DNA of 64,000 nucleotides. Origin: Nitzschia sp. pyKryTriq1 (lineage: Eukaryota; Bacillariophyta; Bacillariophyceae; Bacillariales; Bacillariaceae). This document shows, one piece after another, positions 1 through 64,000 of this stretch. The notes below the pieces were generated by a model, which was not told the origin of the DNA, did not search any database, and was given only the letters and a program-made list of their open reading frames with translations. Position 1 is the first letter of the stretch. Each line of letters opens with the position of its first letter. Made by a program: the position numbers and the translations under genes. The DNA lies in contig OY101117.1 in the NCBI GenBank assembly GCA_956465555.1, positions 992,001 through 1,056,000 on the forward strand. The letters are read 5' to 3'.

Positions 1-2
1 CT

Positions 3-698
3 ACTATTTTTGGTGGTTTGCTTATTGGCAATGCCGCAGAAGCAAAAGACGAGCTTTTCAAACCAAATCCTTTGACCAACTCCGTCCTGGAACAGGTAAG
101 TTCATTGTGCTCTGATGTCGATAGATTTTAGAAACCCTTGCTGACGCTCAAGGATACGTAGCTTCGAATATGGGAACAGGCAGAAGCGGACAATATAAAA
201 TACGGCGGGGAGCTGGAGGCAGGAGATGCGGGTAACAAGGGGAAAGTCGGCGCTTATCCGAAATTACTTTTGCCAATTTTGAAAATAGATCAGGAGCTTG
301 AGGAAATTAAGGCTCTGGTACGGGACGAAAATCCATCAACAGCGTGGCCAAAGGCCCTGGCAATTCTTCAAAAAGACCAATACGACAAAATCCAGTTCAA
401 GAAAACATTCAACGCTTATGGCGACAACATTTACTATTCAGATCCCGATAGAGCTAATCTGTACCTTGGAGGGGGTGCTGTTCCAAAGACAGAGCAGAGT
501 TTGGCGTACCTACTCCGAAATGATGTGCTCTCGAACGTAGAGAATGTTCGTTCGGAATTAGAATATTTGATAAAGACTGGAGAGACCGACGTGGACGACC
601 TTTATTCATATGCTGACATTGCAGTGGGTGCTATGAAAAAGTATCTTGCAATCGTGCCACCAAATGAGCTAGAGGAGGCGAAGAAGATGGCTTTTTGA
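3..698 (+). CDS. Thylakoid-lumen helical protein, PsbQ/Psb31-like (5' partial)
   Basis: The gene starts left of the window. Two exons can be read: 3-96 and 162-698, joined in frame across a 65-bp intron (GTAAGT donor, CGTAG acceptor). The first visible residues are hydrophobic and end in an A-x-A-type site (GNAAEA), then a charged mature domain begins, as at a lumenal processing site. The mature part, about 200 residues, is mostly charged amphipathic helix with no further membrane segment, and ends ELEEAKKMAF. Four-helix lumenal proteins of photosystem II (PsbQ, diatom Psb31) have this size and make-up. The family call is inference from that architecture, not a motif match; another small lumenal protein is possible. 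It converges on RPB4, with only 95 bp between the stops. Confidence 0.55.
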
Positions 699-793
699 TC
701 GGCTCCCGTGTCGGCTAGCACTATAGACAATCCCATTCTCCCAGATTAGAAATAGCTACAGTACTACTATGTTATATTCGACTACCTGGTACA

Positions 794-1354
794 TTAGGAG
801 ACAATTCGAATCATAGTACTCTTGATCAGGTCCAAAATCTCGTCGATCGCAGCCTCAGGTAACCTCGACAGCGATGGGATCAGCGCCGTTGCTTCTTCCA
901 CAGAAGTATCGGTAATGACCAAATTCATCAAGGCAGCAACTTCGAACCCATGAAGCTCCAGCTCGTCCCCATCGTCGGTTTCCTTGCGGAAAGTCGTTAG
1001 TGCACTACAAAACGAAGAAAAAATGAGTCTCGAAGCTTCTTGTCTATAAAATCACTCAGCAACAATATCAACTTACTCTTGCAAGTTATCCAATTCCTCA
1101 ACCAGCTCTTGGTGATCTTTTTCGGGGTTTGTCATCGTGTTGAATCGCTCGACATACTTCTGAGTCTTCCGATAAACCTCATTCAGCTCCTCATCACGAG
1201 TCACGGCAGAACGAGCACTAGCCTGTAAGATGACAGCCACCTGTGCGTTGGATAGGATGTGAATGTCTTCAAACTCGGGTCCGAATTGTCGCTCGGCTGC
1301 GTTCTCTACCGCGGCGGTTGCCGCTTCTCCGAGGAAGGGGTTTGCATCGACCAT
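794..1354 (-). CDS. RPB4: RNA polymerase II subunit RPB4
   Basis: Two exons, complement(join(794..1004,1077..1354)), with a 72-bp GTAAGT/TGTAG intron, give a 162-residue protein. The order of conserved blocks matches Rpb4: an N-terminal segment with LSNAQVAVIL, a helix with QKYVERFNTMTNPE, then the HRDC-like C-terminal fold with LHGFEVAALMNLV and EEATALIPSL and a final helix. Rpb4 pairs with Rpb7 to form the stalk of RNA polymerase II in the nucleus, which acts in initiation and in mRNA export and decay. The length is normal for the family. The start methionine is the first in the frame and sits 458 bp from the divergent gene at 1812. The HRDC half lies in the second exon, so a single-exon reading would miss it. 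Confidence 0.88.
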
Positions 1355-1811
1355 TTGTGCGACAAGTTAATGAGTGCTTACTTCCCAGTCTTCGAGGGGG
1401 GTTCCTTTTCTGGTCTCAGCTTTTAGGCTAGGAGTAGACTACGAGCGAGAGGGGCTTTGCCTTTCGAAGTGGAACATATGGCACCGCCCATCATGGTGAA
1501 ATCGCTATTACTCTCGCCTCTCGTCGCTACCCGCTACCCGCCCGTACTACCGGTATTAAATATCTCTCTCTCCAAACCGTCCGCCGACCGCCGGCCACCG
1601 AGCATGAAAGTCGAATGAGTCGTTTGACGTCTTTGTCGCTCGACCGCACTGCGTGCGGGACGACGTCAAAAAAGATCTCGTTCCGCGCGAGAATGCGTGT
1701 GAGACGCATACTGTAGAAAAAGAGACAAAAGATATTATTACTATTAGATATTATTTCGTCATTTGATCATCCATTTGACATTGTACAAGTACTTTCATTC
1801 ATCGCAACACC
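1355..1811. promoter_or_regulatory. Divergent promoter region, RPB4 / unknown gene
   Basis: A 457-bp intergenic region between two head-to-head start codons. It holds a C/T-rich stretch (about 1505-1600) and one TGTACAAGTAC pair near 1783-1793, close to the + strand start. I see no convincing gene; the small minus-strand ORF at 1527-1709 has no family features. Confidence 0.5.
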
Positions 1812-2684
1812 ATGGTGCTTGTATATAACGGTGTCTTTGAAGTCCAACTCGTCGAGGCAGTGACGAAGATACCATTTACAGAGCACACCAAGAATGGAAA
1901 GACCTACATCGAAGTGGAGCCAGACGCCAACTATTGGATCAGCGTGAGAAAGGTCGCTGTCTGCCCGACAGCGATGGCATTAGCGTTCAAGGTGGATGGT
2001 AAAAGGCTAGGCTTGAAATACACCTACAGTGGTGGGGATAGAGGAGCACCAGCCACATACAGAGGTATCGCTGATATCCGTGGCGATGGTACAGTTTTGC
2101 AGCATTCACTCAAATTTGTAAAGCCTTCCAAAAGCAATCATGTTGGTGGTAACTTCGAGACCACCGAAGAATCAATGGGTACAAGTACCGGTACGGTTGA
2201 GATAGAGATTTTTGCTGGAAACCTGAAAGACCAAGACGTAAGATCGAAAACGCAGCGCATCGAGAGAAATCTGTCTTCAGAGTTTGGCGTTGCGGCGGTT
2301 GCACGCGGCCCTACCGCGGGTCCTTCAAAGAAGAAATGTCTTCGTTCCTCCGTCGGGCAGGCGTGTGCAACTTCCAAACTATCTTCACGTAGGCTACATG
2401 ATCGGCGTTGTGTACATCGTCTCACCCTGAGCTACTGTGCCACTCCAGGTTTGATCTTGGCTGGGATCTTACCTCGCTACGAAAGTGACAAAGAAGTAGA
2501 GTCCACCCAGCAGTCTCTGGTCAAAGAAGAAACGCCAACACCAGTAAGATCCACGTCGACAAGCGGCAACCCAGCCCCGGCCTCGATAAGCACACCAGTG
2601 CTTGCAGATGAAGTCGTCTTGATGGATGTCAGGCAAGAATGCGCAGTCGCACAGGAAGTCATTGACCTGTGTCTTGACGATTGA
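1812..2684 (+). CDS. Unrecognised 290-residue protein with acidic SUMO-interaction-like tail
   Basis: An uninterrupted 290-codon frame begins at ATG in a good context (caccATGG). Residues 1-150 look like a beta-rich domain (FEVQLVEAV, GKTYIEVEPDANYWISVRKV, ALAFKVDGKRLGLKYTYSGG). This recalls the DUF7918 type of fungal and algal proteins, at low confidence. Residues 170-225 are basic and Cys-rich (KKKCLRSS, RRLHDRRCVHR). The C-terminal 70 residues are Pro/Ser/Thr-rich and end EVIDLCLDD, a hydrophobic V-I-D-L core with acidic neighbours like a SUMO-interacting motif. No catalytic motif or membrane segment is visible. The gene is divergent from RPB4 and convergent with TOP1. The function is unknown. 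A nuclear role is only a guess from the basic patch and the tail. Confidence 0.6.
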   Translation: MVLVYNGVFEVQLVEAVTKIPFTEHTKNGKTYIEVEPDANYWISVRKVAVCPTAMALAFKVDGKRLGLKYTYSGGDRGAPATYRGIADIRGDGTVLQHSLKFVKPSKSNHVGGNFETTEESMGTSTGTVEIEIFAGNLKDQDVRSKTQRIERNLSSEFGVAAVARGPTAGPSKKKCLRSSVGQACATSKLSSRRLHDRRCVHRLTLSYCATPGLILAGILPRYESDKEVESTQQSLVKEETPTPVRSTSTSGNPAPASISTPVLADEVVLMDVRQECAVAQEVIDLCLDD

Positions 2685-2934
2685 AGACTAGCGAGCAGTC
2701 TCGTTTCACCAACGATCGGTGGCTACCAAGTACCAGCCTTCTTCTTCGGAGACATCGATAGGGTCTACGGTACTTGTAGTGCTTCGATCCGATACATACC
2801 ACTAGCCCAGAGGGCACGGACAGTCATTCAAAACTATTTTTGTTTTTACGAGTCAAATTGCATAGTAACAGACAACTCTACTAGAGAGGGAATGCATCAT
2901 GCCCTGATTCCCAAATGTGTTTAAATTTTTCAGT

Positions 2935-5176
2935 TTACCCGGCGATCTTCCCGCTGAACTCCCACTCGGGCTCGACTGCCATTGCCCAGTTGAACTTGTC
3001 TCTCAGTGTCTTCGAGAATACTTTTTCGATGGGAACCTCGTTTCGTTTACACCATGCAACGGTGATACGCGGATCCATGTAGTTGATCTTGGAGGTTCCG
3101 AGCGACACCTCCTTGTTGTCATCCTTGTGCTTCAAGTCCATCTCTGCCTTGGCAATCTTGCTGTTCCAGTTTTGAATGCGCTTGATAACTTGGTCTTTCG
3201 TGGGAACCTTCTCCCAAAGGTGAGCTTGCTGGAACTTCTTGTCCGCAACTTCTCGCTTTCGTTCCTTAGCCTTCTCATCTGCGGCCGTGGCCTTGATCTT
3301 TTCATCGTTGGTCTTGGCTTTTTCTTTCAACTTTTTGGCCTTTTCGATCATCTTGGTAACTTCCTCTGCCATCGTTTTTTCGCTCTTCTTGAGAGGGATT
3401 TTGCTCGCCTTGTCGGCATTGAGGCACTTCAGAATGCCCTTCAGAGTCTTCTTTTGCTTCTTCAAAGTCTCAATTTTGCCTCCAAGATTTTCGAGCTGAG
3501 TTTCTTGTGCTTTGCTCACAGAGCGTTGGTGATTACACAGAATGGCAACTTCGCGATTGGCATTGTTGTATTCGACCACCTTTTCCCCAGCAGTGAGACG
3601 ATTCCAGCCCGCGGCAGCTTCCGTCTTGTAAAGTTCTTCTTGCAAAGTTCTGGATGCGTTATAGGTACGAAATACCTTGGCAGAGAGACCATCCATGAAT
3701 TGCTTCAAATGATTGTTGAGCATCGTAGGGTTGATGGCGTCGAAGACTTCTTCGCTGTTCTTCTTCTTGCTGCAGAACTTCCTCAAGTTTTCAAAGACCT
3801 GAGAACCCATACCATTGTCAGCATTATACATGGCTGCTCCGAAGTCGATGGTTTGCTTGTAAAGCATGGAATCCTTACCCAGGAATTCCAATTCAATTTC
3901 CTTGCTGTCCCCTCCTTCCTTGTTTGGATCAAAGTGCAAATGCTCGACTCGAAGGGAGCAGCAACCCACGGTGTCGGCCTCTTCGTCGGTATCTTTCTCT
4001 CCGCCCACACGAAGGGCTAGTCGATCAATAACCCATACAGCCGTCGCCAGTTGCCTCGTCTCCTTATCCTTTGACTTGAGGTCCTTCTTGTACGATTTTC
4101 GGATATGGACAATCTTGTCACAGAGCTTGGCGGCCTTACTGTACTTGGATCGGTCCGACTTTCCCTTGAATGAGGACTGCGCGGCTAGTTGCATGTATTT
4201 GGATTGGTTATTGATATTTTCCTTCCAAGTGGCTAGCCATTGTCCTGTAGGATCGTGGCGCACATCGCCCCACGCATGCCCAGGAATGGGGCAGCGTGGA
4301 ATGGCCGAGCACTCGGAGAGATTGAGGGACACTTGCTCGGGAATAACACGCTGCTTGAGCTTTCCCATCTTTGGGTGCTCTCCGCGTCCTCTAAAGGCAC
4401 CAGGCGGTTCCATGTTGTAGTTACCAACCTTCTCCAAGTGACCATCTACAATGGCAAAGCCGTACTTGAACATGGCTTGATTGCGGTCTTCCTTGTTGGC
4501 CTTGCGTTCGTCGTCTGTAATAGCTTTTCGAATGATCTTTTGCTCGTTCAAGTGGTCTCTGATCGGCCCGAAGTCGCACTTGGAAAATTCTTTGATGACG
4601 TGCTTCTTTCCGAGCTCCTGCTTAAAGTCCGCAAAGAAATTCTTGATGAAAATCTTGCCCGTCTTTGGATTCCCCAAGTGCATACCGTCCGGGTCCATGG
4701 CGGCAAAGAAAGTGGCACTGCGTGAAGAAACAGCAACAGGCTACCAGTGAGTCCAAGGAATGTACTTCAAGCTGGTCGTTTCGTCCAACCAATGATGCCA
4801 TATATACTTACGCTTCTTCTTGTGCTGGAGTCAAGTCCACAGGCTGCCCGTCATACTTCATTTTGATACCGTGAGGCACGTAGGCCTCGGGGAAACTCAC
4901 ACCCGCGTGTTCCATAGTCAACCATTGACATCCCTCAGGAGGCTCCTTGGCATTCCACCACAAAAAGGCTTGCATAGCATACTGCAAACGCTCTGCCCTG
5001 TCTAGCTTTTTCAATCCTTTCGTCTTGGCCTTTTTAGCAGGCGACGACGATGACGTGGGAGCCGCATCGGGCTCTTCTCGCTTACGCTTTTTGGCAGCCT
5101 TGCCATCAGGGTCGGCCTTGATTTTGATCTTTTTCGCCTTTTTCTTCACGATTGGTTCATCGTCAGAAGAGTCCAT
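2935..5176 (-). CDS. TOP1: DNA topoisomerase I (type IB)
   Basis: Two exons, complement(join(2935..4717,4812..5176)), with a 94-bp intron, encode 715 residues. Order: a Lys/Asp-rich nuclear N-terminus, the core region starting at [14 protein letters not shown], the catalytic core ([38 protein letters not shown]), a Lys-rich coiled-coil linker of about 120 residues, and the C-terminal [17 protein letters not shown] with the active-site tyrosine near residue 668. The enzyme relaxes supercoils in the nucleus by forming a 3'-phosphotyrosine link, ahead of forks and polymerases. The linker and C-terminal domain are both present, so the enzyme looks complete. The start is 256 bp from the end of the transposon at 5433, so the element sits within or just beyond the TOP1 promoter. 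Confidence 0.95.
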
Positions 5177-5432
5177 GGTGATGAGGTCGGTTGGGAAGAA
5201 TGAAATGTGAGTAGAAAAAGGGCGAGCAGTAACGTCGGCACAACTACTATGATTGCGAAGATGTGCGTGTATCCGTTTGGTGTGAGAACCGAAGGCAGCT
5301 TGCTACTGGGTCTCCAGCAGAGAGCTGCAGGGAAGACGATGCTCCGACTTTGAACTTGCGTTCCTGGACTTTCCGTTCACGTAGAATCTACGGATTTTCA
5401 GTACCAGGTACTGTTGGATAGGGCGGTCTCTG

Positions 5433-5455
5433 CACGCCAAAATATTCTTTCTGCA
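5433..5455 (+). repeat. Left terminal inverted repeat of the transposon
   Basis: 23 bp starting CACGCCAAAA and ending TTCTTTCTGCA. It matches the reverse complement of 13629-13651 at 21 of 23 positions (differences at positions 10 and 13). TG precedes it. Confidence 0.8.
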
Positions 5456-5700
5456 CTTCAACCCCCAATTGCAGGAAATTCATGTATTGCAGAATCAAAT
5501 GCAGCCATCGCTTTCTGCAATGCGTTCTCCACTTCGATCTGCGCAAACGCGCTAAACCACGTCACTTCCTGCAATCAGCGCGCACATTCTGCAGTTGAGC
5601 TCCCGGGTTGCAGAAAATGCAACTTTAATTGCAGAATACTCGTCCGGCTCGCTCCCCACGATGATTCTAATGCAGACTTTATTGCAGAAGATTTCTGCAA
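5451..5700. repeat. Left subterminal TTGCAG/CTGCAA array
   Basis: At least twelve TGCAG or CTGCA cores in both orientations, at about 5451, 5470, 5488, 5500, 5515, 5569, 5588, 5608, 5629, 5671, 5682 and 5695. Several extend to ATTGCAGAA or TTTCTGCAA. Two more, nearly back to back, lie at about 6784-6800. Such arrays bind the accessory or transposase protein in En/Spm elements. Confidence 0.75.
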
Positions 5701-6012
5701 TCCGTCCGCGCACACCCTCATCCCCTCTTTCTCCGCAATATACCCCACAATAAATCACAGTTACTCGTTTCCCCCCAAAGTTACCAGCGTAGAGTCGTTT
5801 CAGTCGGAAACCGTGTTTTACTAGTCCACCCAGTCGAACGAACACGCCCGGCGTGTAAACATTCGAGCGAGCCTGCACACATGCAAAACCAATAATCAAA
5901 ATAAAAACAAAACATTTCGACAATGATATTCCTTCTAATACATCGATGCGGTCACTATCTACTCGCTAATCTGCTCACGACACAATCTATGAAGCATATC
6001 TGTTCTTTCTTT

Positions 6013-6152
6013 CTCTCATCGATCGCTCTCGCACTCATCCTCATCGATCTTTCCAGCAGCTCCCAAAGAGACGACTCCTGGCACCGAGTCTCGCTCGTCC
6101 TCCTTGGACTCAGTCAATTCACAAGTAGCAGCGGCTCACAATAAAGTACCAG
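6013..6152 (+). repeat. Displaced copy of the accessory gene's intron 3' end and exon 2 start
   Basis: About 6013-6060 repeats about 8563-8607 (end of the intron, through CTTTCCAGCAG). About 6115-6152 repeats 8608-8646 (start of exon 2) with few changes. The copy at 6013 has about 54 extra bp between the two parts, ending in CAG. This is an internal duplication inside the transposon. Confidence 0.75.
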
Positions 6153-6206
6153 GGACGCTGGAAGCGTGCCAAGACGAGCATCAAGATCGAGTAGATCACG
6201 AAGTCG

Positions 6207-6619
6207 CGCACGCTGACCGGATTGAGACCGAATTCCACAGGAAAAGATGAAATAGAGGGATCCGCATGAAGAGCGGCAAAGGCAGCTTGAGCCGAGGCGA
6301 AAGAGAAAACTCGTCAGCGACCAACATACAACCATCATCGTCGCCCTCCTATGATCAATTATCACACAGCTTTTATTACCTCGCGTCCTCTTTGCCTCGT
6401 CCCTCCCGCACGCTGACCGGATTGAGACCGAATTCCACAGGAAAAGATGAAATAGAGGGATCCGCATGAAGAGCGGCAAAGGCAGCTTGAGCCGAGGCGA
6501 AAGAGAAAACTCGTCAGCGACCAACATACAACCATCATCGTCGCCCTCCTATGATCAATTATCACACAGCTTTTATTACCTCGCGTCCTCTTTGCCTCGT
6601 CCCTCCCGCACGCTGACCG
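6207..6619 (+). repeat. 200-bp tandem duplication inside the transposon
   Basis: Units 6207-6406 and 6407-6606 look identical throughout, with a 13-bp start of a third (6607-6619). The period is exactly 200 bp. The identity points to a very recent duplication. Short overlapping ORFs in it have no family features and repeat with the unit, so I do not call them genes. Confidence 0.85.
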
Positions 6620-7043
6620 CATCAACATTATTTTATTATAATGCGTGCGTGTTGTTATTTTGTGTACGAAAATCGCAGAGATCTTATTTTATTGCCACCG
6701 CATGATGAAACACATATCCCGGAAAATCCCAACTATTATTTGTATTTTACGGCGCGTAATCACATGTAACTCGAATCCCCCATTGCAGGAATGTTCTGCA
6801 ATCGGTGAGGTTTCATGCAACGGCCCATACCATTATATCCGTCCTCGGTTAAAACACATTCACCGAGCACGATATTCAATCGTGTGCTCACAAATTTCCA
6901 CGTTCCGTTGCCAATTTGCGATCACAATTTTATCGTCCAACGGCGCAGCACTCCAATTTCATTCCATCGTGAACCCGTACACACGTACGCTACAGCGCCT
7001 TTGTATGGAAATTGTTTTGACTATAGTCACATTAATTTGTACC

Positions 7044-9596
7044 ATGTCGGATAATCCTCCAATCCATGGTGGCGATCGTAATGGTCCCCCGGCCCACTTT
7101 TATCCACAACTGAGCCAAGCACCACCGACATTATTTGGAACCATGTCAGATGATCTTTCAATCTATGGTGGCGATCGTAATGGTCCCCCGGCCCAACTTA
7201 TTTATCAACAACCGAGCCAAGCTCCACCGACATTTGGCATCCCAGGAATCCAACAGGCTGCAACCGGCGGTCATATCATGCCAACAAACAACCATGGTGG
7301 GATCTATTATCATCAGCACCCACCTAATAATCCAGCAGCAGTCTACCAGCATTTTGCTTATCCTCATTCTTCTGCGTTGCAACACCCGCTCATCCGAAAC
7401 CCTCCCCCGGAACTTCCAAATATTAATCCGCCCGTCGCGAACGATCCTTCCCTTTTCCCTGACACCGCCAAGGCAGATCTTGTTTGTGCCCGATACGGGC
7501 TTCCCCGCGACCCAACCACCCAACGGGTCTTGATCCCTTATAATCTTTTCGATTCCCGCCAAAGTCCCAAAAAAGGAACGAATTCCTTGGAACAGAGCAT
7601 CGCTAAGATCCCCGCATCGAACTACCAACAGCCTTTTGGTAGTAACGATGCTCTTGCAGACTTCCAGAGCCTTCGGGATCAGATCAAGGACCACATCATG
7701 GACCACATAAAATCCTCTATGGTCTCCCGTTGGAATACGCTCAACCAAACCGTCATCGGTGTGTTCGGCCGTCACGCTGTCCCAACGGAAAAGTATCCTC
7801 CCTCCATCAACGGTCGTACAAAAAACAATTTCAAGGATCTCAAGTCGGAAATGCGAATTCTAAACAGAAAGCTACGACCTGATGACAACAAAGCCACACT
7901 TTCTGACGAAGTGTCTACTTTTATCATCCGCTTTGTTCTTCATGTTGCATTTTCTTCCTCGTATACGAAAGAAGAAATAGAAACCTTCGAAGAAGCCCTC
8001 AAAACCCGTCTTGGGTTTGACGATTGTGGCAACTCCATTGACAAAGGAACTAAAATGCCTGCCAATGAGGACCCTTTCTTCCGAAAATTCTTCAACCAGA
8101 TCCACACCCAGATGCGAGGGGAGTTTGCGCTGAGTAAAGGTCTTGGACTCAGCACGGCTGGCGATGACCATGTTCAACCGACTAAGCCGACGAAGAAATT
8201 TAAGAGGGAGCAACGCCAACAGGAAGGCGAAAAATACAACTACGAGTTTCCGGGAAGGACCGCGTTGGGCGTTTTCAAAGTCCAGAATCTGAAGTATCGA
8301 AATGAGCCGGCCGACGAAGAAGCAAACTTCCACTTGGCGATCCAACATTTCATTTCTTACACCACCACCACGCAAACTCACGACGATTCCCCCGAAGGTA
8401 TGTTACTACATGAATTCCCGATTCCTATCGAATTGACGTGGTCATATTTTAGTCCAGCACACTGCGTGCGACAATGTTGAAGTTGCACACTGTGTGCGGA
8501 CAATGTTGAAGTTGCAGATTAGTAGCGGTCGGGTCATTATCAATTATTTTGTCGTCGCGTCTCTCATCGATCGCTCTCGCACTCATCCTCATCGATCTTT
8601 CCAGCAGTCAATTCACAAGTAGTAGCGGCTCACAATAAAGTACCAGATGCTGCTTCACCGAACATTCCTGGCGTCTCTAACCAAGGCGGGTCGGTTGCCC
8701 CATCTGTTTCAGTCATTCCACCAGTACTAGCGGCTCCCAATAAAGAGACTCCGCCTCACATTTCCGGCGTACCAGATGCTGCTCCAACGAACATTGTTGA
8801 TTCCGAACAGCCAGCTGTAGCTCCTGTTGATTCCGAACAGCCAGCTGTAGCTCCTGTTGATTCCGAACAGCCAGCTGTAGCTCCTCTCGCTTCTGTTGAT
8901 TCCGAACAGCCAGCTGTAGCTCCTCTCGCTTCCGAACAGCCAGCTGTAGCTCATGTCGAACAGCCAGCTGTAGCTCCTGTTGATTCCGAACAGCCAGCTG
9001 TAGCTCCTCTCGCTTCCGAACAGCAAGCTGTAGCTCCTGTTGATTCCGAACAACCAGCTCACAAGATGAAACTTCTGAAGGATGCGATCGATAAACGCAC
9101 CAAGAAGGATGAAGCCAAGAAAGCCAAGAAACGGCAAGCAGACGATGCGGCGGCGAATAAGCGAGCAAAGGGCAACGATGCTACCAAGCGCAAAACAGAC
9201 GATGCGGCGGCGAAGAAGCCAGAAAAGGGCAAAACAGACGATGCGGCGGCGAAGAAGCCAGAAAAGGGCAAAACAGACGATGCGGCGGCGAAGAAGCGAG
9301 CCAAGGTCAACGATCCAAAGCGATCAAGTGGAAGAAACCGTACTCCCAAGAAGATTTATGGGAGTGCGGATCTTCCCCCATGTGACGACGGGGGATCTCA
9401 CGAGATCCCCGGGGGTCTCGTCGTTGAAATTTGTGTTCCCCAGCCAGAGGAGTGGAAAGAATACATCTCTGACTCTATCTTCAAGATATGTAGCTTGTGC
9501 TCGAAGGAGCAAAGCCCGACCAAGTCGGCCCCGTACTACTACTGCAAGGCCTGCTTCATGGTAAAAGTCTGTGCCGCCTGCTATCAAGGCAAGTAA
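7044..9596 (+). CDS. Transposon accessory protein with repeats and a C-terminal CxxC cluster
   Basis: Two exons, 7044-8397 and 8608-9596, joined in frame over a 210-bp intron (GTATGT donor, CTTTCCAGCAG acceptor), give about 780 residues. The frame is open from 6645, but subterminal motifs reach about 6820, so ATG 7044 is preferred. The N-terminus holds a 99-bp tandem repeat coding MSDxxxIxGGDRNGPPA, in a Pro/Gln-rich region. A helical middle domain follows. Exon 2 has eight copies of a S-E-Q-P-A-V-A-P type repeat, then three Lys/Ala-rich repeats around KTDDAAAKK. The C-terminus has three CxxC pairs (CSLC, CKAC, CAAC), likely a zinc-binding fold. This could be the DNA-binding partner that reads the subterminal repeats, as TNPA does in En/Spm. 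That role is inference; I recognise no family. Confidence 0.6.
8794..9056 (+). repeat. Coding minisatellite, about 30-bp unit
   Basis: Eight copies of GAACAGCCAGCTGTAGCTCC-type sequence, coding S-E-Q-P-A-V-A with V-D or L-A spacers, then a ninth partial copy. Unit spacing varies between about 24 and 39 bp, always in multiples of three, so the reading frame is kept. Confidence 0.85.
9190..9300 (+). repeat. Coding minisatellite, 39-bp unit
   Basis: Three close copies of a unit coding K-T-D-D-A-A-A-K-K-P-E-K-G, preceded at about 9138 by a diverged copy. The tract is strongly basic. Confidence 0.8.
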
Positions 9597-9718
9597 TAGT
9601 GTACGGCAAATGGCAAGTAGTCTATGGCAAATCATATATGGTGGCCGATTATTATTTTAGTCTACGGCAAATATATGGCCGATTATAATACAATGACTTT
9701 TAGTACTCTCGTCGGTAG

Positions 9719-12700
9719 CTATACTGTGTCATTATTATACACAATCCCCGGGACCAACGGACGAGTAATCTTCCCGCCGGGGCCCATTTCATGCCAGTCC
9801 GAAGTGACTAGGAAGTAGAGAGAGGCTCCAGTTTCAAGTAAGCACGGTAGAAGTAGCGCAGAGTCTACCACGTCGTCCACGGAAAAAAAAGTGGGACTGT
9901 CTTCGTCGTCGTCTTCATCCGCGTGTGGCAGATGCCATCTGAAGTAGTGTGACCCGCTGTGACACTGGGTTACACTACTTGACATGGAAATTTCGACAAC
10001 TGAACTACCTTCACCTTTCAATGGCTTCAATGCTACACCGAATCGGTTGGAAGATAGCATAACAATGGAAATAGGCTCGTTGCCAACCGCGAAAGAGTCT
10101 TCCACTGCCTCAACGTCTTTGTACAAATAGAAGTCACGACGGGTTGTTTGTAGTCCACGTCTCAACAACTCTTCGCCGTCACCCTCTAAATCGAATTCGT
10201 CCTGCGTTTCAGAGAGAGACGGCAGTAAACCCATCAATTCCTTCGCGACTTCCACCATTCGGATGTCGCCAAGGCCCATTTGCTCGATTTTTTCGAGTAG
10301 ATTCACAGTACATCGATCCATAGTTCGTCTTTCCAGGTATCGGTCTGCCGTGTGATAGGCCCACCGTCCCTTCAAACTTTTGCAACAAATTTTGATCAGA
10401 GGTAACCCGGCCTCTCCCTTTCCGTCTCCTTCCCAGAGTGGTCGGTGAGAACCATACCGGCGAAGGCTGTCTGGAATCGAAAGCAGGGTAATGAAGTTGT
10501 ATTTGTCAATCCATTCGACAACCTTCGCTTGCTTCTTTGCCTTAGATGATTCTCCCGAGATGCGTACATACTTCTTGAGTAATCGGTCCAGACATGAAAG
10601 AAAATACTTGATGTGTCTGTCGCAGTCGAGTATTTGGTTTTCATTGATGACACCTCCGGGAACCATGATCCGACTGATCATGCTGGTCATAGCGCAAATC
10701 AAGTGCTCAATCTCCACAAGATCAGCATTCAGACGATCGGGGGGAATGATGGGTGGACAGTGTCCTCCATTGCTCTCCACGGCGTCTAAGCAATTCTTTT
10801 GCAGTTGTGGTTTCTTTGCATTTGAATCAAATGCTAGGCGACGATTGGTCAGCCAAGCCCGCAGTTCAGCAACTACCATCGATTCGATTGTTTTGCCAAC
10901 GGGATCGGAATATGGCACGTCGGCAACAGGAAGAGGGGATAACATCGAATAGACCCACTTGGCCACCTTGGCATATGCGAGGTAGTTCTCCGACACGTAT
11001 TTCCCGAACTTTCCGTCTTTCGAAAGTAATTCAACCTTTAACCACGTCAAATTGAATTTTTTCAACTTGAGCAAGATTGAGTTGGCGAATTCGACGAAAG
11101 AACTGTGTTTGGATTGGGAGGTGATAAAATCTTTCACGAATGTACCTAGGGTCGCTTTAACTATTCCGAGGAATAGCTGATGCATCAGCCCTGGGATCCA
11201 TTCTACAACATCAACGAAGGGGTAACTCCAATAGTGAGGCAGGAGGCTGTCCACGTAAACCCTGGCTTCTCCAACATTGTTGAAGGTTTTCGCTGCTTGA
11301 TACAGTAGGTCGACAAGGTCTTCTTGCAAGCCTTCCGTTTTTCCAAAGGCAAAGACCGCTTTCTTTGTTGTCCAGATGCCGGCTACTACGTTCGTGAATA
11401 TACTGTAACACGCTTCCCGTAGAGAGTTGAAGTCGATAGTCTTGAACTCCAAGTGTTCAGGACCATCAGGTGTAGATGGGTAGTCGGGAGGCATTGGATA
11501 TAAGATTCCGATGAGGACCCAGTCGTGGCACTCTTCACATGACTGGGCGGGAAGATCGTTCTTTCTCCGTTCGAAACAATAATCACACGAAGGAATCTGT
11601 ACGTAAACAGATACAAGGTCCCCCACAGTCCTAAAACAGGAGTGGTATGCAGAATTTCCACCCAGGACCCATAGCGCTCCAGCTTTCGCTGGGCGATCAG
11701 CCAAAATGCTGTAAATTATACCTCTGCATTTTGCAATACGCCTTTTCCAAGCTCCATGGTAGCAATCAATTCCTTGTTCGAGGAGCAAAAGATCATCAAG
11801 GATGAACTTGGAAACGGCGTCCTTGTCAGCCTGAGAGCCGTTGGCGCTCCCCAAAACTATGGGATACGTGTTCTGCGAAGTGTGGATTTTTTCGTCTGGT
11901 ACCCCTATAGTCAGTAGCTGCACAAATACTTTGTGTCGATTCCCCTTGACATAGGACGGATCCATGTCGTCCTCCCAGGGAATCAACGACGCAGCGAATG
12001 TATGAGGGTCGTCGTCAGATATCATCTTCACGTGGTTGATAATCTCTTTCCCACGAGGCGTTTCGGATAAAAGCTGCGTAGAGTCGAAGGGGACTACCAA
12101 GCCATGTGCCATGGCGTCCCGAAAGCAGTCAGAGGGCTTCATCGCAACGAAATCACCGAATTGATGAATGGGGATCTTGGGCAAATTGCGTGGGATGGAA
12201 TTTGAACCGTCCACGAAAGCACCAGCAAAACCGCCTTCTTGGGTTGGGAGAGAGAACTGACGATGATTGGAGATAACGGGGGGTGGATTGAGAGCAAAGT
12301 CAAGAAGAGCACTCAAAAGCCGGTGCTGGCTTTTGGGGATCTTGTGCAACAGTTGGCTAAACATTATCCCAAATAAGGCAGTGATCTCGTGAATGTTGAT
12401 GTTCGGCCCGTCGTGAAGCGCGTTGGAAACAACAGCGCAGCTTCCCATCCCACGTGATTTGTGTTCCCGTTCGAAGAATCGGATGCCACGGTTGTCGTTT
12501 TGATAAGGAAAAAGGTTGTCAAAGTCTATTCTTGTAGATGAGTCCATGTCTTGGCTCTCATCGTCATGAGTAGTAGGAAAGTGGGATTCGTCGTCTATAC
12601 TTGTAGATAAGTCCATGTCATCTGTCTGATTGGTGGTGGAGAGGATACGCTCATGTGTCGTATCAATTGTTGAATCTGCATTTGGTTCGCTCTGATCATC

Positions 12701-13102
12701 ATGAGGCCTGAGGACAGTATCTTGCAGGCGACTTAAATGGTGAGGAAAAGTACCGTGTTTGTTGATTTGATTTGGCTTTGTCATACATTTGCCTTTTGGC
12801 AGCAGGCCTATCTTGCAAACACGGCACCAATACCATTGCGAGTTGCACGACGGGCAGGATATTTTCACCGCCCAAGGGGTCTCAAGATCGTATATCAGGG
12901 CCTTAGTCGGTAGGGTATTACAGAAGGCGGATGTAGGAGTCGCCTTCTGTCTGCACCGAAGATCGCTGTTGTTCCTAGCGTCGAAATTTGCGAAATATTT
13001 CTGGCTGATCGGGATGGATACCGGTATGCCGACACTACTGCTACGATCGCCATCAACATAGTAGGCAGGTTCGGCGGGGTCCGATGAGGATGAGGACATC
13101 AT
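9719..13102 (-). CDS. Transposase-like protein of the CACTA-like element
   Basis: A single open frame of about 1127 codons from the ATG pair at 13099-13102; the frame extends up to 13225 but that part reads through a GA repeat. The N-terminus is Ser/Asp-rich, then a zinc ribbon CPSC-x6-CRVC in a basic setting. The central region has W-E-D-D-M-D followed by N-R-H-K-V, then LADRPAKAGALW, a second CDYC...CEEC pair, and WIPGLMHQLFLGIVKATLGT. This order (acidic D-D block, D-R-P block, Cys pairs, H-x-LFLG-V/I-K block) resembles CACTA and Plavaka transposases of the RNase H fold. I cannot assign all three catalytic acids. It converges on the accessory gene, 122 bp apart. No break is visible in the frame. 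Confidence 0.7.
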   Translation of the reverse strand: MMSSSSSDPAEPAYYVDGDRSSSVGIPVSIPISQKYFANFDARNNSDLRCRQKATPTSAFCNTLPTKALIYDLETPWAVKISCPSCNSQWYWCRVCKIGLLPKGKCMTKPNQINKHGTFPHHLSRLQDTVLRPHDDQSEPNADSTIDTTHERILSTTNQTDDMDLSTSIDDESHFPTTHDDESQDMDSSTRIDFDNLFPYQNDNRGIRFFEREHKSRGMGSCAVVSNALHDGPNINIHEITALFGIMFSQLLHKIPKSQHRLLSALLDFALNPPPVISNHRQFSLPTQEGGFAGAFVDGSNSIPRNLPKIPIHQFGDFVAMKPSDCFRDAMAHGLVVPFDSTQLLSETPRGKEIINHVKMISDDDPHTFAASLIPWEDDMDPSYVKGNRHKVFVQLLTIGVPDEKIHTSQNTYPIVLGSANGSQADKDAVSKFILDDLLLLEQGIDCYHGAWKRRIAKCRGIIYSILADRPAKAGALWVLGGNSAYHSCFRTVGDLVSVYVQIPSCDYCFERRKNDLPAQSCEECHDWVLIGILYPMPPDYPSTPDGPEHLEFKTIDFNSLREACYSIFTNVVAGIWTTKKAVFAFGKTEGLQEDLVDLLYQAAKTFNNVGEARVYVDSLLPHYWSYPFVDVVEWIPGLMHQLFLGIVKATLGTFVKDFITSQSKHSSFVEFANSILLKLKKFNLTWLKVELLSKDGKFGKYVSENYLAYAKVAKWVYSMLSPLPVADVPYSDPVGKTIESMVVAELRAWLTNRRLAFDSNAKKPQLQKNCLDAVESNGGHCPPIIPPDRLNADLVEIEHLICAMTSMISRIMVPGGVINENQILDCDRHIKYFLSCLDRLLKKYVRISGESSKAKKQAKVVEWIDKYNFITLLSIPDSLRRYGSHRPLWEGDGKGEAGLPLIKICCKSLKGRWAYHTADRYLERRTMDRCTVNLLEKIEQMGLGDIRMVEVAKELMGLLPSLSETQDEFDLEGDGEELLRRGLQTTRRDFYLYKDVEAVEDSFAVGNEPISIVMLSSNRFGVALKPLKGEGSSVVEISMSSSVTQCHSGSHYFRWHLPHADEDDDEDSPTFFSVDDVVDSALLLPCLLETGASLYFLVTSDWHEMGPGGKITRPLVPGIVYNNDTV

Positions 13103-13114
13103 CAAAATAGCTAT

Positions 13115-13138
13115 GAGAGAGAGAGAGAGAGAGAGAGA
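13115..13138 (+). repeat. (GA)n microsatellite
   Basis: Twelve GA units just upstream of the transposase start codons, on the 5' leader side of that gene. Confidence 0.9.
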
Positions 13139-13445
13139 AATTGTTGTTTGTCTGCAGGCGTATCCTTCCGCCCAACGGAAGAAGAACAACAATAAAACTG
13201 GTATCGCTCGTTTATAATAGTCCATCCCCCACCTCTGTGCGTATATTTATACATACCTTTGTTTCATGTATGAGCATACATAAAAATTTGACGGCCATAA
13301 CATATACAAGTAACCATCAGTCCAATTTGTAAGCACCGGTCCTTTTCTTACATAATCTGAAACCGACGATGATGATGAGATTATAAAATGGGGGAGGGTC
13401 GGTACGTCATCCGTTGAAGGAATATTGATTTCAGAAAATGTGAAG

Positions 13446-13633
13446 ATCTGCATTCAATCCTGCAATTGGTGGTGGATTGGGTGCCACGTGTAGGGGCGAT
13501 GTTTGATTCTGCAATATGGCCTGCAGTTCGTTAAAGTCAGATTTTTGTTGGAAACCCTCCACGAGAATTCTGCAATCAGGCCTGCAAAGAGGGGGAGAAT
13601 TCTGCAATTCTTCCTGGTATTGACAAATTGCAG
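13446..13633. repeat. Right subterminal TTGCAG/CTGCAA array
   Basis: Eight CTGCA or TGCAG cores at about 13447, 13460, 13509, 13520, 13568, 13579, 13602 and 13628, mostly in one orientation (TTCTGCAAT). They mirror the left array. Confidence 0.75.
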
Positions 13634-13651
13634 AAAGATTAATTTGGCGTG
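13629..13651 (-). repeat. Right terminal inverted repeat of the transposon
   Basis: The reverse complement begins CACGCCAAATTAAT and ends CTTTCTGCA, 21 of 23 matches to the left end. TG follows at 13652-13653. Confidence 0.8.
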
Positions 13652-13974
13652 TGTCGACGACGTGTTTTGCGTTGGATGGGCAAGCTCAAAGCGGCGTCGA
13701 CCGTCGACCAAGGACGACCGCGCGACTGTTGCGCGATCCTATCGGCATGCAAAACGTCACAAGAATACAACGTAAAATTTGCACTCCGCGGTCGGTCGGC
13801 GGCCACCAAAAAATCTTCTGCACTTTTATTATCATCCTCCTCCTTGTCTTTCTCCGCTGGCAATGAGACCCATCATCCATTCCATTGTCAGAAAATTCAA
13901 TGTGGGTAATCATCAAGCAGAGGAACTTGTACGATATTTATTGACGTGCTTATTTTTCATATGATACGGCAAGG
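13652..13974. other. Intergenic, transposon flank and methyltransferase promoter
   Basis: 323 bp with several short overlapping ORFs on both strands and none with family features. A C/T-rich stretch (about 13828-13858) lies upstream of the + strand gene. Nothing else is seen. Confidence 0.4.
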
Positions 13975-15027
13975 ATGAAGCGAATGTCTGTCCCTTTCCT
14001 ACTGCTTCTACCGATACGCAATTTCTGCCTGGTGGAAGCTCGACGACCATCATCACGGCTGGCGTTTTCCACTGCCCCGATTGCCGCCCGAAGAATTGCG
14101 TCGTATTCGTCTTCGCGTCCCCAATACTCTCGATGCTTCAGTGCGGTAGAGGCTGTTAATGACGACAATACTATATTATCATCCACTTCTACGCATATAG
14201 TGGACGGTATCGTTTGTCGCGAAATTCCTATTGAGCTTCCGGTGGTAGGTGTGGTCACTGTTCTGGAAGCGACCGCCGAGTCACAAGAATCCCTCGTGGA
14301 TATGGCCCTGGCTTTGGACGACGACGAACTGAGGGAAGGAGAGCAAAAATTATCAGCTGGGGACCCCTATGGTGCTGTACTTTGGCCGGCAGCTTGGGCA
14401 GTGGCCAGCTATTTGCTCACTTCTGAAGGAATTACGACCGATCGTTCCAAAAAAGAGGATTTAGTTTCGTCGTCGGCGTCAAAGAGGCCATTAACGGGGT
14501 TATCAATATTGGAGCTGGGAACTGGGACAGGATTAGTGTCCATAGCTGCCGCGTTGGGTGGAGCCAAGGTCCTTGCGACAGACTATGAGCCACTTGCCTT
14601 GACGTTGACCGAATACGCCGCGAAATCGTTCCATGGAGATGAGATTGTGCTACCAATTGAATTACAGCTCTTGGACATGTGCAATTTCGATACTCCTTTG
14701 CCACTGGTCGATCTAGTTGTGGCGGCAGACATCATGTACGAGCCGAAAACGGGAATTGCCATGGCTCATCGAGCGGTGGAGGCCTTGAAACAAGGCAGCC
14801 GTGTGCTCGTCGGTGATAGTCCCGGGCGACCGGGAAGACCGGCCTTTTTGAAAGCGTTGAAGGAGCTCGGGGTATCGGATGAAGCAATATTTCAAGACAC
14901 GATAGGTCGCACATGCTCTGGTCCCCGACACGAGCTGATTTGTGGGAAAGGCTCGACATCGGTGTCGGCGACGCCCAAGGAACTGCCAGTTGCGATCATG
15001 GATTTGAATCCGTCGATGCTTTCTTGA
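13975..15027 (+). CDS. Class I SAM methyltransferase, METTL21/FAM86-like (family 16)
   Basis: 350 codons, no intron needed. The N-terminus is hydrophobic then Arg/Ser-rich (MKRMSVPFLLLLPIRNF, then RRPSSRLAF), which suggests an organelle presequence. The methyltransferase fold shows motif I ILELGTGTGLVSIAAAL, the acidic ribose-binding motif ATDYEPLAL, and a D-x-x-Y motif (VVAADIMYEP) typical of the seven-beta-strand protein lysine methyltransferase group. An upstream block with G-A-V-L-W-P-A-A-W matches the usual 'LWPAA' segment of this family. The substrate is unknown. Members methylate lysines on chaperones, elongation factors and calmodulin. The start chosen is the first ATG after the transposon's right end, 324 bp away. 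It converges on the spartin-like gene. Confidence 0.75.
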   Translation: MKRMSVPFLLLLPIRNFCLVEARRPSSRLAFSTAPIAARRIASYSSSRPQYSRCFSAVEAVNDDNTILSSTSTHIVDGIVCREIPIELPVVGVVTVLEATAESQESLVDMALALDDDELREGEQKLSAGDPYGAVLWPAAWAVASYLLTSEGITTDRSKKEDLVSSSASKRPLTGLSILELGTGTGLVSIAAALGGAKVLATDYEPLALTLTEYAAKSFHGDEIVLPIELQLLDMCNFDTPLPLVDLVVAADIMYEPKTGIAMAHRAVEALKQGSRVLVGDSPGRPGRPAFLKALKELGVSDEAIFQDTIGRTCSGPRHELICGKGSTSVSATPKELPVAIMDLNPSMLS

Positions 15028-15170
15028 CGATTCACGGACGAAATGCTGAACGAAGACTCAAGTAATAGTTTTCTTAGATAGTAAATTACTTGTGGAACAA
15101 GCTGCGAGTACTTCTGGCTCGCCCGAAAGGACACTATAGTATTATCCAGAGAGGAGAATCAACTAAACGA

Positions 15171-17294
15171 CTATGACACATCAGGCGTGAGAGGAGTTCG
15201 CTTTCCGGTTCCTCGTCGCTTCGACCCCGGAGTCGAAGTTCGAAGATGCGACTTCCTTCGCGGTGCTGTCGAATTGGGTGTAATCGGGCCTTGAAGGGAC
15301 CTCCGCGAAGACGAGCTTCGTCTACTGGCAATTGTGACCGCTGTTGTTGAAGCAGAAGCACTTTGGTTTGATTTCGATATACCATAGGAATTGTCTTCGT
15401 CGCTACTGAAAGTCCTCCGAAACGACGTGCTGGAGCACGACTCGGAGTCCATGGAGCTGCTCGGCGCAAGATCCGGAGCCTGGCTGCCCGATTTCGTTTC
15501 ATTTGTGAAATCGCATTCTGCCTTGCTAGTCTCGGGGTTTGTCTGTGCAGTTGTAGGCTTGGCTATTGGCAAAGCAGCCTTTGACGACAAAGATGTGAGC
15601 TGTCGTGGACCCACCCAGCCGCCACCGATTTGCATTGTATTCTTCAACAACGAGGTCATCTGAGATTCGAAACGCTTGATGGCTTCCTTGGCCTTTTCGG
15701 CCTCAAGGATAGTACGTTGTTTTGCTTCGTCGGAGGCAATCGTCTTTGCGAAAGTGCCAGTTTCCGAGAGGTGCGCTACACTTCCAATCGTTCGGAGAAT
15801 GTTTGCGGCTGTTTCGTTAGCATCGCTTGCTACCTTCCCTGCAGATGTGCCATATTTGTGCTCTACAACATCGCTTGCGACCTTCCCAGTCTTCTCCATG
15901 ACCAGGCGGCTTGTTTCCAACAAAGTCTCACCTACGATAGCCGCAGCACCGATAGTGGCTAAGCCTACTTTGCCTGCCGCCATTAAAGCCTCCCGGCCTT
16001 CCGGTGGCAGGCTTTCGCCGATGTTGCCTTCTTCGAATTTGCTTGCAACCATCTGTATTCCACGGCTCGACGCGTCGCGAATGCCATCCATGGCCAGTTT
16101 TGTACTTTCTTTGGCTCCCGCTGAAGCCCGCTTGGCAGCATCAGAAAAGGCTAGGGCAACGACAGCGTCGCGATCCATCATCAAGGGATAGTCGTTGGCT
16201 TTGAGATGACCCTTTACTTGTACCCCTGCATCCTCGATCTTGCTGGAAAGTGCTGTGCCTGACCTCGTCATTCCTTCCTCCATGAGTCTAGCTCCAGCAG
16301 AAATCACAATGGCAGCGGTGTCACCAGTTTTTGCTACAAGTGCCACACGTTCTTGTTCCCGATCTAGCAGTCGGAGAGACATGGCACGGAGCTCCCATAT
16401 CAACATAGTTTCTGTATGCTCCATAAATTCCCACTCCTCGTTCGACCGAATAATAATAAAATCCAGTGTTCCTTCGATGATAGCATCCCGAACTTGCCAT
16501 GACGCCTCGGCGGGTGATAAGCACGTCATGAGGGTCTGTATCACTGCGAGTTTTCGTTCTCGTTTCGCTCGTCCGACACTCAAATACGCGGCCACCGCCG
16601 ATATATATTCATAGTATATCGATTCGTCACTCTCACTTTGTCCCTTCCGAAAGGTGCTCAAGTATGCAATACTCCGGAGTAAAAACGAATTTTGAATGTC
16701 ATGTTCTGAGTGCAGTTTTTGGAGAAGTGTCAAGTGATCGAGCCTGCCGTTCAACCGAATTAGCAAATCGTCCTCGAGCTCTTCCCATCGTTGTTCACTA
16801 TTTCTATAATGCAACCTATGCAGTGGTGACACCGATGGAGGGCTCCTTCGTAAAGCGTGGTTGCTACTACTCGACGTCGAGGAGACATTGTTCATTGGAG
16901 AAAAAGAAGTTGCCGATTGTTGTACTGGCGAAGCGGCGTATAGCGCTGGGACGCTGTTTTCGTCGCACGCAATTATTTCCTCATGGAGAGGCGTCGCCGA
17001 CAAGGGAAGTGATATTGCTGAAAGTAGCTCACCCGTTGGAGTTTGCACCATATTCAGCTGCGCCACTTCCCCTCCCACTAAGCATTTCCGGAACAGGTCG
17101 AGTTTGCAAAAACAAGATGATGATGATGATGTTTGGTCGGCACTCTGCGGCGATGGCGTCGTCGTTCCGGCATATTCGAATCCCCCCCCCATTCTGGAAG
17201 TTACATGAACTGTAAGTGGCTTTCTACCACATCCACTCCCCTCGAGATGGAAATAAGAATTGGAAGATGACGATTCTTCTTCCATCATCGGCAC
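15171..17294 (-). CDS. Senescence/spartin-domain protein
   Basis: 707 codons in one exon. The N-terminal third is low-complexity Ser/Gly/Thr. Residues about 185-320 are helical (LEDDLLIRLNGRLDHLTLLQKLH, EYISAVAAYLSVGRAKRERK). From about 330 to 560 comes the senescence domain: small-residue-rich helices with KTGDTAAIVISAGARLMEEG, GLATIGAAAIVGETLLE and the hallmark TGKVASDVVEHKYGTSAGKVA. The tail is Ser/Arg-rich. Plant senescence-domain and animal spartin proteins bind lipid droplets and membranes, and spartin transfers lipids there. This gene shares a 567-bp head-to-head promoter with the chorein-like/DEP gene at 17862. The domain call is fairly firm; the cellular role is inferred from the family. 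Confidence 0.7.
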   Translation of the reverse strand: MPMMEEESSSSNSYFHLEGSGCGRKPLTVHVTSRMGGGFEYAGTTTPSPQSADQTSSSSSCFCKLDLFRKCLVGGEVAQLNMVQTPTGELLSAISLPLSATPLHEEIIACDENSVPALYAASPVQQSATSFSPMNNVSSTSSSSNHALRRSPPSVSPLHRLHYRNSEQRWEELEDDLLIRLNGRLDHLTLLQKLHSEHDIQNSFLLRSIAYLSTFRKGQSESDESIYYEYISAVAAYLSVGRAKRERKLAVIQTLMTCLSPAEASWQVRDAIIEGTLDFIIIRSNEEWEFMEHTETMLIWELRAMSLRLLDREQERVALVAKTGDTAAIVISAGARLMEEGMTRSGTALSSKIEDAGVQVKGHLKANDYPLMMDRDAVVALAFSDAAKRASAGAKESTKLAMDGIRDASSRGIQMVASKFEEGNIGESLPPEGREALMAAGKVGLATIGAAAIVGETLLETSRLVMEKTGKVASDVVEHKYGTSAGKVASDANETAANILRTIGSVAHLSETGTFAKTIASDEAKQRTILEAEKAKEAIKRFESQMTSLLKNTMQIGGGWVGPRQLTSLSSKAALPIAKPTTAQTNPETSKAECDFTNETKSGSQAPDLAPSSSMDSESCSSTSFRRTFSSDEDNSYGISKSNQSASASTTAVTIASRRSSSSRRSLQGPITPNSTAPRRKSHLRTSTPGSKRRGTGKRTPLTPDVS

Positions 17295-17861
17295 TTTCGC
17301 ACTTGCTCTTATTCGATGGTTTCTGGGGATGTTGTTGACGATGATGTTGCTTCATAATATATTATTGTGTACCGGTACGAACCGTACCGGTACCTGTGCG
17401 GTATGTACCGGCTTTATTTTCCTCGCGCGGTTCTCACGAATGAAAATTTACGAAATTCGTCCCCGAATTTCAGAGTTCGCCGTTGATGGGCTGTTACGAC
17501 TGGCACGCTCTCGTCGAGGGGGGCTGGCGCTAACAAATATATGGACATGAAGAAATTATATGTTGTTAACGAAGAAGAAGAGGCAAGAAGAAGAAATTCA
17601 TCATCATCATCATCATCATCTCGGATCAAGTGCGAACTTCGATGACGCGCGCGCGTTCCTCACTTTTGGGTTTCTCATCTGCGGCGGGAAGAATTATAGT
17701 CCAAAACGAAAGCAGATACAGGATACAGGTACAAGTACAGTACAAGTACTGTTCCGGTAACAGGAAGCACGAAATACAAAAAAGATAAAGCGAGAACCAA
17801 GAACCAAATCATAAGAACCTCTATCGTATGGAAAGACAGCCCTTAGAATGGTGTAGGAGAG
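17295..17861. promoter_or_regulatory. Divergent promoter, spartin-like / chorein-like pair
   Basis: 567 bp between two start codons. GTAC palindromes cluster at 17369-17410 (GTACCGGTAC twice) and at 17729-17755 (GTACAAGTACAGTACAAGTAC). A (CAT)n tract lies at about 17600-17622. No gene is seen. Confidence 0.55.
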
Positions 17862-20800
17862 ATGATTGGAACCAAGGATTTTTTGTGCTCCATCATCGCC
17901 AGGGCGTTGTCCGCGTTCCTCGATGTGGATCCTAAAGAAGTTGAAACGAACTTTCTGGCCGCCGGGGATAAAGGCCTAACATTGCAACATGCCGCAGTGA
18001 AGACCAGGCGAATTCGCGTACGGTCGCGGGGTGGAATCTCGACGTTCTTGGTTTTGTCGGGGTCCCTCGAAGAGCTCGCAATATCCTGGTCGTGGTCTTC
18101 GTCGCTTCGAATAGTCGAAAAGAGTTTGCTGGCTGTGAAAGGACTCCGCCTGCAGGCTCGGTTCGAGTTCGAGAAAGACGCGATTGACGAAACTAAAAGT
18201 ACCGTTACACACAAGAGACCAGTGGTGTTGTATCTCAAAAACTTATGGAAGGACGCGGTTCAATATGTCAAAAACTCTCAGAAACTTCACCAAGCGATTA
18301 GTGATCTGGTGGATACTCTGAGTATTGAAGTACAGGATGTACAATTTCAATTGATCCTCCCCGATCACGATGATACCGATGGGGCAGCTGCATCGGAAAA
18401 AACAAAACTTAAACTCAGCTTTGATTCGGCCAATTTTGATTCTCTACAGAAGACCGACCCATCTGGCCCCATCGATTTTTTGCGACGACCATTGAATATT
18501 GACTTTAGCATCAATGCCTTGTCGCTGAAGGCGATGGAAGGTCACGAGGAAATATCGATTTTAGACCCATTTACGTACGCCGCATCCATTCGCAGATTGG
18601 CTAGTGTACGATTCACGTCATTGGCTACCGGCTTTGAAGTAATGGGTAGGGAGGTACGGACACGTGAAAATGCGGCCAAAAGTAACACCAACAGCGGTAT
18701 TTTCCTTCACTTGTCCGAAAAAGGAGTTTCCGTTCTCGGCGTGGCCGTGTCTTTATTGCATGGTGGTAAGGATGTCGATCTATCTGAAGAAAAAAGCATC
18801 TCAAGCCATTCAAGCCATTCACGAGGGGAACCACACGAACGGTCCATATGGCTCGTCCGCGTCTTGATGATGCTTGTACTGTTAGTCGTTGGAGCCAACA
18901 GTGTCGTGTCGCGGGGCTACGTGGCGGCAGACAGAGATTCAATGCTGTGGGCGGCTTCTGCCTCTGCAGTCACAATTCTTTTCGGGTGGAGATTCCTTCA
19001 ACGTTCGAAAGGGAAAATTCGGAAGGTCTCAAGATCCAAACCGAAGAAGGTGACGTCGGGGGGTCCGGCTATGTTTAGAATACCTCTCCCGTTCATCACC
19101 GCAGTTGGCCCGAAGGGCATCTCCATTACACTATCGAAGATATCCGTTGTGGGACGACTCGACTGGGAGGTCATCAACATCGCAGCCGACAGCTTGAGTT
19201 GTTGTGGCGGTGATCGTGCGGAAGATTCACTCAGGGCATCAGCAAAAGGAATCAGATCTTCTCTGAGCCAAAACACTGTAATTTTGAACATAGATACGAT
19301 ATCGGAGCTTTTCTATCCCGGTCGAATGAATTTGATGCAGCCCATCATGTATACAGTGGTTAGACTCGAAGATGGGGTGCTGACAACGAAGTTGCAAACG
19401 TTGGACTTTCAAATGCTTGCTGCCAAGAAGAAGGCTAAAAAGGATGACGATGATTCCAGTCATGATGATCCCAGTCATGATAATTCCAGTGATGAATTGC
19501 AGGATCCACTGTCTGAGCTAGGCTCTCGGATCGGCAGCTTTGTCCAGATGACTCGTGACCAAGTACGTGTTACAAGCCACCAAATCAATAAGGGTATCTT
19601 CCGAGGAATGCAGGGTATCGGTGATTTGACCGGGCTTAAAAATACGGACGAAAGTACAATGGAGCCAGCAGATGCAAAAGAACTGGGAAATCAAATTTCA
19701 CGAGCTCAGCTCAACTCCGAACTTTTTGCGAGAATCATGACACTCAAGGCTGTTGCTGAAATGTTTGAATCGATACCACTCAGTAAAAACAGATATCGAC
19801 TGCGAATCTTCCGAAATAGTTTCCGAGGAAATGAAGCTGTGGACTACCTTTTGGCATCCAAAATCGCCGGTGATCGCCTCGAGGCCACAAAAGTGCTACG
19901 CGACCTTGAAATTCAATTCTGTCTATTTGAACACGTTACCAAAGAATACAATTTTCGTGACGATCACGAGGCTTTATTTCATTTTGTCGACGAACGGAGA
20001 CGCCGTATGTGGGACATTTCGTCGGTTCCATTCAAGTACACTGAAGTCGACCAGGAGAAAGTGAAACAAATTCTCCCGTTCAGTTCCAAAGCTTTCGTGC
20101 GAGAGCTGGTTATTCGCAGCCAGCCTGACGGCGAAGCCTTCCTTTGTTTGCGCGGCAGCGAGATATACGCCAATCCCGCAAAACTCGCCCACGCGTGCGT
20201 ATGTGATATCTTTGTTGCTTCGTTTGAGAACAAAATGGTTTCAGTATCGAACATGCGGGTTCGTGGTGCGATCGATCCCAACCTACTACGGGAAGTACAT
20301 GGGCTTGAAGTCAGTGTTGACAGGCTTCATGGAAGCCCGGAGTACACAGCTGAAGATTGGTATGAGAAGCTTGGCTTCGTGGGATCGGCCGAAGATGATT
20401 CTGTGCCCTCTAAGAGGACCGAGAAGGCAGCTCCATTCTCCCTTCCGTACATGTACGTCGCCCCATTCAAATTTCAATTGAGCTGGAAGGGTGTTGTCTT
20501 TGCGGCAAAGGAAACAACAATGAGTATTGAAGCGTACTCGGGTGACGGGGAAGCAACATCGAACGACTTGATCAGCTATTTCGTCAAGCGTGTTCTTAGT
20601 CGTGCACCCGGACTTCTTGGTAACTTCCGTTTCTTTGGAGTCAATGTCATGGAAAAAAGTGGTATTGGTACGGCACTTGCGGTTGGAGCCAAGTTTGTTC
20701 CGTTCGGACAGTACTTGTCCATTGGAGGGTTGGCCCTCTTTGATGGTGTTACCGCGGCCCTCGACAATGGAAAAACTGCTCGAAACGATGACGACGGCAA

Positions 20801-21209
20801 TTATAAACCAGGTGACTTTGTCCGTGGTGTGATTTTTTCCGCCAGGGAAGCTGCCAGATATGGAGCCCATGCAAGAGGGAAAGTCAAAGACGAATTCTAT
20901 GACGAGGAAGATGAAGTGAAGCTAGACGCGTTGGACTTCGCCGTTGGCGCAACATCAGGGACAGCCAAGTATGTTTATGGAAACAAGTCTCGTTTTGCTG
21001 GCGCAACGGTAGCAAGTGCTAGTGTCGTTGCTCTGACTGTGGCGACTGGGCCTATTGCTGGCCTGATTCTCGGGGTGGCTTGTGGTATTCTCGCAGAGAA
21101 AAGCGTGAAGCAATTCGAGAAGAAGTACGAAAGAAAGTCGGAAAATAACAGTGACGAAGACTTTGCCAAGGACGGAGAAGAATATGCATCAGATTACTCC
21201 GAACATTAG
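17862..21209 (+). CDS. Large membrane protein with chorein-like N-terminus and DEP domain
   Basis: 1115 codons, one exon. Residues 1-60 resemble the chorein/VPS13 N-terminus (ALSAFLDVDPKEVETNFLAAGDKGLTLQHA). Two close hydrophobic segments follow at about 330-350 and 365-380, before a basic stretch. A DEP domain spans about 616-711 (YRLRIFRNSFRGNEAVDYLLASK, then E-A-T-K-V-L-R-D-L), with the Trp position replaced. The C-terminus has an Ala/Gly/Val-rich hydrophobic hairpin at about 1045-1080 and an acidic tail. The N-terminal match and the beta-rich middle suggest a bridge-like lipid-transfer protein that contacts membranes; DEP domains bind acidic lipids. That role is inference. It is divergent from the spartin-like gene. 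Confidence 0.6.
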   Translation: MIGTKDFLCSIIARALSAFLDVDPKEVETNFLAAGDKGLTLQHAAVKTRRIRVRSRGGISTFLVLSGSLEELAISWSWSSSLRIVEKSLLAVKGLRLQARFEFEKDAIDETKSTVTHKRPVVLYLKNLWKDAVQYVKNSQKLHQAISDLVDTLSIEVQDVQFQLILPDHDDTDGAAASEKTKLKLSFDSANFDSLQKTDPSGPIDFLRRPLNIDFSINALSLKAMEGHEEISILDPFTYAASIRRLASVRFTSLATGFEVMGREVRTRENAAKSNTNSGIFLHLSEKGVSVLGVAVSLLHGGKDVDLSEEKSISSHSSHSRGEPHERSIWLVRVLMMLVLLVVGANSVVSRGYVAADRDSMLWAASASAVTILFGWRFLQRSKGKIRKVSRSKPKKVTSGGPAMFRIPLPFITAVGPKGISITLSKISVVGRLDWEVINIAADSLSCCGGDRAEDSLRASAKGIRSSLSQNTVILNIDTISELFYPGRMNLMQPIMYTVVRLEDGVLTTKLQTLDFQMLAAKKKAKKDDDDSSHDDPSHDNSSDELQDPLSELGSRIGSFVQMTRDQVRVTSHQINKGIFRGMQGIGDLTGLKNTDESTMEPADAKELGNQISRAQLNSELFARIMTLKAVAEMFESIPLSKNRYRLRIFRNSFRGNEAVDYLLASKIAGDRLEATKVLRDLEIQFCLFEHVTKEYNFRDDHEALFHFVDERRRRMWDISSVPFKYTEVDQEKVKQILPFSSKAFVRELVIRSQPDGEAFLCLRGSEIYANPAKLAHACVCDIFVASFENKMVSVSNMRVRGAIDPNLLREVHGLEVSVDRLHGSPEYTAEDWYEKLGFVGSAEDDSVPSKRTEKAAPFSLPYMYVAPFKFQLSWKGVVFAAKETTMSIEAYSGDGEATSNDLISYFVKRVLSRAPGLLGNFRFFGVNVMEKSGIGTALAVGAKFVPFGQYLSIGGLALFDGVTAALDNGKTARNDDDGNYKPGDFVRGVIFSAREAARYGAHARGKVKDEFYDEEDEVKLDALDFAVGATSGTAKYVYGNKSRFAGATVASASVVALTVATGPIAGLILGVACGILAEKSVKQFEKKYERKSENNSDEDFAKDGEEYASDYSEH

Positions 21210-21983
21210 CGATTAGTGATAGAGGGACTTTACTCCATAGATAGCTTGCTTCTGCTCTGCTTTGCTCGGCGATTAGTGCACTTGACCACTCTCTAGACTA
21301 CTATAGAAAGACATTCCGAGTACAAGATAAAACGGACGTCCAACGCATTCTCTCCACCACGAGAGCTTAGCGAAACAAGAGTGAGTTGTCTCTGATTGAG
21401 AATGGCCTACTAGTCAAATCCTGTCTGACTCTCAACTCCTAATAATGTCGGCATCATGTTTTTGACTCATGATTGGCCTACTCGGGATTCAGGTGGACGA
21501 CGTCACGTCGCGAGTTCTGATCGTAGATTTGGATCTTGCCGAAGCATTGGATCACACTTTGTTGAGTTCGGACAAGCTCTCGATCAGTTCCTAGAGCGGC
21601 TCGCAAGATCATTCTTTTTGACTTTCAGTTTGTTTGCATTGCATTGATCTTTCGATGGCATTGTGAGCACTAGTTGATACCGGCGGGCATACCCCTACCA
21701 CGTTAGGCCTACCTGCACCATCCCGTTTCTACGGAGATCTAGTCCAGTTGGTCAAAAAAGGGTCGTCTACTCCTACCTCTACCGAGATAGCTTTCCAAAA
21801 AACAAACTATTCTAAATCAAAAGACTTGTTTCAACAACTTTATTATTAATACTTTAGGGGAGTGATAGTGGTGTCTTAGTTTGAATGAGTTTTGATAACT
21901 ACGGAAGCCTTTCAAATTTGTTGACGACAAAAAAGCTCAAATCCGAGTGTGGGCCTCGTAGAACTCGGTACATTTTCAACGTG

Positions 21984-22165
21984 CGGACCACTGCGGACCA
22001 CAGCTCCGCGCGCGCGGAAATTTATCCGTTTCCCCTCCGGACCACTGCCTTCTGACGACAAATAACCCTGACGATCTTAGATGAAACGAGACATGTCTTG
22101 GACCCGGAATAGTTACGGACAGAAGCCTGTATGATCGGACCACATCGGACCACATCGGACCACGT
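21984..22165 (+). repeat. CGGACCAC octamer cluster
   Basis: Six copies of CGGACCAC at 21984, 21994, 22038, 22138, 22148 and 22158. The first two and the last three are spaced exactly 10 bp apart, one helical turn. Confidence 0.7.
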
Positions 22166-22206
22166 GGGCCGCGCGCCCCGACGAGGCACTAGAGTAGAGC
22201 GGCAGA

Positions 22207-22303
22207 GTACCAGTACTTTTACGGTACATGTACCAGTACCTTGTACAGAATGTATTGTACCCGTATTTATTACATACCTGTATACCGGTACAGCCCACCG
22301 CGC
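22207..22303. repeat. GTAC palindrome cluster
   Basis: About seven GTAC cores in 97 bp, including GTACCAGTACTTTTACGGTAC and ATACCGGTACA. More lie at 22362-22412. Confidence 0.7.
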
Positions 22304-22618
22304 CTCCTCTCCTCGCTGAAAAAAACTCGGGTCGGCGGGAGGCAAAAGTCAAGAATTCGCCGTACAGTTAGTACGAAGCGAGCACTGTACAACTAACGGT
22401 TCCGTACCCCTCTGGTCGGCGGGCCTTTCACTCTATGTATTCACTTCCCCTTCTTTTTGACAAGGAAGACGACTCACTCAAGAGTGCATCATCGATGATT
22501 CAGGTGTACCTGGTAGCCTACTACCTTGTCCCATTGCCTTACTCTACTACTAGACTACAAGTAACAGTGTTGTCATTGTGTTGTCGTCGGAGGTAGCAAG
22601 ACAAAATAATCTCCCATC

Positions 22619-24402
22619 ATGTTCTCATCTGGCGAATTGCAACACATCCCAGAGCATGCGGCCATTTCCGAGATGCAACACCCCCCTCCTGTGGACCGCG
22701 ATGAAACCGAGGCGCTCTTTGCTGCTGAACTATCGAGACTTTCCATGCAAGAGCGCGATGAAGTGTTGCATGATATCCACGGAGTATCGGATGACCAGGA
22801 GGAAGATCAAGCCTTCGTTGAGAAATGTTTCGAAGACTTGGAAGAGGCCATTTCTTTAATACCTACCATCGACAAGATAGCTTATTGCCAAGCCAGGGAT
22901 CTTGACGAATCTTATGTTTCCAATGATGAGTTTCTGCTCATGTTTTTACGGTCAAGTTCGTTCAATATCACGGCTGCAGCATCCCGCCTAGTGGGCTTCT
23001 TTGACGTCAAATTGGAGCTCTTCGGTCCTGAAAAACTGGCACGAGATATTACGATCAATGATCTCGACGCAGATGATATTAAATGCATGGAATCGGGGTA
23101 CGCACAAGTTTTGCCTGGGAGGGATCGTGCAGGTAGAGCCGTATTGTGCTTGATGCCAACGATTCGAAAATACCGCACGGTGCTCAATCGGGTAAGTTTG
23201 GTTCTCTTCTCCTTTCTTCAATTCTTATCTACAAAAATGTCTCACCTTTTTCTTGTTAGCAACGGGCTGTCTACCTTTTGTATATGCATGCTCTCCGTGA
23301 TCCTGAGACACAACAAAAGGGCATGGTAGGTATTGCTTATAATGTCGGTGCCGGTTTTACGCGAGGTGAGTAATTTATGTTTCTGCCAGAACACAATTTT
23401 AAGTGTGGAAAGCAAGTTCCTGATCATCTGTCTGTTTGTTGCGGTCATTTAGATCGAGAGGCGGTCTGGAAAATGGCAAAGCTCGTTGGTGCCCTACCGA
23501 CCAAATTCAAGGGGATGCACTATTGCTATGATAACGCCAACGTAAAGATGTTATTTACATTGGCAATGTATGTTTGGGAGAGACAGACGCGTATCCGATG
23601 TCGGCAGCACTGTGGTAAGGCCGATATTCTAATATAGTGTGGTTTATTTTACTGTGCCGGCGAATAACGTCTAACGAGCGCCCCTTTGCCATTCAGGCAC
23701 ACACATGGAATGCGTATACAACCTCATGACCTTTGGGATACCTGCCCACATGTACGTTTTTGATTGTTTTGACAGTACCGTCGGGGAAATCTTGGAGAGT
23801 ACGCAGGTTCTAACAAGTTGTGTCTGTATTTCAGTCTTCCAGTGACTGCGTCGGGTGAGCTAAAATTCGAAGCGCACCAGGAGTATTGCCGAAAGATCCG
23901 CAAATTTGCTACGTGGAAGGACAAAAATGTAAGACCGATTATCGTTCCGGGTACCTACGACATTCTTCTCGGCAGGGGGAAGCCGCTACAAAAACATGCT
24001 GGGAATTTACGCTACCACCACTTTATTGAGACTTATCACGGCCAATATGAAATTGCCCAAAAGTTGGAAAAGACAAACCTGTCCAAGCTGATTGTGCAAA
24101 AGATGAAAGAAGCCGGCGGTCGCTTCCTGAAGCAAAATGACTGTGGTTGGATTGAAATTGACGATGATGCGGCACGGTACAAGGTCTCTCATACCTTTCG
24201 CAACCATCGAATCGCCGCCCGCAGTTTGGAGAAAAAGACCAAGGAGAAAGGGAACGAGGACGGGACCGATAATCGGGGAAGGAAGCACGAGAACGGATCC
24301 GATGCTTCAAGCAACGGTGACGCTAGCACATTCGAGGTCGAACCCGGCATGTTGGTCGACGGACAAAAGCGGAGACGACTTAGCGGTCACATACCTCAGT
24401 AG
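22619..24402 (+). CDS. CRAL-TRIO (Sec14-like) protein fused to DUF6824
   Basis: Five exons, 22619-23191, 23260-23365, 23453-23614, 23697-23751 and 23835-24402, give 487 residues; all four introns are short GT-AG introns and keep frame. Residues about 80-300 form the CRAL-TRIO N-lobe and lipid-binding lobe (DEFLLMFLRSSSFNITAAASRL, then GRDRAGRAVLCLMP, RAVYLLYMHALRDPETQQKG, WKMAKLVGALPTKFKGMHYC). From about 330 comes DUF6824: PGTYDILLGRGKPLQKHAGN, then GGRFLKQNDCGWIEIDDDAA and K-V-S-H-T-F-R. The tail is basic and acidic by turns. Sec14-like domains carry phosphoinositides or tocopherol-type lipids between membranes. DUF6824 has no known function that I can state. The lipid gate region (F-x-G-M-H-Y) is present. 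Confidence 0.8.
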
Positions 24403-24562
24403 TGAGCGAAATCTAAAAGTAGACGCACTTCGTGTTTTTGTAAAATAATGTTATATCCCAATCTGTACCGTCGCTATAGTAATTCGAATGAGTCCCACCT
24501 TGCAGTTGCAGCCACCTCGAACACAATACGTGGCACAATCATCCGACCGAAAAATTGAAGTT

Positions 24563-26632
24563 TTATGGAATCTTATCCGACGACGACTCCTTCTTTCGTG
24601 AGCTCGCCCCCTCAGTCTTGTCAGGTGTGTTCCTATCAATGGCTTTGCCATCTTCGTTTGCTGACGTCTCCATTCCATCCTGACTATTAGCCGTGGCAGA
24701 TGGACACGTCAAAAAGTCCTGTGTCGCTGTCGCTAGTTGACTGGCCATGACGGTTGGAGCCTCATCGGGTGCTTGTGTCGAAACCGGCACACCCGTCGTT
24801 GCAGTAGCAAGGGGCTCTATAGCCTCCTTAGGCTTGGGCTGAGTTTCAAATTCAAACTCTTCCTCATCCGACGACGAATCATCATCATTCCCCTCGTTTT
24901 TCGCATCCTCCCGGGGCTTTTCTGGAATCTCGTTTTCCGGATTTTCCAAGCTCTTTTGTCTTGGGGATACAGCAGGCTGTGTCTCGAGCCCCATCGTATC
25001 ATCATTCTTTCTGGAGGACTCAGTCTCTTTCATCGAATCATCATCACTAGCATCACCATCACTTTTCTTGGGATTTTCAGTAGCAGCATCAACTTCAGTT
25101 GCCATTTCCTCTTCTTTGGGGGCCTCGTTATTGACTTCGTCCTTTCCTTTTTCGATCTCCGAGACTTTGGGGCTTGCTGCCAAGTCAGCTACCATCTCCT
25201 CCTCTTTATCTTTATCTTGAGTATTGGCTTGGTCATCTTTTCCCGTACCAATATCCTCCTTCTCTGAGGCAGCATCCAGTCCTCCATCCTTGGGTGTTTG
25301 CGGGGCGTCAATCTCGAGCTCCGCCTCCACTTCATCATCGTCGTCGTCGTCATCATCATCATCATCGGAATCGTCTAGCACGGGCCGCCGAGGAGTAGCA
25401 GTCGTCGTCGTCGTCATCGCCTTCGCCTTCGAGGACAGCTTGGGCGATGTGACCGACGCAGCAGGCATCTTGGCACCCTCCTTAATATTGTCATTTACAT
25501 CATCTTCATCTTCAAAGGTCAATTCATGTTCTTCTTCATCGCTAGAATCGTCCAGGACGTGACGACGACGATTGACGTGACGTTGGGATGACGACGATGC
25601 GGCACCAGGTGTATGACTTGGCGTGACTGGATTGACCGACGACGACGTCCTGGATGCAGGAGACGCTTCCTCCCCTGCCACAGCCTCCTCAGCATTAGTA
25701 GCAGTATTGGTATTGTTACCAGTACTGATTGCCGAAGTGGTTGCTGCCAGGGCGTCATCGAGTGACGGGTCGTTAAAGAAGTCATCGTCCTCGTCGATCA
25801 TATCCATGTCGTCGTCATCATCGTCTTTTTGTTGAAGAGGGACGGGAGAAGCATTCTCGTCTGCACCATCACCACCGCCACCGCCACCGGCGTTGTAGGA
25901 ATCATCGTGTTCTTCGTTGAGCTGCGAAATCATTTGGTCCGCCTTTTCGAGTCCATAAATGCGCTCGACATGTTGATTCCGCACTTGATCTCGCATCGTA
26001 TCCAAGAATCGTTTGACGGACGTTTTGGAATTCAACGTCTGCACTTTCCACATGACTTCCTCCAAGGGCGTTCCCGGCACGAGTTGATTCGCCCACTGCT
26101 GATACGCGCCAATCAATTGACGGCTAAACTTGGTCATGTCCTTGACGGTCTTTTTATATTTCTGCTTCTTCTTGTTGTTGTTGTTGTTGTTGTTGTGGAA
26201 CTGCTCTGGGAATTGGGTGAAAATAGCCGACAAGCCATTGGGCTGTACCAAATCCGTTTCGGAAATGGTCTTGCGGCGAGGTTTGTTGGATTTTGCCTTT
26301 TTACTTGCAGTACCCGCAGCACCACTGTTGTATTCCGCCGCAATTTCTTCGTTGGTCTTTTTGCGTTTGTTGCTATTGTTCGAATCATCTTTGGCGTCAT
26401 CTGCGTCTTCGGCTTCCCCGTGTTGTTTGCTCAAGAGCCGTTCTTCTTCTTCGGAATCGTAGTACGCGCCGCCGTCCGAATCATCATCATCATCGGAGTC
26501 CACATCTACATTCGTGGAGGTTTTCTTGGTAAAGCGAGACAAATCTTGGGCCCGGGGAAGCCCGAGACGGCGCTCTCCAGAAGAAGCATAGAAACTCATA
26601 GTGATGATGGTGGTGGTGGTGGTGGTGGACAA
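24563..26632 (-). CDS. TIPIN: TIPIN / Csm3 / Swi3 fork-protection subunit
   Basis: 689 codons, one exon; the better start is probably ATG at 26599 (MSFYASSGERRLGLPRAQ), 11 codons inside. After an acidic stretch and a basic nuclear signal (KKAKSNKPRRK), the Swi3 domain spans about 131-215: NGLSAIFTQFPEQF, a short poly-Asn insert, FSRQLIGAYQQWANQLVPGT and KTSVKRFLDTMR. The family pairs with Timeless/Tof1 at replication forks and slows or stabilises them under stress. The remaining 450 residues are very acidic, with long Asp/Ser and Glu runs, many S-D/E sites typical of CK2 targets, and S/T-P or S/T-Q sites. It is much longer than yeast or human members because of this tail. It is head-to-head with MCM7. 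Confidence 0.8.
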   Translation of the reverse strand: MSTTTTTTIITMSFYASSGERRLGLPRAQDLSRFTKKTSTNVDVDSDDDDDSDGGAYYDSEEEERLLSKQHGEAEDADDAKDDSNNSNKRKKTNEEIAAEYNSGAAGTASKKAKSNKPRRKTISETDLVQPNGLSAIFTQFPEQFHNNNNNNNKKKQKYKKTVKDMTKFSRQLIGAYQQWANQLVPGTPLEEVMWKVQTLNSKTSVKRFLDTMRDQVRNQHVERIYGLEKADQMISQLNEEHDDSYNAGGGGGGDGADENASPVPLQQKDDDDDDMDMIDEDDDFFNDPSLDDALAATTSAISTGNNTNTATNAEEAVAGEEASPASRTSSSVNPVTPSHTPGAASSSSQRHVNRRRHVLDDSSDEEEHELTFEDEDDVNDNIKEGAKMPAASVTSPKLSSKAKAMTTTTTATPRRPVLDDSDDDDDDDDDDDEVEAELEIDAPQTPKDGGLDAASEKEDIGTGKDDQANTQDKDKEEEMVADLAASPKVSEIEKGKDEVNNEAPKEEEMATEVDAATENPKKSDGDASDDDSMKETESSRKNDDTMGLETQPAVSPRQKSLENPENEIPEKPREDAKNEGNDDDSSSDEEEFEFETQPKPKEAIEPLATATTGVPVSTQAPDEAPTVMASQLATATQDFLTCPSATANSQDGMETSANEDGKAIDRNTPDKTEGASSRKKESSSDKIP

Positions 26633-26775
26633 AGACTAGTAACGACTATTTTTTGTTTGTTGAGATTGAGATCTATCCATCTCGCAATGACAAGACCGCA
26701 GCAATGCGTTTTGGTTTTGGGTCCTCCACCACCACGCAACGCAAACCGCTGCCATATTTGTATTGCACTACCACT

Positions 26776-26860
26776 GGTACTGTACCTGGTACTGTACACG
26801 TACGAGTACTGTACAAGTACTGTACCGGTACCAGGTATGTGTGCACCGGTAAATACGGTA
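26776..26860. repeat. GTAC palindrome array
   Basis: About ten GTAC cores in 80 bp, spaced by 2-4 bp (for example TGGTACTGTACCTGGTACTG and GTACAAGTACTGTACCGGTA). Random sequence would give about 0.3. Confidence 0.85.
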
Positions 26861-26954
26861 TGGATCACGCTATCCCGCGGCCAGACGGAAAACTACTACT
26901 CGGCACAACGGCAAAGCGAGCCGGCCGAGCCATGGCTGCAAACCTTCCCTCCAC

Positions 26955-26966
26955 TTTTGGCGCGAA
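26955..26966. promoter_or_regulatory. E2F/DP-type binding site
   Basis: TTTTGGCGCGAA matches the E2F consensus TTTSSCGC on the + strand and nearly on the other strand. It lies 234 bp from the MCM7 start and about 320 bp from the TIPIN start. E2F sites of this form drive MCM and other S-phase genes in animals and plants. Confidence 0.65.
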
Positions 26967-27199
26967 CTTTGAGTCCAACTTGTCAAACAGGGCATTGGTC
27001 GTCGGTCGTCGTCGTCCTCGCTGCGATGATTTCCGTCGCCTGTGCGGGTATTTTTCACGTGCCTGTTTGAGCATTATTATTTCATCACCATTACCATTTC
27101 CGTTGCCATCATCACCATCAATCATCATCATCATCATCATCATCATTTCTAGTAGGGACCTACCACCACAATTTCTGACCCGAAATACAATACACTATC

Positions 27200-30163
27200 A
27201 TGGCAACTCAGAATGATGCTACTGTAGCTGCGGCATCCGAGACTGTCAGTGGTCACTATCCAAACTACGATCAAGATATTGGTGAGTACTCGTACTCGTA
27301 CTAGTAGCGGCACAGTGTTGTTGTTCATCATCATCATCACGTTCGCTTCTCTTGGTACACCACACACCGCACCCATTCTCTCACCTTTCCCCTCTCGCCA
27401 TGAACCTTTCATCAATCATGGATCATGGATCATGAATCATAACTTTGTAGACACATTTTCTGCCTTTTTGAGCGAGCATCGCATCCTCCAAGTCATCAAC
27501 GAACAACAACTGGCAGCTGATGAGGCGAACGATGAAAATCGCTTGTTTGAACCCATTGCAGGTTCGGAGGTCTTGGTCGAACGAGTTCCCTGCTATCATC
27601 CTTTGCTGCAACGCATTGTGGATCGAAACTATATTGGCAACAGCAACAGCAACGGGGAAAGCAGTGTCTTTTTGGTGGAAGTTCCCTTGTCGGAACTCGT
27701 CGAGTGGAATGAAACGCGAGGAGGGGATCTCGCCCAGCGAGCCACGGACAATACGCTGCGATACCACGCACTCTTTTCTTCCGTATTGGATCAGCATTTG
27801 AAGGGATTGGAACCTACGAATAATACCAATAACCAGAACAACCACCACAATGCATCACACCACTTGCGAGACACGCTCGATATTCTGCAACAGCACCGAG
27901 AGGCGGCTCAAGAACGAGCACGTCAAGAGCAGCCACAATACCAGGACGAGGATGCCGGTGGGGTCGATGGGGATGCGGCCGTTAATAACAACAATGGTAA
28001 TAATGGTGGAACCAACCGGAACCCCAACGTCACTCAAGACTTTCCTCCGCAATTGATGCGACGTTATGAATTGCGCATTTTGCCTCTGGGAAGACGAGGA
28101 TATCTGTTTCCCTTTACGAATCAATACCTTCCCCCGAAACAACTGGCAGCCACGCCACCTCCTACGGGAGTCTCGTTGCGACATGTTCGTTCCAAGAGTA
28201 TGGGACGGTTGGTAACAATTACGGGTATGGTCGTTCGGGCCACCGATGTCAAGCCCTTTTGTCAAGTCGCCACTTATACTTGTGATGTGTGTGGGGTGGA
28301 AGTCTATCAGCCGCTGAACAATCAACGGGAATTCATGCCCCAACGGTTTTGTCCGGCTGTCTGCGCCGAACGAGGAAACTCCAGTCCGTCCTTGCAATTG
28401 CAAACGCGAGGATCCAAATTTGTCAAATTTCAAGAATTGAAAGTCCAAGAACTGCCCAGCCAGGTTCCCATGGGACACGTGCCTCGCAGTCTCTCGGTCT
28501 ACTGTCGTGGCGAGTTGACCCGTCAAGCGCATCCGGGAGATGTCATTACGGTCGATGGCGTCTTTTTGCCCCAACGTGTGGCTGAATCGGGATACCGTGC
28601 CATGAAGGCGGGACTCATGGCGACCCTCTTTGTGGAAGCCCAAAATGTGCAAGTCCACAAGAAATCACTCGAAGAATCCTTGCTGGATTCGTTGGGGGAA
28701 GAAGATGCGGCACGATTGGATGCAGACATTCGACGAGTGTCCAACTCGGCCGATCCGATGGGTATCTTGAGTCGATCCATTGCCCCAGAAATTTTTGGGC
28801 ATGAAGATATCAAACGAGCTCTACTTTTGCAATTGACAGGGGGGGTCTGCCGGAAAATGCAAGATGGAATGAGCATTCGTGGTGACATTAATATTTGTTT
28901 AATGGGAGATCCTGGAGTGGCCAAGTCGCAATTGTTGAAGCATGTCGCATCCATTGCGCCGCGGGGAGTCTACACGACGGGCAAAGGAAGTTCGGGAGTC
29001 GGTTTGACGGCTGCCGTCACGAAGGATACCGTTACGGGTGAATTGAGTTTGGAAGGGGGCGCTCTTGTTTTGGCAGATCGTGGAATTTGTGCGATTGTAA
29101 GTATGCACACACTGATGGGGTGATTGATTGATGATTCATCGATTGCTTTGTACATTCCTTCATCATGATGACTCATGCCATCTTTCTTTCTTCTTAGGAC
29201 GAATTCGACAAAATGGACGAAGCGGATAGAACTGCTATTCATGAAGTTATGGAACAGCAGACAGTCAGTATTGCCAAGGCAGGAATTGTGGCGACTCTGA
29301 ATGCTCGTGCAGCCGTATTGGCGGCTGCCAACCCCTTGTACAGTCGATACAATCGACGCAAATCGCTTTCGGAAAATATCAACCTGCCCAACTCGCTGTT
29401 GAGTCGATTTGATCTCATGTTTCTGATTTTGGATACTCCCAACATGGAAAAAGATATTGCACTGGCACGTCACGTCACTTTCGTTCATCAAAATGAGGGT
29501 TTGGAGGAAAAGCAAAACGATGGCGATGACTCGGACGATGATGACGACAACAGCACGGATTCTCTGCTCGCCAGTGATTTCGATGAAGCGAAGGGAGTCG
29601 TCACTCCTCGTTTGTTGCGCGAGTACATCTCTCGGGCCCGGCGTTCTGAACCAATGGTCCCTCCAGAAGTCGCTCCCTATATTGTCGAAGCCTATGTCTC
29701 TCTTCGCTTGGACGACCGTCCCGGTCGCCGTGGAAACCATCATGGCAACTCCAAAACCAATGATCAGACCGCCATGACCGCTCGACAACTCTTGTCGATT
29801 CTTCGACTCAGTCAAGCCTTGGCTCGTCTTCGGTTTTCCGATCAAGTCGCTAAGGAGGATGTCAACGAAGCGATTCGCTTGACGCACATGAGTAAGTCCA
29901 GTCTCAATGACGATGGAAGTAACAAAGCGGCCAAGCAAGAAACGGCAACACGATCCGAGCAAGATGTCTCGCAAGAAATGTTTCATATCCTTCAAGATTA
30001 TGCAAAGAACTCGAATTTGACCACCCTGGATATCAGCTTATGTGAGGGTATGGTGATGCGCAAAGGCTTTACCCAGGAACAACTCAAGGCGTGCCTGGAT
30101 ATGTACGATGGCCTGTCGCTCGTACAAGTGAACGACGCTGGGACTGAAGTTCATTTCCTCTAA
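27200..30163 (+). CDS. MCM7: MCM7 replicative helicase subunit
   Basis: Three exons, 27200-27281, 27451-29096 and 29198-30163, give 897 residues. It opens with HYPNYDQDIDTFSAFL. The OB-fold region carries a C4 zinc finger (CDVCGVEVYQ...CPAVC). The AAA+ domain has Walker A GDPGVAKSQLL at about residue 513, the beta-hairpin region TTGKGSSGVGLTAAV, Walker B ICAIDEFDKMDE (split by intron 2 just after ICAI) and the arginine finger LLSRFDLMF. The C-terminus is a winged-helix with KGFTQEQLKACLDMY. The GSSGVGLTAAV and VHQ segments fit MCM7 better than other subunits. An Asn-rich insert at about residues 215-280 makes it longer than usual. It acts in the Mcm2-7 ring at origins and forks. Confidence 0.92.
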
Positions 30164-30308
30164 GTACTACTATGTGCTTTCAGTGTAGACTGATAACGAG
30201 GCTATTCTAGAAACTGACTGTCAAAATTCACTCTAAAACTTTTTTGACACAAAATTCATCACAGGACACAAATGTCTCCCGTCTCCCAAAAGGACGAGAA
30301 CAGTTATC

Positions 30309-32385
30309 TTAGGCTGCCAATTCCTCTTCGGCCTCTTCGTTCTTGGGGGGCACTTCAGTCGCGTCCACGTCCTCAGAGGGAGCAGTTCCGCACCAGCAAG
30401 GGCAACACAAATCGCCCAAATCGGCACCGCTAGAAACGTATCCATTGACAGGAGGATCGGGCATGCGGCCCAAAGCAGGATACTCCAAGTAGCCACAGTT
30501 GCGGAAGAGTTTGGCGAGACCAATGGGCAGCGAGTATACCTCCACATATTCGGGGTCGTTATTCACATCGTGAGGCTATGGGCAACAATACCAGCACCAT
30601 AGTTAGTCAAATGGAACCATCTGAGTGAAAATAAGGGGGAAGTTTCGTCGAAATCTTACCTTGATGGCATCCCAGACATGCATACCACGCTCCTCGCGAG
30701 TACCCTTGACCGTGTTATCCAAAATGAATGCCGCCAAAAATGCGATAATCATAGGCGAGCTGAAAATCGCAAACAGAATTTCTGCAAAATTGGTGTCCCC
30801 AAAAGGATTCTCATCGACATTGGCAAAGTATCCACCAGGCCCAGCAATCGACAAGGAGTTAAAGATGGCAAATCCGATGATGAATTGGTTGCGGGGAGAG
30901 TTCAAATCAACATATTGCAAGTTGGACAATCCGACTGCTACAATCAAGCCAAAAAGGGCACAGTAGAGACCTGAAGTCATTGCATTTGGCATTGTGGCAA
31001 AGAGAGCTCCGACCTTCGCTACCAGACTCACAACAATGATGATAACAGCTCCACACTGTACCACAGCACGTGATCCCACACCAGTGACAGCAATGGCCCC
31101 GATGTTCTCACTATAGGAAGTGGTTCCGTTAGTGGTTCCGATAAGACCGGCCAAAAGTACACCGATACCTTCGCATCCGAGACCACGCGAAATGATTCCA
31201 GGAGTAGGCGGTGGGGCTCCACTGAGACGAGCGCATCCAAAGTAGTCACCCACAGACTCGATCATGGAAGCAAGCATACCGCCGAGCATGGGAACAGTCG
31301 CGTACGCTTTGAAAATGGGTGCCCCCCACTGGAATGGGTAAGGGACACGGAACCAGGGAGACTCGGTCAAGATGTCTCGGTTGGCGTCAGTTCGACAGGC
31401 ATTTCCTTCGTCCCAGACATCCGTTGCAGTCAAAATAGCGCCAAGCGACCAAGTGACTACAATAGCCAACACAACAGGGAAAAGAGCAAATACTTTGACT
31501 CCTCCAATCGAGATCCATTTGAGGTACTGAGAAAAGAGAATAATGGTGAACATTTGCGTAAGACCCAAACTCCAACAGGCGGCGACTCCAGGAAACCCAG
31601 CGCCATACAAACCAAGACCAATGGCAGTGATGACAGGAGCAATGGTAACGGGCGACAAGTATCGAAGGAGGCCAGTAATGATACCAGAGTACCCAATAGC
31701 CATTTGCACAAGTCCAGACACAATGATAGCCCCTTGGATGGTTCGCATAGTTTGTTCAAATCTCTCTGAGGGATCCTCAATAGCTTGGAGCTCGGCATTG
31801 AAAATGATTTGGAAGGTCGCTGGGAGGTATGAGAAAGAGCCCCCTTGAATGATAGGCAACCTGCAGGTAGGCCAATGAAATGCGATGAGCAACAATGACA
31901 ACATTTCGCATGCACCAAGTACTCCCTCTAGTGCTAGGAGGAGACAATCGAAAAAGTGGACTTACCGATCTCCGATAGTGGTTTGAAGTAGCTGGAAAGG
32001 GAACATCAAATGTGTGAGGAACGACATTGAACGGCACTTTTGTGACCATAAACGGTCGCCGAGGTCGTGAACTCACCGTATTAATGCCGCTGACGAAGAA
32101 AATCGAACTGATTACTTCAGCAGTTTGAAGGCCGTCGGCCCCCATGGCAGGACAGATGATAAGTGGAATCAAGACGGTAGCTCCCAACATGGTCAAATAA
32201 TGCTGGAGACCAAGCAACATCGACGTGAAGAGGGGTGGCACCTCGGTGACGGTGTAGTTGATTCCATTCTTTTTGGCGATTTCTTTGTACGTCAGCTTGA
32301 CAGGTTCTTGATCCTTGGCCGCAGCATCCTCGACCTCCTCACTCGTCGAGGATTCAGCGTTCTTGACTTCTGGTGTGTCCGCCAT
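30309..32385 (-). CDS. NCS2/NAT-family nucleobase permease (SLC23-like)
   Basis: Four exons, complement(join(30309..30575,30660..31860,31966..31991,32077..32385)), give 600 residues. The third from last piece is a 26-bp exon that, once joined, restores the family signature T-I-G-D-R-L-P-I-I-Q-G-G-S-F. The start region has HYLTMLGATVLIPLIICPAMG. The central substrate-binding part holds AYATVPMLGGMLASMIESVGDY and the NAT motif region GTTNGTTSYSENIGAIAVTG. About 12-14 hydrophobic segments are visible. The C-terminus is Cys-rich (LCCPCWCG) and acidic. The family carries xanthine, uric acid, uracil, adenine/guanine or ascorbate with H+ or Na+; the substrate here cannot be read. It is head-to-head with the dioxygenase at 32999. 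Confidence 0.87.
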
Positions 32386-32998
32386 GGTGAAAGGTGAAAA
32401 TGATGTTCAAAGAACAAACTATGTCGTGGTCGTCTCGCGGCACCTTTTCTGAGGAGCGTCGAGGACGACGAAGAGAAAAAGATTCCATTTTTCGTTGCGT
32501 TTCTGCGTGTTGTTTTTATCGAGTAAGTACTAGTGCTGTAGTCTACTGTGCGAATAGCGCTTCAAGAAAATAGTAATGAAGAAAGAAGCGAAGTTTAGTA
32601 CTACTAGTAGAAAATATACTGAGAGCTATGTATACCAAAATGATCTTCTTTCGCATTCCTGAATGAGTACAAGGTTGGAGAAGCGAGCAGTGAAGCTGTC
32701 GGTAATAAAGCCCTTTGTCAGAATCATTAAGTAATATTGTTTAATGCACTTCGTTATTGAACACCGTCAACATCAAATTCCATTGTTGCGAACGGAAGAT
32801 ACGTATCTTTCTGTCCCTGTGAGATGAGCGACGGCGGCAGGAACGAAACCATGCAACAGTAGGCATCGTCACTCCTTCTTTACAAGATCTCTTGGACGAA
32901 AAACTGCAAAGGTACCAGGTACACCTACTCTTCCTCTTTGTTGGTTTTTATCTTGCAAGTCTGCTCTTCTAAAACAACATATCAAACAAATAACAAAA
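32386..32998. promoter_or_regulatory. Divergent promoter, permease / 2OG dioxygenase
   Basis: 613 bp with no gene. It has TACTAG-type palindromes (AGTACTACTAGTAGA near 32600) and one GTACCAGGTAC at about 32912-32922, about 80 bp from the + strand start. Confidence 0.5.
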
Positions 32999-34006
32999 AT
33001 GACAGAAACGACGACGGCACCCGAAAAAATAACATCAAAAAACAATGCAGAAATCCCGGTGATTGATCTGAGTTTGGATCAAGATACAGTGGTGCAGGAC
33101 TTGATGAATGCCTTGACGACTATCGGATTCGCTACTTTGATCAATCATGATTTGCCCAAAGACCTCCTTCCAAAGGCATTGACGGCTAGCAAGAGCTTTT
33201 TTGATATGACAACCGACACGAAACAAAAATATAAGTTTCAAGGTTCGGAATCCAACCGAGGGTACATTGGCGTCGGAAGCGAAACCTTAGATTTGGTGGA
33301 CGGAGGCAACACGACGCAAATGTTCAAAGAATCGTTGGAGATTGGCAAGGAAAATGAACCAGGATTTCACAATGAGTGGCCCGATGAGCTGAAGGGATCC
33401 TCGTTTCGCGACGACCTCCTAGATTATTTCAATACAATGGACGCCTTGCATTTAAAGATTATGCGATTGATTGCCGTTGGCTTGAATTTGGAAGACCCTA
33501 ATTATTTGGTCGACAGATGCAATGGACAGCATGAGAATTTACGTCTCTTGCACTATCCCGCACTCAGCAATGAAAATGCCAAGGCATCTCGGGCAAATTT
33601 GCACACTGACTATGGCACCATTACATTACTGTCCCAGGATCAAGTAGGAGGCCTACAAGCCCTGACTATTGATGGCATCTGGATTGATGTGACACCAGTG
33701 GAGAATTCCATTGTGATGAATGTCGGTGAAATGTTGATGCGATGGAGCAATGATGTGCTGAAGGCGACGCTTCATCAAGTCAAGGCCCCACCAGTTGCCT
33801 CTGATGGTAGCGGAATCCCCGAGCGATATTCCATTGCATTTTTCTGCAATCCCAACAAAGATACGCTATTAGAATGCTTGGAACCTTGTTGCAAAGATCG
33901 AGCTGCCAAGTACGAGCCGATCAATGCCCATGACTACATTACCAAACGGCTGTCCGATACCATCCAAGACCCCGTCAAGGCGAACGCTGAAAGCATTAGC
34001 CAATAG
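32999..34006 (+). CDS. 2-oxoglutarate/Fe(II) dioxygenase, IPNS-like
   Basis: 335 codons, one exon. The N-terminal DIOX_N part is present (IPVIDLSLDQDTVVQDLMNA, then GFATLINHDLPKDLL). The catalytic part keeps the iron ligands H202-x-D204 (LHTDYGTITLL) and H259 (TLHQVKAPP), and the 2OG-binding R276-x-S278 (ERYSIAFFCNP). The family hydroxylates or cyclises small molecules in the cytosol. Length and layout fit several subfamilies, including gibberellin-type oxidases and thymine-7-hydroxylase; the sequence does not choose between them. The neighbour, a nucleobase permease on a shared promoter, favours a nucleobase substrate, but this is only a context argument. Confidence 0.87.
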   Translation: MTETTTAPEKITSKNNAEIPVIDLSLDQDTVVQDLMNALTTIGFATLINHDLPKDLLPKALTASKSFFDMTTDTKQKYKFQGSESNRGYIGVGSETLDLVDGGNTTQMFKESLEIGKENEPGFHNEWPDELKGSSFRDDLLDYFNTMDALHLKIMRLIAVGLNLEDPNYLVDRCNGQHENLRLLHYPALSNENAKASRANLHTDYGTITLLSQDQVGGLQALTIDGIWIDVTPVENSIVMNVGEMLMRWSNDVLKATLHQVKAPPVASDGSGIPERYSIAFFCNPNKDTLLECLEPCCKDRAAKYEPINAHDYITKRLSDTIQDPVKANAESISQ

Positions 34007-34501
34007 ACACTCTCCTTTTTGAATTTTGAACAGCCACCTCTCTACTCTAGCTTCCAGGTATGAGTACTTGCACTGTAGACTGTAGAGTGCGTTATAATGT
34101 AGTCGTACTCCGAGTACCAGTACAGTACCAGCAGGTACTCATACAGTACTTATTGTACCGGACTGTTATCATCTTGGTCCGTCTTCAAGTCTACGATCAA
34201 CACGCATTATTCGTTTGGTTCGACTGAATCGAATAATCGACTAGTACGACTTTTAAAATTCGCGCCATACTGCCAGGGTGAAACGACGGCCAGACCGGAT
34301 TTTGACGTTGCTTTTTACTTTGTTTTTGCTTTAGGCAGATTTGGCAGCGAAAAACTGAGTCCATCGACAATGACGTAGAGGAGATCATCACAGAAGCGGT
34401 ATTCCGTTGTTGCATCTCCTCCTCCTCTATTGTATGGTTGTTCAAATCACAAATTCACACAATACTTCATCCACACGGCGCATGAAGCCTTGACGGGCAA
34501 A
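34007..34501. other. Intergenic region with GTAC cluster
   Basis: 495 bp between tandem + strand genes. GTAC cores cluster at 34103-34161 (GAGTACCAGTACAGTACCAG). A TTCGCGCC element (34259-34266) resembles a weak E2F half-site. The frame of the next gene extends upstream to 34430, but without family features. Confidence 0.45.
34103..34161. repeat. GTAC palindrome cluster
   Basis: Seven GTAC cores in about 60 bp, some 340-400 bp upstream of the start at 34502. Confidence 0.7.
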
Positions 34502-37500
34502 ATGGCGACGACAAAAAATGCAGATTCTCTGATTGAGCAACTGAGCGGAAACTTTGCCGCCGAAGGCAAACGATCTTGTCGCGACTGTCTGCGATCGAAA
34601 GCCATGCCAAGCCAACGAGTAGTGGGTGTTGCTGAAAACGAAGATGATTCGTTGGTTTCGCAGCCGGTTCTCCTGGAAGCTCATTCGATTACCATGCAGC
34701 GCTTGGCTGTGCTGAAGACAGACGCATCGTCCACAGCCCTATCCCTCATGGATAGCGTGGCCACGGCGATTCGTTTCATCCAGCTCTTGCTCTACCTGCC
34801 GCAAGTTTCAAATTCGAAACTGAGACAGCCCCTGACGAATCAGTCTTCGAACTCGCCACTTCCCTCTGTGCTATCTACGGATCGGCTGGACCTGCTTGTA
34901 CACGCCCTTTTGACAAGTTTGGTACAATCGACGGCGAGTTTGCTCTCCTCACGTCATGCAGACGAGTCGAGCATGAACGACGACGATGCCGACATAGACC
35001 CCATGACAATGGATGCTTCATCTACTCAGACGGATGCACGACCAGTGGCTTGCTTCGTGTTTCTCTCCATTCTGAGACTCCAACAATTCTGCAAGAGACG
35101 GCAACAGTGGATGATTCCTCTGTGCAAGGGTCTCTGCGATCTAGCATTGACAGCTCAGAAAGTGAATGCACCGCTTCCCCTGTCGCTGATTGAAGATGCT
35201 ATTCGAAAAATGACTAAACTACTGGAAGAGGGAACCGTCGTCCTGACAAACCATGCTGCATCCCGGTGGATGACGACGACGACGACGACTCCGACGAATG
35301 ATCATCCGTCTCCCGCTATGCTGATGGCCCTGGATCACCATACCTTCTTTGCCAAGTTTCTTTCTTTTTTGGTATCTCGTATCACCACTCTCTTGTCCCT
35401 GTTGCCTGGCGAGAATGGACCGTGCTATGATGAAAATTCACCGACCACATCACTATGGAAAATCCTGACAACTCTGCGTGGTCTTCCCCCCGTCATTCGT
35501 CTGTGCTGGTGTCGAAACGAAGGCCGATCTCGTCGAGACGCAGATGATGCCGCCTTTCTCGCAAATTACACCGGTATCGCTAACAAGATCGAGAAGCAAC
35601 TGGTCAAAGTCGTGTTGGTTTCTACTACTAGTACCGGTAGCGCTTCTGCTCCTCGGGTCGTCCGAGCTGGTTTGCTACAAGCCTTGCTGGACATGAAAGT
35701 CAAACAACGCAAAACTAGTAGCAATCCACCATCGTCTCGTCGTGACAGCAGCAGCAGTCCTATTCAAGATCTGTTACGAAATGGTCGTATTTTGGGGCGA
35801 GCCCTTTTGCTACAACGGATACTCCACAAGGTATCCTGCGATACTTCTTCAACTGGGCAAGAAATACTATCAATGGATGACTGCAATGCTTTACTGAAAT
35901 CCTGTGAAACCTATCACTCGGTCGTCTTGCCGCAATGCTTTGGACTGCTGGCAGCTGCCATGTATACAGGTAGCTATTCACACGGCGATAGGACGAACGA
36001 GCTTAATGGTACCGAAAAGGACAACGCCACTGCATCCCCACTGCAAACTTTCCTTGCAGTCGGACTTGCTTCGCTGACGACATTGTTGCTACGGATTGAA
36101 AAGTCCTTGGTCGCCATTGACACCGCCAAGCGATCACAGTTTCACCGACTGTTGATTCGGTGGATGACACCGACGACACAATCACAGAAGGCGGCAGATG
36201 GGATCCCAACCGGAGCAAACAACAATGCCGGTACCGGTATGTTGCATCCCATGTCACAAGAATTGGTGCTATCGTTGATGTATCTCTACATTTTGTTGGC
36301 CAGTGACAAGACGACGATACCACCGTTAGTCACACTGATGATCAAACTTCTTTTTGATGCGAGGACCCACACGGAGCTACGATCAAATATCTCAACCATT
36401 ATTCTTCGACTGCGAGCATCCTCCAGCCCTCCCAGCTGGATGCCAGAGCTTGCCACTCGGATTGAAAACGAATTTGCCGAGCATTGGAAGGTCTTTTCGG
36501 CAAGCCAGCAGAAAAAATCGTCGTCGTCAACCAAGAAGAAGCGCAAGCGGAAAGGAAGCAGTAACAAGCCTGACGCCTTTTATATCTATAATGCGCATGA
36601 TGTGGAAGCGATTGGGCGTGTCTTGGCACAACTGCCCAACAATCATTCGCCCTTACTACGAGACTCGATCCAGGCGTTTGTGCACGAAGATGTCTTGAAG
36701 TTGATGGGCAAAAAACGTGTATCCGTCCAGCTCAAATCGATTTCTTTGTTGCTTTGGTACATGCATGGTGACATGATGTGCGGAGGGGACTCGTCCATGA
36801 TACCAGCTTCCAGCAAGACCTCGATTGTCCAAAGCACGGTGGAGCATGTCGTAGTGCAACTGAATGGTTCAATGGCTGAAAAGAAGTTACTGAACTACTC
36901 TCCCTTGATTTTGGCAACTATAAGTCTCTGTCACGTATTGTGCAACAATGTGACGACAGCGTCCTCCCTTCCGATGCTCAGCGTTTGTCAAATTGTTACG
37001 GCTTGCACTTCGGAGTCGTTTCTCCGGCCTCCCATTGAGACAGAAGAGGCGACGCTACTGCAGCGCCACCGTATCCTTTTTGGTGGGATTTCTCTACTTG
37101 GATCGATGGGGAACGCTCTTCCAGAGTCTTGCTCCGCCCATGTACTCGAGGTACGTTTCGCTCCGCTTGGTTGGCTCCGCTCACGTGCAATATTTCACCG
37201 ATTTTTTTATCTTCGTCTATTCCAAAGACAATCCGAGCAGCCTTCCATCGAATATTTTCAGTGCAGGATCTGAATATTGTGGGCCCCACTTTGAGTGCGC
37301 TGGTGAAAGTTGGGCACACCATCTCATCTACTCATCAGCAGTTTCTCCCAACGTTGCTGCCTATAGACCGAGTCTCATTGTTTCAAGCGCGAAGCCAAGG
37401 AATGATTTGGAAGAATTCTTGTCACTATGAGGTATGTCTGTCTTGTTTAGTACGCATTCACTCTTGGATCAATGGATTTCTCAAGGCCAGCGACAATTCT

Positions 37501-37857
37501 GACAAACATGTTCGATTGTCGTCCTTGTAGATCAAAAATAGCTTGGATTCGTTTCAGCGGCTAGGAACAGCGCTTGACGTTTGGATTTACCAACGGTCGG
37601 TCGGAAAGAGCATCTTCCCGGCTATGGGCTCCTACCATATAGCTCCGGGATCATTTTTCTTGCAAATGCCCACGCAAAATGGTCGTCAAGCCCTCGTGAT
37701 CTTTCCGCCAGGAGCACAGTCATTGGAAGACATCCGGCATATGTATGAGCTGCAAGACGGAGACGAGCTCCCTCCCGTCCAGTCTTTGAAGAGAGTGTTG
37801 TTGTCAGGACCGATGGGCGATGAAGGATGCAAATGTATCCTTTCCGACTACGAGTAG
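34502..37857 (+). CDS. Unrecognised 1046-residue alpha-helical protein
   Basis: Three exons, 34502-37150, 37267-37431 and 37531-37857, join in frame over two introns (donors GTACGT and GTATGT; acceptors GTGCAG and TTGTAG). The start is MATTKNADSLIEQL; an upstream in-frame ATG at 34430 is possible. The protein is helix-rich with many Leu-rich pairs (LLVHALLTSLVQSTASLL, FAKFLSFLVSRITTLLSLLP), like a HEAT or ARM solenoid. A basic nuclear-type signal lies near residue 680 (KKKRKRKGSSNK). The C-terminal 110 residues are more globular (SYHIAPGSFFLQMPTQNGRQ). No membrane segment or catalytic motif is visible. I do not recognise the family. Large nuclear solenoid proteins of repair or ribosome assembly would fit but nothing proves it. 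Confidence 0.65.
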
Positions 37858-38611
37858 GCTCGACATTGTCTTCTCCTTTACACTGCTTTTGTAGTCCCGC
37901 AATAGTAGATACGTCCTACTGTAATTCGTACCCCATTCCTTCCTTTGCACAGTTTTCTACTCCTACTACAGTACTTAGGTGAAGATGATTCCCATCTCTC
38001 TTGACTACTCGGGAGAGAACAGTCTAGGGTCTACAATACCAGTTAGACCTCACACCTCACACATGCTCCTTTTCCCTCTAAGAAGAGTAAAATCACAACT
38101 AGCCGGGCTAGTAGAGTAGAGACTACTGTATCCGAATTGCTTCGCTACTGTAGACTACGGTACCATGTACTTGACGGTTGACAACTTGTACCAGCGGGAA
38201 GACTAACCCGAATGACGACCATTGCGCGATGTTTTCAAGCGCGCGCAAGAAAGCAAAGAGCACATGAGCCAGTTTCAGAATCGGAATTTCGGGCGTTCTT
38301 CTTGCGCTGACATCTCGACCCAGTTTGCAGTTTTCAGGAGAAAAACCTGCTCGGCCGGTCGTAGATTTTCTACCGAGGGAACTGTAGAAACAGCAGTTTT
38401 CCGCAACGCATCCAACCGCCAGAAGCACAAAAAGGAGAAGAGGACATTTTGCACATCGTTTTTAGGAGTAGAGAAGTTGCGGACGAAGAGTAAATTTAGC
38501 GCTCAACTTCGAAGTCGTTTCCGCCTCTACTTTCTGTCAAAGACTGAACGAAAGTATCTTGTATCTCTCTACTAGTAGCTAGATAGTACGGTAGCCTTTC
38601 TCTCAACAACC
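37858..38611. other. Intergenic, no clear gene
   Basis: 754 bp. A 117-codon + strand frame (38222-38575) is basic and has no recognisable motif; it may be a leader or chance ORF. TACTAG/TAGTAG-type palindromes are frequent, for example near 38105 and 38568. One GTACCATGTAC lies at about 38160. Confidence 0.4.
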
Positions 38612-39877
38612 ATGGCGGACTCTCCCGGTGGCTTGAGGCGAGAGCTCAAAAGGGCCGTCCTTTGCATGTCACGGCAGCTTGTTCTTGACTCTCACGCGAA
38701 AAGGCAAGAGGATGCGATGTACTACTGCGTTTACGGCAACGAGGAAGCTGGAACAGAATCCATGGCGCAAGCAATGCTAGATGGCACGGGCGTCTGGTCA
38801 GGTCTCTACGACGAATTGCTGCTCATCAACAGCGTGGATCCTAACAGTCAGACTCAAACAAAACGCTTGGTTGTGAAGTCCGTTTTGTGGCCCGCGTCAA
38901 AGGGAAAGCAGTTCATAGTTGGCCAAGGTGGTCTCACCTTCGAGGGCATTTTCCTGAAAACCAAGGCAGATGCCAACCCTGAAGACAATGTGGATCCCAA
39001 GTATTTCACTCCTAAGACTCTCCAAGGGGAAGCTCAGCTCACGGTCAGCAGTTGCCGAACCGCCACGGAGATTGCGACTAAAAAATTCCTCCGGGAAGAT
39101 GGAGAGTATCCCCCCGGTAAATCATTCCAGGATATGCTACTCTTTGTGCGCCAGCAGTGTTATCTCACATTTCTGGGGGGTCTGAACGAAGAGAGGCTAG
39201 AGTATCGAAGAGCGAGACTTTCTATGCCCATGACTGACCCAGAGCAGATGCCTCATAACTATTACTTCACAGGCATGATCGCCTTCTGCTTGTTCGGCCC
39301 CAAACCCCTCTCTGGCAAATACCTGAACATTTTCAATCCTGAAGTGGAAAGTGTAATGGGTCAGCCTATCACATCTTCTATTAGAGCCGAGAACAAAGCA
39401 AAGTTTACTGATGGAAGAATCAAACCTAAAATTTCCAGGCTTAATCGTCTGCAAAAAATGGGTCTTGGTGTAAAGGATCTGGTCCAGGCCGCGCAACTGG
39501 AGCAGATCCGAACCGCCAATCGCCACAAGGTTCTTACAGATCTCATGCAAGCATCTAACGCTGAGGTGCAGAGTTTGATTGCTCAGAAGAAAACGCTTGT
39601 GGAGCAGATTCAAGCCTACAATCAGGTTCCTGCACTGAAAACCCGCTGCACCCAGCTCTCAGACAAGTTGGACGCTCTTGACGAAGAGATCGAAATCCAG
39701 AGAAAGCGCGGCAGCGAATGGCTAGATGAGCTCGACGAAGACCGGAAAAATGCTCCGAAGCGAGCCTTTCAAAAGTGCATGAAAAGTATTGGTTGCGAGG
39801 AAGAGCCAGAACAATTTGTTCTTGTTCTCGGGGACAACGAACCCCAAGAGTCCGGCGAAACAGAGGATACTAACTGA
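38612..39877 (+). CDS. Unrecognised 421-residue protein with C-terminal coiled coil
   Basis: One exon, 421 codons, start in a strong context (aaccATGG). Residues 1-270 look globular (ALCMSRQLVLDSHAKRQEDA is not matched to a family; YYFTGMIAFCLFGPKPLSGK is hydrophobic but short). Residues about 290-395 form a long charged helix with heptads (LVQAAQLEQIRTANRHKVL, then CTQLSDKLDALDEEIEIQRK). The end is acidic. No signal peptide or clear transmembrane helix is visible. I know no function for it. It may belong to an alga-specific family. Confidence 0.6.
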   Translation: MADSPGGLRRELKRAVLCMSRQLVLDSHAKRQEDAMYYCVYGNEEAGTESMAQAMLDGTGVWSGLYDELLLINSVDPNSQTQTKRLVVKSVLWPASKGKQFIVGQGGLTFEGIFLKTKADANPEDNVDPKYFTPKTLQGEAQLTVSSCRTATEIATKKFLREDGEYPPGKSFQDMLLFVRQQCYLTFLGGLNEERLEYRRARLSMPMTDPEQMPHNYYFTGMIAFCLFGPKPLSGKYLNIFNPEVESVMGQPITSSIRAENKAKFTDGRIKPKISRLNRLQKMGLGVKDLVQAAQLEQIRTANRHKVLTDLMQASNAEVQSLIAQKKTLVEQIQAYNQVPALKTRCTQLSDKLDALDEEIEIQRKRGSEWLDELDEDRKNAPKRAFQKCMKSIGCEEEPEQFVLVLGDNEPQESGETEDTN

Positions 39878-40342
39878 GGCAACCACCACATACTCGTACA
39901 TCATGATTTCATTGGTCCTCGTCTTAATCGTTTAATTGAAATAGAGGGTTATTTTTCTCTCTTCTGCTTTCTGTTGATGCTATGAAGTACCTGGTACTTG
40001 CAGACAGGTGGAGGTTGGTATTCTGGTCCTGCACCACCCTCTACTCACTCGACTACCTCGTTCTTTCCACCCATGCACGCGCAACATCTAAAAACGACTA
40101 ACGTGACTCTACTTGATCGCAAGAAAAAGCACGACGACTGCGACGCACGACTGTCATTCAGCTGTCATCATTCTCTGCTCATCGTCGCATTATTACTTCT
40201 TACTTCGTTCATCTTGTCTGCTGTCAGCAGAGGGAAAGTCCCAGCCGAGTTCTTTGTTTGTGTGTTCCAGGAAGGACACGTAGGAGGTAACCCGCCAAGC
40301 CAGAAAGGATATATCCCGACGGGCTCTCGGGGGAAAGAAGAA
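39878..40342. other. Intergenic, upstream of small membrane protein
   Basis: 465 bp. It contains GTACCTGGTAC at 39988-39998 and C/T-rich sequence near 40030-40070. The frame of the next gene is open back to 39998 and includes a hydrophobic stretch (about 40170-40220) that would be a signal anchor if translation began there. Confidence 0.4.
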
Positions 40343-40840
40343 ATGGATCGGCACGCAAATTATGAAGATGGTCTTCGGGAAGAATTGCTGCCCTCACGGA
40401 ACATCGTCGGGTTGGAACGTGCTGGTGTCCGCCTGGCTCCTACTCTTCCATACAATGCTCCAACGCCCATCGGTAGTGATATGGACCTTCCAGGCAATCT
40501 GGTTGAGTACCTAGATCTCAAAACTCCCCTGCCGACTGACCGAAAGTTCAGAGAAATTATGTCGGGTGTGGAACGAAGCCTCGTGGAAGATGTCAGGGGA
40601 AACGCGGCGTCGGAGGAGCATGGTGGAGCAGCCTACTGTTTCGTTATCCTGGTGTACACAACAACGATTGGTATTCTGGTTTGGTTCAACCCTGAGATAC
40701 GGCTTGGTTGGCTACTTCTGGCTCCCTTACCGCTCTACATCCCATGTGGAATCCGGTGGTGGAGACATCAACATGGTGCTGGGAGATTAGCAACAGTGGA
40801 CGACAATGATGATGCTTATTCAAACATCCCAATTCGATAG
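40343..40840 (+). CDS. Small two-helix membrane protein, unrecognised
   Basis: 165 codons from ATG 40343 (MDRHANYEDGLREELL). The frame is open upstream to 39998, so a longer product is possible. The N-terminal 100 residues are soluble, with a Pro-rich part. Two hydrophobic helices near the C-terminus (AYCFVILVYTTTIGILVWF and LGWLLLAPLPLYIPCG) are joined by a short turn, so both ends face the same side. A short acidic tail follows. No family is recognised. It is convergent with the coiled-coil gene at 41201. Confidence 0.5.
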   Translation: MDRHANYEDGLREELLPSRNIVGLERAGVRLAPTLPYNAPTPIGSDMDLPGNLVEYLDLKTPLPTDRKFREIMSGVERSLVEDVRGNAASEEHGGAAYCFVILVYTTTIGILVWFNPEIRLGWLLLAPLPLYIPCGIRWWRHQHGAGRLATVDDNDDAYSNIPIR

Positions 40841-41200
40841 ATCAGAGATAAGAAAGTGCACTACCTAAATTTACCGATGTTTCTAGTAGAACTTTGATTT
40901 GGATTTTGCAATCTTCTAGCCCAGTGATGGTAGATGTATGGAGGCTTTCAACAATGATCATAGTGGTTGATTGATCGTTTCTTAAGATCTTGGCCATTGT
41001 CGCCTACTTCGTACATGTAAGTGGGAGTCCGACGAAAGGGTACTTCATTGTACAGCGCTTATCATCAGTAGCAGCAGTCGTCGAACAGGGACCCGAGGAA
41101 GGGTCGGAGGCTGCCAAATGGAACTTTCGCTCCTTTTGGGAAGGCAGCCCTCTGCACGTTTATCGTGCGGCGACAATTATCGCACTTCCAGTACTCGGAC
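40841..41200. other. Tail-to-tail intergenic region
   Basis: 360 bp between two stop codons, with no supported gene or repeat. It presumably holds both 3' UTRs. Confidence 0.5.
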
Positions 41201-43677
41201 TTACAAGGAATTCATGAGTCTGCTCTGGAGACGATCATACTGGGAAGGAAGGGTTTCGCTGACCACGGTTTCAGCTGAAGCGGCTTCCGGGAGTGGGACT
41301 TGAGTGGAACTTGCCTCAAATCGTATTTTGAGAGAGGACGCATCTTCGTTCAAGAAATCATTGAGCTTGTGAGTTTCTTCACGAAGAAAGTCTCCAATAG
41401 ATTTTTCAAGGTTGGCAAGGTTGAGATGTACACTTTCTTTAGGTTGTTGCGACGTAGGGATTGAGTACTGCAAATTTGACGTTGCAGAAGCAATGGTCGC
41501 CTTTGTGTTTTTGAGGAAAGATCCCAGTTCTTCCTTGGCGAATGGAACGTCAATTTCACTGAGCTCGTCGCACTTGGAGTTAACGAAAGCTTGGAGCTGC
41601 AATGCTTCTTTTGCAACGGCCAATTTAGAATCAGCAAAGAAATTAACCATATTCTTTGACATTTGGAGAATGATGGATTCAAACTCTGCAGATTTGATTT
41701 TCCAGATAGCATGGATGTGCGAATTTGTTGTCAACGCACTCGTTTTCAACAGGTCAGCTTCGCGGGCCATTTCCACTTCAACTGTTTCACGGAACGCTTT
41801 CATAGCCTCGGCCATGGGAGATAAGATGTACCGATCCGTTTCGGATCTAAGAACGGGACCTTCTCGTAGCATCGCCGAATCGACCACCTTCTGCAACGAA
41901 TCGATTGACTGCTTCGACAGTGCCAGAGACCGTTCCATTGGTAAAACCACGGTACTTTGGATTTGTTTCGATGCATCTTGGAGTGCGCTTCGAATATGGG
42001 CTGATACTCTTAGGATATTCTCTCCAGCGAAAGAAGTTTGCAATAAAAAGTTTTCTGTCGCCTTGCTAGCTTTGGCAGTAGCGTCCTCGGTAATCTGAGC
42101 ATACATACTTCGAGCTTCAGCAATGTGAGAAGCAGCTGCCGTTTCAAATTGCTCCATAGCAGATAAAGTCTGTGACTGAAACTCTTCCCTCTTGACGAAG
42201 AAGTTTTCCTTCAAAATCGCAATTTCCTCGCTTGCACGGGGAATGTCGATATCTCGAGCTTCGGTGACCTTTGAAATGAGCTCAGTTTGGAATTTCGCGC
42301 CCGTAGTGAACAATGAAGCTCGGAAGTGTATGGATCCATCGGTCAAAGCCACTTTTGAGTCAGCGAAAAAGTCAACCATGTTCTGAGACATTGTCAGAAT
42401 GATTCTCTCAAATCCAGCCGAGGCGGTGTCCCAGGTGGCTTGAAGGTGCGAGCTTGTGGTCGAAGCACTTGCTTGTAACAAATCCGCTTCCCGTTTCATT
42501 TCCAGCCGGATGGGAGAAAGAACAGAACGATCGATTTCGTCTCGAACCATGGGCCCCTCCCTCAACAGAGTTTCATCGACTGTCTTTTGGAAAAAGCTCA
42601 CTGACTCCTTCGTCTGTGCCATTGCTTGCTCCAATTTGGGGAGCACGATGCCCTTGACGTCCTCCGCCTGGGCATTGATAGCACTTTGGAGGTGTTCAGC
42701 AGTGCTGGTAGCTGCATTTTGAATGATAGAAGCTTGCAACATTGCGCTCTCTACCATGTTCGAGCCTTTAGTAGTCAACTCATTGACAGTTTGCTTGTAG
42801 ACGGTTTGAGATTCAGCAAGTCGAGAAGTCGTGGCCGCCTCTAAATGCTGCATCATCAATAATGATTGCGCTTCTATGCGGGATGTCTCGGCGGTCCCAA
42901 CACCTTGCCACTCTACACTTTTCGCCTTTGCGATATCCAAGAATTCATTGAAAGAGCCTTGTAACTTAACGGTTTGCTCGCTCATGAACGATTGCATTTG
43001 TTGAGTGGCTGCGGCAGCATTGGATTGAAAGTTCATGGATTGCAAACGAGCTTGCCCCAAGACTGCTTCCGCCTTGGGCGAAAGACCCGAGAGAACCAAA
43101 TCGAGTTTCTGATTCAATAGGGGCAGAGTATCTTGCTGCATATGAGCCAACCACGACGTTGGCATTCCATTGCTGGAAAGGTGACCGAGAGCCTCCCATT
43201 CGGATGATAAAATGGAAGTGTCGATTGCCGGGCTGGCGGCCACCATGGCTGCTGTCAAGAGAACAGAAAGAGCCAAGCCGGCCTGGGTCGGCGCACTCAG
43301 TCCTCGGAAGGAACTTTCATAATGGGACATGTCGACTTGATCCGACATCAGTTCAATGGCGATAGAGTAAGATTAGATTGTGGAATTAACAATTGATGCA
43401 CATACTGAAACACTGAGTGAATTTTCGGAGTGAGCTTACCTAAATCTTCCTCTCCGACAATCACTTGTTCTCTCGGTGGCTGAAGAGGGGCGATTGCGGT
43501 GGTTGCGTTCCCATATACCACAAGACCCCCGTAAGTGCTCATCGGCAAGTCAGAAGGGTCCAAATACCATAGTGACGAATCTATCCTGGTGGGGTTTCTA
43601 CAGGCAGGGGGTACGAAGGCATCTACGTGACCGTAAGTCGCAACCCAAAGAAAAGCAACAGGTTGAAACCGAAACAT
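41201..43677 (-). CDS. Plastid-targeted duplicated coiled-coil membrane protein
   Basis: Two exons, complement(join(41201..43335,43440..43677)), give 790 residues. The start MFRFQPVAFLWVATYGHVDA is a signal peptide followed by FVPPACRNP, the diatom plastid-type 'A-F-x-P' cleavage motif with a basic transit segment. A membrane helix lies at about residues 95-120 (LALSVLLTAAMVAASPAI). The remainder is almost all helix in two tandem homologous halves. Each contains L-x-R-E-G-P-x-x-R-x-E-x-D-R-x-x-L-S-P, then R-E-A-D-L-L, S-H-x-x-A-x-W, and I-I-L-x-M-S-x-N-M-V-x-F-F-A-D-S-K. So an ancestral unit of about 240 residues was duplicated. Function unknown; a membrane-anchored scaffold in the plastid is inference. 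The acceptor (ATCAAG) is weaker than usual but is the only one that keeps frame. Confidence 0.7.
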
Positions 43678-44329
43678 CGTCGCGAGTAAAGCTGGATTTT
43701 CACCAACAGATCTTTTCTCGAAGACGATTGATAGAGTGTCTCTTTTGTACGGCACAAGTATGAGCACCTGGTAGACTAGGGTACCTGGTACCCTGGTGGT
43801 CTATACCGTGTAGTCTGATGTTGTGTGTTGCAGCAGACCAGTCAATCAAGCTACCTGTATGGGTTGGTGGGAAATCTTCGGCAATTCAATAGAAAAAAAG
43901 AAAGGAATTTCATTCATTTGCTCAACAAGCCTCTTTGAATTTGGCGCGTTGATTTGTTTAGCTATCATGCACGCAAAGTTCTCTACTTTCGAAACAATGA
44001 AAGCTCGGCTGGCGCGCGCAGGCTGACCATTCCATCCAATCAATCATCGCGCGCGATGATTGATGTGCTGACGTCTACTGGATGATAATGTAGATCCAAT
44101 CCTACCGAGCAGAAAGATCGAGAACCGAGAAAGCGAAGCCATTATTATTTTAGAGACTTCAGATTTCAGATACGTGGTACCAGGTACCGACCACCTGTAC
44201 GGGAATGTACATACCGGCATACCGTTAGCATAGCTAGCCCTGCTGACTATTGCCATGTCGGTCAACGATCGTTTTATGTTTCGGAAAGACTGCTATCATA
44301 TTATGCTCGCTCCCATCATTCATACAGCA
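43678..44329. promoter_or_regulatory. Divergent promoter of two plastid-protein genes
   Basis: 652 bp. GTAC/ACCTGGT palindromes lie at 43766-43796 and 44176-44216, one near each start. TTTGGCGCG at 43940-43948 matches the E2F core. An inverted GCGCGC/ATCATCGCGCGCGAT motif lies at about 44012-44060. No gene is supported. Confidence 0.5.
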
Positions 44330-45571
44330 ATGACTTCGACCATCGCTTCCTTTTTGATTCTGTTCAACTTGAGCCTGTGGCAACAGGGTGCTGCCTTTCT
44401 CGCTGGACCGAGGAGTCATTTGGCAAAGCCCATCTCAGACCGCCGCCTTAGCCCACAGTATCATGAACCCCTGACCACCATTGAATTGCATGGCACTTCC
44501 CGGCGAGAGATTTTATCCTCTGGGGCGGCGCTGATTTCGGCGTTGTGTGGTCTAGCTTTGCGCGCCGAAGCTGGAACCAACGAGGGCCTCTTGGCGGACT
44601 TGCCCATGATTCGGTTGCGTCTACCCCAACAAGGTTTTGGCCGGGAATATGTCGCCGTACAACTGAAAGTGGGTGGAAAAGGACCGTTTGATTTTATGGT
44701 TGATTCGGGCTTGACGACAGAGATGATCACACCCCATCTGAAGGAAGTATTGAATATTCCAGTCGGAAAGAATACCATTTCTGGATTGGGGGCTGGTGGA
44801 GCGAGGACCAGTTCACTGGTAGAACTGAATGAAGCCGCATTGTGCTGCGGCAAGTTTTCGCAAGATTCCGAGTTGAAACTTCCAAAGCTCTATGCAGTTA
44901 TCACAGACTTTCCTCAGGAGCACATTGATCCAAATCATGACGTGGAAGGCATGTTGGGTATGGAACTTTTATCATTGTTTGACGTCGATTTTGACTTTCC
45001 TAACAATCGAATCCGATTCTGGAAGCCCGGCACAGTGGATAGGAAAGGTCTCGATGAAATTCCTGCGGTGGTCATCAATGAGACGGGTTTGATCGGAATA
45101 CGATTGACTGTTGCAGGGGGACAGCAGCCAATCCTTGCCTTTCTGGACTGCGGGGCCACATTCTCTTGTATGAATTGGAAGGCAGCGGCCATGTTTGGAC
45201 TCCCACCCAAAAGTGACCCATTGTACAAAAAGGTTCCTGCAGTTGCTGCTCTAGGCATTGACGGAAACATGTTGACACTTCCCGTAGTTAAGCAGACGCT
45301 GACCTTTTCAGGTGAAGTAGAACAAGACCCGCAGACGGGGCGCCCGATTGGCTTTGCCCCCCCACCCTCGGATTGGAAGCCTTGGGATCCAGTCCAAATG
45401 GCCATTGGTGATATTCCTGCTTTTAGCACGATTCTTGGAGACGGAAAAACGCCATACCAGGGCCCAGCTGCATTGATTGGGCTAGATGTGTTGTCTCAAC
45501 GTCGAGTTGTATTAGAAGCAGCTCGTGACAGCAGTCGACGCCGCAGAGTATTCGTCTCTCCGTCAAGCTAG
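44330..45571 (+). CDS. Tat-targeted lumenal aspartic protease (retropepsin-like fold)
   Basis: 413 residues from ATG 44330 (the frame opens at 44255). Three targeting parts are visible. First a signal peptide, STIASFLILFNLSLWQQG, ending in AAFLAGP, a diatom plastid cleavage motif. Then a twin-arginine segment (R58-R59, SRREIL) with a hydrophobic stretch and an A-x-A site (RAEA), which points to Tat import into the thylakoid lumen. The mature part has two aspartic-protease motifs, FMVDSGLTTEM (D125) and FLDCGATFSCM (D273), each followed by a hydrophobic-hydrophobic-G turn (GMLGMELL, ALIGLDVL). This is a two-lobed clan AA architecture with D-S-G and D-C-G in place of D-T-G. The C-terminus is Arg-rich. 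Whether it is active is unknown. It is divergent from the plastid coiled-coil gene. Confidence 0.75.
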   Translation: MTSTIASFLILFNLSLWQQGAAFLAGPRSHLAKPISDRRLSPQYHEPLTTIELHGTSRREILSSGAALISALCGLALRAEAGTNEGLLADLPMIRLRLPQQGFGREYVAVQLKVGGKGPFDFMVDSGLTTEMITPHLKEVLNIPVGKNTISGLGAGGARTSSLVELNEAALCCGKFSQDSELKLPKLYAVITDFPQEHIDPNHDVEGMLGMELLSLFDVDFDFPNNRIRFWKPGTVDRKGLDEIPAVVINETGLIGIRLTVAGGQQPILAFLDCGATFSCMNWKAAAMFGLPPKSDPLYKKVPAVAALGIDGNMLTLPVVKQTLTFSGEVEQDPQTGRPIGFAPPPSDWKPWDPVQMAIGDIPAFSTILGDGKTPYQGPAALIGLDVLSQRRVVLEAARDSSRRRRVFVSPSS

Positions 45572-45866
45572 TAATGACCAGGTAGAGTCCCATTTGGAAG
45601 AGTTAGTAGAACGGTGCTGCTACTGGAACCTCGAATATTATTCCTATAATACCGGTACGTGACTCCATGCGATAAGGTGCGGTAGACCTTCAATGTAGAT
45701 GTGACACGATGACAGAAACAATAAGGCAAGAAAGAAATGATGATTCTAGACTACATGATACACTACTAGCAACGCCAGTTACAAAAAAGGCCGAATTCGA
45801 ATTCTCCTTTCGCTTCAGTCTTTGTCTACAGCAGCACAAAACACGTGAAGTACGTCACTCGGAAGC

Positions 45867-46637
45867 TTACTCTGATACTTCAAAGATTCTCTCTCCTTCC
45901 GGAACATCATCGCTAAGGAGGTTCTTGACAACATCAATGACGGCCTCGATCGACTTGCCAGTGATTGCCACGCGCAGCCGCTCTTCGTGAACAGTCAATC
46001 CCCCGATCTTGCTGAGACCATTGATAACCTTCGTCGCTTCGTCGTCAGAAATCATGTCATCAAAGTTCTCGTCCCCTCTATAGATGATGGAAATTAGATT
46101 TTGAATGACTCTTCCTTTGGTGGATTTCTTCATTTTGTTCAAAATTTCCTTGTTTTCTTCCACTTGCTTCTCAAGAGCGGATACGGACTGGCCTTGTGTT
46201 TTGGAAATTACATCCAAAGCAGTTTCTACATCTTGCAAGTCATCAATAGTGGTGCCAAGTTCGTCGATATTCTGTGTAAGTCGTCCGTTCTCTGCCTGTA
46301 GCTTGTTAACTTCGGCCTGAATCACTGCAGCGGTCTCTTTAAGAGTGGCAATATCTGTCAGCCTGGTTTGTTGGAAGTACGCGTAAGGTCCCAGGACTAT
46401 CGATAGAATGCCGGCAACTACCACCACAGCAGAGCCCTCCACGATCATAGCTGCCAGCGATGTAATAATGGCGATTGCCGCAACAGCTCCAGCGGCTCGT
46501 TCCTTTGGCGTTGTCTCTTGCACAGGCTTCAAGGGACCTTTCAATTCGGGTTCAGGAGGTAATGTTACACCGGCGGCTTCCAGTGCGGATAAACCACCGC
46601 TTTCGATGTCTGGGTTGAGGGGTTCTGCTGTCGCCAT
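45867..46637 (-). CDS. Membrane-anchored coiled-coil protein, unrecognised
   Basis: 256 codons, one exon. Order: a soluble acidic N-terminus, two adjoining hydrophobic segments at about 48-85 (AAGAVAAIAIITSLAAMIVEG and VVVVAGILSIVLGPYAYF), a coiled coil at about 90-165 (IQAEVNKLQAENGRLTQNI), and a small C-terminal domain with DDMISDDEATKVINGLSKIG. That stretch is acidic but lacks full EF-hand ligands. No signal peptide is visible, so the target membrane is unclear. It is tail-to-tail with the lumenal protease (295 bp apart). I recognise no named family. Confidence 0.65.
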   Translation of the reverse strand: MATAEPLNPDIESGGLSALEAAGVTLPPEPELKGPLKPVQETTPKERAAGAVAAIAIITSLAAMIVEGSAVVVVAGILSIVLGPYAYFQQTRLTDIATLKETAAVIQAEVNKLQAENGRLTQNIDELGTTIDDLQDVETALDVISKTQGQSVSALEKQVEENKEILNKMKKSTKGRVIQNLISIIYRGDENFDDMISDDEATKVINGLSKIGGLTVHEERLRVAITGKSIEAVIDVVKNLLSDDVPEGERIFEVSE

Positions 46638-47342
46638 GGTTTATATAATGTAGTATATTGCGTCTTCGAAGTCTAGTATAATGCTTTCGAATTGGTTTCA
46701 GATTTTAAATTGAAAGCAAAGGTCAGCTGTATGAAGTACAATAGACCTATCCCCATACCTACTACCGGTAGTCCACAACCCAGATACAACATACAACAAA
46801 CCATACCCATCATCTTCCGAACAACGTCCTGCCTCTGGTACCGGTACCAGGTACCGCTGCAGTACAAGTACCAGGTACGAGTACCAGCGGGCGGTACGGT
46901 ACCAGTAATACGTAAAGGACATTCAATATACTATGTACTGCAAAGATCCAATATCATGAGGTTCCAACGCCTGTTTAACGGTGAGATCGCTTTTTGTTTG
47001 TTGTGGGTTGTGGGGCCCCACAGGGTTCGGATGAGGGAAATCTCTGAAGATTTGAAGATCCACTCTGTTCGCAAAGATGTGAGAGGTCCTATTTTCTTCT
47101 TCGAGGTCTATTTTGTAACCGTAGTAGAGTCCAGTAGATTTTCTACGTAAATGAGAACTCCCGTCCCAGATGGCGGGGAAGATGGAGGAAGATCCGCAAT
47201 CCGATGGCTATCTCGTGTCGACCAAAAGAAAGATCGGATGCCGTCATAAAGTCACAAGCTTGTTGGAAAGTGCAATCCATCCTTCTCTTTCTCCACAATT
47301 TTCTTTTGAGCCTCGTCGATCAAAGCTTATTCAATCGCAAAC
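46638..47342. promoter_or_regulatory. Divergent promoter with GTAC array
   Basis: 705 bp between head-to-head starts. GTAC cores are dense at 46837-46903. No supported gene. Confidence 0.5.
46837..46903. repeat. GTAC palindrome array
   Basis: About nine GTAC cores in 67 bp (TGGTACCGGTACCAGGTACC, then AGTACAAGTACCAGGTACGA). It lies about 200 bp from the minus-strand start at 46637. Confidence 0.85.
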
Positions 47343-48164
47343 ATGTCTATCGCCACTTTCACAACCTCCATGGGAACCTTCAAGGCCGAGTTGTACACAA
47401 CTCAAATGCCGATCACTTGGTGAGCGATCATGGACATCAAACTCCTCCAATCCGTTTTTTCAGATTTTTCACGACTCACGCAACCCGTCGTTGCTCCAAT
47501 TTGTTGTTTTCAGCGGAAACTTTATTGATCTTGCCAACAGCGGCTACTATGATGGTATTGTAAGTTGGTTGTTGAAGAATTCGTTTTATTTTTCTTTTAG
47601 TGGAGCGCGACGCTGACTGGAATTGTCCCGTCGTCAACTTATTTTTCTTTTCAGCATTTCCACCGTGTCATCCCCAACTTTATGAATCAATTCGGCTGCC
47701 CTTACGCGAAAGATGCCAACAGTGGTCGGGCTGGAACTGGTGGACCCGATCCCCACACGTCATTCAAGGGCTGCGATGGCAACACCTACAAGCGAAACGC
47801 TGGTGGATCCATCCCAGACGAGGTTGGAAAAGATCACCAGCGCATTACGAACGCTCCTGGAACTCTTAGTATGGCCAATACTGGACGCCCCGAGTCGGGA
47901 GGTAGCCAGTTTTTCATCAATGTGAACCATAACAGTTTCCTGGATTGGTTCGACAACAGCTCCCCTTCTGCGCATCCTGTCTTTGGAAAGGTAAGAACGA
48001 ATGGAAAACTAGACGGAACAGTGATTTTTTTCAGGGAAATTCTCACATAATTCGATACGCAGGTGGTTGAAGGTTATGATCTTGTTGAGAAGATCTCCAA
48101 GGTTCCCACCCGCAACGATAACCCTGTCACCCCTATCAAGATGATCTCTGTCCGAGTCGCTTAG
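47343..48164 (+). CDS. Cyclophilin-type peptidyl-prolyl isomerase
   Basis: Four exons, 47343-47419, 47514-47559, 47655-47990 and 48063-48164, give 186 residues. It begins directly with the isomerase fold ([20 protein letters not shown]) and has no targeting peptide, so it is probably cytosolic or nuclear. Conserved parts: [21 protein letters not shown] with the catalytic Arg of F-H-R, G-T-L-S-M-A-N and S-G-G-S-Q-F-F-I. The usual Trp of the cyclosporin site is shifted (FLDWFDN), and an insertion of about 25 residues ([17 protein letters not shown] onward) lies after the Q-F-G. This makes it a divergent single-domain member. Family assignment is firm; subfamily is not. Confidence 0.9.
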
Positions 48165-49075
48165 GCACTGAAAAATTGGGGTTGGTTCCGTCGGCATCGT
48201 ACTTGTGTTGGGAATTTCGTAAATAAATAAACCATAATCATGTCTCCTTTGCAGGAAGTGATGAAATTGAAATAAAATGGAGTGACGTTCTTCCTGGCAA
48301 CTGAGTGGACAGTTTTAAAAGAGATCAGCCATGCTCTCGTCATTTCAAATAAAGCATTCCACAGTACCGTCGTTTACTGTTTATTCCTTCTCCGCTTTAC
48401 GAACAAACCTTTCAATCTACTCGTTATGTCATGCGATGAGATGTTGGAATGTTTGCAGCTCTTTTGAGAATAGAGAACATCTCGAGAAGGCAGGCCGTCT
48501 TCTATCTCGCTCGTATCATCGCACACTCTCCACTAGATTCTCTGTTGAGTACTGTGTACTCTACTACTCGGGTAGAGAGGTCCACAACTGAACTCTGAGC
48601 AGAGCAAGTTTCCAAAAAAGATTGTTCTCCGTGTTGAGATCATAAGTATTTCTTCGATACATTCAATGTTTCGCTATCGAAGATGTGGAGTACTCGTAGA
48701 GTGAAGTACATTACTTCTGCAGTGTGTCTATCATGGCTAAGGTGTTCAGAGTTCAGACCCCGACCTGCATTTTAAAAGATGATCAATCGAGTCAGTCGTC
48801 GTACGTAGGCAGGCAGGCAGGTACGGTAGTACGTGTACGGTCGTACCTGGTACCGCACCGACCGAGACACCCCGCTAGCCCGGTGTACCGTAGTACCGGT
48901 ACGAAGTACCTGGTACCGGTGGTACAGTACCCGTACCCCAGCTACCAGGTGCGATGTCAGGGATGGCCGATGCCTCGCGCTTTCATTGTGATCAATTCAT
49001 TGCCAGAGCTCTCTACTATCTCTCTCTACTAGAGTAGTCTACTCGTATCCATTTTACCAACAAGATTACATTCAT
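48165..49075. other. Intergenic with strong GTAC array
   Basis: 911 bp between tandem genes. No supported ORF. The GTAC array at 48819-48950 is followed by TACTAG palindromes (CTCTACTAGAGTAG, about 49023-49036). Confidence 0.5.
48819..48950. repeat. GTAC palindrome array
   Basis: About a dozen GTAC cores in 130 bp, for example GTACGTGTACGGTCGTACCT and TACCGGTACGAAGTACCTGG, about 125-255 bp upstream of the RNase Z-like start. Confidence 0.85.
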
Positions 49076-50119
49076 GTGTGGCGATCGGTTATGCATCGCA
49101 TTCTTCTCTGCTGTTTCCTCGTTACATCGAACCCAAGACACGTAGCAGCGATGATGCTCGCGAGGACTACGACTGTTTCCTTCGGAGGATCTGAAACGCA
49201 ACATAGACTTACTGGAAGAAGTCGAGCAGGTGACGGGACAAGCTTTTCTCTGCCTGAGTTGAAGTGGCTGTTTGATTGTGGGGCGCTAGTTGAGGGTTGG
49301 AAACCCAAGGTTGTCTTCCTTACTCATACGCATAGTGACCATGTGCACTTCATCACGCACATCGGCGACCCAGAAAATCCACCGATGGTGTATCTCCCAG
49401 TTGAGGCCGAGCCGTTTATCAGCGCGCATATTGTTGCATACAAGGAGATGATTGATTGCATGACTCAAGAAGAGAGCCAAAATGGGGGGACGTATCCACA
49501 AGACTGCATCTTACGGCCAACGAGACCTGGAGAAGAAATCAACTTTCGTCAAGGGAGCACGAACTTTGTTATCCGAACTCTGAAAATGAGTCACAGAATA
49601 CCATGCTTGGGCTATAGCATATTCAAGAAACAAGAAAAACTGAAAGAGGAATATAAGGGATTAACCGGTAGAGAGATTGGCAGTCTGAGAAAGAACGGAG
49701 TGCAAGTTACGGAATCCAAGGAAGAACCTTTCATTTGCTTTATGGGTGACACAACGAGCGAAGTGTTCCGTGAACATGCCGAGATTCTGGATCAACACAA
49801 AGTCGTTGTCGTGGAATGTTCATTCATGGACGATGCTAGCATCGAGCGAGCAAAAATTACAACGCACATGCATTGGAATGATTTGAAGCCATACGTGGAA
49901 TCAAACCCAGAGGTTATGTTTTTGCTGACACATTTCAGTCTGAAATACAGTAGTCTGAGGCTTCGAGAATTTTTCTGTGTTCAGCAAGAACAATACGATA
50001 ATATCCATCCAATGTTGGTTGACGACGAGATTGAAGAAATTTGGTCTCGAAAGGCTTCAGAAGAAGGCACGGGAAGAACGTCCCCAAAGTGCATGTGCAG
50101 AGTTTGCAAAGGCAAGTAA
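49076..50119 (+). CDS. RNase Z-like metallo-beta-lactamase
   Basis: 347 codons. The zinc motif THTHSDH (H84, H86, D88, H89) follows a hydrophobic strand (PKVVFLTHTHSDH), preceded by PELKWLFDCG, as in tRNase Z. Later motifs: KMSHRIPCLGYSIF (a His with the L-G-Y block), CFMGDTTSEVF (the metal-bridging Asp), VVVECSFMDD, and FLLTHFSLKY (a last His). Plant TRZ1-type enzymes cut the 3' trailer from pre-tRNAs. A C-terminal CxC-x2-C cluster (KCMCRVCKGK) is unusual. The N-terminal 50 residues fit poorly (HRLTGRSRAGDG interrupts the fold), and an unrecognised intron or a different start is possible there. Confidence 0.75.
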   Translation: MWRSVMHRILLCCFLVTSNPRHVAAMMLARTTTVSFGGSETQHRLTGRSRAGDGTSFSLPELKWLFDCGALVEGWKPKVVFLTHTHSDHVHFITHIGDPENPPMVYLPVEAEPFISAHIVAYKEMIDCMTQEESQNGGTYPQDCILRPTRPGEEINFRQGSTNFVIRTLKMSHRIPCLGYSIFKKQEKLKEEYKGLTGREIGSLRKNGVQVTESKEEPFICFMGDTTSEVFREHAEILDQHKVVVVECSFMDDASIERAKITTHMHWNDLKPYVESNPEVMFLLTHFSLKYSSLRLREFFCVQQEQYDNIHPMLVDDEIEEIWSRKASEEGTGRTSPKCMCRVCKGK

Positions 50120-51296
50120 CCCTCTACTAGAGTACGGCCAATCCGACTGCTCTGTATCGGTTACGGATTTTGGAGCAAGAGTAGACTAGTATATAGCATC
50201 TCTCTCCCCTTTGTTTTTCATTCCAACGGCAGGACTAGTACAAGAAGAAGATCCTTTTACTACCACCAGGTCGTTCTCGAGATATTTCGCTAAGACGTTG
50301 GTTGCACTCCGCCTCCCTTGACTGTGTACATAGGTCCAAGCAATGCATTTTATTGTGAGTATTCAGAATTTCTATAGTAGGACGCTACAAGTGCTATTCT
50401 CTTTTAAAAGGTGGAGGAGGAGTGAGTAGTTGAACGTTTTCAATAACGCTGGTGGATCGAGGATGCGATGGCGCATGGCTGTTGGATGAAGAACAGGGGT
50501 AAATAAGAGTCGGGGTATCGCACTCCCATGGAAGGCCGCGGACGATGTATTGACGGACAGACTGTACCAGATAATGTAGAAATGAACGGGGACGAATCCT
50601 CCGGGTGCTTTTCTTTGCTTCCGCCCCTTCGGATTCACGCGATATAGACCTCTTTGCACGGAAGACGACAGACGCGAATTTGGCAAACTGCGGAGCGATA
50701 GCGGAATCGCGGAAATCACCGCGGTGAAGCTGTCCGGCAGTGCACCGCCATCAGAGGCGCAGAATCGGCAGGATTGGCAGGATGTCCCCGATATTATTTA
50801 TATAGTTGATTTTCGCAGGCGGAAACTGATAGACTACCAACACTTCCCACGAGTGGCTCTATTCCATTCTTGAGTCTACCATAAGCTCGAAGTGACTTCT
50901 CACGTCAGAGTACAGCCAGAAGATTGTCGACAAGAGAGCTGGAGAATCCCCTGGAGAATCCCCTGGAGAACAGATCCGCCATCCTGGAGATTCTGCGCCT
51001 CAGATGGCGTGCCACCTCATTTCAACATGTTGACCCTGGCAGGTAGTAGCCACCTCTGGCAATGGATCACTATCACCAAATTGACCAAAATCACAGGGGG
51101 GTAGCTATCTACTTGGCGTAGCCGTGGATGTAACACGCGATAGTTTTGGTTGAAAATCTCATTGTGGGGGTCTTAATTTCGAATTTCGTGCGTTCTCGAT
51201 TCTGATTGGCGGAGAATTGAAGCCACTTTTGTCCAACATTTAATTTGATGATAGTGATACATACATTGACAGACAGGTGTTATCGATCGCGCGGGT
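50120..51296. other. Gene-free interval with an inverted repeat
   Basis: 1177 bp. Short ORFs have no family features. It contains a pair of imperfect inverted arms (about 50742-50780 and 50977-51014) and a triple TGGAGAATCCCC-like tandem at about 50939-50970. The retroelement relic follows. Confidence 0.5.
50742..51014. repeat. Imperfect inverted repeat
   Basis: The left arm GCACCGCCATCAGAGGCGCA (50742-50761) continues into GAATC and a CAGGAT block. The reverse complement of the right arm, ending near 51014, reads GCACGCCATCTGAGGCGCAG then AATC and a CAGGAT block. Matching is good over about 30 bp with a gap and a few changes; the spacer is about 200 bp. It may be a small non-autonomous element or a hairpin. 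Confidence 0.5.
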
Positions 51297-51800
51297 ATGC
51301 CGTTGCACCGCGTCCGTGGCCAAACCATTAAACGACAGCGGTCAAACGAGCCGTTGACGCCCATCGTCTTCGTCGACATCGCGACGAAGGCAACCAAGGA
51401 CTTTCGACCGCAACGTTTGAAAGCCCTTTTAGACAGTGGAGCGAGCGCAACGATCGCTTCGCATCACAAAATACATAAACTAAAAATAAAAGAACGACCC
51501 GGCACGGTCTGGACTAGCGCCGCCGGCAAATTCAAAACGACGATGCGAGCGCAAACGCGCTTCACGTTGCCTGAATTTAGCGTTTCGCGAGTGATCCACT
51601 CCGAAATTCACGCCACCAAACAGAGTCTAGGTGGCTACGATATTATCATAGGCCGAGACCTCCTCAGAGAGCTCGGAATCGTTCTCGACTTTAATCGCGA
51701 GACGATTATCTGGGGCGACGGCGAGATTCCGATGAAACCTCGCATGGCTACGGCAGAAACACACTTTTTCGTCGACGAGCCGAAAGTCATGCAAGATTAA
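51297..51800 (+). mobile_element. Retropepsin relic of an LTR retroelement (Gypsy-like)
   Basis: A 167-residue frame with an aspartic-protease block (LLDSGASATIA) and a second block (YDIIIGRDLLRELGIVLDF) followed by a W-G-D segment, the pattern of the protease region in Gypsy-type polyproteins. I see no reverse transcriptase, integrase, capsid part or long terminal repeat beside it, so it is an isolated remnant. Age cannot be judged from one copy. Confidence 0.6.
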
Positions 51801-52461
51801 TATTTCGCCAAGTCAGCGCAATATCTTTTGATTTTGAAACAAGTAGTTCCAAAATAACCATTCATTTCTAGCTCATAATTTACACTTTCAATCATTCTTG
51901 TCGACTACCTCGTGCATAGGGCACCGTGGGCGAGCGTGATTTTCCGCAAGTGAAACATTATTTTGTGCAGCGGGTCCTGCCACGCGTTCAGTACTACAAG
52001 TACGATGACCACCCCATCGGTATGAAGGCGCAAAGAAGCGCACAGCGCGCGACTGAAGCACGATCTTATCAACCCCTGCTGCGTGTACTGGTACTGTGTA
52101 CTCGTACAGGTACATACAGTACTGTACTGTTAGCAGGCGAAGCATGATGTGATCGCTTTTTTCCCCTTTTTCGCTCCCCGGTTACTATGACCTGTGATTT
52201 TGTACAGCGCACAGCAATGAATCATCATCAATCATCATCAATCATCAGCATTCGAACATTTAGCGCCGCCCCCATCCATCAAACAGCATCAGAGGACCGT
52301 CATAACCTTCCAAGTGTTGCGAAGCATTGCGCAATAAGCGAAACAAAAGTTTACTTGCATCCAATTCGCGCTGAAGCATGATCCACTGCTAAAAGTCAAG
52401 AACAAGTCGACGAGTAGTACGTACCCACAGAAGCAATAACACAGGCAAAGTTCATTCCATC
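51801..52461. other. Intergenic, ankyrin-gene promoter
   Basis: 661 bp without a supported gene. GTAC cores lie at 52085-52132, and an ATCATC-rich stretch at about 52220-52250. Confidence 0.5.
52085..52132. repeat. GTAC palindrome cluster
   Basis: Seven GTAC cores in about 48 bp (GTGTACTGGTACTGTGTACT and following), 330-380 bp from the ankyrin start. Confidence 0.8.
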
Positions 52462-54143
52462 ATGCTCGATGAGACCGCAGCGGCAGGTGCCAATCATGAA
52501 GGCTCGGTGATACGGAGTCGTATCCCTGAGGGAGACCCAGAGAGTCTTCTCGAGTTGGTTTGCATGGTGAGTTAAGTTCATTTGAACAGACGGTGTGCAA
52601 AGACCTTCACGGCTTCTTCATTCTCATTATTATCCCTTCCCAGAAAAACTGGGCGCAGGCCAGAGAACGTGTGGAACAAGAGCCAGAGTCCCTGTATTCA
52701 AGCTCTGGTAGACACAACCACCGATTGGTTATTCACGAATTATGTAAATTAGTTTCCTTCCCAGCGACCCTTCCAGAAAACTTGGGAGAATTGTCAGACG
52801 ACGACGAAGATGAGGTTCCCGATCAACGTCCCTTGCCAGCTTGCCTAGACTGTGTGGTGGACGATAACAAGCATATCGGCGAATTCACCAATTTTATGAT
52901 TCAGAAGTCTCACGCTTTGGGTCCAGTCAGAGTTTCTTTCCCCCCACAAAATTCGGGTGATGAAAATGAGGAGGTTCAGGATGGACAGGAAGACGAGGGC
53001 CGGTCTGAAGTTCATGAATCCATCCTCACAGTTACAGACTCTTTGGGAAAGACGCCATTGCATGTCTTGTGCGAGCATTCAGTGGACACCAATCTTTTGA
53101 GAGTGTTGCTATCGAATACACGGGATCACAATCATAATCCTTCAGCTCCAACTGCTTTGTCTATGATCACAGCCAAAGATTCTAGAGGATCAACGCCGCT
53201 GCACTATCTTACATATTCACGTCTTTGTCCAATGGCATCATTGTCTTTGCTCATGGACTACTGTAAACCCTCTGCAGATGACGTTTTGAACACTGATCCC
53301 ACGCTTTGTATTGATACCGATGGCGACACGCCTTTGCATTGGGCGTTGGATGGGTACCAGTCACCAAGGAGGGTACAGCAGCTTCTGAAGCATTCAAAAG
53401 CGGCCTTGCGGGTCAAGAATGCGGCAGGGAAGACACCATTTGACCAATTTGTGGCAAATTTTGTAGAGAACGATTGGAGGGAGCACGAAGTAACTGGGAG
53501 AGAGGCTTGGGAAAATATTCAAGGTTATCTCAAGGTTTTGGATGGAGATGACACTTCTTCCGGGGATGACTGGTTGCCGATACACATGTTGGCAACTTCG
53601 AACATTGATTTTCCGACTGTGTTTTATGATGTCGCTTTCCATTATCACAAAGAAGATGCTGCCAAACTCGACTCGAAGGGTATGCTTCCGTTGCACTTGG
53701 CTTGTACAAGACAAAGCCTCGCTGGATTGCCGCCTTGTGACGAAACGATAACATTCAAGCTTTTGGCACAGTACCCTCAAGCGGCATACAAGCCCGCTGC
53801 AAAAACAAAGCGCTTGCCTATTCACTTGGCAGTCGAAGCATGCAAACCTCTGAAAGTTATTGCCGCACTTCTGAAAGCATACCCGAACTCATTGAATGTG
53901 AAGGATCCAGTGACGGGACTCTGGCCGTTTTTGTTATCAGCTGTTGGCAACGAGGAATCGATCGACACTTCCTATTCGTTGCTACGTGCAGACCCTTCTA
54001 TTGTACAGCTTGCGATCAGTGCATTGATTAGTAAACGGGGTCAGCGCGCTGCTCAAGCGCTGCGTCACATGGACCCCAGTCAATTGGAAGAGCACTCACA
54101 CCGCCGACTACGGAGGTTGATCATCCGAGATGGTCATGACTAA
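52462..54143 (+). CDS. Ankyrin-repeat protein
   Basis: Two exons, 52462-52566 and 52644-54143 (GTGAGT donor, CCCAG acceptor), give 534 residues. Ankyrin-type repeats are visible at about 160-190 (DSLGKTPLHVLCEHS), 205-235 (DSRGSTPLHYLTYSR), 240-275 (DTDGDTPLHWALDGY), 380-410 (DSKGMLPLHLACTRQ) and 415-450 (KTKRLPIHLAVEACKPLKVI). The spacing is irregular, with degenerate repeats between. The N-terminus is acidic (LSDDDEDEVPDQ). No other domain, signal or membrane segment is seen. Such ankyrin proteins are common in diatoms and bind other proteins; the partner is unknown. Confidence 0.8.
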
Positions 54144-54341
54144 ACATGCTAGTATATATTATTCTCTGGAGAAGGGAGTTGTCTACTAGCGTAGAATTAG
54201 CATAATACGTATGTTGGATGCATTTTCGATCTTTCCACGATCAAGCCTTCCCTTTTGTATTCATCTTTCGCTGCTCATCTATCGTAGATTATCATTCGGC
54301 AACTCGAGAAAGGTAGCAGGATCTTCCTATTGGATCGCACG

Positions 54342-54953
54342 TTATAGCCAGACAAAGTAAATTGTAATGCAGGTAATAACACAGCCTGCGAGTACAAAGT
54401 AGGCATCTGTCACATCTCTTCGTTCAATGATTTTCATGGTGGCGTTGGAAATTCCTAAGCTGTCAGATATTTGGCCAAGGTAGCGAGTCACGCCCCGAAG
54501 TTGCTGCCGCTGTTGTACTAAATGATTCAAACTAGCCTCTCCATTCGACAAGAGATCGGATACCATATACTGACTTTGTTTCCAGGACTTTGATTCGTCG
54601 GCTAAATTTGCTAAATCGCGTTCTTCCGTGGATGAATATTCTTTTCGCTGCCGTCGTCGTGTCAGCAGCTCATCTCGTTCTTTCTGATGCCGAGCGTTGG
54701 TATTGACGACTCGATCAAAGTGCTCGCCCTGTCTCCGAATGGCAATCGCGTCTTCCCTTAGCTCTTGAATTTTCCGTTTCCAGACTTCTCGCTGTGCCGG
54801 GGTTTCTCTCAACACGAGCTGTTGCATGAGATCTAGCTGCATGGACAACTCATCGAGGGACATGAAGAGTTCGGACGGATACATGATACCATTCTGCACT
54901 TGGGCCAGCTGCTGTCGTGAATCATACGCCAGCTTTCGGCATTTGGGAAAGAG
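54342..54953 (-). CDS. Qb-SNARE, membrin/GOSR2-like (first exon uncertain)
   Basis: One clear exon of 204 codons up to the acceptor at 54954 (TCTACAG). It begins LFPKCRKLAYDSRQQLAQVQ, an N-terminal helix, then a three-helix region with VWKRKIQELREDA. The SNARE motif follows (SYMVSDLLSNGEASLNHL in part, QRQQLRGVTRYLGQISDSLG), then IERRD and a C-terminal anchor AYFVLAGCVITCITIYFVWL. The L-G-x-S-N-x-x-x-x-x-I-E-R-R pattern is that of membrin/Bos1, which acts in ER-to-Golgi fusion. The first exon is probably the short frame starting MAEKI at about 55107, with a weak donor. I could not fix it. Confidence 0.75.
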   Translation of the reverse strand, partial: LFPKCRKLAYDSRQQLAQVQNGIMYPSELFMSLDELSMQLDLMQQLVLRETPAQREVWKRKIQELREDAIAIRRQGEHFDRVVNTNARHQKERDELLTRRRQRKEYSSTEERDLANLADESKSWKQSQYMVSDLLSNGEASLNHLVQQRQQLRGVTRYLGQISDSLGISNATMKIIERRDVTDAYFVLAGCVITCITIYFVWL

Positions 54954-55546
54954 CTGTAGAAGAAAGGTTCCAATCGATGATTGTGTGAGAGACGCATGTT
55001 TTCAACCAGAGTGAAGAGTCGGTCAATCAAATCGGCAGGCGGCGGGATTCATTCACGCTTCACTCGGCATCGTCAAGGACACACAATGATCCACGATCTT
55101 TTCAGCCATCTAGTGCACTCACTTCAACAATAGAAGTCATTTAATAATGTTATCGGGCGGGAGATGGGGTCTTTCTTGTTGGGAATCGAGCTCTGCGGGA
55201 AATAATACACAATAACTAATAGACTATTCGTAACATACGGTAGTCTCGAAGCGATTGAAATTATGAATGAGTAATGAGTGACCGTTGCCTGTTGTGTGTG
55301 GCGTGTGTGTTTCGACAATCGAAAAAAGGCAGCACGAGAGGCTGGTTGCAACACGTGATTGAATTCGTGAACTAATCAGTCAATGCTGGATACTGTACCA
55401 AAATCAAACTAACTGAACTACTCACTCGTGCAGTGCTGACTGTAGTCTATCTCGTTACTAAAGAGACTCATCTAGAGAGATGTTTTCCATCTAGCTTGTC
55501 TACGAGAGAAAAAGCTTGGAAGCAAAAGGTGACTACAGTATTTGTT
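54954..55546. other. Upstream region of the SNARE gene
   Basis: 593 bp. It should contain the missing first exon of the SNARE gene (candidate ATG at about 55107) and its promoter, and the 3' end of the phosphatase gene. No other gene or repeat is supported. Confidence 0.45.
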
Positions 55547-57773
55547 CTATATACCATCCTTGTCCATGAGATCGTCGGCCGCTCGTCCAACGACGTGTCC
55601 CACAATCACTGTACAGTCATCTGGCATGCCTCCGCTCCACATGATATCATTCTCCTTGGCCAAGATGGCAAAGGGGGAATCTGTCGCCGAATCAAGACTT
55701 CGTTCCCTGGCCAACTGGCATAGCTTGGCCGCCAAATCAGGCGTGTGCTCGAACGACTGGAGGGTCAAGGAATTACCCATCGCCCAACGTTGTTCACGTG
55801 CGGCAATGTCACCACCACGAATGAAACCACACTTCTGTTCCCACTCCAACCCAACCTTGGCAATATCATCAACATCAACATTGTCGAACAACCCATCGGT
55901 TGCCATGATGATAATATCTCCACGTCGCAAATGAACCGAGGTAGTGCAAGAGTCGCGTGCCATTTTGAAAGAGGTCTTTTCAGTCACTTCTTCGCCAATC
56001 CATCCGAGTTGATACGGGTGGTTGAACGAGTGGAGTTGCTGTTGCGAAACAAATGCCACTCGCAAATCAGAAGTTCGCTCGGACCGCGGAGTCGACCGAT
56101 CGCGTTTCAAGGAGCCAGCTACCGCCGAATCAATATGTCGAAGAACTATAATTCCAGAATCACCCAGGTTGCTAAAATGAAGCTGGTGCCGAACATTATC
56201 GAACATGGCAACGCACGCAGTACATGATCCAATTACATTGTCCGCCTTGACTCGTTCATATGCTTGTGCCAGGATCTCAGATGGAGCAATGATCCGACGA
56301 AATTTGGATCCGCCTTGATCCCTATGGTGACAGGCTTCCAGCAAAATGTTCTCGCATTCTTCCATCAGTTTGTGCGAAAAGTCCCGTGGATCGACGTGAT
56401 ACTCTCTCCAACTTCCTACACCGTCGGCTACTCCAAAATATGTGACATCCCGCAGGGTTCCATCCTTTTCGTCGGGCAATTTGACACGGACCGAAAAATA
56501 TGCATCCTCCGACAAATCTGGGTCTGAAGCTAGAGCATTTGGCCCGTGATCTATTCAACAGAAAAGATGAGGATTAGATGACTGTTTGTGGAGGAATCAG
56601 TTCCGTTTAGCGACGAGTAGTTCTTACCTCGTTTGTTTGCACCCACTCCGTGAGGTGTCTTGAACGGATGAGGCAGCTCTGCTACACCAATATTGACATA
56701 GAGCGGTTTCTGTTCCATACCCAAATGGGCGTGAAGGTATGTGGGAGGTTCTGCCATACTGGTATCGCTACTCAATCCGACCCGTTCCGAGATATCATTG
56801 AGGTAGTTCTTCTTCCCACCCTTATCGGATGCAGTCAGACCAAAGTCAGACATATCCCGAGCCGTAAGTAAGCCTTCGACACGCCCTTGCTTTGACAGAA
56901 TCGGTAAGCATTTGATACCTAATTTTGCCATGAGCGTTCGACACATGCCAATGGTTTCCTCGGGTCTTCCGTAAATTACTTGCGAAATAGGGGTCATGTT
57001 TTGCGATACTAACTGTTTCATCAAGTCTTCCGCCGTAATGCCTTCTTTGAGACCTGCGGCCATGATTCGAAGCAAATCCCTTGACGTCACCAGTCCTACT
57101 ACTCTTTTCTTGCTACTCCCTGGATCGGATTCAACGACCATCATACCGCTCAGTCCACCTTCAATGACAGTTTGAATGGCCTCCTGGACCGTTGCGTCTT
57201 TGGAAATGACCGGATCAACCCAACGATACGAGTGTTTTGCCTGTAAGACTTCCGAAATCTTGACCTGAACACCAAAAAAGGAAAATTTAATGAGGATTGG
57301 TAAGCACAAAGGAGAAAATAATGTTCGACAAATTGAAATCAGGAGAACGACCATACAACGACACATCCAAGGAACGTAGCAACGACACTGCCAAAGGGAC
57401 TCTTTTTGTCTCAAAAGCACCAACAAACATAATATTAGGGACGTACATCTGAAATTCGAGTTCGAATCTTTTCTTCCTTGTGTTGGTCTTCCTTACTGAC
57501 GAGGACATCAGAGGATCGACCACTTTCCGCTTCGACAGCTGTCACTTCGGCGGTCGACAACAGGCGACTTTGGGGTTGGCGAGGAGGCTTATTTGTTGTT
57601 CCAGTCGTTGTTAACTTGGAAGATACAATACCGGAAGAGAATCTCGTCGGCGCTGCTGCCGGTGTTGTTGAAGCCAAGTTTGGCGCCAGCAGCGATTGAA
57701 TTGCTCTCTGAAAAGCGAGTCCTCTCCGTAGACTTGAAGATACAAACACCATCTTCATCAACCCAACCCTCAA
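55547..57773 (-). CDS. Mitochondrial CBS-pair plus PPTC7-type PP2C phosphatase fusion
   Basis: Three exons, complement(join(55547..56550,56628..57264,57447..57773)), give 655 residues. The start lies among M1, M6 and M8 of MRVGLMKMVFVSSSLRRGLA, an Arg/Ser-rich presequence typical of mitochondria. Two CBS domains span about 120-290 (VISKDATVQEAIQTVIEGGL, VVGLVTSRDLLRIM, GIKCLPILSKQGRVEGLLTA, RDMSD). The PP2C catalytic part follows: SEDAYFSVRV, GVADGVGSW (metal Asp), HFSNLGDSG, ATDGLFDNV (metal Asp), and DDCTVIVG. Order and spacing match PPTC7, the mitochondrial matrix phosphatase. CBS pairs bind adenine nucleotides, so phosphatase control by AMP/ATP is a natural inference. Both parts are in one continuous spliced frame. 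Confidence 0.85.
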
Positions 57774-58685
57774 ACGAATCTTCTCCGATTAAAATGGTCG
57801 TGCTGCCTGCGTATATAGACACGCAGATGAGAGGAGTTTGAAAGTGTTAAAGAGGTGTTTTGATGCTGTGCACCTCAACAAGAGTGGGGTCGTGTACAAT
57901 TACACCTTGAGCTAGAATACTCAGGTGTGCAATGATTATCGTCTTCCTCATTATCCTCATCTATCTGTTCGGCCAATTTCAGCTCATCTTCTCGCTTTCG
58001 CTCGGCATTCCCAAAAATGGCGGGCGAACAAACGAAAAGCAGATGGCCAGCACGCATTCCAGTACGTATCAACGCGCGTTGAATACTGTCGCTCGTACAG
58101 GTACGCGAGTACTGTACGTGCTACCGGTACTGATGGGTACTGCTACAGTGCTGTACCCGTATTCGTACACTACTTCGTACCTGGTACTACCCCAGGTACC
58201 GGTACAGTACAAGTACAGTAAATACTGTACTGTAGGCGAGGCCATGGCGAGCTCTCGCTGGAGTGATCTTCACTGCGGTGCCGTACTCGTACACGTACGA
58301 AAGTGACTTTGGGACTGTAGCTCGTCGCAGCAAAATTGAAGTTGACTTCAACGACTCCTCCTCACTCCGCCTCCTCTTCAAACTTCAAAACCCAGCTCGC
58401 GCCACCGCGCGCGAGTGCGTCGAAGCGGAACATCACGCCGACGTCGAACGAACGCACGCAAAAAGGGAGCGAAGCAAGAGATGGAATAAAAAAAACGCAC
58501 ATGCGAAGCGGCAACCATCAACCCATCACCATCATCCATCAACCGACCGGAGCCATGCTTTCTTTTCTCATTCTCATTTTGCATTCTTTTTGGTACCATA
58601 CTACTTTTGCTTTGTACTGGTGGAGCAGAACCATCTCCTCGTCACCGCATCTAAGTAAATAAATAACCAACCAAATCTTCAAAAC
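57774..58685. promoter_or_regulatory. Divergent promoter, phosphatase fusion / PPR gene
   Basis: 912 bp without a supported gene; the + strand frames between 57925 and 58662 have no family features. It contains the longest GTAC array of the window (58098-58237) and further cores at 58281-58300. Confidence 0.5.
58098..58237. repeat. GTAC palindrome array
   Basis: More than fifteen GTAC cores in 140 bp, for example TCGTACAGGTACGCGAGTAC and CCAGGTACCGGTACAGTACA. It lies about 325 bp from the phosphatase start and 450 bp from the PPR start. Confidence 0.85.
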
Positions 58686-61142
58686 ATGATATTCGCAAGG
58701 GTTGGAAGACGGATGCAAAAGAATACGCCTGGTTTACTGTTTACGGGGTTGCTCGTTTTTTCTTGGTGCTCGGTGTCTTCAGATGCGTTGGCGTTGTTGG
58801 TAACCGGTCAAACTAACAACATCAAAGCCGCTTCACCACGAGGGTGGGTTCATTACTCGGATGGAGATGATAGCTGTATCAAAGGCTCTGCCGGTAGTGA
58901 TGTCAGCAGCAGCAGCAGCAGCAGCAGTTATTGCACACCCGAGAGTATTCACGGGAAGTCGTCGTCCTCGTTGTCGTCTCGTAGACGAAATAACAGCACC
59001 TCCTATGCAAAAAGGTCCGAGCAACGACATGAGGAGGACCAAAGCACCCCGAACTACGAAAGTATGGAAGAGAAGTCTAAACGAGAACTGGAATGGATAG
59101 TTCGAAATACGGAAAAGATACTTGGACCCGAATCTCCAGCTGTGGGAAGCATGCCTGAAGTTATGATGAAATTGACCAGTAATCTCATGAGTGCGTGGTC
59201 TAGAAGGGCAGCCAAACGGGAAGGATCGAAAGCACCTCATGTAGTGGAAAGATTACTTCAGCGGCTGATCATGGAACGTGATGCGGGAAACAAGTTGATG
59301 GCGATCGATACTTTCTTGTACAATAAGGTGCTGGAAGCATGGGCAAATTCAAGTGAGGAAGGCTCGGCTGAGCGAAGTGAAGAAATTCTACACCGAATGG
59401 AACGAATGTACCTTAAAGATGGGGATGAAAATGTCAAACCAAATGAAAACTCCTACAATGCTGTAGTCAAGGCCTACGTAAAGAATGGAAAGCGGCATAT
59501 TGCAGCCGCAAAAGCGGAGGCTGTCGTCAAACGAATGGAAGATCAAATTGACGTCATGGCCGTAGCACCCACTCGACGCAGCTACAATCTACTGCTGTAT
59601 GCCTTTGCTAATTCAAATCTGGAAGACGCTGCACTTCATGCTGAAGAGATTATTCACAAAATGTACGACCGCCACGTCGAAGAAGGTGATGCCAGATGTA
59701 AGCCCGACATCAATTCCTATAACCAGGTTCTTACTGCTTGGGGCAGAGGGACGTGTTCGGGTTTCGAGGAGCGCATTCAGGCCATGTATCAAGAGCTACT
59801 GGATCTCCCCGCAGATATGGAAATACGCCCAAATGCTGACTCCTTTAATGCCGTTATGGGCGGCTGGCTAAAGTCAGACGACCCATCCTCGCTCCAAATC
59901 ATTCAAGGCGTGCTGGACACAATGGAACAAGCGTATGCCGCGGGCAATGCGGCTGCCAAACCCGATCGTGTTACCATCAATACATTGACTGCTGCGTATC
60001 TCAAGAATGGATGTGCAAAACAGCTAGAAAAGTCGATAGACGAAGCAGCTCGCTTGGAGAAAAAGTACCAAGTCATGCCTAATACAGTTTCACACAACAT
60101 CGTTGTCGATTCGTGGTGCAAGAGTGGCCGACCGGATGCTCCAGACCAAGTGTTGGACTTGCTGGAGACGATGGAAAATGCATTTAAGAGGGGAAAGACA
60201 AATATGAAGCCAGACGGCTATACGTATAGTTCGGTCATTGGTTGCTTCGTCAAGGTGGACCGAAAAGATGCTCCGCATGTTGCAGAGGGATTGTTAGCAA
60301 GAATGCAAACTCTCTATCACAATTTTGGCGGAGAACCACCAACGACAAGCGTCTACAACGCCGTGATCAACTCGTGGGCGACATGTGCCGATCCAGTTCG
60401 CGGGCTAATACGAGTAAAAGAGATTCTTCAAATCATGCAGGAGAATGATGGGGTGGATCCTGCGATCCCCAGGCCCAATCGAATCACCTACAACACAGTC
60501 ATCAAAGCTCTGAGAGATGGCAAGACAAAAAATGCAGAGTATGCCGAGGAGATCCTCACCATGCTGGAATTGAAAGGAAGAGTGGAGCCTCGCATGTTAC
60601 CTTGTTCCTACACCTATACGTCTACTATCACGGCCTTTGGAAGGTCGGATTGTCCAGAAAAGGCTGAGAGAGCTTTTCAGATTTTGGAACGAATGCTAGT
60701 CGCTACGGAGAAGGGAAATATGGCGGCTCAGCCAACGACCCATTCGTACAATGCCGTGCTCAATGCATGCGCCTTTGTTCGTGGAGACGAGAATATGAGA
60801 CTGCACGCATTTGATATTGCCATGAAAACATATGACATGCTGAAGGAAAACGGAACTCCAGACCATACGACCTATGGAACTCTACTTCGGATTTGCGCAA
60901 CATTGATTCCATCTTCAGATACCAAGCGAGAGCCGCTAGTGGATAAGATTTTTCGAAAGGCGTGCGAAACTGGAAATGTTGGCCGTCTTGTCATTTCTCA
61001 GCTCCGCTTCGCGTCGACCCCTCATCAATTCATTCGGTTGACTGGCCGCGAAAACCATGAACGGATAAATGTCAAAGACTTTCCGAAATCTTGGATTCGA
61101 AATGTCAGGGAGGCCTCGCGAACAATAAGTTCATACGAATAA
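58686..61142 (+). CDS. Pentatricopeptide-repeat (PPR) protein
   Basis: 818 codons, one exon. The N-terminus (MIFARVGRRMQKN, then a hydrophobic LLFTGLLVFSWCSVS) looks like a signal or organelle presequence; A-L-A-L follows. A poly-Ser stretch comes next. About thirteen PPR-like repeats run from residue 210 to 760, with the typical Y-N-x-V/L-x-x-A pattern (NSYNAVVKAYVKNGKRHIAA, RSYNLLLYAFANSNLEDAAL, ITYNTVIKALRDG, HSYNAVLNACAF). PPR proteins bind single-stranded organelle RNA and act in its processing, stability or translation. No DYW, SMR or nuclease tail is visible. The hydrophobic start fits plastid entry through the ER in diatoms, but there is no clear A-F motif, so mitochondria remain possible. 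Confidence 0.85.
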   Translation: MIFARVGRRMQKNTPGLLFTGLLVFSWCSVSSDALALLVTGQTNNIKAASPRGWVHYSDGDDSCIKGSAGSDVSSSSSSSSYCTPESIHGKSSSSLSSRRRNNSTSYAKRSEQRHEEDQSTPNYESMEEKSKRELEWIVRNTEKILGPESPAVGSMPEVMMKLTSNLMSAWSRRAAKREGSKAPHVVERLLQRLIMERDAGNKLMAIDTFLYNKVLEAWANSSEEGSAERSEEILHRMERMYLKDGDENVKPNENSYNAVVKAYVKNGKRHIAAAKAEAVVKRMEDQIDVMAVAPTRRSYNLLLYAFANSNLEDAALHAEEIIHKMYDRHVEEGDARCKPDINSYNQVLTAWGRGTCSGFEERIQAMYQELLDLPADMEIRPNADSFNAVMGGWLKSDDPSSLQIIQGVLDTMEQAYAAGNAAAKPDRVTINTLTAAYLKNGCAKQLEKSIDEAARLEKKYQVMPNTVSHNIVVDSWCKSGRPDAPDQVLDLLETMENAFKRGKTNMKPDGYTYSSVIGCFVKVDRKDAPHVAEGLLARMQTLYHNFGGEPPTTSVYNAVINSWATCADPVRGLIRVKEILQIMQENDGVDPAIPRPNRITYNTVIKALRDGKTKNAEYAEEILTMLELKGRVEPRMLPCSYTYTSTITAFGRSDCPEKAERAFQILERMLVATEKGNMAAQPTTHSYNAVLNACAFVRGDENMRLHAFDIAMKTYDMLKENGTPDHTTYGTLLRICATLIPSSDTKREPLVDKIFRKACETGNVGRLVISQLRFASTPHQFIRLTGRENHERINVKDFPKSWIRNVREASRTISSYE

Positions 61143-61235
61143 CGGATCTTAGCCCTTCGAACAATTTGAATGCGCTGCTGCTCTATAGTAGTATAAGCAT
61201 TACTGTACTGTAGATATGGTACCTCTCTGTTAAAA

Positions 61236-63619
61236 TCATCTGTCATCCTCCTCCTCTATCTCTACCTCCTGCCCGTGCACGCGTAATCGGTATAAGCACG
61301 CGTAATCGTATCCCCAGTTTGAGTCAATAGCCAGACTGATGGAGCGTAAAGGAGGCACAGCCCTGCCAAATAGTTCAGTTGCGACCTCGAATTCTTGAAG
61401 AGAGTTCGGAGATTCTGAAACAGAGAAATGCGGAAGAAAAATTGTGAGATAGCATCGAAACCATGCAGCTTTTCCATCATTTTATGAGCCCCGATGTATT
61501 GGCACTTACTGATATTGTATTCAAAAGACCCTAGAGCCCACGAACGCGTCGTGGCCCCTGCATCTTCAAAGCCAATAACTCGAAAGGCTCGAATGGCACT
61601 ATCTATTTGATCGGTGATTCCTTTAGGCGGGTGCTCAATAATCACACTTTCAACTCTCACAAGATTTGGCAGGCTGACGCTGAGAGTTCCAAAGTTACCA
61701 TTCTTATGGTCATCACCCTCGTTGGCAATCTGGGAGCGCCGTCGTTTGAGCAATTCTGCAACCGGTGTTTCTTGGAAGGACCAGCATTGCCCCAACGCGT
61801 TAAAAGGATACGTAGGCGAAATTGCAGCTTCGGGGCCGAAACCATAGAACTGCAGTTGTGAAAGTTGAAGCAATCGATTACCCAGAGGTAGGGAGTCTAC
61901 GAGAGACTTGCTCGTCGCCCATTTGCCTTGGCGAATGATCCTCGCCCCATTGTAAATCGATGCAAAGTCAAACTCACCAGTTCGATCTGCAAGTTCCATT
62001 TCGAGCCTCTCCTCTACAATTTCTTCAATATCCCCGACATTGAGACCCTGTTCTTGCTCTTCGACTTCTGTATCCCCACTTTGTGCTTCTTTTGCAGCCT
62101 CAACAAAATTAGCTATCGTCGTTGCAGCTTCTCGATTACCTTCTAACGACTTGTCAAGTTGCTCCTTGATCCATGTCCGAACGATCTCTCGAGCTTCTTG
62201 GGATTCCTTCACGTTGTCGGTAGAAGCCATGCATCTTTCTGTTAATCTTGCAACTATCTTCTTCAAATCAGAGCGAAGGACTGCTGGATTCGAGACCGAT
62301 GGCAATGATGATGATTCACCGCCCACCGAAGCCGAGGGTTCCGCGCATCCCTCGGGACCCTCCACTTGCCAAAGCTCAATAGAAGGTGTATCTAAAATTG
62401 TTCGTCCAAGCCCATCCACTGATTCGCGAGCCTGTTGCCACACGGCAGAATCCAGGCCGTTCTTGTCGTCCAACACAGAACGCAACAACGTCTCGGCCTG
62501 ATTCAGATGCGCCGATCGTTCCAAAGTTGCCTTCTTTTCACTCAATAGCAGTGTCAAATTGTCGACAACGTCTCTCAGCTTTTGTCGTGACTTTTGAAAA
62601 TGTTCCATCCTTCGACTGGTCCGGTCTCGCAACCGAGTCAGTGTTTCAATTGATTGTGCTAGCGATGGTGGTGGTTCCAGCGGGACAGCGTCTTCCTCCA
62701 CGACGACCGATTCTCCCTCACGGCTGGGCTCGCTGATAGCTGCTGGTATGAAATCATCTGGAACTGTAAGCTCTTTGAGAGGAATTATATACTCGGAAAG
62801 TGTAACACATAGGGGCCACATGGTCAAATAAAGTGGCACGGCTAGGAGGACCATGAAACAAATTCTCCAGAAAATGCCGCTCGACAGAACTGGACTGCAG
62901 AGTATTTTCTCTTTTACCGAGAGCATCTTTTCTTTTACCGAGTGATACCCATTCGCCATCGGTTGTGGCGCCTGTGCATCTTCCTGTGGTGCCTGAGGTT
63001 CCGAGTGGGCTGGAGCAACTTCCATGACAGTGGTAGTTTCCGTGCTAGGAGCAGCTGAAGCAGTGGCAGGGGGCTTTCCGTCAAAGAGACGACGACTGGA
63101 ATCATCACCAGCTGGCGGCACCAGAGGTGATCCTACCATTTCTGGATCTTGAGCCCTAGCCACAGCCTCAGGATCAGTGGACAACAAAGACGCTCTTCCC
63201 CTGGTGGATGCTCGAGGCGGCCTGGCGGAAGGTTTTGCGGCACCAGTGGACTTGGCGGCTGTTCGATCCACTCCATTCACGACGGAAGGCGTGTCCGTCT
63301 TTTTCGTCTTTCGTTCCGTCGTGGGTCGGGCCTTCTTGGATGCCTTTTCCTCTTCAGGAGGAGTCAGCCCGGTCGTTTCCTTGGATCGTCGGCGTTTTCG
63401 ACGACCCGAGCGCAACTTCATGTCTTTTTTAGCAGGCGAGGGCGATCCCATCAGGGGTTCTGGCTCTGGCTCTTCCATTTCTTCGTCGCCGGATTCCTCC
63501 TCCTCACCGTCAGACTCTTCTTCCATCATTTCGTCATCATCATCAATTGGCTCTTTGTCCTCCTCTTCCTCCGATTCTTCCGCTGGGCGCTTCCGGGAGG
63601 AGTTGCCGTTTCGTGGCAT
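61236..63619 (-). CDS. SUN-domain inner nuclear membrane protein
   Basis: Two exons, complement(join(61236..61414,61510..63619)), give 762 residues. The 95-bp intron must be removed: the spliced frame then ends RSISLAIDSNWGYDYACLYR then L-R-V-H-G, the canonical end of a SUN domain. Without splicing, the frame continues with unrelated sequence. Order: an acidic and basic nucleoplasmic N-terminus with nuclear signals (RSGRRKRRRSK), one membrane helix at about 245-275, a coiled coil at about 325-400, and the SUN domain at about 555-755 (FDFASIYNGARII, CWSFQETP, LSVSLPNLVRVESVIIEHPP). SUN proteins span the inner nuclear membrane and bind KASH partners to link nucleus and cytoskeleton. Confidence 0.85.
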
Positions 63620-64000
63620 GATGCTAGCTGGCTAACCCGGATCGGTGAATGAAGAATCAATGAAGGGGCGGTTGGGTGAACACACAGATTGATTGACTAC
63701 CGATACAGAGGAATCGATGGGTGGAAAGTGTGCCTGCCGTTGGAAAGACTACCTACAGTATAAGAGTAGTATTTTGTGACTGTTATGCAGTGTACGATGT
63801 GGAGCAGGAGGGAAGAGCCACTACAACTGGCTACAGTAAGTTTTCTCAAAGTGACGACCTTGCTTTGTCCATGGTCGGGTCGGAGGTCGGAGGCCGGCGC
63901 TGCGGCTGCGCATCTGTTCATTTTTTTTTATCACGTGAAAACAATTACACAGTAGAACTTGCAACAACTTGTACGTGGAAGATCTTCATGGATGTGATAC
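63620..64000. other. Intergenic, SUN-gene promoter
   Basis: 381 bp with no supported gene. A T8 run lies at 63921-63928. The gene to its right is outside the window. Confidence 0.45.

Follow-up and report, generated by a model that had tools for sequence, protein, structure and literature searches.

Positions 5433 to 13651 of the window, the 64,000-nucleotide stretch of the Nitzschia sp. pyKryTriq1 genome analysed here, hold what is apparently a complete cut-and-paste DNA transposon of a diatom, carrying two genes. Both the reading of the sequence and a repeat search delimit it as one DNA transposon of 8,219 bp (Table 1), and it probably operates as a two-component element in the manner of En/Spm, with a putative DDE-type transposase and a partner protein acting on TTGCAG arrays. 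The element looks like a distant cousin of the plant CACTA elements, and not like something wholly new.

Table 1. Features of the element and its immediate flanks (window coordinates)
Feature	Position	Strand	Remarks
Target-site duplication, left copy	5431..5432		TG; from window flank and copy comparison
Left terminal inverted repeat	5433..5455	+	CACGCC...; same outer sequence in 6/6 complete copies
Left subterminal TTGCAG/CTGCAA array	5433..5760		8 sites
200-bp tandem repeat	6207..6619		2.1 copies, 100% matches; left part of element
Accessory gene, exon 1	7044..8397	+	predicted start codon; frame open upstream to 6645
Accessory gene, intron	8398..8607	+	predicted from sequence, GTATGT...CAG; alternative acceptor at 8604, same frame
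Accessory gene, exon 2	8608..9596	+	EQPAVAPVDS repeats, Lys-rich repeats, Cys-rich C-terminus (three CxxC pairs)
Transposase frame	9719-13225	-	1,168 aa, open throughout
Right subterminal TTGCAG/CTGCAA array	13401..13651		6 sites
Right terminal inverted repeat	13629..13651	-	21/23 identical to left arm
Target-site duplication, right copy	13652..13653		TG; from window flank and copy comparison

The boundaries of the element are supported both by its own sequence and by its relatives elsewhere in the genome. The original prediction of 23-bp inverted ends with 21 identities is borne out by the sequence and by the repeat search, which returned the arms as a pair of 26 nt at 88%. The whole assembly was searched, allowing up to 3 mismatches, with an end pattern containing two W positions that were set after both arms were known; this yielded 16 sites (14 with no mismatch, one with 1 and one with 3), and the reversed-pattern control yielded none. 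The 14 exact sites (6 left ends and 8 right ends) form 6 complete pairs and 2 lone right ends, and the two differences between left and right arms recur in all of them. Five copies with both ends thus exist besides the window copy, two of the five representing a single segmental duplication. In all six complete copies the termini are CACGCC...GGCGTG and the 2 bp that flank the two ends are identical, at five independent sites (TG, TG, TC, TA in two copies with identical flanks, and TT), a coincidence to which our own arithmetic assigns a chance of approximately 1e-6. The TG seen on both sides of the window copy is therefore one instance of a 2-bp target-site duplication, and the placement of the ends at 5433 and 13651, both starting with CACGCC, survived a search that might have revealed no further copies, or copies with different ends, and that returned five with the same ends. 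Silicon transporter genes are a diatom marker, and the host genome holds eight matches to the corresponding profile PF03842, all eight over the cut-off, as against one sub-cut-off match in 14 control genomes; together with the shared ends and the duplications, these matches uphold the reading of a whole transposon in a diatom. Three further candidates were rejected as copies: C10:652255 (3 mismatches), a single end whose protein similarities are no better than E 7.8; C9:1801521, a lone right end that has diverged (79.7% over 69 columns) and for which L046 and L069 contain no tblastn row at E<=10; and C10:1439139, a fragment of only approximately 40 aa. The tblastn rows behind these comparisons leave aside five loci (L001, L009, L029, L048 and L049) that are part of the window's own element.

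Immediately inside both ends lie the predicted TTGCAG/CTGCAA arrays, whose counts are far above background: counting both strands, the first 328 bp of the element hold 8 copies of TTGCAG and the last 251 bp hold 6, as compared to 8 in its inner 7,640 bp and 42 in the 55,781 bp of the window outside it, the best other 300-bp stretch holding 3 (non-overlapping, 10-bp steps). At least 394 bp from the start of the element are retained in all five other complete copies, and at least 296 bp of the right end in four of the five; since the remaining copy, on C16, retains just 102 bp of its right end, the whole right array may be unnecessary. The inner part of the left terminal inverted repeat itself includes TTCTGCA, part of the subterminal motif.

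The two genes converge, as had been proposed, and the element does carry a second gene of its own, on the plus strand. The claim that both are open over their full length holds just for the transposase, because the plus-strand gene requires removal of a predicted intron, after which its exons join in frame to give a product of 780 aa. The transposase probably starts at Met42 (position 13102), given that the similarity of a subfamily copy on C11 begins only at about residue 37; its N-terminus contains a CxxC/CxxC zinc-finger-like region, and D419, D510 and E938 are plausible candidates for its catalytic residues. At residues 681-682 it has an MH pair that we take to be akin to one in CACTA and Plavaka proteins, a likeness that does not serve as a test here; the same applies to the C-terminal end of the accessory protein, which presumably resembles a ZZ-finger.

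In the proposed working of the element, the minus-strand gene would encode a DDE-type transposase that cleaves the DNA at CACGCC...GGCGTG and inserts the element at cuts staggered by 2 bp, for the most part at TN, a chemistry that would account for the duplications observed. The plus-strand gene would provide a partner protein that binds the TTGCAG/CTGCAA arrays at either end of the element and may help to bring the ends together or control expression, a role proposed by analogy with TNPA of maize En/Spm. Parts of PMC2613891 describe TNPA as binding the subterminal repeats of En/Spm, and TNPA and TNPD as both being required. Internally deleted copies with both ends would presumably have been moved by the proteins of intact copies.

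It is quite unlikely that the plus-strand gene is instead a host gene that the element has picked up and carries along without any function in transposition. Such an origin would be compatible with the lack of any recognised domain in the accessory protein and with the recurrence of its C-terminus at C12:1216075 and C1:381929, where the transposase searches gave no match, but the same C-terminus also adjoins the transposase of a sister family at two loci. On C3, it recurs in an 899-aa frame located approximately 2.3-2.6 kb beyond a match of the L074-type transposase, on the same strand; on C6, it follows a fragment of that transposase by approximately 100 bp. Its presence beside the sister transposase is what a long-standing part of the lineage would show and suggests that the two-gene plan is common to both families. 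Both genes lie on one strand in the C3 family, indicating that the convergent layout is not a lineage trait.

A genome search gave two distant relatives of the transposase, at E values of only 0.03 and 0.10, here called L073 and L074; as two-sequence BLASTP comparisons, they match the transposase at E 1e-6 and 1e-8, with 21-26% identity in the alignments. D419 and D510 are common to both relatives in the two three-sequence alignments, A1 and A2, while E938 is invariant in A1 but not in A2, which has shorter ends, so that the alignment of the E is unstable. Across the three transposases, the D/D and D/E spacings are 84-91 and 394-439 residues. A C(2)C motif follows the second D in the transposase (C547-x2-C550) and in L074 (CKYC), with CDCH at the aligned position of L073. 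No H(3-4)H motif, which in RAG1 forms a zinc site, occurs in residues 510-938 of the transposase or in the same stretch of L073, taking the E as predicted; L074 has one, at 749, away from its E at 926.

Searches of known families returned little for these proteins. Protein scans with Pfam, in which HMMER filtering discards most matches with E above 0.1, gave no transposase family at E<=10 for the transposase or its two relatives, Transposase_21 (tnp2) and the Plavaka profile PF18759 included. The genome search with Transposase_21 was empty, as were its controls, and that with PF18759 gave one sub-cut-off match elsewhere (E 0.25). A HeH/LEM match at residues 782-810 of the transposase scored 25.7 bits (E 9.1e-6), below the cut-off of 28.9, and was set aside. 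NCBIfam contained no match to the transposase. Among solved structures (PDB), one search gave electron-transfer flavoprotein at chance level only (E 0.71 and 0.78), and a profile search gave nothing. With mean pLDDT values of 37.0 and 38.5, the two AlphaFold models are too unreliable to use; by eye, their strand order is RNase-H-like, an impression given no weight. The fold search was uninformative and gave nothing better than E 0.1. No relatives were confirmed in viral contigs, where pattern matches failed tblastn and one search gave no pattern match, or in prokaryote genomes and phages; the collections searched are not built from eukaryotes, and the result has little bearing on other diatoms.

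Assignment to a subgroup of CMC-type elements, as originally suggested, is not established: no Pfam transposase profile, those of CACTA and Plavaka included, matches the proteins, the H(3-4)H of CMCT is absent, and the ends are CACGCC where CACTA would be usual. The lack of a profile match and of the H(3-4)H, together with the presence of two distinct genes that converge, would suit a DDE (or other) transposon from another superfamily, one without kinship to CMC, in which the CAC...GTG ends and the subterminal repeats arose convergently. This origin is nevertheless unlikely: the CA..TG termini, the 2-bp duplication, the C(2)C that follows the second D in two of three transposases, a plausible D/D/E in which the insert is long, and the subterminal arrays jointly fit both CMCT as described in parts of PMC12730594 and the En/Spm plan outlined in parts of PMC2613891.

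The resemblance to CACTA elements is one of plan. Like the maize element, as portrayed in parts of PMC2613891, the diatom element has short CAC inverted ends, subterminal repeat arrays, a transposase with a partner product, and deletion derivatives that retain the ends; it differs in its 2-bp duplication from the 3 bp given there for a soybean element. Its ends are CACGCC where those of En/Spm are CACTA, and its genes are two separate convergent units, whereas En/Spm has one alternatively spliced unit. Plant CACTA elements in general have a 3-bp target-site duplication; of the plant-type features, the subterminal arrays are present here, and CACTA termini, the 3-bp duplication and Transposase_21 are not. 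Plavaka elements of fungi (A and B lineages) share 2-bp (or 3-bp) duplications and a C(2)C transposase, but have TGT..ACA or CATCA..TGATG termini in the descriptions given in PMC12730594, and differ also by the PF18759 profile and by the H(3-4)H. Fungal EnSpm families, compared by their description in the same source, have CAC..GTG termini as here, but 3-bp duplications, and the 8-bp duplication it reports for Zisupton (KDZ) contrasts with the 2 bp observed. Among diatoms, parts of PMC7466962 list EnSpm among 12 DNA-transposon superfamilies of Cyclotella cryptica; the point in common is a diatom host.

A broader, tentative proposal, somewhat doubtful at present, is that the element belongs to a deep-branching diatom lineage of CMC-like transposons, represented in this genome by three or more divergent families. 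The lineage would have kept the D/D/E and lost the H(3-4)H that EnSpm, Plavaka, Transib and RAG1 have in common; two or more of its families would have a partner protein with a conserved Cys-rich end, so that a two-component system would have evolved or been kept outside plants. If correct, this would give the RAG1-related transposon group a further, well-delimited lineage in diatoms and extend the plan of a transposase with a binding partner beyond plants, while loss of the H(3-4)H, if borne out by structure, would imply that a conserved set of motifs can dispense with one of its parts. A low-copy element with natural derivatives as small as 864 bp could also be a candidate genetic tool for diatoms.

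All five other complete copies are internally deleted with both ends kept, and a full transposase frame is present at one of ten matched places, that of the window copy (the element-copy alignments cover pieces above 40 bp). The window copy could nonetheless be a dead relic that merely looks open, most deleted copies having been moved by another master, since lost or unassembled; the chances of this are well below even. It would agree with the transposase leader shared by C17b, C7c and C11, which is unlike the window copy's, with the pieces of dispersed repeats that the window copy's leader contains, with the right ends of C17b and C7a, which are 97-98% identical to the window's and 99.7% to each other, and with the transposase search of the genome, which gave no full copy of that sublineage. 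Against it stand the transposase frame without a stop, the in-frame accessory exons, and C17a, a 2.9-kb derivative with no mismatch to the window (2 gap openings) over a 672-column alignment of the right end. The intact-looking window copy may still be active, given that its last 300 bp are identical to those of C17a and that C17b and C7c have a common deletion junction, with an identical 63-bp filler, next to unlike right flanks. Past movement of derivatives is supported, the shared junction with its unlike flanks suggesting that this derivative moved after the deletion arose.

The ends of the CACTA-like element were sought throughout the assembly (40.65 Mb in 20 contigs, the window occupying C3:992001-1056000), whose eight PF03842 (silicon-transporter) matches, each exceeding the family cut-off, bear out the diatom identity of the host. 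The proposed inverted ends are real, forming a 26-nt pair of 88% complementarity, with 21 matching positions in the outer 23 bp. A 23-base pattern admitting the two differing positions found 16 sites with a limit of 3 mismatches; 14 of these were exact, and the reversed pattern, used as control, found none. Other copies with the same ends, which the original prediction had proposed as a check, therefore exist: the exact sites make up six complete elements and two lone right ends. The TG on either side of the window copy, noted in the original prediction, is one case of a general pattern, as the two outside bases are duplicated in all six complete elements (TG, TG, TC, TA, TA and TT). Since the C7a and C7b copies are identical through 500 bp on either side, they are counted as one insertion, and reflect either recent segmental duplication or duplication in the assembly; the two, with their flanks, lie approximately 13.6 kb apart. 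This leaves five independent duplicated sites, each with T as its first base. In the three lone right ends examined, the following base is T at C7c and at the diverged C9 end, and C at C11.

Features of the element, its surroundings and its copies
Feature	Location	Strand	Details
Topoisomerase I gene start, left of element	4808-5176	minus	PF02919, E 1.6e-10
Accessory gene (predicted)	exons 7044-8397, 8608-9596	plus	intron 8398-8607, GTATGT...CAG; in-frame join, 780 aa
Transposase frame	9719-13225	minus	1,168 codons open
Methyltransferase-like gene, right of element	13975-15027	plus	PF10294, E 1.2e-13
Window copy	5433-13651		complete, 8,219 bp
C17a			complete, 2,909 bp
C7a, C7b	C7:723455-725041, C7:737059-738645		complete, 1,587 bp each
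C16			complete, 1,338 bp
C17b			complete, 864 bp
Lone right end C7c	C7:2360953		exact pattern site
Lone right end C11	C11:768985		exact pattern site
Accessory-end match	C12:1216075		
Accessory-end match	C1:381929		

Arrays of TTGCAG/CTGCAA were also confirmed at both ends, the left one having 8 sites within 328 bp and the right one 6 within 251 bp. By comparison, the inner 7,640 bp of the element contain 8, and the remaining 55,781 bp of the window 42. All five other complete copies carry internal deletions relative to the window copy; the left 394 bp are kept in every one and the right 296 bp in four, C16 having just 102 bp, and these retained regions are those that hold the arrays. A transposase protein search matched at least 10 places; among the 10 listed the full frame occurs in the window alone, and nine are fragments.

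To these discrete ends, 2-bp duplications, terminal arrays and copies at several sites are added two genes, both of which had been predicted to be open over their full length. This holds for the transposase but not for the plus-strand accessory gene, which is not a single frame; its probable intron was chosen, as a matter of judgement, on the strength of the donor sequence and the pyrimidine-rich acceptor, from 122 GT-AG pairs that leave the frame open (donors at 8250-8481, acceptors no farther than 9065). A near-identical block occurs twice within the element (6012-6152 and 8560-8646), the second copy lacking approximately 50 bp and spanning the putative acceptor. Met42 (13102) is the likely transposase start, because C11 is similar only from near residue 37 onward and has a different leader upstream.

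In En/Spm, subterminal repeats are recognized by TNPA, and both TNPA and TNPD are required, according to PMC2613891; by analogy with TNPA, the accessory protein could bind the arrays, while the transposase would employ DDE chemistry in cut-and-paste movement. A two-gene cut-and-paste transposon, with a putative DDE-type transposase and an array-binding partner, is the probable explanation, held with good confidence that is tempered by a catalytic E that is not invariant in the trimmed alignment described below and by the loss of most of the right array in C16.

Queried with the transposase core at a limit of E 10, the assembly showed three weak matches, all inside large frames: C3:2691016 and C14:509330, both at E 0.03, and C12:1096127 at E 0.10. 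The other hits were pieces of the element itself and one 40-aa fragment. The weak matches belong to two families, typified by L074 (C14) and L073 (C12), and two-sequence BLASTP of the window transposase against the two relatives gave E 1e-6 and 1e-8. A three-way alignment shares W417-x-D419, D510-R511, C547, N910, L915, G925-S926-x-R928, W931 and E938, as well as N-terminal Cys and His residues resembling a zinc finger. Of the candidate catalytic residues D419, D510 and E938, the last is the weakest, as it does not form an invariant column after trimming. No Pfam transposase family matched any of the three proteins at E<=10. L073 has one full copy plus fragments. L074 (C14:507701-510934) matches C3:2689912-2692953 over query residues 1-1014 of 1,078 and C6:446724-447650 over residues 1-309; reported protein identity of 100% at both places suggests that this sister family spread very recently. 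A near-perfect palindrome around CCCAACGTAGGGTAAATTTTGCA, whose core is absent from the window, adjoins the gene at L074:3236-3501 and L073:3457-3601, in otherwise different loci.

The Cys-rich end of the accessory protein is matched with 43-45% identity at four further loci, two of which adjoin L074-type transposases. At C3 the match is part of an 899-aa frame that shares its strand with the transposase, a longer match (29% identity) beginning approximately 2.3 kb, and the Cys-rich core approximately 2.6 kb, past the end of the transposase match; at C6 it follows a transposase fragment by approximately 100 bp. Judging from these placements, the two-gene plan is common to the sister family, and the convergent orientation is not.

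The original prediction allowed for a new subgroup of CMC-type elements. As described in PMC12730594, the CMCT clade, which includes EnSpm and Plavaka, has CA..TG termini in most cases and duplications of 2-5 bp, and carries C(2)C and H(3-4)H in the stretch from the second D to the last E; the element resembles it in termini, duplication size and C(2)C, with a plausible D/D/E, but lacks H(3-4)H. It is therefore likened in its workings to a CACTA element and not filed as a CMCT member. Among the literature matches listed, no title or abstract concerned this family, which may still be recorded, for example in Repbase; the nearest entry among them is 'EnSpm' in a Cyclotella cryptica list (PMC7466962), and in a Leptocylindrus aporus paper (PMC7017206) the two passages that contain relevant terms both belong to the reference list.

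Comparison of the ends, from both of which C7b was omitted as equal to C7a, bears on the history of the family. Over the last 300 bp (without C16, which keeps 102 bp) the window copy has the same sequence as C17a and is 97.3% identical to C17b and 98.0% to C7a, the latter two being 99.7% identical to each other; over the left 400 bp it is 98.2-98.7% identical to the four other copies compared, gap columns uncounted. C11, C17b and C7c have a common transposase leader, different from that of the window, and in C17b and C7c the deletion junction is also the same, its 63-bp filler being identical; the right flanks of these two differ, C7c lacking a left end and hence offering a single readable flank. 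These differences point to at least two sublineages, and the common junction with differing flanks to a deleted derivative that appears to have moved after its deletion arose. The window leader (~13115-13354) includes pieces of genome-dispersed repeats; two short stretches, 13240-13298 and 13318-13351, recur elsewhere, and several copies of the former adjoin an inverted partner in the fashion of hairpin repeats.

The element is inserted within the short gap between the divergent topoisomerase I and methyltransferase-like genes, where the two may once have shared a promoter region of approximately 0.6 kb; the two host frames are now parted by 5177-13974.
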